DNA from: Gemmatimonadota bacterium
Lineage (GTDB): Bacteria; Gemmatimonadota; Gemmatimonadetes; Longimicrobiales; Gaopeijiaceae
DNA: 36,889 nt
Reading direction: 5' to 3'
Assembly: GCA_003248075.1 (NCBI GenBank)
Contig: QJYK01000293.1
Coordinates: 1 to 36,889 of the forward strand
Below, one piece after another: positions 1 through 36,889 of this stretch. The stretch's first letter is position 1; each line of letters begins with the position of its first letter. Below the pieces are notes generated by a model, which saw nothing but the letters and a program-made list of their open reading frames with translations, searched no databases and was not told the DNA's origin. A program made the position numbers and the translations under genes.

Positions 1-1
1 G

Positions 2-139
2 TCGATCACGGACCCGATCGCCGAGGGTCTGGTTCGAGAGGACGGCCTCCTGCTATATCCGGTCCGCGACGACATCCCGATCATGCTGATCGACGAGGCC
101 CTGGATCTGGAAGGGATTGCCACCCAGCCGCGTCAGTGA
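2..139 (+). CDS. Trm112/YcaR-like small protein, 3' end only
   Basis: The reading frame is open from the left edge and ends at TGA 137-139, so only the last 45 residues are present. They contain the motif YPVRDDIPIMLIDEA, which closely matches the C-terminal half of the Trm112/YcaR (UPF0434) family, where a 'FP-R-D-G-I-P-V-L-L' strand is diagnostic. The N-terminal zinc-binding cysteines would lie outside the window, so zinc binding cannot be checked. Eukaryotic Trm112 activates methyltransferases; the bacterial role is unclear. The stop lies 28 bases before the next gene on the same strand, so this may be the upstream neighbour of the oxidase operon. Confidence 0.75.
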   Translation, partial: SITDPIAEGLVREDGLLLYPVRDDIPIMLIDEALDLEGIATQPRQ

Positions 140-167
140 CGACAAACCCAGAAGCAGCCAGGTACGG

Positions 168-809
168 ATGATGCCATCACTTCGGAGCGCCGCGGTTTCG
201 GCCGGGCTCTGCCTCGCGGCCGTTCTCGGCGCCTGCAACCGAGCGCCACCGACCCCCGGAATGGCCCGTGGAGAGGCGCTGTTCGACACCTGTGTTCCGT
301 GTCATGGGGCAGAGGGCCATGGGAACCGTGAGCTGGGCGCTCCAAACATCGGAGGCCTTCCCCAGTGGTACGTCGAGGCCCAGCTCCGGAAGTTCCAGCT
401 GGGGCATCGGGGCGCCAATCCTTTCGACACCGTCGGCCTCCGGATGAAGTCCATGTCGCTGGCGCTCGACCTGGAGGGTGATCTCGAGTCGGTGGCGCAG
501 TATGTGGCTTCGATGGCTCGAACACGCTCGGCTCCCGTGCTCACAGGGGACGCCCGCGCGGGCCAGACCAGCTACCAGGTGTGTGTCGCGTGCCATGGGC
601 CGTCGGGCCAGGGGATCGAGGCGGTGAACTCGCCACCGCTGGCAGGCCAGTCGGATTGGTACCTGCTGGCCCAGCTCGAGAAGTTCAAGAAGGGCTGGCG
701 GGGCACGAATCCCGAAGATATCAGCGGTGCGACGATGCGACCCAATGCCATGATCCTCGACGAGACGGCGATGGCGAACGTGATCGCCTACATCCAGACC
801 CTGCAGTAG
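168..809 (+). CDS. Dihaem cytochrome c4-like lipoprotein
   Basis: This is a 213-residue exported electron carrier. A short signal peptide ends in a lipobox (V-L-G-A-C, lipidated Cys23), so the protein should be anchored by lipid on the outer face of a membrane. Two class I haem sites are visible: C42-V-P-C45-H46 and C139-V-A-C142-H143. The likely distal ligands are methionines near 93-96 and 190-195. Each half carries the W-Y-x3-Q-L-x-K-F signature typical of the c4/c553 family, so the protein looks like an internal duplication. I chose ATG 168 (followed by a second ATG) because an AGG-containing ribosome site precedes it and the signal peptide starts there. It is the first gene of the oxidase operon and probably donates electrons to CuA or to the cytochrome domain of the subunit IV fusion. 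Confidence 0.9.
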   Translation: MMPSLRSAAVSAGLCLAAVLGACNRAPPTPGMARGEALFDTCVPCHGAEGHGNRELGAPNIGGLPQWYVEAQLRKFQLGHRGANPFDTVGLRMKSMSLALDLEGDLESVAQYVASMARTRSAPVLTGDARAGQTSYQVCVACHGPSGQGIEAVNSPPLAGQSDWYLLAQLEKFKKGWRGTNPEDISGATMRPNAMILDETAMANVIAYIQTLQ

Positions 810-823
810 GCGCGATACCAAAA

Positions 824-988
824 ATGACCGAGGAAACCACGGTGCCGGCACCCTCGTCCGCAGCCAACGTCCCTGCGGTTCCGCCGGATGACGAGAACCC
901 GGCGCTGATCGACGCACACAAGACGTTCGTCATCACGGTGATCTCCGCCGCGCTTTTCATCGGCGCGGTGTTCGTCTTCGTCCTCTGA
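824..988 (+). CDS. Small single-pass membrane protein of the oxidase operon
   Basis: The predicted protein has 54 residues. Residues 1-33 are hydrophilic and rich in Pro, Ala and Glu/Asp. Residues 34-54 form one hydrophobic helix that ends the protein (T-F-V-I-T-V-I-S ... F-V-F-V-L). It sits between the cytochrome c4-like gene and coxB, 14 bases after the former and 21 before the latter, all on the same strand, so co-transcription is likely. Single-helix accessory subunits of similar size exist in other haem-copper oxidases (for example subunit IIa of ba3 oxidase), but I see no sequence match. A role as an oxidase accessory or assembly subunit is inferred from position only. Confidence 0.6.
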   Translation: MTEETTVPAPSSAANVPAVPPDDENPALIDAHKTFVITVISAALFIGAVFVFVL

Positions 989-1009
989 CAGTCGGATCGG
1001 ACCGAAACG

Positions 1010-1684
1010 ATGGAAACGCTGCTGATCCAAGCCTCCTCGTACGCGGCGAGCATCGATGGACTCATCCTGCTCGTGCTCGTGCTGACCGGCTTCTGGTTCG
1101 TCCTCGCCGAGGGGGTCTTCTTCTGGCTGATCTGGCGGTTCCGCGCGAAGCCCGGAATCAGGAGCCAGTACATCACCGGGAAGGAGAAGCACCTCAAGCG
1201 ATGGATCACGATCCCGCACGCGCTCGTGCTGGTGTGCGACGTATTCATCATCATCGGGGCGGTCCGCGTCTGGTACGACGTCAAGCAGCACCTTCCCCAG
1301 CCTGACTACACCGTGCGCGTTATCGGCCAGCAGTGGGCCTGGGTGTTCCAGCACCCCGGCTCGGACGGGGACCTGGACACCGCGGACGACATCTACACGA
1401 CGGATGACCTATTCGTCGAGAACGACAAGACGTATCACTTCCAGTTGACGTCTCGAGACGTGCTCCACGACTTCTCGGTCCCGGTGTTCAGGATCAAACA
1501 GGACGCGATCCCGGGTCGGACCATCACCGGATGGTTCCATCCGATCCGGACGGGCACGCACGACATCCAGTGCGCGGAGATCTGCGGGATCGGTCATGGA
1601 GTGATGGCCGGCCGCATCCACGTCCAGAGCGCATCCGAGCACGCCGCATGGATCGCCGAGCACAGCCCCGCAAGCGCCCAGTAG
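1010..1684 (+). CDS. coxB: Cytochrome c oxidase subunit II (CuA subunit)
   Basis: The protein has 224 residues. It accepts electrons from cytochrome c at the binuclear CuA centre on the periplasmic side and passes them to haem a in subunit I. Two transmembrane helices (about 17-43 and 67-88) precede the cupredoxin domain. The CuA ligands are all visible: H153, C188, E190, C192, H196 and M199 (C-x3-C-x3-H-x2-M). The electron-entry aromatic stretch Q-Q-W-A-W (107-111) is present. There is no fused cytochrome c domain, unlike classical caa3 subunit II. Residues about 117-133 form an Asp-rich insert (D-G-D-L-D-T-A-D-D) between cupredoxin strands. coxA follows after 19 bases. Confidence 0.96.
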   Translation: METLLIQASSYAASIDGLILLVLVLTGFWFVLAEGVFFWLIWRFRAKPGIRSQYITGKEKHLKRWITIPHALVLVCDVFIIIGAVRVWYDVKQHLPQPDYTVRVIGQQWAWVFQHPGSDGDLDTADDIYTTDDLFVENDKTYHFQLTSRDVLHDFSVPVFRIKQDAIPGRTITGWFHPIRTGTHDIQCAEICGIGHGVMAGRIHVQSASEHAAWIAEHSPASAQ

Positions 1685-1703
1685 CCACCAGAGGATAGCG
1701 ACG

Positions 1704-3410
1704 ATGGCCCACGTTGCCACCGCAGAGGCCCACGCCGAGCACGACGCCCACCACCACGGGCCTCAGGGGATCCTTAAGTACATCTGGTCCACCGATCACA
1801 AGATGATCGCCATGCAATACCTGTTCACGGGTATGTTCATGGGGTTGATCGGCGGGCTGATGGCGTACGTCTTCCGGATGCAGCTGGCGTTCCCCGGCCT
1901 GCCGGTTCCGGGATTCGGCCTGGTCTCACCAGGCGAGTACAACGCGCTGGTCACCAACCATGGCACGATCATGATCTTCTGGGTGGCGATGCCGGTGCTC
2001 ATCGCCGCCTTCGGGAACTTCCTGATCCCCCTCATGATCGGCGCGGACGACATGGTCTTCCCGCGCATCAACCGGCTCTCGTATCAGATCTTCTTCATCA
2101 GCGCGGTGGTGATCCTGCTGTCCCTCGTCGTGGAGGGGGGCGGCTTCGGAGGCGCTTGGACCGCCTACCCACCGCTGTCCGCGGAGTCGCAGTACAACCT
2201 GACCCGGCTCGGGGCCTCGCTGTGGGTGCTCGCGGTCGCGCTCGAGTTCGTGGCGTTCTTGCTCGGCGGCATCAACTTCATCACGACGCTCATGAACTCC
2301 CGTGCGCCCGGGATGAAAGCCTACGACATCCCGCTGGTCTGCTGGATGATCGTGATCGCGAGCATCCTGTTCATGCTCTCGGTCGGGCCGCTCATCGCGG
2401 GCGCCGTCATGCTGTTCTTCGATCAGACGCTGGGGACGGGCTTCTACGACCCGACCCGCGGCGGCGATCCGATCCTGTGGCAGCACCTCTTCTGGTTCTT
2501 CGGTCATCCGGAAGTCTACGTGGTGCTGCTGCCCGCTATCGGCATCGTCATCGAGATCGTCGCGACGTTCGCGCGTAAGAAGCTGTTCGGATACAAGATC
2601 ATGCTTTTCACGGCGGTCGCCACCGGGGTGCTCAGCTTCTTCGTGTGGGCGCATCACCAGTTCATCGCCGGAATCGATCCGCGCATGGCCAACGTGTTCA
2701 CGGTCACGACGCTGCTGATCTCGGTGCCGATCGCCGAGCTCCTCTTCGTGATCATCGCCACGTTGTACGGCGGCTCGATACGACTGACGACGCCGATGCT
2801 GTGGGCTCTGGCCTTCGTTGCCGAGTTTCTCATCGGCGGCGTGACGGGGATCTTCCTGGGGGCATCGGGAAGCGACGTATACCTGCACGACACCTACTTC
2901 GTGCTCGCACACTTCCACTACACGTTTTTCCCCATCGCCATCATCGGGACCTTCGCGGCGATCACGTTCTGGTTCCCGAAGATGTTCGGTCGGATGATGA
3001 ACGAGACGTTGGGCAAGATTCACTTCTGGGGCACGATCATTCCGTTCAACATGATCTTCATCCCGCTCTTCGTGCTCGGTCTCGGGGGGCAGCACCGCCG
3101 TATCTACAACTTCCAGAACTTCCCCGAGCTCGCCGCCATGCAGCCGATCCGCGTCCTGGCTACGCTGTCGCTGGTGGTGATGCTGCTCTTCCAGATCCCG
3201 TTCTTCGTCAACTTCGTGCGGAGCCTGAGAAGAGGGGAGAAGGCGGGGAGGAACCCCTGGCACTCGAACACCCTGGAGTGGACCACCGAGTCGCCCCCAC
3301 CGCACGGGAACTGGCCTCCGGACCAGATGCCTGTCGTGTACCGCGGCCCGTACGAGTATGCGCACCCGGACCGCGAAGAAGACTACTGGCCCCAGAACCT
3401 TCCTGCTTGA
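1704..3410 (+). CDS. coxA: Cytochrome c oxidase subunit I (haem a / a3-CuB)
   Basis: This 568-residue, twelve-helix catalytic subunit reduces O2 to water and pumps protons. Ligands can be placed: H86 and H405 for haem a, H403 for haem a3, and H268, H317 and H318 for CuB. The cross-linked tyrosine Y272 and the helix-VI glutamate E270 lie in G-H-P-E-V-Y, the A1-type signature. The D-channel entrance D116 and N123 (D-M-V-F-P-R-I-N) are conserved. At the K-channel, where canonical A-type enzymes read V-P-T-G-I-K, this protein reads V-P-I-A-E-L (341-346): the lysine aligns with Leu346 and the preceding position is Glu345. The His-rich N-terminus (H-x2-D-A-H-H-H) is unusual. An AGAGGA ribosome site precedes ATG 1704. 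Confidence 0.97.
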   Translation: MAHVATAEAHAEHDAHHHGPQGILKYIWSTDHKMIAMQYLFTGMFMGLIGGLMAYVFRMQLAFPGLPVPGFGLVSPGEYNALVTNHGTIMIFWVAMPVLIAAFGNFLIPLMIGADDMVFPRINRLSYQIFFISAVVILLSLVVEGGGFGGAWTAYPPLSAESQYNLTRLGASLWVLAVALEFVAFLLGGINFITTLMNSRAPGMKAYDIPLVCWMIVIASILFMLSVGPLIAGAVMLFFDQTLGTGFYDPTRGGDPILWQHLFWFFGHPEVYVVLLPAIGIVIEIVATFARKKLFGYKIMLFTAVATGVLSFFVWAHHQFIAGIDPRMANVFTVTTLLISVPIAELLFVIIATLYGGSIRLTTPMLWALAFVAEFLIGGVTGIFLGASGSDVYLHDTYFVLAHFHYTFFPIAIIGTFAAITFWFPKMFGRMMNETLGKIHFWGTIIPFNMIFIPLFVLGLGGQHRRIYNFQNFPELAAMQPIRVLATLSLVVMLLFQIPFFVNFVRSLRRGEKAGRNPWHSNTLEWTTESPPPHGNWPPDQMPVVYRGPYEYAHPDREEDYWPQNLPA

Positions 3411-3421
3411 GGTCGTAGCAA

Positions 3422-3994
3422 GTGCAGAAGCCCCTCGCCACCACCCGCAGCGCCACCGGGATCCCGACCAGCCGCCTGGCCGTTTGGTGGGTCCTCGCAT
3501 CCGAGGTCGTGATCTTCGGAGGACTGCTGGCCTCGTACGTGATGCACCGCATCGGGCACCCGGAATGGGCTGCCGCGGCGTCGGTGACCAACACGTGGAT
3601 CGGAGCGTTCAATACGCTGGTGCTACTCACGTCCAGCTTCACGGCGGTGCTCGCGCACCAAGCTGCGGAGCACGGCGACGGAAAGCTGGCCGCCCGCTAC
3701 CTCACGTTCACGATCGGTGGAGCGGTGACGTTCCTCATGGTAAAGGCCTTCGAGTGGACGGAGGAGATCACCCATGGGTACACGATCACGGCCAACGGAT
3801 TCTGGTCGTTCTACTACACGGCCGCTGGCCTTCATGCCCTCCACGTCATCGCCGGCGCGATCATCATGGGGTTCGTAGCCAGAGATGCCGCGAAGGGCCG
3901 TGAGCTGCATCGTGTGGAGATCATCGGCATCTACTGGCACTTCGTGGATGTGGTCTGGATCTTCCTGTTTCCCTTGCTCTACATCGCGAAGTAG
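3422..3994 (+). CDS. coxC: Cytochrome c oxidase subunit III, short form (first copy)
   Basis: The protein has 190 residues and about five transmembrane helices, so it lacks the first two helices of the classical seven-helix subunit III. Family hallmarks are the membrane glutamate E28 in W-V-L-A-S-E-V-V-I-F, the F-E-W-T-E-E stretch, G-L-H-A-L-H-V, and the C-terminal Y-W-H-F-V-D-V-V-W-I-F-L-F-P-L-L-Y. Subunit III stabilises proton uptake into the D-channel of subunit I. The start must be GTG 3422: an in-frame TAG lies at 3416-3418, a GAGG ribosome site lies about nine bases upstream, and the next in-frame ATG would remove the first helix. It follows coxA by 11 bases. A second subunit III gene lies at 4693. 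Confidence 0.93.
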   Translation: MQKPLATTRSATGIPTSRLAVWWVLASEVVIFGGLLASYVMHRIGHPEWAAAASVTNTWIGAFNTLVLLTSSFTAVLAHQAAEHGDGKLAARYLTFTIGGAVTFLMVKAFEWTEEITHGYTITANGFWSFYYTAAGLHALHVIAGAIIMGFVARDAAKGRELHRVEIIGIYWHFVDVVWIFLFPLLYIAK

Positions 3995-4003
3995 GCGGCC
4001 GAC

Positions 4004-4696
4004 ATGTCCGAGCACAACCATCCGAACTACAAGAAGATCTACTTCACCCTGGTGGGGCTGCTCGTCGTCTCGGTGGCGGGCCCCTTCCTGGGCGTGGTAT
4101 GGGTCACGCTCATCACCGCCTTCGGCATCGCGCTCGTCAAGGCGAACATGGTCGTTCAGAACTTCATGCACCTCCGGTGGGAAAAGGGGCTCATGAAGTG
4201 GATGCTCGCCAGCTCACTCGTGCTGATGTTCCTGCTCTTCGCGGGCGTGGCCCCCGACGTGATGAGGCACACCGGGAGTGGCTGGGTGAACGATGCGGCC
4301 ATCGCGGCGACCGAGCGGGGCATCGAGGTTCACGGCGAAGAGGCCGAGCACGCGACCGAGTCCGAGCCCGTCGAGGAGACACCTGAGCCCGAGGTGGCGG
4401 CAACGCCGGCTGCCTTCGACGCAGCCGGGGCCTTCGCCACTGTGTGCTCGACTTGCCACGGTGCGAGCGGTCAAGGGGACGGGCCTGGCTCGGCTGCCCT
4501 CGACCCCAGGCCGGCGAACTTCGGAGACGCTGCGTTCTGGGCGGACAAGTCGGACGAGGAGCTGGTCCGGGCGATCCGTGAAGGCGGGGCCGCGGTCGGG
4601 AAGTCCCCCCTCATGCCGGCCTGGGGATCGCTGTACGACGAAGAACAGGCTGCCCAGATCGTCGAATATCTCAAGGCATTCCGTCCCGCTGGTTGA
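4004..4696 (+). CDS. Oxidase subunit IV fused to a monohaem cytochrome c domain
   Basis: The protein has 230 residues. Residues 8-82 match the prokaryotic subunit IV (COX4_pro/CtaF) layout: three hydrophobic helices with the K-A-N-M-V-V-Q-N-F-M-H-L motif (46-57). An acidic, Pro/Ala-rich linker (about 105-135) leads to a class I cytochrome c domain (about 138-228) with haem attachment C148-S-T-C151-H152 and a probable axial Met204 (S-P-L-M-P-A-W). Three helices place the C-terminus outside if the N-terminus is inside, consistent with a periplasmic haem domain. In textbook caa3 oxidases the fused cytochrome is on subunit II, which here has none. The gene lies between the two subunit III copies and its stop overlaps the next start. 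Confidence 0.92.
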   Translation: MSEHNHPNYKKIYFTLVGLLVVSVAGPFLGVVWVTLITAFGIALVKANMVVQNFMHLRWEKGLMKWMLASSLVLMFLLFAGVAPDVMRHTGSGWVNDAAIAATERGIEVHGEEAEHATESEPVEETPEPEVAATPAAFDAAGAFATVCSTCHGASGQGDGPGSAALDPRPANFGDAAFWADKSDEELVRAIREGGAAVGKSPLMPAWGSLYDEEQAAQIVEYLKAFRPAG

Positions 4697-5310
4697 GCCG
4701 GACCGTGACGAACCTGCCCGCCGCCCTGACGATCGACCACCGAGCCCCGGAGCCACGCCGCCCGGCGAAGCTCATCGCGGACGGGGTGCTCGGAACGCTG
4801 CTCTTCGTCTTCACCGAGGCAATGCTGTTCGCCGGCATGATCTCGGCTCACGCGATCGTCAAGTCCCAGGCGGCCGGCCAGATGTGGCCGCCGTTCGGCC
4901 AGCCCAGACTTCCAGTGGAGCGGACGGCGATCAACACCGCAGCCCTGATCGCGTCAGGGGTGCTGCTCGTGTTCGCGCATTTCGCGTTTCGCAGGAGCCG
5001 GCGGCAGGCGCTGATTCCGCTGCTCTTCTCGGTGCTTCTCGGCACCTTCTTCGTGGTCTTCCAGGGCGTGGAGTGGGCCGCGCTCCTGCAAGAGGGCCTC
5101 ACCCTCCGCTCGAGCTCGTACGGGGGGTTCTTCTACCTGATCGTGGGAACGCATGCGCTCCACGCGGTCGCTGCGATCCTCTGTCTGGCCTGGGCTTGGC
5201 TCCGCCTCCGTCGGGGCCTCCTCACCAGCGCACAGCTGGGCGCCGTGGAAGTGTTCTGGTATTTCGTGGTGCTGGTCTGGCCCGTGCTCTATCTGAAGGT
5301 GTATCTGTGA
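4693..5310 (+). CDS. Cytochrome c oxidase subunit III, short form (second copy)
   Basis: The protein has 205 residues and five predicted helices. It shares the subunit III hallmarks with the first copy: membrane glutamate E42 (F-V-F-T-E-A-M-L-F), F-Q-G-V-E-W, G-T-H-A-L-H-A and the C-terminal F-W-Y-F-V-V-L-V-W-P-V-L-Y. The N-terminus is longer and more basic/proline-rich, and the rest is clearly diverged, so this is a paralogue rather than a recent duplicate. The start is uncertain. TTG 4693 overlaps the preceding TGA, GTG 4705 is also in frame, and neither has a strong ribosome site, so translation may be coupled. It could replace or pair with the other subunit III, or act as an accessory subunit like those of nitric oxide reductases (inference). 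Confidence 0.87.
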   Translation: MSRTVTNLPAALTIDHRAPEPRRPAKLIADGVLGTLLFVFTEAMLFAGMISAHAIVKSQAAGQMWPPFGQPRLPVERTAINTAALIASGVLLVFAHFAFRRSRRQALIPLLFSVLLGTFFVVFQGVEWAALLQEGLTLRSSSYGGFFYLIVGTHALHAVAAILCLAWAWLRLRRGLLTSAQLGAVEVFWYFVVLVWPVLYLKVYL

Positions 5311-5561
5311 TGAGCAAACGCCTTGGGGTGCTTCTCGCCACCCTCGTCCTCCTCATGGTCGTCCCCGACGTCGTGTACGCGTGCCCGGTGTGCTTCGACC
5401 CGAGAGATGAGAACCGGCTCGCGTTCCTGGCGACCACCGCGTTCATGAGCCTGTTCCCACTGAGCATGGTGGGCGGCTTCGGCGTATGGCTGCGCAAGCG
5501 GGCGCGGGCGCTCAGAGGCGACGTGGCCCCGCATGACGAGGCTGGGAGCGCGGAAGACTGA
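5310..5561 (+). CDS. Small CPVC-motif membrane protein closing the oxidase operon
   Basis: The predicted protein has 83 residues. A signal-like hydrophobic N-terminus (about 5-23) is followed directly by A-C25-P-V-C28, then a second hydrophobic segment (about 37-61) and a basic, then acidic, tail. If the first segment is cleaved, the CPVC pair would be exposed outside the inner membrane just before a single anchor helix. The ATG overlaps the stop of the second subunit III gene (TGATG), indicating translational coupling. A CxxC pair next to an oxidase operon suggests a part in copper delivery or thiol redox during CuA/haem assembly, but I do not recognise a characterised family. The function is inferred from position and motif only. 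Confidence 0.72.
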   Translation: MSKRLGVLLATLVLLMVVPDVVYACPVCFDPRDENRLAFLATTAFMSLFPLSMVGGFGVWLRKRARALRGDVAPHDEAGSAED

Positions 5562-5588
5562 GGCCTCTGCGGGCCCCCCGTTGGCCTC
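5560..5588 (+). terminator. Possible terminator hairpin after the oxidase operon
   Basis: GAGGCC at 5560-5565 pairs with GGCCTC at 5583-5588, and inside it CGGG (5570-5573) pairs with CCCG (5577-5580) around a CCC loop. The hairpin starts on the stop codon of the last operon gene. No T-run follows, so it is at best a weak intrinsic terminator or an RNA-stabilising stem. Confidence 0.35.
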
Positions 5589-5683
5589 GTCCGGATGGCC
5601 GAGGGGTGCGCCGGAACCTCGGAGGGCGGCTTGTGCCGCATCGCTGCGGGCGATCATGCGCGACCTGAGCGCCGCAGGTGGGA

Positions 5684-6994
5684 ATGCGTGACTTGAGGGG
5701 CTCGCCATCCCGGGACGTCGGCCCGTTCGTCCGGTTCTACGCGCCGTTGGCGGCCACCAGCCTCCTCCTGACGTCGACCAACCCCCTGCTGGCCGCCGCC
5801 CTCGCCCGCACCAGCGACCCCGCGGTCGCGCTCTCCGGATATGGAGTGGCGTTCGCGCTCACTGGCGTTATGTACGCGCCGCTGCTCGTCTTTCAGCAGG
5901 TCGCCGCCGCCCGACTTCTTGCCGCGGGTGACCTGGCGTCGGTGCGTCGGTTCTCGGTGCTCGTGGGTCTCGTCTTCTCCGCGCTCGCCGCGGCGGTCGC
6001 ATTCACGCCGATGGGGGAGTGGGTCTTCGAGACGGTCGTGGGCGTGCGGGACGCGATCCTCGACGAGGCGCTCGAGGCCATGGTGTTCCTGTGGCCCGTT
6101 CCCCTTCTCACCGGCGTGCGGGCCTTGCACCAGGGGCGGCTGGTGGCGGGGCATCGCACGCAACCGATCGCGTCAGCCACGGCGTTGCGGACCGCCGTCT
6201 TGGCTATGGTGGCGTTCGCGCTGACCTCGACCCGTGGTGGCGCGTGGGTCGGTGCGGTGGCTTTCACCGTGGGCCTGTTCCTCGAAGTGACCGTCGTGGC
6301 CCTGGCGCATGCGCCGCTTCCCCGGAGGCCCGAGGCGACCGAGCTCGAGAGCCCGGGCGAGGACCGTCTGCTGTCCACGTCCTGGCCCCTGATGTTGAAC
6401 GTCCTCCTCTGGTGGTCGACCCCTTTGGTCATCAACTCGGTCCTGGCACGCACCCCCGAGCCGGACTGCTCCATAGCGGCATTCACGGTCGTCGAGGCGG
6501 TCGCCTGGTTCCTCACCGCACCCGTGGGCCAGATGCAGCATGCGTCGCTCGCGCTGGTCGACTCGCGGTCCGCGCACGCGCGCGTGAGGATCTTCGGCGC
6601 GACGCTCGCCGGCGTCGTTACGGTGATGCTGGCGATCCTGGCGCTGCCGTCTCTGCGCGAGTTCGTCCTGTGGACAGGCTTTCGGCTCGCTCCATCACTC
6701 CTCGAGCCTGCCGGGCTCGCCTTCCCGGTGGCCGCGCTCTATCCCATCCTCTATGGTCACCGTCAGTACCATCAGGGGCTCTTCGTGCGCGTAGGTCGAC
6801 CCGGGCTGGTGGGCACAGGCGCCGTGTTGCGCATGACGCTCATCCTGGCCGCAGCGCCCCTCCTGCTCGCTCCCATGGGTCGCAACGGCGCCCGTCTGGG
6901 CGTGACGCTCGCAGTCATCGGGCTCCTCGGTGAAGCGGTCTTTCTGGAGGTCGCGTGCCGGAGACAGGCCATCCCGCGCCTGCCCGCAGGCTGA
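5684..6994 (+). CDS. ANKH-like MOP-superfamily membrane transporter
   Basis: The protein has 436 residues and about twelve hydrophobic segments, with few charged residues in the membrane. Several stretches run parallel to vertebrate ANKH (progressive ankylosis protein, an exporter linked to ATP/pyrophosphate and citrate release), as I recall its sequence. These are the opening V-R-F-Y-A-P-L, S-G-Y-G-V-A-F-A-L, S-W-P-L-M-L (second half), A-P-V-G-Q-M, and near the C-terminus L-R-M-T-L-I-L followed by G-A-R-L-G-V and L-G-E-A-V-F-L. The fold is that of the MATE/MOP flippase superfamily. ATG 5684 is chosen for its AGGTGGGA ribosome site; an in-frame GTG lies two codons upstream. It stands alone, 122 bases after the oxidase operon and convergent with the next gene. 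The substrate is unknown. Confidence 0.78.
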   Translation: MRDLRGSPSRDVGPFVRFYAPLAATSLLLTSTNPLLAAALARTSDPAVALSGYGVAFALTGVMYAPLLVFQQVAAARLLAAGDLASVRRFSVLVGLVFSALAAAVAFTPMGEWVFETVVGVRDAILDEALEAMVFLWPVPLLTGVRALHQGRLVAGHRTQPIASATALRTAVLAMVAFALTSTRGGAWVGAVAFTVGLFLEVTVVALAHAPLPRRPEATELESPGEDRLLSTSWPLMLNVLLWWSTPLVINSVLARTPEPDCSIAAFTVVEAVAWFLTAPVGQMQHASLALVDSRSAHARVRIFGATLAGVVTVMLAILALPSLREFVLWTGFRLAPSLLEPAGLAFPVAALYPILYGHRQYHQGLFVRVGRPGLVGTGAVLRMTLILAAAPLLLAPMGRNGARLGVTLAVIGLLGEAVFLEVACRRQAIPRLPAG

Positions 6995-7032
6995 CGCGCG
7001 GCCACTGTCCGGGGTCCCCGACGGTCCCACTC

Positions 7033-10000
7033 CTACCGCCAGACGTCGAAGTCGCCGCCGAGGATCCTGTCCACTCGTCCGGTGCGCCAGCCAGCCACGC
7101 TGTCCCGAACCAGCGGCGACGGCAGCTCTCTGTAGCGCCGGACAACCTTCGACGCCCCGGCCCCCAGCGCCTGGCGCGCCGCTTCCAGCTGCTCGCTCTT
7201 CGGCGCGCTCGGGGCCACGGTCTGCGGCGCGACCGAAACACGGACGCGGACCCGCTCGAAGCCTCCTCCGTCTTCCTTCGGGCTCTCGAAGACGTGCAGT
7301 CCCGCCTCACGCGTGAGGATCGCGAAGCTCCCGAAGCCGGCGACGGAGTAGACGGCGCCGTCGGCGGGGTCGACACGCCGGGGCGTGAGCTGGGCCCAGT
7401 GCATCCGACGGCGCGACGCCCACGCCGCGTACATCTCCTCGACGCGGGCCAGGAAGTCCCCGGCCTCCGGATGATCGAGGTCTTCGCGCACCAAGCGAAC
7501 CCCCAGGAACGCCATGCCAGGGCGGGCGAGGTCGAGGTCCGCCAGCCCGGCCTCCAACACGTAGAGCTTCTCCGCCACGCGTCTCGCGAGCGCGGCGCCC
7601 CGCGTGCTCCGGTCCATGCGCTCCGCCAGTGAACCGAGCGTCCCGGCAGCCGCCTGGATGCGGTCCATGAGCTCGACACGGTCCAGCACCTCGTAGCGGT
7701 CAGCGCGATCCCAGAATCCGTCCCGGTTGATCTCTGCCAGCGCGGCCGCCATGAGGCCTTCCCACTCGTCACTCTCCACGCGGGCGCGGATCTCGCCCAC
7801 GCGCCGGGCGAGAAAGACCTTTTCGGCGTCCTCCCCCGTGGCCTCCAGCACCAAGCCGGCGACCGAAATGGGCTCCGCCACGGCCTCCTCGGTCTGTTCG
7901 GCCGGCGGCCCGGATTCGGCGTCGGGATCCACGAACTCGACCTGGAGCCCCTCGCCGTCGCTGCGCGCGAACAGGAACTGCTCCCCTTCCGGCGCCCGGT
8001 TCTCGACGATGGTGACGGAAAGAGGTGCGAGCAGGTGGCTCTCGATCGCGCGACGCAGAGGCCTGGCGCCGAGATCGGGCGTGAAACCTTTGGACAGAAG
8101 GAACTCGATCGCCGAGTCCTCCCACTCGACGGCCCACGCCTTGCTTTGGAGTCCTCGGCGATTGAGCGCGTCGTCCAGCTCCTTGCGCAGGATGCGGCGC
8201 ATGATGTCACGACTCAGCGGCTTGAATACGACCACCTTGTCGAGCCGGTTGACGAACTCGGGCCGGAAGGTGCGGTCCACGGCCCGCATCACCTCGCGGG
8301 CGTAGAACTCTCCGGCTGCGCCGACGAACCCGACGCCCGCCTCCTTCCGGATGGTGGCGCCCAGGTTCGAGGTCAGGATTATGATGGCGTGTCGGAAGTC
8401 GGCGAGGTTGCCGGACCGGTCCGTGAGACGCCCGTCGTCGAACACCTGCAGGAACAGGTCCCATACGTTCTGATGTGCCTTCTCGAACTCGTCGAGAAGC
8501 ACGACGGAAAAGGGGCGCTCACGAATGCGCTGCACCAGCGACGCCGATGCTCCGGCCCTGTGGTCGTCGTCCGGGCCACCGAGCAGCCGAGGCAAGGAGT
8601 CGGGCGTCTGGAACTCGCTCATGTCCAGGCGAATCATCTGCTCGGCAGAGCCGAAGAGCAGCTCCGCCAGGGTCTTGGCGATCTCCGTCTTGCCCGTTCC
8701 GGTGGGCCCGGCGAAGAGATATACGCCGATGGGACGCTTCGGATCGGTCAGGCCTGCCTTGAGCATGGCGATGCGCTCTACGAGACAGTCCACCGCCTCG
8801 TCCTGACCGATCACGTGACTGTGGAACTGGGCGCGAAGCCCCTCGACGTCGAGCCGCTGCCGCTCGTCGAGGACCTCTCTCGGCAGCCCCGTGAGCTCGC
8901 TGAGCCCGCCCAGAAGGTGCGTGCGATCGATCGGCTCGGGCACGTCTCCGGTGCCCGCCCTGGCGAGGGCGAGCTCGAGGAGCCCCATCGCGCTCCCGGG
9001 CAGGGCACGGTGCGCGAGGTAGGTCCGAGCAAGCTGCAGCGCCTCGCGTACGACACTTTCGCGAGCCGCCTCCTCGACGCGCGGCTGTACCAGTGACACG
9101 AGCGCCCCGCCGAGATCCACCGCCTCGTCTTCGCCCAAAGGCGAGACGCGGATCACCTTCATCATGACCGGTATGCCATGATACGCGCGTTCGAGGGCCT
9201 GGTAGGCACCGGGCGCGATCTCGGACACGAGCAGGAGCTCCCGTGACTTCACGAACGGCCAGATGAGATCGAACACGCCGACGGGGTGCTGCATCGTGCG
9301 TCCCGCGGTGGTCAGCTCTGCAAGCCCTTCCACGAAGAGGGCGACCCGCTTGGACACGCACGCGTTCCGGCGCAGCTGGTCCACGCGGGTCTCGATGTCG
9401 CCCACGTACCGCGTCCCTGCCAGCATCTCGGAGCCGGAAGTCTGAAACACGCGCCACCCCTGGTCCGCCAGGTCCTTCGAGAATGCCCGGATGAGGGCGG
9501 TCTTGCCGACGCCGGGCTCGCCGACGAGCAGGAGCGAGCGGGGCGGGCTCTCGAGGAACGCGTCGCGCATCGAGGCCAGATGCCCGGCGACCTGGCGGGT
9601 CTCGAAGACGGCAGCACCGGGAATCGGCTCCGTCCAGAGCCGTCCCGCGCTTCCCACGAACTCGGGATCCAGCATCGTCTCACGATGACGCGCGATCTCG
9701 GCGAGAAGGGGGGCGCCGTAGCGCGTATCGAGCCGCTGCACGAATGCCTCGATCCCGTCCAGACTGTCGGCTGTCAGGTCGTCCAGGACGCGGCCCATGG
9801 CTACGGCTTCACCTGCGGCGGCGCGTTGCCCGATGAACTCCTCGACGGCAGCCACCGTAACGGGCTCCCGACCCCACCAGCCCTTGACGTCGGCGAGCAC
9901 TGGCCCGATGACGGGTCGGTTCGCGTGAGTCGCCAGGAACCGGAGGCGGAAGAAGAGTGGCCACTGCGCCCACTGTCCGATGTTCGCCAGCACACGCTCC

Positions 10001-10368
10001 ACGGCTGGCTGGGCGTCCGATCTTCTCGCCAGGGCCTCCGACGCCATGATCCCCACCACCCAGTGCGTCCCCAGCGCGTAGCCGACTACCTGGTCCAGGG
10101 TCACGTCGGGGGCGATCAGCCTGGCGACACCCTCCTCGAACTTCTCGTTACCGACGATGTCGTGCGGATCGGGCATGCTGCCGGCTTCGTTTTCTTCGAG
10201 ATCATCGCCGATCCGCAACAGCGCCTGGCCCAGCGACTCCCGGTCCTTGCCGGACCGCTCCCCGTCGGGTCGCGGGGTTCGAGCGACAGACGGCCGCCGG
10301 CCTCGCCAGTGCGCGACCGAATAGCCGATCCAGACGCCGAGGGTGATCCAGGCGATGATCTCCAGCAC
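7033..10368 (-). CDS. Membrane-tethered ClpA/B/C-like AAA+ ATPase fused to a GGQ-less RF2-like domain
   Basis: The protein has about 1111 residues. Residues 1-21 form a single transmembrane helix followed by basic residues, so the body should be cytoplasmic. Residues about 70-245 are helical and unrecognised. AAA+ D1 (about 255-475) has Walker A G283-T290 and a pore-loop Tyr321, but Walker B reads F-V-E-G where Clp proteins have F-I-D-E, and the arginine fingers are absent. D2 (about 510-790) has Walker A G554-T561, Walker B D626-E627, sensor-1 N668, R708 in F-R-P-E-F-V-N-R and sensor-2 G-A-R 767-769, but lacks the G-Y-V-G pore loop. Residues about 840-1111 resemble release factor 2: F-W-D near 885, a PCRF-like domain about 950-1050 and an RF2-type tail, with no GGQ segment. 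GTG 10368 has GAGGTG upstream; an alternative TTG lies four codons earlier. Confidence 0.9.
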   Translation of the reverse strand: MLEIIAWITLGVWIGYSVAHWRGRRPSVARTPRPDGERSGKDRESLGQALLRIGDDLEENEAGSMPDPHDIVGNEKFEEGVARLIAPDVTLDQVVGYALGTHWVVGIMASEALARRSDAQPAVERVLANIGQWAQWPLFFRLRFLATHANRPVIGPVLADVKGWWGREPVTVAAVEEFIGQRAAAGEAVAMGRVLDDLTADSLDGIEAFVQRLDTRYGAPLLAEIARHRETMLDPEFVGSAGRLWTEPIPGAAVFETRQVAGHLASMRDAFLESPPRSLLLVGEPGVGKTALIRAFSKDLADQGWRVFQTSGSEMLAGTRYVGDIETRVDQLRRNACVSKRVALFVEGLAELTTAGRTMQHPVGVFDLIWPFVKSRELLLVSEIAPGAYQALERAYHGIPVMMKVIRVSPLGEDEAVDLGGALVSLVQPRVEEAARESVVREALQLARTYLAHRALPGSAMGLLELALARAGTGDVPEPIDRTHLLGGLSELTGLPREVLDERQRLDVEGLRAQFHSHVIGQDEAVDCLVERIAMLKAGLTDPKRPIGVYLFAGPTGTGKTEIAKTLAELLFGSAEQMIRLDMSEFQTPDSLPRLLGGPDDDHRAGASASLVQRIRERPFSVVLLDEFEKAHQNVWDLFLQVFDDGRLTDRSGNLADFRHAIIILTSNLGATIRKEAGVGFVGAAGEFYAREVMRAVDRTFRPEFVNRLDKVVVFKPLSRDIMRRILRKELDDALNRRGLQSKAWAVEWEDSAIEFLLSKGFTPDLGARPLRRAIESHLLAPLSVTIVENRAPEGEQFLFARSDGEGLQVEFVDPDAESGPPAEQTEEAVAEPISVAGLVLEATGEDAEKVFLARRVGEIRARVESDEWEGLMAAALAEINRDGFWDRADRYEVLDRVELMDRIQAAAGTLGSLAERMDRSTRGAALARRVAEKLYVLEAGLADLDLARPGMAFLGVRLVREDLDHPEAGDFLARVEEMYAAWASRRRMHWAQLTPRRVDPADGAVYSVAGFGSFAILTREAGLHVFESPKEDGGGFERVRVRVSVAPQTVAPSAPKSEQLEAARQALGAGASKVVRRYRELPSPLVRDSVAGWRTGRVDRILGGDFDVWR

Positions 10369-10560
10369 GTCACACCTCAATGAAGCGAGGGGAGATCGAC
10401 CTCGGGCTCGTTCACGGACGGATCACGGGCGAAGCGCGCATGGGAGGGGTATATCGGCCATCACGGACGTGAGTCAAGGCATGGCTGTGGGAGGGGCGGG
10501 GGTCGTGGACTGGTCGAACGTGGCCGAGACTACCCATCTTGCGCGGACCGTCCTACGCCG

Positions 10561-10566
10561 AGGAGG
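10561..10566 (+). promoter_or_regulatory. Strong ribosome binding site deciding the SDR start
   Basis: AGGAGG lies seven bases upstream of ATG 10574. It fixes the start of the following SDR so that the hydrophobic signal-like leader is part of the protein, although the frame is open much further upstream. Confidence 0.75.
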
Positions 10567-10573
10567 TCCCGTG

Positions 10574-11464
10574 ATGCTCTTCCTGGCGGTGCTCATCGCG
10601 GTTTGCAGCGCGACGATGCCGTCCGCCGTCGCTGCGCAGAACGCCGGTCGGTCCGGCCGCCCGGATCGAGTGGTTCTCGTCACCGGCTCGACCGGCGGGC
10701 TCGGGCGCGAGGTCGCGCGCGCGTTGGCGGGCACCGGCGCCCATGTGATCGTGCACGGACGCGACGAGCAGCGCGGAGCGGCGCTCGTCGCCGAGATCGA
10801 GAGGGCGGGCGTGGGTAGCGCGCGCTTCTACCGGGCCGACTTCGCGTCCTTCGAGGCGGTGAGGGCGTTCGCGGCGGCCGTCAGGCGTGACTACCAGAGG
10901 CTGGACGTACTGGTGAACAACGCGGGGGTCTGGCTGGATTCCCCAGAGCGTCAGCTCTCAGCCGACGGGCACGAGATGCACTTTCAGGTCAACTACCTCT
11001 CGGGCTTCCTGCTCACCCGCGAGCTGTTGCCGTTGATCGAGGCGAGCGCTCCCGCACGCATCGTGAACGTCACGTCCGTCGCGCAGCAGCCCATCGACTT
11101 CGACGACGTCATGCTGGACGTCGGGTATGACGACGGGCGGGCGTATGCGCGGAGCAAGCTGGCGCAGGTGATGTTCACGTTCGACCTCGCCGACGAGCTC
11201 GCGGATCGCGGCATTACCGTCGTCGCCGTTCATCCTGCCAGCATGATGAACACCGACATGGTGCTCGAGCGGGGGGCGCGTCCCAGGAGCAGCGTCGAAC
11301 AGGGCAGGGATGCGGTCATGCGCGCGATCACGTCCTCGGACGTGCACAGTGGGCAATACTATCGCGGGCTCGAGGTCGCGCGGGCGAATGCGCAGGCCTA
11401 CGACGAAACGGCTCGCGCCAGGCTCATGCGCCTGAGCGAGGAGCTGACCGGCATCCGCCGGTAG
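10574..11464 (+). CDS. Short-chain dehydrogenase/reductase with N-terminal signal peptide or anchor
   Basis: The protein has 296 residues. A hydrophobic leader (about residues 2-21, ending S-A-V-A-A-Q like a signal peptidase I site) precedes a complete Rossmann fold. The fold shows T-G-S-T-G-G-L-G for the cofactor pyrophosphate, N-N-A-G-V on strand 4, N-V-T-S-V with the catalytic Ser, and Y-A-R-S-K for the Tyr/Lys pair. The long variable region resembles the retinol dehydrogenase/WWOX-like subgroup of SDRs. NAD(P) is not normally available outside the cytoplasm, so the leader may be an uncleaved anchor with the enzyme facing inward. The strong AGGAGG site supports this start. It is divergent from the AAA+ gene (205 bases between starts) and convergent with the PQQ dehydrogenase, three bases away. 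Substrate unknown. Confidence 0.88.
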   Translation: MLFLAVLIAVCSATMPSAVAAQNAGRSGRPDRVVLVTGSTGGLGREVARALAGTGAHVIVHGRDEQRGAALVAEIERAGVGSARFYRADFASFEAVRAFAAAVRRDYQRLDVLVNNAGVWLDSPERQLSADGHEMHFQVNYLSGFLLTRELLPLIEASAPARIVNVTSVAQQPIDFDDVMLDVGYDDGRAYARSKLAQVMFTFDLADELADRGITVVAVHPASMMNTDMVLERGARPRSSVEQGRDAVMRAITSSDVHSGQYYRGLEVARANAQAYDETARARLMRLSEELTGIRR

Positions 11465-11467
11465 CGC

Positions 11468-12886
11468 TCAGGCGTCGGGCACCAGAAGCCGGATCGTGCC
11501 GTCGTGCTTGTCGAGAAGGTACACACGGCCCTCTGGTCCTGCGCCGAAGCGCAGGTCGGCCCGCTCGGACGGTTGCCGGCCCTGAGCCCGGTTCTTCTCC
11601 TGGACGAGCTGGAGGAAGGTCCTCACCTCCGCCCCGTCACGGAGTAGGACCCTGTGGAACCCTTGATTTCCTCCGCTGGGCGGGTCGTCGGCGTCGAAGT
11701 AGAAGATCTCGCCGCTGGGGAAGTCGGCGAAGAGAACCCGGTTCCTGAGCTGTGTGATCCCGCCGGTGCGATAGACATGCACGCCCGTCGCCGCGGCACG
11801 GTTGAGGAGGAGCGGATCCCCGTGGGCGTACTCTGCTACCGGGTAGACGAATGCGGGGTCGGTACGCGCGCCGGACGGGTCGACTCCCCGTCGCCCCGTG
11901 TAGCGGAAGCTGCCCTCCCACACGTTCCATCCGAGGTTGGCTCCCGCGGAGGCCAGGCTGACCTCCTCGACGGTGCCCTGCCCGATGTCGGCGACGTAGA
12001 CCCGTCCGGTTGCGGGGTCCCAGCCGAACCTCTGGGGGTTGCGCACCCCGGAGACCCAGATCTCTCCCAGGGTCTCGGGGTCCACATCGTGGGCGTAGGG
12101 GTTGTCCGCAGGGATTCCGTATTCGCCACCCCGTCCATCCGACCCCAGGGGGTCGATCCGGAGGATCTTCCCGAACGCCGAGGACAGGTCCTGAGCCATG
12201 TTGTGCGGATCGCCACCGCTGCCGCCGTCCGCGACCCCCACGTAGAGCAGCCCGTAGTCCGCGGAGCCCGGGCTCGCCGAGGGAGCGAAGGCGATGTGGC
12301 CGCCGTTGTGGTTGCTGTACGGTTGCGCGAAACGGGCCAACTCTCGAGGCGCACCTCCGTCGTACCGGGCGGCCCGGGGGTCACGCGCCGCCCACTCCAG
12401 CAGGACCGTGTGGTGGGACCGGTCGTCGACCGCGGGGTTGAAGTCAGCGGCGGGCTCCAGGTCCGGCGTGTCGCTCCAGGTATAGATACGCCCATATCCC
12501 GGGGCCCCCTGTCGGCCGAAGTCCGGGTGGAGCGCGAAGCTCTGGAAGCCCCGTTCGCGACCCCGGGACTGGACACCCACGCCCCACGACGGATCATCGA
12601 TGTCGAGATAGCGCGTCACCGTGCGTCCGTCATAGCTGACGCTGTACAGCGGGCCCCTCATGTCGTTTACGAACAGGCGGCCGGTGCCGGGCTCGTCGAC
12701 AAGAAGCATCATGCGTGCGGGCTCTCCGCCCACGTCGGGTATGACCGCGAAGTCGACGACGCGCACCACGATCGCGCCTCGGTCGGGATCGATGCCGGAC
12801 GGGAACGGGTTGCTCGTGGATTGCGCACACAGCGGAGGGGCGAGCAACAGCGTCGCAGTGAGCCATGCGGTCGTCGGACGGTCCAT
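11468..12886 (-). CDS. PQQ-dependent sugar (glucose/sorbosone) dehydrogenase family, exported
   Basis: The protein has 472 residues. A Sec signal peptide (about 1-22, ending L-C-A-Q) directs it to the periplasm. The rest is a six-bladed beta-propeller of the GSDH family, which oxidises aldose sugars or related alcohols with pyrroloquinoline quinone. Characteristic stretches are N-H-N-G-G-H-I-A-F, G-K-I-L-R-I-D-P, G-V-R-N-P-Q-R-F-G-W-D, V-A-D-I-G-Q and G-W-N-V-W-E-G. The start at ATG 12886 is set by a GGGGGAGGGG ribosome site; an open frame extends upstream but runs into the neighbouring gene. It is the last gene of a three-gene operon, 13 bases after a lipoprotein gene. No PQQ biosynthesis gene is in the window, so the cofactor must come from elsewhere, and the exact substrate cannot be told. 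Confidence 0.9.
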   Translation of the reverse strand: MDRPTTAWLTATLLLAPPLCAQSTSNPFPSGIDPDRGAIVVRVVDFAVIPDVGGEPARMMLLVDEPGTGRLFVNDMRGPLYSVSYDGRTVTRYLDIDDPSWGVGVQSRGRERGFQSFALHPDFGRQGAPGYGRIYTWSDTPDLEPAADFNPAVDDRSHHTVLLEWAARDPRAARYDGGAPRELARFAQPYSNHNGGHIAFAPSASPGSADYGLLYVGVADGGSGGDPHNMAQDLSSAFGKILRIDPLGSDGRGGEYGIPADNPYAHDVDPETLGEIWVSGVRNPQRFGWDPATGRVYVADIGQGTVEEVSLASAGANLGWNVWEGSFRYTGRRGVDPSGARTDPAFVYPVAEYAHGDPLLLNRAAATGVHVYRTGGITQLRNRVLFADFPSGEIFYFDADDPPSGGNQGFHRVLLRDGAEVRTFLQLVQEKNRAQGRQPSERADLRFGAGPEGRVYLLDKHDGTIRLLVPDA

Positions 12887-12899
12887 GGCACCCCTCCCC

Positions 12900-13577
12900 C
12901 TACGAGGATTCCGTCTGCTCCACGCCGATGGCCCACTCCGATACCAGAATGTCCAGGCGGTGATTGGCCCGGATCCCGACGACACCGTGGGGCTGGGCCT
13001 CGGACGTCGGCATCCGGTGGACCTCCGTCCCGTTCACCAGGAACGTCGTCTCCTGCTCCGTCACCTCCACGGCGAGGGTATTGCGAGGCTCGTCCCCTTC
13101 CTCGACCACGCGTTGGACGGCAGGGTGGGGGGTCCAGTCCACGAGCGTCTCGGTGGCCTCGCCCCGGCGTCTCTTGACCAGGAAGTCGCCGGTCGAGCGA
13201 ACCAGGAGGTACGTGTACTCGACCTCGGGTCCCTGGAGATCTCGCCCCCCGACGAAGACTCCATAGGCCTCTCGGTAGCCGACGGGTGCTCCGTGCTGCA
13301 GGAAGGTCGCGCGGATCGCGAACGGTCCGCTCGGTGCCTCGTCCTGCTTCCGCCATGCGATTCCCGCCGGTCCGGTCTGGACCCGGAGCCCTCCCGCCTC
13401 CTCCGAAACACGAAAGTCGGCTGGCTCGCTCCGTTCGCTGTCCAGGCGAAAGTCGTACGCCGCGGACATCGCGACTTCCGGCAAATCGGGATCGGTCCCG
13501 GGCGCCTCCGCCCCTTGGGCGCACGCGGCCAGGGGTAGCAGCATGACAACCAGGAGACGACCGGCGTCGGGCTTCAT
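12900..13577 (-). CDS. Lipoprotein with concanavalin-like beta-sandwich
   Basis: The protein has 225 residues with a lipobox (P-L-A-A-C, Cys19). The mature part is all-beta in appearance. A-Y-G-V-F-V-G-G-R-D, Y-T-Y-L-L-V-R followed by G-D-F-L-V-K, L-A-V-E-V-T-E-Q-E-T-T-F-L-V-N-G-T-E-V and G-V-V-G-I-R-A are typical of LamG/DUF1080-type concanavalin-like domains that bind or cleave carbohydrates. No catalytic residues can be assigned. The start ATG overlaps the stop of the upstream VWA gene (ATGA) and the PQQ sugar dehydrogenase follows after 13 bases, so the three are probably made together. A carbohydrate-linked role is plausible given that neighbour but is inference. Confidence 0.75.
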   Translation of the reverse strand: MKPDAGRLLVVMLLPLAACAQGAEAPGTDPDLPEVAMSAAYDFRLDSERSEPADFRVSEEAGGLRVQTGPAGIAWRKQDEAPSGPFAIRATFLQHGAPVGYREAYGVFVGGRDLQGPEVEYTYLLVRSTGDFLVKRRRGEATETLVDWTPHPAVQRVVEEGDEPRNTLAVEVTEQETTFLVNGTEVHRMPTSEAQPHGVVGIRANHRLDILVSEWAIGVEQTESS

Positions 13578-14866
13578 GCCATCCTCCGTCGCTTGCGCTT
13601 CATGAAATCCATCATGATGTACTGCCCCAGGGTCATGGTGCTGGTGAAATAGGCCTTGCCCCGCGCGATCTCCGAGACCCTCTTCACGAAGCCCACCAGA
13701 TGGGGGTCCCGCGCGAGCATGAATGTGTTGATGAGGATCCCGGCCCTCCGGCAGGCAGCAACCTCTTGATAGGTCCGCCGGAGAATGTGCGCATCCAGTC
13801 CGCCCGAGTTCGTGTACACGCGTCCGTCCGGCAGGGTGATGGCAGAAGGCTTGCCGTCCGTGATCATGATGATCTGCCGCATGTCCTTCTTCTGCGCGCC
13901 GAGGATGCGGCGGGCGATCTCGAGTCCCTCGGCGGTGTTCGTGTGGAACGGGCCCACCTGAGCCTTCGCGAGCTGTGACAAAGGGATCTCTTCGGCTCGG
14001 TCGCCGAAGGTGACGACGCGCAACGAGTCGCCCGGGAACTGCGTGCGGATCAGATGCGACAGCGCCAGGGCCACCCGCTTGGCTGGCGTGAACCGGTCCT
14101 CGCCGTACAAGACCATCGAGTGGCTGACGTCCAGCATCAGGACGGTTGCGCAGGAGGAGCGATATTCGGCCTGGTGGACCATCAGGTCGCCGTAATCCAG
14201 GTCCAGCGGGACCTTGAGACCGTCCCGCTCGATCGCCCGTTTGAGCGTGGCGGGAATGTCCAGATTGAGTGTGTCACCGAACTCGTACTGCTTGGACGCG
14301 GCCTCGGCCTCCACACCGGTCGACAGGTGCGGCGTGTCGTGCGATCCGACGTTCGCTTTGCCGAGAGCTCCCAGCAGCCCCCGCAGCGCGCGGTAGCCGA
14401 GGAAATCCATCCCCTTCTGCGTCAGGTTGAATTGGACCTGCTGGGCCGCCTGCCTCGCCTCGTCGACCTGTCCCTGCCCGGTGACGTCGTAGGTCTGACC
14501 CGGTAGCTGCGGCTGACCCGACTCGAGGGTGATATAGCCCTCCTGGACCATGCGCTGCACGAGGTCGTCCAGTAGCTCGGCGATCTGGGCCAGTACGGCT
14601 TCGTCCCCCTGGCCTTCCCCGCGAAGCTCCTCGATCATCTCGGGGGTCAGTTGGCCGCTCTCCATGAGCGCCTTCAGCAGAGCCTGCTTCAGCGCGTCGT
14701 CCGAGCTGGCGTCATCCAGCCCGGACCAACCCCAGTACGGATGGTAGCTCGGGCCGCCGGCGAAACCGCCGTCCAGCAGGAAGTCCGAGAGGAGCTCCAT
14801 GAGCGCTTCGAGGTTCAGCGCGTCGAGCCAGCGGCCCTTGTACTTCGAATACGTGGTGAAGCGCAT
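13574..14866 (-). CDS. Von Willebrand factor A domain protein (MoxR/VWA type)
   Basis: The protein has 430 residues with no signal peptide, so it is cytoplasmic. The N-terminal half is helical, with a Gly/Tyr/Trp-rich stretch (about 33-50) and an acidic helical bundle. The C-terminal half (about 235-430) is a VWA domain with a complete metal-ion-dependent adhesion site: D246-V-S248-H-S250, T311 and D337 in I-T-D-G-K-P. It ends in a very basic K-R-K-R-R-R tail. Proteins of this type partner with MoxR-family AAA+ ATPases as metal-insertion or remodelling chaperones. The likely partner here is the gene at 21700-23172, unusually about 7 kb away. The frame is open far upstream over mutY, but ATG 14866 is the sensible start: an AAGG site precedes it and mutY is divergent 36 bases away. 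Confidence 0.85.
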
Positions 14867-14902
14867 GAGCGGAACCTTACGGGTCAGGGTACTTTGGCGC
14901 CA

Positions 14903-16036
14903 ATGACCAGAACGGCACCCGACCGCCCTCCTGCCGGACCCGACCCCGACTGGGTACCCCGGGTCCGGCGCGGGCTCCTGGAACATTACGATCGGTGCGC
15001 GCGCCGGCTTCCATGGAGGGGGGAGACGGACCCCTATCGGATCTGGGTCTCGGAGGTCATGCTCCAGCAAACGCGCGTGAAGACCGTGATCCCGTACTAC
15101 AGGGCTTGGCTGAAGCGGTTCCCGGACCTGCCGGCGCTGGCGGACGCGGAGCCGGACGAGGTCCTGGCCCAGTGGGAAGGGTTGGGGTATTACCGCCGGG
15201 CCAGGAGCCTGCACGCCGGAGCAGCTTTCGTCGCGGAACGGCACGGGGGGCGCATCCCCCGGGATTTGGCAGAGCTCAAGGGGATTCCCGGGGTCGGGGA
15301 CTATACCGCAGGAGCCGTGGCGAGCATCGCGTTCGGCCGGCCCGTCCCCGCGGTGGACGGCAACGTCCGGCGCGTCCTCTCGCGCCTCTACGACGAGCCG
15401 ACGCCCACGGCCAGCTGGCTGAGGGAGAGGGCCGGTCTCCTGGTGGATCCCGACCGGCCCGGGGACTGGAACCAGGCGCTCATGGACCTGGGTGCGACGA
15501 TCTGCACACCCCGCTCCCCGGGCTGCGATGCGTGCCCACTGACGTCCGTGTGCGCCGCTCGCGTCGCGGGGACCCAGGAGCTCCGCCCCTCGAGGTCGGC
15601 GAGACGGGCGGTGCCCGCTGTGACGTTCGCGGTCTCGGTGGTGGTCGACAGGTGGGGCCGAGCGTTCGTGCGCCGGCGTCCGGACAAGGGCTTGTTGGCT
15701 GGCTTGTGGGCGTTTCCGGAGGCCGTGATCGGCGATCCGACGCCCGATGAGCCCGCATTGGTTCGGCAGGCGCGACACGCGGCGAAGGAGGCGGGCGCCC
15801 GGACACGCGAGCGCCCGCGCTGGATCCTGGACGTGGTACGCCACCGTTTCACGCATCTCATGGCCACCTACGTTCCCGTGCTGCTGACCGCGGCCGGGGC
15901 GAGCGCCGGGGACGGACGCTGGGTCCCGCTCGAGCGCCCGACCGGGTTGGCGCTACCGAGAGCGCAACGCAAGATCGCCGCCGCGGCCTGGGCGGCATTC
16001 GAGACGAAGGAGACCGACGCCGATGCGAATCCATGA
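14903..16036 (+). CDS. mutY: A/G-specific adenine DNA glycosylase
   Basis: The protein has 377 residues. It removes adenine mispaired with 8-oxoguanine. The N-terminal HhH-GPD domain shows W-V-S-E-V-M-L-Q-Q-T with the catalytic Glu, the helix-hairpin-helix L-K-G-I-P-G-V-G-D-Y-T-A-G-A and the catalytic Asp in V-D-G-N-V-R-R-V-L. The [4Fe-4S] cluster cysteines are in the exact family spacing C-x6-C-x2-C-x5-C. A C-terminal NUDIX-like 8-oxoG recognition domain follows, with F-T-H in place of the usual F-S-H motif. ATG 14903 is followed at once by a Pro-rich leader and then the conserved W-R-G region. The stop overlaps the next start by 14 bases, so the three genes 14903-17482 form a translationally coupled operon. 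Confidence 0.95.
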   Translation: MTRTAPDRPPAGPDPDWVPRVRRGLLEHYDRCARRLPWRGETDPYRIWVSEVMLQQTRVKTVIPYYRAWLKRFPDLPALADAEPDEVLAQWEGLGYYRRARSLHAGAAFVAERHGGRIPRDLAELKGIPGVGDYTAGAVASIAFGRPVPAVDGNVRRVLSRLYDEPTPTASWLRERAGLLVDPDRPGDWNQALMDLGATICTPRSPGCDACPLTSVCAARVAGTQELRPSRSARRAVPAVTFAVSVVVDRWGRAFVRRRPDKGLLAGLWAFPEAVIGDPTPDEPALVRQARHAAKEAGARTRERPRWILDVVRHRFTHLMATYVPVLLTAAGASAGDGRWVPLERPTGLALPRAQRKIAAAAWAAFETKETDADANP

Positions 16037-16727
16037 CATGACCTGGATGCAGGTAGAGGACTACCTCGCGGCGGACGACCGCTGCGTGCTGCCGCTGGGG
16101 AGCACCGAGCAGCATGCCTACCTGAGCCTTGGAACCGACGCGATCCTGGCGGAGAGAGTGTCGCTGGAGGCCGCACATCCCCTGGGTGTCCCCGTATATC
16201 CGGCGCTGCCGTTCGGCCTGACTCCCTACTTCATGGCCTATCCGGGGACCGTGACGCTCCAGCCCGAGACCTACGAGCGCGTGCTGATCGAGCTCGTGGG
16301 AAGCTGTGCGTCGCTCGGGTTCCGGAGGGTTCTGGTGGTCAACGGTCATGGGGGCAACACCGCGGCGCGGGCCGCGCTGGAGAGGTGGGTCGAGGCGCGT
16401 GGGGGGATCCAGCTGCTCTGGCACGACTGGTGGCGGGGCGAGCAGACGATGGAGGCCGTGCGCGCCATCGACCCGGTCGCGTCGCATGGATCCTGGATGG
16501 AGGGCTTCCCGTGGACCCGAGTGCCGAGCGCCACCCCGCCGGAGGCGCACAAGGCTGCGGTGGACCTTTCGGACCGGGCGTCGCTGAGCGCGGCGCAGCT
16601 CCGGGAACGACTGGGAGACGGGTCGTTCGGAGGATACTATCAACGTCCGGTCCCGGAGCTCGAGGCAATCTGGCGGATCGGCGTTCGCGAAACGCGCGAT
16701 CGGCTCGAGGGGGGGTGGGTCCGGTGA
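16023..16727 (+). CDS. Creatininase-family amidohydrolase (first copy)
   Basis: The protein has 234 residues, a typical length for the family, which opens cyclic amides such as creatinine or formamidopyrimidine-type intermediates using two metal ions. Metal and catalytic positions are visible: E29, H31 and D39 in G-S-T-E-Q-H-A-Y-L-S-L-G-T-D, H109 in N-G-H-G-G-N, H155 and E160 in S-H-G-S-W-M-E. The usual H-A-G-x-x-E-T-S segment is changed to S-H-G-S-W-M-E-G-F, so the substrate pocket differs from classical creatininase. The gene overlaps mutY at its start and the SDR at its end. True substrate unknown; the second family member at 32217 has the canonical segment. Confidence 0.88.
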   Translation: MRIHDMTWMQVEDYLAADDRCVLPLGSTEQHAYLSLGTDAILAERVSLEAAHPLGVPVYPALPFGLTPYFMAYPGTVTLQPETYERVLIELVGSCASLGFRRVLVVNGHGGNTAARAALERWVEARGGIQLLWHDWWRGEQTMEAVRAIDPVASHGSWMEGFPWTRVPSATPPEAHKAAVDLSDRASLSAAQLRERLGDGSFGGYYQRPVPELEAIWRIGVRETRDRLEGGWVR

Positions 16728-17482
16728 ACATCCGCTTCGACGGAAGGACCGTCCTGGTGACCGGCGCGGCTCACGGCTTCGGGCGGGCGATTGCCGGAGC
16801 CTTCGCACAGCGCGGTGCCCGGGTCTTCGCGTGCGACCTGAACACGTCGGGGCTGGAGGAGACCAGGGCGTGGGTGGGCGACGCGCTCACGGCGACCAGT
16901 CTGGACGTGACGGACCAGGACGGTGTGGGCCGTTGGGTCCGGGAGGTACTGGAGATCACCGGCCGCGTGGACGTGCTGGTCAACAACGCCGGCGGAGTGC
17001 TCGGGCAGATCGGACGCCCCCTGGAGGAGGTCTCCAGCGCCGATTGGCGCGACATTCTCGCTGTCAACCTGAGCGGCGTCTTCTGGTGCGCCCAGGCGGT
17101 GGCGCCGTCGATGAAATCCGCTGGATACGGACGCATCGTCAACATCTCGAGCGGGGCTGGGCTCGGTGTGAGCCTCACGGGCATCCAGGCCTATGCCTCC
17201 GCCAAGGCGGGGCAGATCGGGCTCACCCGTCAACTCGCGCACGAGCTCGGTCCGTTCGGGATCACCGTGAACAACGTGGCGCCGGGATTCGTCCGCTCGA
17301 ACCCCACCACGGAGCGCCAGTGGGAGTCCTACGGGCCCGAAGGACAGCGCGCCCTGGTCGAGCGCATCGCGCTCAAGCGCCTGGGCGCCCCGGAGGACAT
17401 CGCACACGCAGTGCTATTCCTCGCCTCGGACTTCGCCGGCTGGATCACGGGGCAGGTATTGCCCGTGGACGGGGGAAAGTAG
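16724..17482 (+). CDS. SDR-family oxidoreductase (FabG-like)
   Basis: The 252-residue classical SDR shows T-G-A-A-H-G-F-G-R for NAD(P) binding, D at the end of strand 3 (L-D-V-T-D), N-N-A-G-G, the catalytic Ser in N-I-S-S-G, Y-A-S-A-K for the Tyr/Lys pair and the C-terminal G-Q-V-L-P-V-D-G-G. The GTG start at 16724 overlaps the creatininase stop (GTGA), with a G-rich ribosome site just upstream. Aspartate at the end of strand 2 (A-C-D-L) favours NAD over NADP. Coupling with a creatininase-like amidohydrolase suggests a small catabolic module, perhaps for a lactam or sugar-derived compound, but the substrate cannot be read from sequence. Confidence 0.88.
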   Translation: MNIRFDGRTVLVTGAAHGFGRAIAGAFAQRGARVFACDLNTSGLEETRAWVGDALTATSLDVTDQDGVGRWVREVLEITGRVDVLVNNAGGVLGQIGRPLEEVSSADWRDILAVNLSGVFWCAQAVAPSMKSAGYGRIVNISSGAGLGVSLTGIQAYASAKAGQIGLTRQLAHELGPFGITVNNVAPGFVRSNPTTERQWESYGPEGQRALVERIALKRLGAPEDIAHAVLFLASDFAGWITGQVLPVDGGK

Positions 17483-17518
17483 CGGGATCGGGGATCGGGG
17501 GCCGAGCCAGCCGGCGAC

Positions 17519-18241
17519 TCAGCGCCGGGTCGCGACGGCCAGCAGCGACGAGCCCAGAGCGAGCGGCGCGCGGCCCAGCAGCGCCTCCTCGGCGCGGGAC
17601 AGCCAGAAGAGGGCACGGTTGATGGGAACGGGGGGGAGCGTGGGCGGCGTTGGCTCCGGTCGGCGCAGGGTCTCGATGGCGCGCTGCGCGAGCTTCACCG
17701 GGTGCACCCAACGGAAGAAGTACCGCGACGTGACGAGGTCGAAGTGGGTCCCCAGGAGCGCTTCCAGCTCCCGCCGCGTGAAGCGGGTGACGTGCCGGTT
17801 CAGGTCGTCGTGCGTGGTCCAGAGGTGACGATGCGCGGGCACCGTCACGAGCAGGGTGCCCCCGGCTTCCATGAGCGCCGAGGCATGGGCTATGGCCGCG
17901 GACGCTTCGTCCAGGTGCTCCAGCACATCGAGGAACAGGACCAGGTCGTACGAGTGCTCCGGTCGGAAGGTGGCGTCGAACGGCCTGACGTGGACGCGCC
18001 CACCAGCCCGGGTTTCGGAGGAGACGATGCCGGCGTCGGGCTCGATCCCTTCGACCTCCCCCGCATAGCGGAGGAGCGCAGGCAGGAAGAGTCCGTCACC
18101 GCATCCGACGTCGAGCGCGTGGGACCACCCCCCACGCGGGCGGTGCCGATCCAGCTCGGCGAGGATGACCCGCTCGCGGGCGCGCCACCACCAGTGTCGC
18201 TCGAAGAGATCGCGATAGCGGTCGGCGTAGCTCCGCTCCAC
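17519..18241 (-). CDS. Class I SAM-dependent methyltransferase
   Basis: The protein has 240 residues. The SAM-binding motif I is L-D-V-G-C-G-D-G (43-50), followed by an acidic strand-2 end (G-I-E-P-D) and D-L-V-L-F-L-D-V-L-E-H-L, typical of the Methyltransf_11/23 UbiG-like group. The C-terminal part is more hydrophobic (F-F-R-W-V-H-P-V-K, then an A/L-rich end) and may associate with the membrane, as in glycosylation-linked methyltransferases. GTG 18241 is chosen: a GAGG site sits eight bases upstream and overlaps the stop of the GT2 gene, leaving an eight-base gap. It is the last gene of the four-gene minus-strand operon and is convergent with the SDR, 36 bases away. Confidence 0.85.
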   Translation of the reverse strand: MERSYADRYRDLFERHWWWRARERVILAELDRHRPRGGWSHALDVGCGDGLFLPALLRYAGEVEGIEPDAGIVSSETRAGGRVHVRPFDATFRPEHSYDLVLFLDVLEHLDEASAAIAHASALMEAGGTLLVTVPAHRHLWTTHDDLNRHVTRFTRRELEALLGTHFDLVTSRYFFRWVHPVKLAQRAIETLRRPEPTPPTLPPVPINRALFWLSRAEEALLGRAPLALGSSLLAVATRR

Positions 18242-18249
18242 GCGATCCC

Positions 18250-19197
18250 TCAGGCGTCGCGCCGGTCGTGGCGCACGACCCGATCGACGATGTACAGGGG
18301 TCGGCCCTTCACCTCCTCGTAGATCCGGCCGACGTACTCGCCGATGATTCCGAGGAAGAACAGAAGCACCCCGAACACGAAGGTGACGACCAGCAGCAGC
18401 GCGGTGAAGCCCTGGGGTGCCTGGTCTCGGGCGATCTTGGCGTAGAGCGCGTAGAGGGCGAACAGAGTGGTGGCGAGTACAGAAAGGGCACCCAGCACCG
18501 CCGCGGCGCGGATGGGGAAGATCGAGAAGGAGAAGATCCCGTCCAGTCCCAGCTCGACGAGGCGGCGCAGGGAGTACTTGGGACGGCCCGCATGACGCGC
18601 CGCTCGCTCGACCGGGAGCGCGAGTTGTGTGAATCCGGCCCAGGCACGGAGTCCGCGGAGATAGCGCTGCCGCTCCGGTGCGCGCCGGATCTCGTCGACC
18701 ACGCGTCGCGACATCAGGGAGAAGTCGCCGGCGTCCAACGGCAACGCCGGCCGCGCGACCCATGCGAGCAGGCGATAGTAGGCGAAATAGCAGAAGCGCA
18801 GCCAGAGCGGCTCCTTCCGCCGCTCCCGCTTTGCATAGACCACGTCGTAGCCGCTCCGAAACGCGTCCAGGAAGCGGGGGATCTGCTCGGGCGGATCCTG
18901 CAGGTCCCCGTCCAGGAGGACGATCACGTCGCCCGAGACGTGATCCAGGGCCGCGCTCAGCGCACACTGGTGCCCGAAGTTTCTGGAAAGCGCGACCGAG
19001 ACCACACCGGGATCACGACGCGCGGCCTCCTCCATGAGCGCTCGGGTCCCGTCGGAGCTCCCATCGTCGACAAGGACGATTTCGTGCGGCCCTCCGGGCA
19101 GGGACGACAGCACCGCCCCCACGCGCCGCAGCAGCTCGGGGAGGTTCTCCTCCTCGTTGAAGAGGGGAGCCGCGACACTGATCCGGGGATCGCTCAT
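18250..19197 (-). CDS. Family 2 glycosyltransferase, polyprenyl-phosphate sugar synthase (GtrB/DPM1-like)
   Basis: The protein has 315 residues. The GT-A domain shows P-L-F-N-E-E-E-N-L, V-D-D-G-S-S-D-G-T, the R-N-F-G-H-Q segment and the nucleotide-sugar D-x-D motif L-D96-G-D98-L-Q-D-P-P-E. Two C-terminal transmembrane helices (about 230-255 and 265-290) and the G-E-Y-V-G-R-I-Y-E-E-V-K-x-R-P-L-Y tail are typical of GtrB-type bactoprenol-phosphate glucosyl/mannosyltransferases. It should load a sugar onto undecaprenyl phosphate at the cytoplasmic face, and the GT-C protein of this operon could use the product outside. ATG 19197 overlaps the stop of the upstream methyltransferase (ATGA). Confidence 0.93.
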   Translation of the reverse strand: MSDPRISVAAPLFNEEENLPELLRRVGAVLSSLPGGPHEIVLVDDGSSDGTRALMEEAARRDPGVVSVALSRNFGHQCALSAALDHVSGDVIVLLDGDLQDPPEQIPRFLDAFRSGYDVVYAKRERRKEPLWLRFCYFAYYRLLAWVARPALPLDAGDFSLMSRRVVDEIRRAPERQRYLRGLRAWAGFTQLALPVERAARHAGRPKYSLRRLVELGLDGIFSFSIFPIRAAAVLGALSVLATTLFALYALYAKIARDQAPQGFTALLLVVTFVFGVLLFFLGIIGEYVGRIYEEVKGRPLYIVDRVVRHDRRDA

Positions 19198-19799
19198 GCC
19201 TGTCTCGGCCGACCCTTGAAGTAGAGCATCTTCCACAGCGGCACCCCGGGAACGCCCAGATGGTACGGCTCGAACACCTCTTCCTGAAAGTGTGTGCCGA
19301 GAAGCTGCCGCCACCCGTCGAGAGGACGAGGATGGTCCCCGCGGTCCATACGCGCCAGCAGCCGGGCGGGCGAGGCGCGCTCAGGCAGCACGAGGTCGAG
19401 GACGTGCACGTGGCCGTCCGGCGTCAACAACGAAGCGAGATGCTTCAAGATTCGTCCCGAGTCCGCGTCGGTGACGTGGTGGAAGAAGCTGTTGACGAGG
19501 ATGAAGTCGAAGGCGCCGTCCCGCACCTCGTATCGGGTCACGTCCGCGACCTCGAAGCGCATGCCGTGGCGCGCACGCGCCTGTTCCACATACGCCGCGT
19601 TGATGTCCAATCCCAGGTAGTCCAAGCCCCTGAAATGCGGTGCGTTCGTCCCGGGACCGCATCCAACGTCGAGCACGCGCCGGATCGACGACAGGTCGTT
19701 GTGTCGTCTGAGCGGAGCGAGCTTCGCCTCGGCGAATGGCGCCTGCCAGGCCCGGTATACCCAGGGCACCTCGAAGAGGCGCGTCCACGGCTTCGTCAC
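19194..19799 (-). CDS. SAM-dependent methyltransferase (Methyltransf_11 type)
   Basis: The protein has 201 residues. Motif I is L-D-V-G-C-G-P-G (43-50), strand 2 ends in Y-L-G-L-D-I-N, and the post-I region holds F-D-F-I-L-V-N-S-F-F-H-H-V. These assign a class I methyltransferase but give no substrate. The GTG start at 19799 overlaps the stop of the GT-C gene (GTGA) and its own stop overlaps the GT2 start, so translation is coupled on both sides. Together with the methyltransferase at 17519 it could methylate a sugar or lipid carrier made by this operon (inference). Confidence 0.85.
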   Translation of the reverse strand: MTKPWTRLFEVPWVYRAWQAPFAEAKLAPLRRHNDLSSIRRVLDVGCGPGTNAPHFRGLDYLGLDINAAYVEQARARHGMRFEVADVTRYEVRDGAFDFILVNSFFHHVTDADSGRILKHLASLLTPDGHVHVLDLVLPERASPARLLARMDRGDHPRPLDGWRQLLGTHFQEEVFEPYHLGVPGVPLWKMLYFKGRPRQA

Positions 19800-21595
19800 G
19801 GGCTTCCCCAGCGGACCACCCAGGACCCGACGGCTCGGCTCTCAGGAAAGCGCGCCCGGAGTCGCCGGCGCGTGTCGGCGTCGAGCGGAGGGGAGAAGAG
19901 CGGACGTTCGTTGACCACCGCGACCGTGACGTCCGGGTCGCGCAGCGCCGCGGGCTCGGAGTCCTCCTCGCCGCTGAGGAATTCGTACAGGATGGGGGTC
20001 CGGTTCGGGAGGCCGCTCAGGAAATAGACTTCCGGCGCGTCGGGGCCGGCCCACAGGGAGCCGCCGCCGACGTGCGCGGCGATCGTCTCGACCAGGTCAG
20101 CATATACCTCGGCCTCTCGTGAGGATACCAGGATACCCCCGCGATCCATCGGCAGCGGACGTTCGCCAGCGGTCGCGACGCCGAACGCATATCCGGCGGC
20201 GAGGTAGGCGAAGAGTACGGCCAGGACTCCGACCACCGGTGTGAAGCCCCCGCCTTCGTCCGGGCCCCGACTCCGGGGACTCGATCCGACGACGGCGAGC
20301 GTCGCCAGAACGGTCAGCGGAGCCACGTAGAAGAAGTACGCGGGCGCGGCGTAGGGGAACTGCACGAGGGACCACAACCCCGCAGCGGCCAACGCGGCGA
20401 AGGCCGGGCCATCGGCGGCGCCACGCCTGCGGCGTCCGAGCCGCCACGCACCCCAGACCGTGACCGCGGGCGTCAAGGTCCGGAGCGAGTACCAGAGCGC
20501 CGCGACGGCCGCGCCGTCCAGGGCGTCGTCCAGGGCGAAGCCGAGCGCCAGGACAGCCGCCAGCGCCAGGGCCGCGCGCCGTCGAGACGTGCCTCCGACG
20601 CGCTGGGTCAGGGCGACCACGGCGACCCACGTGACGCCCGTGAGAAGCGTCCAGGCGGCAGCCGGGGCGCTCGCGGCGGCGTCCAGTCGACGGCTCGGTC
20701 TGAGGAACACCCCGTCGATCCAAGCGGCGACCGCGCCCCGGAAGACATAGGGGATCAAGAACAGCGCCACGGGGACGAGGAAGCCGGCCAGGAGCGAGAC
20801 CCCGTCGACCAGCGCGGGGCGAACACCGGAGTCGGCTCTGTGCGGTTCTGGATCACTCCACGCCCGTGCCACGACCGCGGCGCACAGGGCCACCGCCGGA
20901 ACGAAGAAATGCGCCACGCTCGCTGAGCGGGCTCCGGGAAGCACCAGCCCGCCCAGAAGAGCCAAGAAGGCTCCGCAGCCGCCCAGGGCGAGCGTACGGA
21001 AGCCCCGCGTGGCGGACGCCCGATGCCACGCCACGGAGAGGAGACACGCCGCCAGGAAGTAGAGCCCGACCACCTTGAAGAGGACAGCCACGCCCGCTGC
21101 CCCGCCGGCCGCTGCCAGCCAGCGGCGTCCGCCGCGGTCGAGATACACGTGGAGGAAGAGCAGGCCCCAGGTCGCGGCGAAGAGCGCGAACCAGGTGGGC
21201 ATCGCGGCCGGATACGCCGGCACGGACGCGAGCGCGGCCAGCGTCGTCGCCGCGAGGGCGACACTGAAGGGCGCGAGGCGCCTCGCGATCAACCAGACGG
21301 CCGGCAGCCAGGCGGCGAAGCCGACGACGAGCGGGACGCGCAGGGATGCGAGTCCGACGCCCAGGGCGCGGAAGGCCAGGGCTCCGAGCATGGCGTTCAG
21401 GCCGCTGTACGGGTCCCCGAAGTCCACGTGGGGGAGCTGACCCCCGAGGACGCGCTCGGCGGACTGCGCCAGGGTGCCGTCGTCGAGCGGAATCCAGTAC
21501 CGACCGACGAGAGCACCCATCCCGACGGTGGCTGCCGACCAGAAGACCGCCGGGATCCACGGTCTGAGCTCGGAGACAGCGCGTCCGGGCGTCAT
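19796..21595 (-). CDS. GT-C fold membrane glycosyltransferase-like protein (GT39/ArnT-like)
   Basis: The protein has 599 residues and about twelve hydrophobic segments. After the first helix, a conserved loop reads P-L-D38-D39-G-T-L-A-Q-S-A-E-R-V-L, then P-H-V-D-F-G-D-P-Y. Acidic residues in this first external loop are the hallmark of GT-C enzymes that take sugar from a polyprenyl phosphate donor on the periplasmic side. A soluble C-terminal part (about 490-599) follows, including the W-A-G-P-D-A-P-E-V-Y-F-L-S-G segment seen in related proteins. It is the first gene of the operon, with ATG 21595 preceded by 104 bases containing no gene. The acceptor (protein, lipid or glycan) is unknown. Confidence 0.85.
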   Translation of the reverse strand: MTPGRAVSELRPWIPAVFWSAATVGMGALVGRYWIPLDDGTLAQSAERVLGGQLPHVDFGDPYSGLNAMLGALAFRALGVGLASLRVPLVVGFAAWLPAVWLIARRLAPFSVALAATTLAALASVPAYPAAMPTWFALFAATWGLLFLHVYLDRGGRRWLAAAGGAAGVAVLFKVVGLYFLAACLLSVAWHRASATRGFRTLALGGCGAFLALLGGLVLPGARSASVAHFFVPAVALCAAVVARAWSDPEPHRADSGVRPALVDGVSLLAGFLVPVALFLIPYVFRGAVAAWIDGVFLRPSRRLDAAASAPAAAWTLLTGVTWVAVVALTQRVGGTSRRRAALALAAVLALGFALDDALDGAAVAALWYSLRTLTPAVTVWGAWRLGRRRRGAADGPAFAALAAAGLWSLVQFPYAAPAYFFYVAPLTVLATLAVVGSSPRSRGPDEGGGFTPVVGVLAVLFAYLAAGYAFGVATAGERPLPMDRGGILVSSREAEVYADLVETIAAHVGGGSLWAGPDAPEVYFLSGLPNRTPILYEFLSGEEDSEPAALRDPDVTVAVVNERPLFSPPLDADTRRRLRARFPESRAVGSWVVRWGSP

Positions 21596-21699
21596 GGGGG
21601 CAAGCTAAGCCCGCCAGCCCCCGGCAGGCGATGGGTGGCCCACGGGCCCCCCGGGAGCCGGAAGTGGCCGGAGTCGAGGAGTCCGGAGTAGGAGCGCGC

Positions 21700-23172
21700 T
21701 CAGCCCAGGTTGAGACCGCCCATGGGGTCGAAGCCTTTGTAGCCCTTGCCCTGCGAGGGTCCCTCATGTCGGGCGCGCACGTAGCTTCCACTGCTGCGGC
21801 TGATGCGCCTCTGTGCCACCAGGGCTTCCAGCACGAGCTCGCAGGCGGCCGCCCTGAGCCCTTCCGCGGCATCGCCCGGAGCCAGGCCGAGCGTCTCCAC
21901 GAGCTCCAGCAGCCCCGGCACCGTCTCGAAGCCGCGCACGCACGCCTCACCGGAAGCGTCCTCGCCGACCTGGAGGGCGCCGCCCGTCTCGAAATATTCG
22001 ACGATCTCGTCCACGTCCGCCCCACCGCCGCGACGGTCGAAGCACCTTGCCGCAGCTCCCTGGATCAGCTCCCGGGCGATCTTGTCATGGCCGTGCATCT
22101 CCCCCTCGTATTCGAGCTCCATCTTCCCCGTGATGGCAGGAAGAGCCGAGTAGAGGTCGGAGATGCGCGGCACTGCGACCTGCTCGTCCAGACGTAGGGC
22201 GCGCCGCTCGGCGTTGGACACGATGGTCTCGGTCACCGCGATCGGCATGCGTTGACTCACGCCGGAACGCTGGTCGACGCGCTTGTCCTGGCGCGCCAGG
22301 AACGCGATCAGCTCGACCGTCTCGGCCACGAAATCCGGGACGCGCACGTCGACACAGTCCCGGGCGGTCCATGCTTCCTGATCCGTGATCTCCATCCCGA
22401 TCTCGATCTCCTCGGGATAGTGGGTACGGATCTCCGCACCGATGCGGTCCTTCAGGGGCGTGATGATCTTCCCTCGCGCCGTGTAGTCCTCGGGGTTCGC
22501 GGTAAAGACCATCATCACGTCGAGCGCGAGTCGGATCGGATACCCCTTCACCTGAACATCCCCCTCCTGAAGGATGTTGAAGAGGCCGACCTGGATCTTG
22601 CCGGCGAGGTCGGGTAGCTCGTTGATCGCGAAGATCCCCCGGTTCGCCCGCGGAAGCAGGCCATAGTGGATCGTGAGCTCGTCCGCGAGGATGTGACCGC
22701 CACGCGCGGCCTTGATCGGGTCCACGTCACCGATGATGTCCGCGATCGTGACGTCGGGTGTGGCCAGCTTCTCGACGTACCGGTGGTCACGGTCCACCCA
22801 CTCGAGAGGAGCCTCGTCCCCCATCTCCGCCAAGAGGACGCGCGCGTGCTTGGAGATCGGGTGCAGCGGGTCGTCGTTCACCTCGCTGCCCGCGAGGATC
22901 GGGGTCGCCTCGTCCAGGAGCTCGACCAGTTGCCTGAGGATTCGGCTCTTCGCCTGCCCGCGCAGCCCGAGGAGGATGAAGTCGTGGCGGGCCAACACGG
23001 CGTTGACGATCTGAGGAATGACCGTCTCACCGTAGCCGCGGACCCCGTCGAACAGCGTCTCACCCCGGCGGAGCTTTCGCACGAGGTTCGCCCGCATCTC
23101 CTCCTTGACCGTGCGCGTCCGGTACCCCGACGCCTTGAGCTCGCCGACCGTGCGTGGGCGTGGGTCGCCCAT
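21700..23172 (-). CDS. MoxR/ChlI-like AAA+ ATPase
   Basis: The protein has 490 residues, cytoplasmic. Walker A is G69-L-R-G-Q-A-K75-S76. Walker B reads F-A-I-N184-E185-L-P-D-L with Asn in place of the usual first Asp, which I believe is normal for this subgroup. Sensor 1 is N226 in F-T-A-N-P-E-D-Y, and P-L-K-D-R-I-G-A follows. The arrangement is that of magnesium-chelatase ChlI/MoxR proteins, which work with VWA-domain partners in metal insertion or complex remodelling. An AGGAGG site lies four bases upstream of ATG 23172. The expected VWA partner is not next to it; the protein at 13574-14866 is the obvious candidate. It ends in a Gly-rich tail (M-G-G-L-N-L-G). Confidence 0.9.
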   Translation of the reverse strand: MGDPRPRTVGELKASGYRTRTVKEEMRANLVRKLRRGETLFDGVRGYGETVIPQIVNAVLARHDFILLGLRGQAKSRILRQLVELLDEATPILAGSEVNDDPLHPISKHARVLLAEMGDEAPLEWVDRDHRYVEKLATPDVTIADIIGDVDPIKAARGGHILADELTIHYGLLPRANRGIFAINELPDLAGKIQVGLFNILQEGDVQVKGYPIRLALDVMMVFTANPEDYTARGKIITPLKDRIGAEIRTHYPEEIEIGMEITDQEAWTARDCVDVRVPDFVAETVELIAFLARQDKRVDQRSGVSQRMPIAVTETIVSNAERRALRLDEQVAVPRISDLYSALPAITGKMELEYEGEMHGHDKIARELIQGAAARCFDRRGGGADVDEIVEYFETGGALQVGEDASGEACVRGFETVPGLLELVETLGLAPGDAAEGLRAAACELVLEALVAQRRISRSSGSYVRARHEGPSQGKGYKGFDPMGGLNLG

Positions 23173-23248
23173 GAAGCCTCCTGGAGTTGTCGATGCCGGG
23201 CTACACCCGGGCGGGTCGGATCCTACCGCGCTGCCCCCGGGGCGGTTC

Positions 23249-23266
23249 CGGGCGTACCGACGCCCG
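23249..23266 (-). terminator. Perfect hairpin downstream of the aminotransferase gene
   Basis: CGGGCGT (23249-23255) and ACGCCCG (23260-23266) form a perfect seven-base-pair stem with a four-base loop, 18 bases beyond the stop of the minus-strand aminotransferase gene. It lacks a T-run, so termination would be weak or of the hairpin-only kind. The next gene on the same strand starts about 77 bases further. Confidence 0.4.
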
Positions 23267-23284
23267 ACGTGTGCGCAGTCGGCT

Positions 23285-24565
23285 TCAGGCGGAGTCGCGC
23301 GCCCGCGGAAGGGCCTCGATCAGCCGGTCTATCTCGTCGATGCGATTGTACACATGCGTCGATACGCGGATCGCGTCGTGTCCGTCTCGCTGGTGCTCGT
23401 CGAGGTGGATCGCCGCGATGGCTTCCATCCGTGGCACGGCCGCCATGGCGTCGAGGCCCTCCATCTGGAAGATGGTGGAGCCCGGGCATGACCGCTCCGT
23501 CGGACCGCTCAAGAGCGTCACGCCGGGCAGCTCGATGAGCCTGGCCTTGAGATGCTCGGATAGGAAGCGGCATCGGGACTCGATCCGGTCCAGACCGAGG
23601 ACGGTCGCGAAGTCGAGGGCCGCGGCGAGGGCCGCCCGGACCGGGAAGTCGACGGTGCCCGGGGGCTCGAATGCCGGGGCCCGGGGGGTCGCGTCATGGG
23701 CGAACGCCGTATGGATGCGGTCACGCGCCTCTTCCCTCACCCACAGGAACCCCGTCGAAACGGGTCCGAGCAGCCACTTGTGCAGGCTGGCCGAGTAGGC
23801 GTCGCATCCCAGCGCCTCGATGCCCACGGGGAGCTGCCCGACGGCCTGAGCGCCGTCGACCAGCGTCACGAGCCCGTGCCGTTTGGCCATCGCGCACAGC
23901 TCACGAACGGGGTACAGATGGCCGCCCCGGGTGACGTGGCAGAACGCCAACGCGCGGGTACGGGGGCCGACCTGGCTCTCGATCCGATCCACGACCTCCT
24001 TGGCAGGCGGAAGGGGGCTGGGCACGAAGACCTCGCGGAGCCCGATTCCCTCGCGCGCCGCTCGGAACTGCCAGGGCCGGCGCCCCGCAGGGTGTTCCTG
24101 GGTCGTGATGAGAACCTCGTCGCCGCGCTCCAGCACCAACCCGATGGCCTGGAGGTGCAGCGCCTCGGTGGCGTTGCGGGTCAGCGCCAGCTCCCCCGGA
24201 CGAACGCCCAGGAGCCCGGCGAGCGCCGGGAGGACGGCGTCGGCGACGGCGTCCTGGAGGTCGTGCTTGCCGTGAAGCGGCTCTCGCGAGAGCGCCCGGT
24301 ATCCGTCCGCCACCGCTTCGAACACCTGGCGCGGCGGCATGCCGAGGCTCGCGTTGTTCATGTAGGCCACGCCCTCGTCCAGGAGGAACTGGGCTCGGAC
24401 GTGTGCCCAGTCCGCGTCCGTGTCGCCTTCGGGCCGGGTGAGGGGCGGGGGCGACGACGGAGGGGGAGCCTGCCGAGAGCACCCCCCCAGCGCCGCGACG
24501 AGCGTGCCGGCGCTGGCCCCGACGAAGCCGCGCCGGGAGACCGAGGGCGCGAGGGACCGGATCAT
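23285..24565 (-). CDS. Tat-exported lipoprotein, class V (PLP) aminotransferase family
   Basis: The protein has 426 residues. The N-terminus has a twin-arginine signal (S-R-R-G-F-V, Arg11-Arg12) followed by a lipobox-like A-L-G-G-C (Cys29) and a proline-rich linker, so it should be folded with its cofactor in the cytoplasm, exported and lipid-anchored. The catalytic part matches isopenicillin-N-epimerase/cysteine-desulfurase-like fold-type I enzymes: T-R-N-A-T-E-A-L-H near 130, H210 in F-C-H-V-T, D237-G-A-Q240 for the PLP ring, and K263 in S-L-H-K-W-L-L-G-P as the Schiff-base lysine. It lies divergent from the gene at 24690. The substrate is unknown. Export of a PLP enzyme by Tat is uncommon but has precedents in this family. 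Confidence 0.9.
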   Translation of the reverse strand: MIRSLAPSVSRRGFVGASAGTLVAALGGCSRQAPPPSSPPPLTRPEGDTDADWAHVRAQFLLDEGVAYMNNASLGMPPRQVFEAVADGYRALSREPLHGKHDLQDAVADAVLPALAGLLGVRPGELALTRNATEALHLQAIGLVLERGDEVLITTQEHPAGRRPWQFRAAREGIGLREVFVPSPLPPAKEVVDRIESQVGPRTRALAFCHVTRGGHLYPVRELCAMAKRHGLVTLVDGAQAVGQLPVGIEALGCDAYSASLHKWLLGPVSTGFLWVREEARDRIHTAFAHDATPRAPAFEPPGTVDFPVRAALAAALDFATVLGLDRIESRCRFLSEHLKARLIELPGVTLLSGPTERSCPGSTIFQMEGLDAMAAVPRMEAIAAIHLDEHQRDGHDAIRVSTHVYNRIDEIDRLIEALPRARDSA

Positions 24566-24574
24566 GGCGTCACG

Positions 24575-24588
24575 CCTCCACGAGGAGG
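24575..24588 (-). promoter_or_regulatory. Hairpin covering the ribosome site of the aminotransferase
   Basis: CCTCC (24575-24579) and GGAGG (24584-24588) form a five-base-pair stem with a four-base loop. On the minus strand the loop-proximal GGAGG is the ribosome site of the aminotransferase gene, nine bases from ATG 24565, so the site could be partly masked in the mRNA. Confidence 0.35.
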
Positions 24589-24677
24589 AGATGGGACGTG
24601 CAACCTCCCATGGGGCCCAGCGCGGCGCAACCGGTCCGGGGGGTCTGGAGGATCGTGCGCGGCTCCGTCAATCGGGC

Positions 24678-24683
24678 TAGTGT
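24678..24683 (+). promoter_or_regulatory. Possible -10 element of the ETF:quinone oxidoreductase-like gene
   Basis: TAGTGT lies six bases before ATG 24690, and no ribosome site is seen between them. If real, the mRNA would be leaderless. I see no convincing -35. Confidence 0.25.
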
Positions 24684-24689
24684 TCCGGC

Positions 24690-26690
24690 ATGGAAAAAGA
24701 CGAGATGATCCGACTGCTCGTCGGCCTCTACATCGTCGGCGCGCTGGCCATCTTCGCTCACCTCGTGTCCGACAAGGTCGCGTTCGTGCGCGGGGGGAAG
24801 CCGGAGCGTCGCTCAGATCAGCCGGGCCGACGCGTGGCGATATTCTTCAGCGAAGTCCTGGGCCAATCGAAGGTCCGCAGACGCCTCACGGCCGGATGGG
24901 CCCACGCCCTCGTCTTCTGGGGTTTCCTGGCCTTCAGCGTCGCGACGCTCGACCTGCTCTGGAGGCTGGCGGCGGGCGGGGACGGTTTCCTGCAGGGGCC
25001 TCTCGGCGCCGTCACCGCCATCGTGACCGCTTTCGCGTTCCTGATCCTCCTCGGCGTCCTGGTGCTCGCTCTTCGGCGCTACGTCCTCAGGCCTCCCTAT
25101 CTGACATACCACAGCATCGAGTCCGCCGTCGTTCTGGGGGTCATCGCGCTGATCGCGCTCACGTACCTGGGCGAGCGCTACGCTGCGGGACAGGCGAGCA
25201 CCTACTTCGGGTACGGTCACCTGGTGGTGGCGTTCACCTTTTTGGCGTACGTCCCCACTTCCAAGCACTTCCATATCCTGGGCGCCCCCTTCAACTCGGT
25301 CCTCCAGCAGCTCGAGGACCGCCAGAAGATGGACTTTCTCGACCTGGAGGCCGAGCCCGACGAGGCGAAGGGCGAGGCCTATGGCGCCAATACGCTGGAC
25401 CACTTCGCCTGGACCGACCGGCTGGACCTTCTCACGTGCATCGAATGCGGCCGGTGCCAGGAAGCCTGCCCGGCCCATGCCACCGGCAAGCTGCTGAACC
25501 CGCGCGATTTCATCGTCGATCTGAAGTATCACGCCAAGGGCATGACCCCCCCGGGCGCCCAGGCCGCGGTCGCCCGTGAGACCTTCGTCGCCTCGGGCGG
25601 CAGCGTCGAGGGCGTGCCTCTCGGGCGACAACCGCTGGTGGACCACGTCGTCGCCTCCCGAACGCTATGGGAATGCACGACGTGCCTCGGATGCGTGATG
25701 GCATGCCCGGTGGACATCGACCACATGTCGATGCTCCTGAACCTGCGTCGCTACCAGGTGCTCGACGTTGGCGACATCGAGCCCGAATACCAGAGGGTTT
25801 TCACGAACATGGAGCGCGCGGGCGACCCCTGGGGCTACGGGGAGCACCGGAAGACCGAGACGATCGGAAAGCTCGGGGACCGGGCGCGGATCGCGGAGCC
25901 GGGCGAGCGCTTCGAGCTGCTCTTCTGGGTCGGATGTTGGGGCCTGTACGACGACCGCTCGGTCGAGACGACCCGTGCCACGCTGGCAGTGCTCGACCAC
26001 TTCGAGGTCGACTACCGCATCCTCGGAGACACCGAGGTGTGCTGCGGAGAGAACTACAGGCGCATGGGAAACGAGCTTCAGTTCCAGATGAACGCCCAGA
26101 CGAACCTGGAGCTCCTGGGAGGCGTCTCTTTCGACAGGCTGATGGTGACGAACCCGCACTGTCACCAGGTGTTCGGCAAGGACTACAAGGACTTCGTTCC
26201 CGAAGGGTGGGGTGGTCTTCCCTTCGAGGTCGTCAGTGTCGAGGAGGAGGTCGCGAGGCTGGTTCGCTGGCATGGCCTGCCTGGACGATCGGAGTTGGGA
26301 AAGGTCGCCTACCACGACTCCTGCTTCTACGGGCGCTACAACGGCATCTACGAGGAGCAGCGCGCGCTCGTGCAGGCCGGGGGCGGCGAGCTGGTGGAGC
26401 TCCGGCGGAGCCGTGAACAGGCGTTCTGTTGCGGGGCCGGGGGCGGGAACTTCTGGCGCGAGGAGAAAGAGCCGCGCGTGTCCTGGAACCGGGCCGCCGA
26501 GATCATGGAATCCGGGGCGCCCACGCTCGCGGTTTCGTGTCCCTTCTGCATGGCGATGCTGGAAGACGGCCTCAAGGCGCAGGAGGGCTTCATGGAGCGC
26601 CCGGTGCAGGTGCGACACGTCGTGGAGCTCGTCGCCCAGGCCATCGCTTCCGCAGGTGCCGACACGACGGGACCGCTGGGGCACGGATGA
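24690..26690 (+). CDS. Haem b/Fe-S oxidoreductase, ETF:menaquinone oxidoreductase-like (EMO/HdrD-like)
   Basis: The protein has 666 residues. The N-terminal 205 residues form a NarI-like membrane domain of about six helices with histidines suited to haem b (H72, H177, H193, H195). Two [4Fe-4S] ferredoxin motifs follow: C250-x2-C-x2-C-x3-C260 and C329-x2-C-x2-C-x3-C339. Two CCG domains come next. The first has C416, C451-C452 and C491 but N488 where the last motif normally has Cys; the second is complete (C545, C580-C581-G, C617-P-F-C620). This architecture is known for bacterial proteins that pass electrons from acyl-CoA dehydrogenases via ETF to menaquinone. No ETF genes are in the window. 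It is divergent from the aminotransferase. Confidence 0.88.
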   Translation: MEKDEMIRLLVGLYIVGALAIFAHLVSDKVAFVRGGKPERRSDQPGRRVAIFFSEVLGQSKVRRRLTAGWAHALVFWGFLAFSVATLDLLWRLAAGGDGFLQGPLGAVTAIVTAFAFLILLGVLVLALRRYVLRPPYLTYHSIESAVVLGVIALIALTYLGERYAAGQASTYFGYGHLVVAFTFLAYVPTSKHFHILGAPFNSVLQQLEDRQKMDFLDLEAEPDEAKGEAYGANTLDHFAWTDRLDLLTCIECGRCQEACPAHATGKLLNPRDFIVDLKYHAKGMTPPGAQAAVARETFVASGGSVEGVPLGRQPLVDHVVASRTLWECTTCLGCVMACPVDIDHMSMLLNLRRYQVLDVGDIEPEYQRVFTNMERAGDPWGYGEHRKTETIGKLGDRARIAEPGERFELLFWVGCWGLYDDRSVETTRATLAVLDHFEVDYRILGDTEVCCGENYRRMGNELQFQMNAQTNLELLGGVSFDRLMVTNPHCHQVFGKDYKDFVPEGWGGLPFEVVSVEEEVARLVRWHGLPGRSELGKVAYHDSCFYGRYNGIYEEQRALVQAGGGELVELRRSREQAFCCGAGGGNFWREEKEPRVSWNRAAEIMESGAPTLAVSCPFCMAMLEDGLKAQEGFMERPVQVRHVVELVAQAIASAGADTTGPLGHG

Positions 26691-26724
26691 GCCGGAGGGG
26701 CTCGGGCTTCGGTACCCCCTCGTG

Positions 26725-26730
26725 TAGATT
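26725..26730 (+). promoter_or_regulatory. Possible -10 element upstream of the GNAT gene
   Basis: TAGATT, extended upstream as TGTAGATT, lies 34 bases before the GNAT start at 26765 in the 74-base gap after the oxidoreductase gene. No clear -35 is visible. Confidence 0.25.
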
Positions 26731-26764
26731 GCATGCTCGCCGAGGTGCCTGGAGCGACGCAGCC

Positions 26765-27286
26765 GTGAAGACGATGAAAACGAGGTTGCTGACCTGTTTC
26801 GACAGGGACGGAATCCGGTCGCTCTACGAGGGGCTCAGCGAGCGCTCGAGGGCGCTCCGATTCGGCGCTGCCATGCCGAGGCTCTCGGAGCGGACCGTGC
26901 GGGAGTTGGCCGACCTCGACGGACGGGTGCGGGCGGCGGTTGGAGTGTTCGTGCGTGGGTCACTGGTGGCGGAGGGGCGATGGGCCCGCCTCCATCGGGA
27001 CTCGACGACGGCGGAAGGCGCCTTCACGGTGGCCGACGCCTACCAGCGTCGGGGTCTCGGACGGCACCTCGTCGACGCCGTCGTCGAGCACGCCCGCACG
27101 GCCGGCATCGAGACCATGCAGTTCACCGTCTCCGGCGAGAATCGGGGAATGGCCGCGCTGCTTGCCCGGCGGGGCATCCGACTGCGCTACAGTGGGGGAA
27201 GCGGGGAGGCGTCCTATCCGCTGGCGGCACCCACGCCGGACGGACCAATGCCGCCGGAGCGTGCCGCTTGGAAGAAGAGCGCCTGA
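26765..27286 (+). CDS. GNAT-family N-acetyltransferase
   Basis: The protein has 173 residues. The acetyl-CoA binding loop is Q94-R-R-G-L-G-R100 after the beta-strand F-T-V-A-D, followed by the usual helix and M-Q-F-T-V-S-G-E-N-R-G-M-A-A-L-L-A-R-R-G-I. The N-terminal R-S-R-A-L-R-F-G resembles GNAT domains of the Pat/acyl-CoA-synthetase acetylating group, but it stands alone. Start: GTG 26765 has a GGAG about eleven bases upstream; ATG 26774, three codons later, is an alternative. The 14-base gap to the next gene suggests co-transcription with the ketopantoate-reductase relative. Substrate unknown. Confidence 0.85.
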   Translation: MKTMKTRLLTCFDRDGIRSLYEGLSERSRALRFGAAMPRLSERTVRELADLDGRVRAAVGVFVRGSLVAEGRWARLHRDSTTAEGAFTVADAYQRRGLGRHLVDAVVEHARTAGIETMQFTVSGENRGMAALLARRGIRLRYSGGSGEASYPLAAPTPDGPMPPERAAWKKSA

Positions 27287-27300
27287 AGCGTCCCGATGCG

Positions 27301-28332
27301 ATGGATCGCGAGGCCGATCCGATCGTGGTGTGGGGTGCGGGGGCCATGGGTGGATCGATCGGGGCCTGGCTGCACCGTGCCGGGCACCCCGTCCTTCTGG
27401 TGGACGCGGACGAGGCGCACGTGCGCGCCATCAGGGAGCGGGGCCTCAGAATCGAGGGTCCGGTCGACACGTTCACCGTCCAGCCCAGGGCCGCCCTGCC
27501 CCACCAGGTTCCCCGGCCCTTGCGCAGGGTCTACCTGGCGGTGAAGGCACACCACACGGAGGCCGCGCTGGAGGACGTTGCACCCCTGCTGGACGCCGAC
27601 GGATACGTCCTTTCGGTCCAGAACGGGCTCAACGAGCGAACGATCGCGGAGCGGGTCGGCCTTCGGCGCACGGTCGGGTGCTTCGTCAACTTCGGAGCCG
27701 ATGTCCTCGAGCCTGGCGTCGTCATGAGGGGGAACCGGGGCGCGGTCATCGTAGGCGAGCTCGACGGCGCCTCGGGCCCTCGGATCGAGGAGATCCACGC
27801 CACGCTCACGGACTTCGAGCCGCGCGCGCTGACGACCGACAACATCTGGGGCTTTCTCTGGGCGAAGCTCGCATACGGAGCCCTCCTGTTCGCGACCGCG
27901 CTCACGGACGCGTCCATAGCGGAGGTGCTCTCGTCCGAACGGCACCGCCCGGTCCTGGTCGCGCTCGGGCGGGAAGTCATGCATGTCGCCGGAGTCAGGG
28001 GCGTGCGGCCGGAGCCGTTCGACGGGTTCGACCCCCTCGCCTTCGCACCCGGTGCGCCCTTGTCTGCCGCCAACGCGAGCCTGGACGACCTGGTAACGTT
28101 CAATCGGGCGTCGGCCAAGAGCCACAGCGGCGTCTGGCGGGATCTCGCCGTTCGCAAGCGGAAGACCGAGGTGGATGCGCAGATCGCACCCGTCGCCGAG
28201 CTGGGTGCGGAGGTGGGCGTCCCGACTCCGCTCGTCTCGCGCCTGGTGGACCTGGTTCACGAGGTCGAGTCCGGCGTCCGCCCCCAAAGCTGGGAGACCC
28301 TCGATGCGCTTCGTGTCTCCCAGGGGGCTTAG
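27301..28332 (+). CDS. Ketopantoate reductase family (PanE/ApbA-like)
   Basis: The protein has 343 residues. The N-terminal NADP-binding Rossmann domain has G12-A-G-A-M-G17. Q107-N108-G-L matches the substrate-side Asn loop, and K189 in W-A-K-L-A-Y-G matches the catalytic lysine. The position four residues after the lysine, Asn180 in E. coli PanE, is Gly193 here, so the substrate may not be ketopantoate. The C-terminal helical domain carries the P-T-P-L-V-S-R-L family motif near 312. The protein is longer than E. coli PanE (303). ATG 27301 is used; the frame is open upstream through the preceding gene. Many PanE paralogues reduce other 2-oxo acids, and this is probably one of them. Confidence 0.85.
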   Translation: MDREADPIVVWGAGAMGGSIGAWLHRAGHPVLLVDADEAHVRAIRERGLRIEGPVDTFTVQPRAALPHQVPRPLRRVYLAVKAHHTEAALEDVAPLLDADGYVLSVQNGLNERTIAERVGLRRTVGCFVNFGADVLEPGVVMRGNRGAVIVGELDGASGPRIEEIHATLTDFEPRALTTDNIWGFLWAKLAYGALLFATALTDASIAEVLSSERHRPVLVALGREVMHVAGVRGVRPEPFDGFDPLAFAPGAPLSAANASLDDLVTFNRASAKSHSGVWRDLAVRKRKTEVDAQIAPVAELGAEVGVPTPLVSRLVDLVHEVESGVRPQSWETLDALRVSQGA

Positions 28333-28363
28333 ATAGGGGCTGCAGCGCCGTCGTGAACGGAGC

Positions 28364-28945
28364 TCAGCCCCGGGGACGGGGCACCGGTCGTACGTAGCAG
28401 ACGAGGCGCTGGGTCTCCTGGAAGCCCACGGACCTGTGGAAGGCCTGGCTGACGGCGTTGTCGAGATCGGCGTCGGACGCCAGCTCGGAGAGGCCGGTCC
28501 GCCGCGCCCAGCCCAGGATCGCAAGGCACAGGGCGGACGCCAGGCGCGAGCGTCGTAGGTCGGGGTCGACCCAGATCCCCTCGAGGTATGCCACCGGGGA
28601 GGACGCGCACCCCTCGGCGTAGGTCCGGAGGCCGACCTCGGCGAACCCTCCCAGCCCCGCGCCGCGGCGCTCGACCACGAACACGGCGTATCGGTCGAGG
28701 TCGCTCCGTCCCAAGAGTGCGTCCACCTCGGCCGCGGTGGAGTCCGGCCACAACGCCTGTCGCATCCGCAACAATTCCGCGCGATCGGAGAGACGCGCGG
28801 TGCGGACCGGCGGTGCGGGGGGCAGGGGAGGCGACGGGTCGCGCGATCGGTGGAGGTTCAGCGGTGCCTCCGCTGCGAGCGGGTACCTGGAGCGATGCGT
28901 GAGCCCCGATGGTCTCCGGGATCGAGAACGGTGTCGGCGGAGCAC
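28364..28945 (-). CDS. AAC(6')-I-like aminoglycoside N-acetyltransferase (GNAT)
   Basis: The conserved domain spans about 150 residues and ends at the stop. The stretch S-S-P-V-A-Y-L-E-G-I-W-V and the later A-S-D-A-D-L-D-N-A-V-S-Q-A-F-H and G-F-Q-E-T-Q-R match the Acinetobacter AAC(6')-Ig/-Ih group very closely as I recall those sequences, as does L-W-P-D near the N-terminus. These enzymes acetylate the 6'-amine of aminoglycosides. In the acetyl-CoA loop the expected R-R-S-G-V/I-A reads R-R-S-R-L-A, so a loop glycine is replaced. The start is uncertain. The domain begins near 28810, the only upstream GTG is at 28945, and the extra leader is basic and low-complexity. Convergent with the previous gene. 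Confidence 0.78.
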   Translation of the reverse strand: MLRRHRSRSRRPSGLTHRSRYPLAAEAPLNLHRSRDPSPPLPPAPPVRTARLSDRAELLRMRQALWPDSTAAEVDALLGRSDLDRYAVFVVERRGAGLGGFAEVGLRTYAEGCASSPVAYLEGIWVDPDLRRSRLASALCLAILGWARRTGLSELASDADLDNAVSQAFHRSVGFQETQRLVCYVRPVPRPRG

Positions 28946-28987
28946 GCGCGGGCGCAAGACATGCTGTTCCCGATGCGCGGCCCGGCC

Positions 28988-28993
28988 TAGACT
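28988..28993 (+). promoter_or_regulatory. Possible -10 element for the Rid gene
   Basis: TAGACT, a common -10 form in high-GC bacteria, lies 30 bases before ATG 29024 in the divergent region with the AAC(6')-like gene. No matching -35 is obvious. Confidence 0.3.
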
Positions 28994-29023
28994 GGGGAAC
29001 GCCACCGCTGACCGAGGATCCTC

Positions 29024-29425
29024 ATGGCGCGCCGTCTCGTCCCCAGCTCGAGTCCCTACGCCCCGGTGATCGGCTTCTCCCGGGCCGTCCGAGTGGGCGA
29101 TTTCGTATCTGTCGGCGGCACGGCGCCGATCGACGACGATGGCCGGACGGTGGGACTGGGTGACCCCGCGGCCCAGACACGTCGGTGCCTCGAAATCGTC
29201 GAGAGGGCGCTGGCGGAGGCTGGTGCGTCCCTGAACGACGTGGTCCGGACCCGGATGCTGCTCACGAGGATCGAGGACTGGCCGGCAATCGCCGAGGTGC
29301 GCGGCCAGTACTTCAAGGACATCCGACCCGTCGACACCGTGATGCAGGTGGCCAGGTTCATCAACTCCGAATGGTTGGTCGAGGTCGAGGTGGATGCGAT
29401 CGTGGACCATGGTGGGTCGGCCTGA
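29024..29425 (+). CDS. Rid (YjgF/YER057c/UK114) family protein
   Basis: The 133-residue protein has the usual single-domain Rid length. V-S-V-G-G-T-A-P-I, the Q-T-R-R-C-L segment, V-V-R-T-R-M-L-L-T and the C-terminal L-V-E-V-E-V-D-A-I-V are standard family features. Archetypal RidA deaminates reactive enamines with an arginine in the P-A-R-S-C segment (Arg105 in E. coli). Here that segment reads P-V-D-T-V, so the arginine aligns with Asp104. This puts the protein outside the RidA subfamily, and 2-aminoacrylate deaminase activity should not be assumed. A GAGG ribosome site precedes ATG 29024. The regulator gene follows after 70 bases, including an AT-rich promoter. Confidence 0.9.
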   Translation: MARRLVPSSSPYAPVIGFSRAVRVGDFVSVGGTAPIDDDGRTVGLGDPAAQTRRCLEIVERALAEAGASLNDVVRTRMLLTRIEDWPAIAEVRGQYFKDIRPVDTVMQVARFINSEWLVEVEVDAIVDHGGSA

Positions 29426-29461
29426 CACTCCCGTGTCGGACTTCACGAGTGGAATGTCTCG

Positions 29462-29492
29462 TTGACAATTATTTTTTTGCGTAAAATTTTAC
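29462..29492 (+). promoter_or_regulatory. AT-rich promoter with perfect palindromic operator before the regulator gene
   Basis: TTGACA (29462-29467) is a perfect -35. GTAAAATTTTAC (29481-29492) is a perfect 12-base palindrome that contains TAAAAT (29482-29487), a near-consensus -10. The spacer would be 14 bases, shorter than usual. The regulator ATG is at 29496, only eight bases beyond the -10, with no ribosome site, so the transcript may be leaderless. The palindrome overlapping the -10 suggests autoregulation by the encoded winged-helix protein. Confidence 0.6.
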
Positions 29493-29495
29493 TTC

Positions 29496-30164
29496 ATGCC
29501 AATTCTTCCGGACTTGCCAGCGCTCGAACCCGTCGATGACGCCAGCAGGGCCGAGCTCCTGCTTCACCCCTTGCGACAGAGGATTCTCTCGGAGGCACGC
29601 CAGGCCTCGACCGCCGCCGAAATCGCGCGTCGCGTCGGTCTCCCCCCGCAAAAGGTCAACTATCACGTCCGGACCCTGGCCCAGGCCGGCTTCCTGACGC
29701 CGGCTGGCGAGGCACGAAAGCGCAATCTCATCGAGAAGCGTTACCGGGCCAGTGCGCAGTCCTATGTGCTGCTCCCGGGGATCTTGGGCGCGATGGGCCC
29801 GGGTGCATCCAGCGACGCGGACCGTTTCGGTGCCGCCCACCTGATCCGGCTCGGGGCCCTGCTGCAGGACGAGCTGGCGAGCTGGCTGGAGCCCGGCGTC
29901 GGACGCCGCAAGGGCCCGTCCACCCTGTCGCTCGACGTCCAGATACGATTCGACTCGCCGCGACAACGGGCGGAGTTCGCGGACGAGCTGCGAAGAGCGG
30001 TCGCGGGGGTGGTCGGTGGGCACTCCGCCCCGGCGCTCGACCGTGACGGTCAGCCCCTTCCGGGGCCGTCCTACCGGCTCGTGGTAGGGTGCTACCCGAT
30101 ACCCGAGCCGGCCCCCGAGGACGAAGAGCCGGGAGAGAAGCCACGGATGGAGCAAGAGGGATGA
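29496..30164 (+). CDS. ArsR-like winged-helix transcriptional regulator
   Basis: The protein has 222 residues. A winged helix-turn-helix fills about residues 22-84: L-H-P-L-R-Q-R-I-L, then S-T-A-A-E-I-A-R-R-V-G-L-P-P-Q-K-V-N-Y-H as helix-turn-recognition helix, and a basic wing (A-R-K-R-N-L-I-E-K-R-Y-R). This matches HTH_20/ArsR-type regulators. No metal-binding cysteines are present. Residues 85-200 form an effector or dimerisation domain I do not recognise, ending in an acidic, Pro-rich tail. It has no visible ribosome site and sits directly after the palindromic promoter element, so autoregulation is likely. Its targets are unknown; the neighbouring Rid gene is one candidate. Confidence 0.85.
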   Translation: MPILPDLPALEPVDDASRAELLLHPLRQRILSEARQASTAAEIARRVGLPPQKVNYHVRTLAQAGFLTPAGEARKRNLIEKRYRASAQSYVLLPGILGAMGPGASSDADRFGAAHLIRLGALLQDELASWLEPGVGRRKGPSTLSLDVQIRFDSPRQRAEFADELRRAVAGVVGGHSAPALDRDGQPLPGPSYRLVVGCYPIPEPAPEDEEPGEKPRMEQEG

Positions 30165-30203
30165 GCGACGGCAAGGGGCCACTTCCGCGGCCACTCCGCC
30201 GCC

Positions 30204-30701
30204 TCAAACCAAGGTGGCTGCGCTCCGCGGCTCGATGACGACGTTGTAGAAGACGGATCGCGACAGGTGAGGCGGAACCCGATCCTCGACGTTCGTGGTC
30301 TCGATCCAGTCCAGGATCTCCGCTGCCGACCTGGCGACGAACATGTCCCAGGTCTCGTCGATCGCCTTGGGCTTCACGTCCCACGTGAAGCTCGACAGCG
30401 GTTCTCCCTGGCCGGTAGGGAGGACGCCGTAGATGACCCACTCGCTCGTCTCGTCGAGCACGAGCCCGAGCGCGCGCTTCTCCGGGTTTAGATTGTCCTG
30501 CTTTGCCGAAGGCTCGTTGGGGGCGCACTCGGACTTGTGACGCACCACCCATGCCTCGCCACCGACGATCGCGAGCCCCGCCGTCTCCAACGCACGAACC
30601 GCGTTGGGCATGTCGGTACGCCGCCAGGCGCACTCATCGCCGAAGCGCGAAGCGGCGTTTTCCACCTCAGGGGGTAGAACTCCGAATCTCCTGCGATCCA
30701 C
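30204..30701 (-). CDS. Orphan protein, possibly Imm40-like immunity protein
   Basis: The predicted protein has 165 residues, soluble, without signal peptide. I do not recognise it firmly. The order of motifs recalls the Imm40 immunity family as I remember it: a helix with A-L-E-T-A-G-L followed by A-I-V-G-G-E-A-W, a strand with W-V-I-Y-G-V, an aromatic W-D-V-K, and a helix F-V-A-R-S-A-A-E-I-L-D-W-I-E. Immunity proteins of that type protect against polymorphic toxins, but no toxin gene is nearby. The start is uncertain (GTG 30701, or GTG 30665 after L-P-P-E), and no good ribosome site pairs with either. The region upstream is unusual (see the inverted repeat at 30815), which suggests an acquired gene. 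Confidence 0.6.
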   Translation of the reverse strand: MDRRRFGVLPPEVENAASRFGDECAWRRTDMPNAVRALETAGLAIVGGEAWVVRHKSECAPNEPSAKQDNLNPEKRALGLVLDETSEWVIYGVLPTGQGEPLSSFTWDVKPKAIDETWDMFVARSAAEILDWIETTNVEDRVPPHLSRSVFYNVVIEPRSAATLV

Positions 30702-30814
30702 GACGTTCAACGGCTGCGTTTTCTTCTGCGCAGCACCATGCTTGCCCGGAGCGCGGCGTGCTTGTTGAGGAGTCCCTACGTACCTGTCGTCCCTCGCGAC
30801 GACTCGTCCAAAAA

Positions 30815-30874
30815 GCACAACCCGACGTTCGAGCCGAGGTCGTAGCCTGCGGCTCCAACGAACTGTGGTTGCGT
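30815..30874. repeat. 60-base imperfect inverted repeat, attC-like fold
   Basis: An outer stem pairs CAACC (30818-30822) with GGTTG (30867-30871). Unpaired spacers of three and six bases follow. A central stem pairs 30826-30836 with 30850-30860 (ten of eleven pairs, one C-C mismatch), then AGG (30837-30839) with CCT (30846-30848), leaving G30849 bulged and a six-base loop. The outer boxes, GCACAAC and GTTGCGT, each differ at one position from the integron R-box consensus RYYYAAC/GTTRRRY. The layout resembles a folded integron attC site, but the match is imperfect and no integrase is in view. Confidence 0.4.
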
Positions 30875-30939
30875 CCCCCCCGTACTTCCAACATGTGAAG
30901 TCAGGGCCACGCACTGCAAGACACAAGTTTGCGGTCCAA

Positions 30940-30956
30940 CCGGGAAGCGTTCCCGG
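30940..30956 (-). terminator. GC-rich hairpin after the phosphoesterase operon
   Basis: CCGGGAA (30940-30946) and TTCCCGG (30950-30956) form a perfect seven-base-pair stem around a three-base loop, 22 bases past the stop of the minus-strand phosphoesterase gene. No T-run follows on the minus strand. It is a likely transcript-end stem, not a classical intrinsic terminator. Confidence 0.45.
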
Positions 30957-30978
30957 CGACGTCCATGCGGCGCCTTTC

Positions 30979-32220
30979 TCAGGGCCGTCGAGACCCTCGA
31001 GGGGGGTCGAGGGCCAGGAAGGTCCCTTCGTCGACGCGCCCCCGCTCGACCCGGTAGAGCGTGAAGCCGGACAAGGGTCCGTACGGGCTCGCCTGGCCCG
31101 GCCCGGGCCCCACGATCGCGGCGGCCTGGTGAAGGCGCTGAACCCCGGCCTGGGTCCGATACTCCAGGGTCTCGCGCATGTGGATGTGCCCGCCCAGAGC
31201 GATCTCCAGACGCCCCCCGATCAGACCGAGCACCTCCTCGTGGTTGTACACGGTGTGTCGGAAGCGGGCTTTCCCGTCGGTGCGGATCACGCTCGGCGCG
31301 GGGCCGGCCTCGTCGTAGCCGACGCGGGCTTCCGCCCCGCTCACGAAGGGAATGTGGTTGAAGGTGACGATCGGCTCGTCGGAGGGCGCGCGGCCCAGCT
31401 CGGCACGGATCCAGGCGACCTGAAGGGAATCCACGTGACCGTGGTACCAAAGGTCGTCGTAGTCCACGGAGTTCAGACCCAGGAAACGCACGCCGCCGTA
31501 GCTGAACGCGTAGTAGTCGGGTCCCAGGAACGAGCGGTACATCCGGTTTCCGTAGAGGGGATGCTCTCGACCCACGAGGGAGCTCTGGCGCTCGATGCCG
31601 AATTTTTCGTGGTTCCCGGGCACCGTGTACACCGGAACGCGGAACGCCGCGATCTCCTCGACGAACATGCGGTAGTAGCCGCTGGCCTCCTCCTCGCCGA
31701 CCCGCAAAGCGTCGCGGACCAGGTCGCCGGTGATGAGCACGAACGCCGGCTGCAACGAGTCCACCACCTGACGCAGGCGGCGCAACCGATCCACGCTCGC
31801 CTCGCTCACGTGCGTGTCCGATGCGTGCACGAAGGTGAAGGCGCGGGGCGAGGCTGCTCGACGCAACGGGAATGCAAGCTCCACGGCCGCTCCCGACAAA
31901 CTCCTCCAGAAGGGGCCCACCACGTCCCACCCGTCGGGCCGATCGACCGACACGAGACCGTAGCCCCTCGCGGTCATGACGAACCGGCCTGCCGCGTCCG
32001 TCACCACCACGCTGATCTGGTCCGTGACCGCCACTCCGGCGATCCCGGGGTCGCGGGGCCCTTGGACGCCGTCCCCGTCGCGGTCATCGAAGACGACGCC
32101 GGTCACCTGCGTCGCCTCGGCGACCCTCTCGAGCGCCGCCTGGGCACGCGCCGACCCTGGCATTCCCGCACACACGAGCACGAGGAGCGCAACCGGCCCC
32201 GCCCAGCTGCGAAGCGTCAT
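30979..32220 (-). CDS. Exported calcineurin-like metallophosphoesterase with N-terminal beta domain
   Basis: The protein has 413 residues. A Sec signal peptide (about 1-27, ending S-A-R-A-Q) sends it out of the cytoplasm. Residues 38-85 resemble an SdrD/B-like beta domain (V-T-G-V-V-F-D-D-R-D-G-D-G, then V-T-D-A-A-G-R-F), typical of the N-terminal domain of bacterial calcineurin-like phosphoesterases. The catalytic domain holds the metal motifs in order: D135-T-H137, G-D166 in I-T-G-D-L-V, G-N203-H204-E, F-N-H-I-P and G-G-H-I-H-M. A C-terminal domain completes the family layout. It should hydrolyse phosphate esters in the periplasm; substrate unknown. ATG 32220 overlaps the creatininase stop (ATGA). 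Confidence 0.9.
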   Translation of the reverse strand: MTLRSWAGPVALLVLVCAGMPGSARAQAALERVAEATQVTGVVFDDRDGDGVQGPRDPGIAGVAVTDQISVVVTDAAGRFVMTARGYGLVSVDRPDGWDVVGPFWRSLSGAAVELAFPLRRAASPRAFTFVHASDTHVSEASVDRLRRLRQVVDSLQPAFVLITGDLVRDALRVGEEEASGYYRMFVEEIAAFRVPVYTVPGNHEKFGIERQSSLVGREHPLYGNRMYRSFLGPDYYAFSYGGVRFLGLNSVDYDDLWYHGHVDSLQVAWIRAELGRAPSDEPIVTFNHIPFVSGAEARVGYDEAGPAPSVIRTDGKARFRHTVYNHEEVLGLIGGRLEIALGGHIHMRETLEYRTQAGVQRLHQAAAIVGPGPGQASPYGPLSGFTLYRVERGRVDEGTFLALDPPRGSRRP

Positions 32221-32990
32221 CGTCCGGCCTCGTACGGGTCGTCGGGGTTCATCGTGTCGATCTGAACCAGGAAGGCCGCGATGCGGGAGGTCACGGCTTC
32301 GAAGCAGGTGCGCCCCTTCTCGACGGTGGCGCGCGAGGGGTCTCCGACCCCTGTGTCCGCCGTGACCTCGGTCCAGCGGCGCGGCGCCCAGGCCCAGCCC
32401 TCGCGGAACGCGTCCACGCGCCAAGTCCGTGCCTGTCCGGGTCCAGCCTCCTCGAGGGGGCGCACGAGCGCTGGGTGCAGATACATCATGAGGCTCGTCT
32501 CGGTCTCGTCGGCGTGGTCGCCCGGGCGCTCGATGGCATCCCGCGTGCCCGGCACCCGAAACCAGCTCGTCGTGCACAGGAAGAGGTTCGTGGTGGCCTG
32601 GGCCTCGCGGATCATCTGCCGAAAGTCGTTTCCGCCGTGGCCATTGAGGATCACCAGCTTGCGCACCCCCCCGCTCCCCAGGCTTTCGATGACGTCTGCC
32701 AGAACGACCGCCTGCGTCGAAGGGCTCATGTTGATCGTGAGCGGGATGTCGAGCTGTTGGGTGTTGACGCCGAACGGAACCGTAGGGAGAACCACCGGGC
32801 GTGCGCCCGCCTCCCACGCCTTGCGTGCGGCCTCGATGGCCACCGCGGTGCTCTCGTAGTAGTCCGTTCCGTAGGGGAGGTGGAGGTTGTGCGCCTCCGT
32901 GGCTGCCCACGGCAGCACGGCGACCTCCCACGGTTTCTGCCTCGCGATGGCGAAGCTCGCCTCGGCCAGGACCCACGGCCGCGCGCTCAC
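32217..32990 (-). CDS. Creatininase-family amidohydrolase (second copy)
   Basis: The protein has 257 residues and carries the canonical creatininase features: E32-x-H34 and D43 in A-T-E-A-H-N-L-H-L-P-Y-G-T-D, H118 in N-G-H-G-G-N-D, and H159 with E162/E164 in G-D-H-A-D-E-T-E-T-S, the segment changed in the first copy. The family hydrolyses creatinine and related cyclic amides with two divalent metals. No signal peptide is present, so it is cytoplasmic while both operon partners are exported. The GTG start overlaps the stop of the NTF2-like gene (GTGA) and its stop overlaps the phosphoesterase start, giving three coupled genes. The shared task of the operon is not clear. Confidence 0.9.
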   Translation of the reverse strand: MSARPWVLAEASFAIARQKPWEVAVLPWAATEAHNLHLPYGTDYYESTAVAIEAARKAWEAGARPVVLPTVPFGVNTQQLDIPLTINMSPSTQAVVLADVIESLGSGGVRKLVILNGHGGNDFRQMIREAQATTNLFLCTTSWFRVPGTRDAIERPGDHADETETSLMMYLHPALVRPLEEAGPGQARTWRVDAFREGWAWAPRRWTEVTADTGVGDPSRATVEKGRTCFEAVTSRIAAFLVQIDTMNPDDPYEAGR

Positions 32991-33532
32991 GGAGCGCCCG
33001 GAGTCACGTCGTCGAGGCGCAGCACCGATCCCCCAGGCATGTGAACCTCCGCGCCGAGCTGGATCACGAACGTCAACACATCCAGGTAGTCCGCCGCCCG
33101 CGCGACACGCCCGCCCTCGATCTCGAGGACGGTCACGCCCTGCAGCACCACCTCACGTCCTGTTGCCACGGGCACGCGTGTACCGATCGGAGCCGCCTGG
33201 ATCCCGGAGAAGGTCCACTCCACGACCGCGCCGTCCTCGGATGCGTGCACATCCGTCACGCCGACGTTCACGGCGTCCGCCCAATCGCTGACGTGTGTCA
33301 GATAGCCGACAATCTCCTCGATGCCCTGGTACTGGGTCTGGTTGGGGAAGTCGTCGTAGACCGCCTGTGGCGAGAAGAGATCGCGGATCACGTTCGCGTC
33401 GCCCGACTCCCAGACCGTCATGAGCGTGCGCGCCAGAACCTCGTTGCGAGCGACCACCGGCGAGGGTCTGTCCGCCGTACCTGCGCACGCCGTCAACACG
33501 AGGCATAGACATGCGGCTCGTGCGGTTCTCAT
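32987..33532 (-). CDS. NTF2/SnoaL-like lipoprotein
   Basis: The protein has 181 residues. A short signal peptide ends in a lipobox (V-L-T-A-C, Cys16). The rest has the SnoaL/NTF2-like pattern: an N-terminal helix pair (A-R-T-L-M-T-V-W-E-S-G-D), D-L-F-S-P-Q-A-V-Y-D-D-F-P, G-I-E-E-I-V-G-Y-L, then strands V-V-E-W-T-F-S-G and G-R-E-V-V-L-Q-G-V-T-V-L-E-I-E-G-G-R-V. Such domains form a cone-shaped pocket used for isomerases, cyclases or ligand binding. It is the first gene of a coupled three-gene operon with the creatininase and the phosphoesterase. Substrate unknown. Confidence 0.82.
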   Translation of the reverse strand: MRTARAACLCLVLTACAGTADRPSPVVARNEVLARTLMTVWESGDANVIRDLFSPQAVYDDFPNQTQYQGIEEIVGYLTHVSDWADAVNVGVTDVHASEDGAVVEWTFSGIQAAPIGTRVPVATGREVVLQGVTVLEIEGGRVARAADYLDVLTFVIQLGAEVHMPGGSVLRLDDVTPGAP

Positions 33533-33607
33533 CGATGCCTCCGGATGGTTGCGGACACGTGGACCAACCTTCGACGGGGGTCCGCCCCTGCGCCAGACGT
33601 CCTGGAA

Positions 33608-34453
33608 TCAGTCGAGCCGAAGGCCGACCCCGGTCGGGGTGAGCACGAGCCTCGGGAGGATGGTCGGAATGTCTCGCCCCGACATGTCGTCGAGGACCTG
33701 GTCGACCGTCTCGTAGGCGGCGAGCTGCTCCAGGGTCCTGACCGTCGGAAAGACCATGGGCAGCGTGGCCTCCCGATTACGGCGAAGCGCTGCGTGAGGA
33801 GCGAGCCACACCGCGTCGGACATCTCGCGCGGATCCACGATGGCACGGGTACCAGGGGGGACCCGTGCGGCGAAGAAGCGCGTGTCGTAGCGTCTGGGCT
33901 CGACCTCCGGGGTGATCCAATGCGCCAGGTACTCGAGCGCGGACCCGTCGATGCGGCATTGCATCCGGTCGAGGGCCTCCGCGAAGCCGAGTCGATCCTC
34001 CATGACCAGGTCCCGCACGGCGTCGACCTCCGGATCGTCGGCGGCCGAGGCCGGGGCGCCACCCGCGAGCGCGCGACCCACCAGGACGCCGGTCTCCTCG
34101 AAAGCCTCGCGAACGGACGCCAGGTAGTACGCGAGGGCGGAGGGCACCGCTCCATGGAGATCGAGCCTCTCCGCCGCGTCGTCCGCCGTCAGGCCGTCCA
34201 CGCGCGCCACGATATCGGGCGAGGCGTCGGCCGCATCGACACGTCCCCCCGGAAAGACGTATGCACCGGGCACGAAGCCGGCTGACCGATTGCGCCGCAT
34301 GAGCAGCACTTCGAGACCCGGCCCGGCATCCCGCATGAGGACGATCGTGGCGGCCGGGAGCGGCGCGGTCGGATTGGCTGGAGGCGTCCCCACCGACTCG
34401 GCGAAGCCCTCGGGTAGGCGGGCGAACGGGATGACGAACTCGGGGTCAGACAT
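33608..34453 (-). CDS. Nudix hydrolase, NUDT19/NUDT7-like
   Basis: The protein has 281 residues. The Nudix box is split. G-G70 in Y-V-F-P-G-G-R-V-D-A-A-D is separated from R115-E-A-F-E-E120-T-G by about 45 residues, instead of the compact 23-residue motif. Such an insertion is known in the NUDT19/RP2p group, which cleaves CoA and acyl-CoA diphosphate bonds. L-L-M-R-R-N-R-S-A-G-F-V-P-G-A-Y and the later R-Y-D-T-R-F-F-A-A fit that group. ATG 34453 is chosen; the frame is open much further upstream across the gamma-glutamyltransferase gene. It starts 11 bases after that gene's stop, so the two are probably one transcript. Confidence 0.88.
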   Translation of the reverse strand: MSDPEFVIPFARLPEGFAESVGTPPANPTAPLPAATIVLMRDAGPGLEVLLMRRNRSAGFVPGAYVFPGGRVDAADASPDIVARVDGLTADDAAERLDLHGAVPSALAYYLASVREAFEETGVLVGRALAGGAPASAADDPEVDAVRDLVMEDRLGFAEALDRMQCRIDGSALEYLAHWITPEVEPRRYDTRFFAARVPPGTRAIVDPREMSDAVWLAPHAALRRNREATLPMVFPTVRTLEQLAAYETVDQVLDDMSGRDIPTILPRLVLTPTGVGLRLD

Positions 34454-34464
34454 GTCCGGAGCCG

Positions 34465-36114
34465 CTACCTCCCGGCCGCCATGCCGTCCTTGCGCGGGTC
34501 GGAGGCAGCCGCCCAGCCCCGGGGCAGGCGCAGGATCGCCTGCGCCCCGCCGAAGGCGACCCCGGTGGGGTCTCGCAGCGTGTGGCCCATCGAGCGGAGC
34601 TCGGACGCCACGTCCTCCGGGAGGCCCTCGATGGCCACGGTGGTGCCGGACAGGTGTCGGAAGCGCGCCGCATCCACCGCCTCCTGCAGATCCATGCCGA
34701 ACTCGATCAGGTTGAGCAGGACCTGCACATGTCCCTGCGGCTGCATCGATCCGCCCATCACGCCGAAGGACAGCCACGGCTCCCCGTCTCGCGTGACGAA
34801 CGCGGGGATGATGGTGTGGAGCGGTCGCTTTCGGGGAGCAAGCCGGTTGGGATGGCCCTCCTCCAGGGTAAACCCCGCCCCGCGGTCCTGGAGCGCGAAG
34901 CCCGTTCCCGGGACGACCACGCCCGACCCGAAATACTCGTAGATGGAGCAGATGAACGAGACCATGTTCCCCCGCTCGTCCGCTACCGTGAGGTAGATCG
35001 TCTCGCTCTCGGTGGCCAACCGTCCAGGCGCCGGTCGGTCCGCGGCACGACGAGGGTCGATGAGCGCGGCCCGAGAGCCCGTATACCGGGGGTCGAGAAG
35101 CGATTCGGGACGGACCTCCATGTAGTCGGGATCGGCGACGTAGGCCTCGAGGTCCGCATAGGCGAGCTTCTTCGCCTCGATCAGCGTATGCAGGTACGGC
35201 GCCGTATTGTGTCCCATGCTCTTCAGATCGAAGCCCTCGAGCATCTTCAACATCTCGAGGGCCGCGACGCCCTGGCCCGCGGGGGGTAGCTCCCAGAGCG
35301 TATAGCCCTTGTAATCGACCGAGATCGGGTCGACCCAACGCACCTCCTGGGCACGCAGATCTTCCAGGGTCAACCAACCGCCCATGCTGCTCAGCCCCCG
35401 GATCACGTCCCGCCCGAGCGAGCCGCCGTAGAGCTCCGCCGAGCCGCCCTCGGCGATGCGACGGAAGGTCCGGGCGAGGTCCGGGTTGCGGAACCACTCA
35501 CCGGCGGCCGGCGCGCGGCCGTCGATCAGGAAGGTGGCCGCCGCGCCCTCGTCCTCACGGAGCACGTCGGCGGTGGCGGCCCAATCGGTCGCGATGATGG
35601 GTGTGACCGGGAATCCCTCCTCCGCGATGCGTATGGCGGGAGCCAGCACCTGGCCGAGCGTCATGGTCCCGTACCGGTCCAGCAACGCGTCCCATCCGGA
35701 GAGCGCGCCGGGGACCGTGACGGAACGCGGCCCCCGATACGGCACCTGCGTGTCGCCGGCGGCGACCAGCGCCGCCGGATCTGCCCCGGAGCCCGATCGA
35801 CCGCTCCCGTCGAGGCCGACGAGCCGTCCCTCGTCGGCCGACCAGAGGATCGCGAACATGTCTCCGCCGATCCCGGTCATGTAGGGCTCGGTCACGTTGA
35901 GCACCGCCGCGGCGGCCACGGCCGCGTCGATGGCGTTCCCGCCTGCTTCGAGGATCTGGAGGCCGGCGCCCGTCGCCAGCGGCTGGCTCGTGGCGACCGC
36001 GCCCCGCGGTGCATACACGGTGGAACGACCCGAGCGGGTGGCGGGGCTGGTCACCTGTGCCGACAGCGGCTGATGCATGAGCGCGAGGGTAAGGGCGGCG
36101 AATACGGTTCTCAT
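34465..36114 (-). CDS. Gamma-glutamyltransferase family, exported
   Basis: The protein has 549 residues with a Sec signal peptide (about 1-20, ending L-S-A-Q). The Ntn-hydrolase precursor should cleave itself before Thr372, in S-E-T-I-Y-L-T-V-A-D. The stretch after it, G-S-G-V-V-V-P-G-T-G-F, is conserved in gamma-glutamyltranspeptidases. The residues around the threonine differ from E. coli Ggt (T-T-H-Y-S-V-V-D) and resemble the B. subtilis YwrD-like branch, as I recall it. Other family landmarks are E-A-G-G-N-A-I-D-A-A-V near 56, T-G-I-G-G-D near 80 and G-G-S-M-Q-P-Q-G-H-V near 453. It could degrade glutathione or other gamma-glutamyl compounds in the periplasm. A GGAG site precedes ATG 36114. 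Confidence 0.93.
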   Translation of the reverse strand: MRTVFAALTLALMHQPLSAQVTSPATRSGRSTVYAPRGAVATSQPLATGAGLQILEAGGNAIDAAVAAAAVLNVTEPYMTGIGGDMFAILWSADEGRLVGLDGSGRSGSGADPAALVAAGDTQVPYRGPRSVTVPGALSGWDALLDRYGTMTLGQVLAPAIRIAEEGFPVTPIIATDWAATADVLREDEGAAATFLIDGRAPAAGEWFRNPDLARTFRRIAEGGSAELYGGSLGRDVIRGLSSMGGWLTLEDLRAQEVRWVDPISVDYKGYTLWELPPAGQGVAALEMLKMLEGFDLKSMGHNTAPYLHTLIEAKKLAYADLEAYVADPDYMEVRPESLLDPRYTGSRAALIDPRRAADRPAPGRLATESETIYLTVADERGNMVSFICSIYEYFGSGVVVPGTGFALQDRGAGFTLEEGHPNRLAPRKRPLHTIIPAFVTRDGEPWLSFGVMGGSMQPQGHVQVLLNLIEFGMDLQEAVDAARFRHLSGTTVAIEGLPEDVASELRSMGHTLRDPTGVAFGGAQAILRLPRGWAAASDPRKDGMAAGR

Positions 36115-36164
36115 GAGTCCCGCTCCGAGACGGAGTGGAGGGGATGGGCCAGCCGCCTGCCGCT

Positions 36165-36788
36165 TCAGGCCTGGCGCTCCAGGATCTGGACCTCCCCATC
36201 GAAGAGATCGCGGATACGCTCGACGTCCGCCCTGGTTCCGTGCGGCTCACCCCAGTGGATCGGGACGACCACGGACGCGCCGCAGGCCTCCGCTGCGCGG
36301 GCGGCCTCCTCGGGTCCCATGGTGTAGTGGCCCCCGCACGGAAGGAACGCCACATCGCACCGGATTCCGTGCATCGCTGGTAGGAAGTCCGTATCCCCGG
36401 CGTGGTAGTAGGTAACGCCGCCCAGCGTGAACACGTACCCCAGCCAGCCCTGGCTTCGCGAGTGGAACCGCTTGTTCACGTTGTAGGCGGGGACCGCGAG
36501 GATGTCCAACGCATCCAACTGTAGAAGGTCGCCCGGCTTCATCAGGTGGTCGGCGTCGTACAGGAGCTTCTTCATGCTTGCCGGCGCCACCAGGACCGTC
36601 GAAGGCGTGCGCACCCGGTCGATGTCGGATTCGCTGAAGTTGTCGAAGTGCGGATGGGTCAAGAAGATGTAGTCCGCCTCCGAATGGTCGGGCAGCCCGA
36701 TGGGATCGACATGGATCTCGAGCCCGTTCCGGCGAATCCGGATCGACGAGCCCCGAAACCAAGTCACTCCGTCCAGCATGTCGCTCAT
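36165..36788 (-). CDS. MBL-fold metallohydrolase (UlaG/UPF0173-like)
   Basis: The protein has 207 residues, cytoplasmic. The metallo-beta-lactamase fold is shown by T-H45-P-H47-F-D49-N50-F, G-D132-T-D in Y-Y-H-A-G-D-T-D-F, and H178 in P-I-H-W-G. The core motif normally reads H-x-H-x-D-H; here its last histidine is Asn50, so one metal site may be altered. H-A-G-D-T-D and the nearby M-G-P-E-E-A point to the UlaG-like branch, whose members act on varied lactone or phosphodiester substrates. ATG 36788 has a GGAG site seven bases upstream. It is 50 bases upstream of the gamma-glutamyltransferase gene on the same strand. About 100 bases to the window edge hold nothing recognisable. Confidence 0.87.
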   Translation of the reverse strand: MSDMLDGVTWFRGSSIRIRRNGLEIHVDPIGLPDHSEADYIFLTHPHFDNFSESDIDRVRTPSTVLVAPASMKKLLYDADHLMKPGDLLQLDALDILAVPAYNVNKRFHSRSQGWLGYVFTLGGVTYYHAGDTDFLPAMHGIRCDVAFLPCGGHYTMGPEEAARAAEACGASVVVPIHWGEPHGTRADVERIRDLFDGEVQILERQA

Positions 36789-36889
36789 CGCGGACTCCAC
36801 ACCGGTGGCGCTGGGAAGGCCGAGGTGCCAACCTAACTGCCCGCTCCCGGGCGTAAAAGTGGCGTTCCAGGGACATTTCGTCACGCCAT

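What the first reader, a model, noticed from the sequence alone, without database searches (positions are those of the whole stretch)
7036..7848. AAA+ Clp-like ATPase fused to a release factor 2-like domain that has lost its GGQ segment
Seen: the last about 270 residues follow the RF2 layout, with an F-W-D-x2-D/E-R helix start, a coiled-coil, a PCRF-like domain (F-L-A-R-V-E-E-M-Y-A-A-W-A then E-A-G-L-H-V-F) and a tail V-R-D-x3-G-W-R-T-G-R-V-D-R-I-L-G-G-D-F-D. That tail matches the RF2 end I-K-D-L-R-T-G-V-E-T-x3-Q-A-V-L-D-G-S-L-D as I recall it. Between them, where RF2 has roughly 110 residues with GGQ, there are about 25 residues (DNA 7150-7224). The stop-codon-reading S-P-F tripeptide aligns with S-P-K. 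Inference: the protein may dock in the ribosomal A site without reading stop codons or releasing peptide, with the ATPase acting on a stalled complex or factor. I know of no described system with this architecture.
Basis: partly seen in the sequence, partly recalled or inferred. Interest (0 to 1): 0.92.

Follow-up and report, generated by a model that had tools for sequence, protein, structure and literature searches.

The report
Clp ATPase with dead release factor
A small, scattered family of bacterial proteins joins a Clp-type ATP-driven machine to a copy of translation release factor 2 that has lost both its stop-codon reader and its peptide-cutting GGQ site; nobody seems to have described it, and what it does is unknown but testable in a cultured bacterium.

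Summary
The gene at 7036-10380 (-) encodes a 1115-residue two-ring Clp-type ATPase whose last ~267 residues are an RF2-derived module without GGQ. Alone, the window's C-terminus matches PCRF only weakly (E 0.0046), but homologues match at 7e-10 to 9e-25, one matches RF2 end to end (4e-50), and the AlphaFold model of the window's C-terminus is nearest E. coli RF2 (Z 19.1, 260 residues aligned). I found 20 members in several phyla, including Herpetosiphon aurantiacus. None has GGQ; all 13 members' genomes checked also carry separate GGQ release factors. The RF2 modules form one clade (100/99), and six Herpetosiphon-type sequences show strong purifying selection. The family has also lost the SPF, RRHT and Gly-rich-loop residues with which RF2 reads and docks, so A-site docking is uncertain. 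In all members checked, D1 Walker B and the D2 aromatic pore loop are lost, while D2 ATPase residues and a ClpP-type [VILW]GF loop are kept. I read it as an ATP-switch Clp machine using a dead RF2 as a recognition arm, most likely for a translation complex. The identity is secure; the mechanism is inference. No description was found in the open literature searched.

The parts
7036..10380 (-). whole gene, 1115 aa: Clp-type ATPase with C-terminal RF2-derived module
   Evidence: full-length AlphaFold model nearest ClpC/ClpB
10312..10368 (-). predicted N-terminal membrane anchor (residues 5-23); also in L012 and L091, not in the Chloroflexota or Myxococcota clades
   Evidence: hydropathy 1.73, 2.77, 2.53
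9655..10233 (-). all-helical N-terminal region (about residues 50-242), no Pfam match
   Evidence: modest model confidence
9499..9522 (-). D1 Walker A GEPGVGKT, intact
9391..9423 (-). D1 pore loop LAGTRYVGDIE, aromatic kept in the window clade
9313..9345 (-). D1 Walker B, degenerate (VALFVEGLAEL); lost in all members
8686..8709 (-). D2 Walker A GPTGTGKT, intact
8545..8583 (-). site of the D2 pore loop: GYVG replaced (LGGPDDDHRAGAS); lost in all members
8473..8505 (-). D2 Walker B VVLLDEFEKAH, intact
8326..8334 (-). VGF tripeptide after sensor 1, at the place of the ClpC VGF / ClpX IGF ClpP-docking loop; [VILW]GF in all members
7978..8217 (-). D2 small domain with sensor 2 GAR
   Evidence: PF10431, E 3.8e-15
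7531..7833 (-). RF2 domain-1-like helices, including the FWDRADR start
7294..7467 (-). PCRF-like core (residues 972-1029)
   Evidence: PF03462
7147..7224 (-). about 26-residue linker where RF2 carries the GGQ domain
7036..7146 (-). RF2-like C-terminal tail KVVRRYRELPSPLVRDSV...GGDFD (RF2 RSYV...VKDxRT...GxxD)

Best explanation
Shown: it is a ClpC/ClpA-type two-ring AAA+ ATPase with a C-terminal module descended from release factor 2 that lacks the GGQ and SPF motifs, so by established knowledge of RF2 it can neither read stop codons nor hydrolyse peptidyl-tRNA by the known chemistry; the fusion is old, probably of single origin, and kept by selection where that could be tested. Inferred: D1 binds but does not hydrolyse ATP, D2 is the working ATPase, and because the D2 ring lacks its aromatic grip the ring acts as an ATP-driven switch or remodeller, not as a standard threader, possibly capping ClpP through the kept [VILW]GF loop. 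Inferred and least certain: the dead RF2 arm is a recognition domain that brings the ATPase to something RF2 or its partners touch (a vacant or stalled ribosome, or a release/rescue factor), so that ATP hydrolysis frees or removes it. In the window's clade the machine would be tethered to the inner membrane.
For: RF2 descent: and the tree. No GGQ in any member and PF00472 silent on the fusion. Ordinary release factors beside it in members' genomes, so it does not replace them. Selection: dN/dS 0.055 for the RF2-like part and 0.077 for the domain-3 remnant in six Herpetosiphon-type genomes. D2 catalytic set and [VILW]GF invariant, D1 Walker B and D2 pore loop lost in 19 of 19, and the same in L129. 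Two ClpP genes in the own genome. Full model nearest MecA/ClpC/ClpP structures. RF-like proteins working with an AAA+ ATPase have a precedent in eukaryotic Vms1-Cdc48 (PMC6514570).
Against: Every RF2 residue class that touches the decoding centre (from established knowledge of RF2 structures) is lost, and the net charge of the module does not mark it as an RNA binder. No conserved gene neighbour ties it to translation or to clpP. The C-terminal position would place the arms near the ClpP-facing side of the ring, which may crowd ClpP docking (inference). A protein partner outside translation fits almost equally well.
Confidence: 0.38

Rival explanations
1. The RF2 module has been fully exapted: it binds a protein partner or substrate (or helps the ring assemble) and no longer has anything to do with ribosomes. 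The ATPase is a specialised Clp remodeller or protease cap whose adaptor happens to come from RF2.
For: Loss of all decoding-centre contacts and of the catalytic domain, with retention mainly of residues that look structural; patchy distribution and no translation-linked neighbours.
Against: Domains 1, 2 and 4 are all kept in RF2-like arrangement; the Chloroflexota members still keep the switch-loop W-G and the tail.
Confidence: 0.36
2. The module is an RNA-binding domain, as in plant PrfB3, an RF2 relative that lost SPF and GGQ and protects an mRNA 3' end; the ATPase would regulate RNA binding or remodel an RNP.
For: Direct precedent for an RF2 without SPF and GGQ turned to RNA protection (PMC5897788).
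Against: PrfB3 is not described there as having an ATPase; net charge of the modules is near zero or negative in most members.
Confidence: 0.12
3. A hibernation- or dissociation-type factor: the module fills the A site of idle ribosomes and D2 ATP hydrolysis ejects it or splits subunits.
For: Release-factor families without the catalytic glutamine have been proposed to act as non-catalytic A-site inserts (PMC6514570, for archaeal-type RFs in bacteria); all members found lack GGQ.
Against: A-site contact residues lost; no conserved neighbour of any kind.
Confidence: 0.1
4. The C-terminal region is a decaying fossil or an assembly artefact.
For: Domain 3 is progressively lost between clades; many members are from metagenome bins.
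Against: Purifying selection in six Herpetosiphon-type genomes; open frames in all members found; present in the complete H. aurantiacus chromosome.
Confidence: 0.03

Closest known systems
Peptide chain release factor 2 (RF2, prfB)
   Same: homologous over domains 1, 2 and 4; FW start, PCRF core, RSY...KD tail; Z 19.1 to E. coli RF2
   Different: no GGQ domain, no SPF, no RRHT, no Gly-rich loop; fused to an ATPase; coexists with normal release factors
ClpC/ClpA (Clp/Hsp100 ATPases that work with ClpP)
   Same: D1-D2 layout, D2 catalytic residues, [VILW]GF loop
   Different: no Clp_N domain found, D1 Walker B lost, D2 GYVG pore loop lost, RF2 module added at the C-terminus
PrfB3 of land-plant chloroplasts
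   Same: RF2 relative that lost SPF and GGQ (PMC5897788)
   Different: no ATPase described; stabilises petB mRNA
Vms1-Cdc48 of eukaryotic ribosome quality control
   Same: a release-factor-like protein working with an AAA+ ATPase (PMC6514570)
   Different: unrelated RF fold (aeRF1 type), separate chains; the Vms1 clade keeps a conserved Q in the catalytic loop (PMC6514570)

Membership tests
RF2 (prfB) | PCRF domain and RF2 overall fold | tested here: met
   the window alone is marginal by sequence
RF2 (prfB) | GGQ catalytic domain (PF00472) | tested here: not met
   absent in all members found
RF2 (prfB) | SPF stop-codon tripeptide | tested here: not met
RF2 (prfB) | stop-codon-dependent ribosome binding | not testable with these tools
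   needs ribosome binding assays
Clp/Hsp100 ATPase | AAA_2 plus ClpB_D2-small, D2 Walker A/B, sensors, Arg finger | tested here: met
Clp/Hsp100 ATPase | two active ATPase rings | tested here: not met
   D1 Walker B acidic pair lost in all
Clp/Hsp100 ATPase | aromatic D2 pore loop (GYVG) | tested here: not met
   absent in 19 of 19 and in L129
ClpP-partner unfoldase (ClpA/ClpC/ClpX) | [ILV]G[FL] ClpP-docking loop | tested here: met
   VGF in the window, [VILW]GF in all members; function not shown
ClpP-partner unfoldase (ClpA/ClpC/ClpX) | binds ClpP and feeds it substrate | not testable with these tools
   two ClpP genes are present in the own genome

The most novel reading that the evidence does not exclude
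A bacterial, single-chain counterpart of the eukaryotic Vms1-Cdc48 pair: a Clp-type ATPase that is brought to stalled or idle ribosomes by a dead release-factor arm and remodels or clears them independently of stop codons and of peptidyl-tRNA hydrolysis, membrane-tethered in one clade.
Probability: 0.25. Interest if true: 0.88.

Novelty: new variant of a known kind. Interest (0 to 1): 0.75.

Why it matters
A conserved family that welds a catalytically dead release factor to a Clp ATPase suggests that bacteria may aim an AAA+ machine at translation complexes with a release-factor mimic, or that RF2 can be turned into a protein adaptor. To my knowledge either would be new for bacteria, and the gene in the cultured H. 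aurantiacus makes it testable.

Tried and rejected
Sequencing deletion of GGQ: rejected, no homologue has it. The 'GGQ' string in L082 (SGGGQPSDAF) aligns with the PCRF loop GAGGTEAQDW, not with the catalytic loop. Conserved operon partner: none across phyla. Known defence system: PADLOC hits are only to AAA parts. Search of plasmids with the whole protein: no record covers 80% of it, only Clp-like partial hits; with L015's C-terminus: RF2-like hits, several of them annotated prfB. phmmer of the window C-terminus against PDB: only de novo TIM barrels, taken as chance. D2 tree: the fusion ATPases fall together, but L014 and L031, long branches without the RF2 module, join them weakly (83/100), so one origin of the ATPase part is not proven. 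Literature searches for such a fusion gave nothing relevant.

Full report
What was checked. The gene lies at 7033-10380 on the minus strand and encodes 1115 residues. Pfam finds AAA (res 283-360), AAA_2 (549-715) and ClpB_D2-small (722-801). The last 291 residues alone give only a marginal PCRF match (E 0.0046) and prfB match (0.003).

Homologues settle the identity. One scan of GTDB contigs and profile searches of about 1,800 genomes found 20 members: the window, G011 and G411 in its own phylum; eight in the phylum of L015 (Chloroflexota by title); six in the phylum of L016 (Myxococcales by title); L012; and two in the phylum of L013 (Bacteroidetes by title). Counts per search were 2/395, 8/301, 6/284, 2/296 and 1/297 genomes, so the family is rare and scattered. 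PCRF matches in five homologues are 7e-10 to 9e-25, and L015 matches prfB over its whole length at 3.8e-50 but without GGQ. prfB scores well above prfA (170.9 against 67.6 bits), so the source is RF2, not RF1. hhalign against 33 RF2s gives 99.9% for the family.

Structure. The AlphaFold model of the window's C-terminus (five sequences, pLDDT 83.7, pTM 0.77) is nearest E. coli RF2 1gqe: Z 19.1, 260 residues aligned, rmsd 4.7, 17% identity, and the ranking is release factors down to rank 46. The full-length model is nearest ClpC in MecA/ClpC/ClpP complexes; its confidence is lower (pLDDT 67.9).

What has been lost. No member found has GGQ, and PF00472 rings only in separate release-factor genes of 13 members' genomes. 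The window's genome has normal RF1, RF2 and an ArfB-like gene. Of 98 RF2-invariant positions, the window clade keeps 27% and the Chloroflexota clade 38%. Kept are FW, Y/W, G, E.G.H, R.Y, D and G; lost are the Gly-rich loop, SPF, RRHT and GGQ. The domain-3 segment is long in Chloroflexota, shorter in Myxococcota and about 26 residues here. In six Herpetosiphon-type genomes dN/dS is 0.055 for the RF2-like part, 0.077 for the domain-3 remnant and 0.016 for the ATPase, so it is maintained there. Selection could not be measured in the window's own clade, where the sequences are too far apart.

The ATPase. In all 19 members aligned, D2 keeps Walker A and B, sensor 1, the Arg finger and sensor 2; D1 has lost the Walker B acidic pair; D2 has lost the GYVG pore loop; and a [VILW]GF tripeptide stands at the place of the ClpC/ClpX ClpP loop. 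The twentieth (L129), read over D1 Walker B and D2, agrees. The own ClpB-like protein lacks GF; the own ClpC-like one has it. The own genome has two ClpP genes. That GF makes this a ClpP partner is an inference.

Origin. The RF2 modules form one clade apart from RF1 and RF2 (100/99). The D2 tree groups the fusion ATPases but does not exclude two RF2-less proteins. A single fusion followed by vertical and horizontal spread is likely, not proven.

Context. No neighbour is conserved across phyla. In the Herpetosiphon type the gene sits tightly between a phosphoribosyltransferase and a carbamoyltransferase gene. G542's contig bears the 6,346,587-base length published for the H. aurantiacus type-strain chromosome (PMC3368417), so that member comes from a cultured organism with a complete genome.

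Mechanism. Shown: architecture, ancestry, loss of the release and codon-reading motifs, selection. Inferred: ATP-switch ring, possible ClpP cap, dead RF2 as recognition arm. Whether it touches ribosomes at all is open: the contact residues are gone, and I give translation targeting only modest odds over full exaptation.

Known systems. The 2019 survey of release factors does not mention Clp (PMC6514570). PrfB3 is the nearest functional precedent for an RF2 without SPF and GGQ (PMC5897788). Vms1-Cdc48 is the nearest precedent for pairing a release-factor-like protein with an AAA+ ATPase. The open-access library is incomplete, so a description in a subscription journal cannot be excluded.

Noticed in passing
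L084:6787-11337 and L087:7016-11733: In Herpetosiphon-type genomes the fusion gene lies tightly between a phosphoribosyltransferase gene and an aspartate/ornithine carbamoyltransferase gene, as if inserted into a pyrimidine operon.
   Followed up: partly
L014:6890-9097: A related two-domain ATPase without an RF2 module, also with the D2 pore loop and D1 Walker B lost, but with a different, unidentified C-terminal region of about 130 residues.
   Followed up: no
window 10312-10368 and L012, L091: Members of the window's clade have a predicted N-terminal membrane anchor and an unassigned helical region that the other clades lack.
   Followed up: partly
G000:C25:3771-4217 (L097): The own genome has a second ClpP gene besides the canonical one (C298).
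   Followed up: no
window 5678-6994: MATE-like transporter ORF that Pfam matches to ANKH (E 7.9e-12), convergent with the fusion gene.
   Followed up: no
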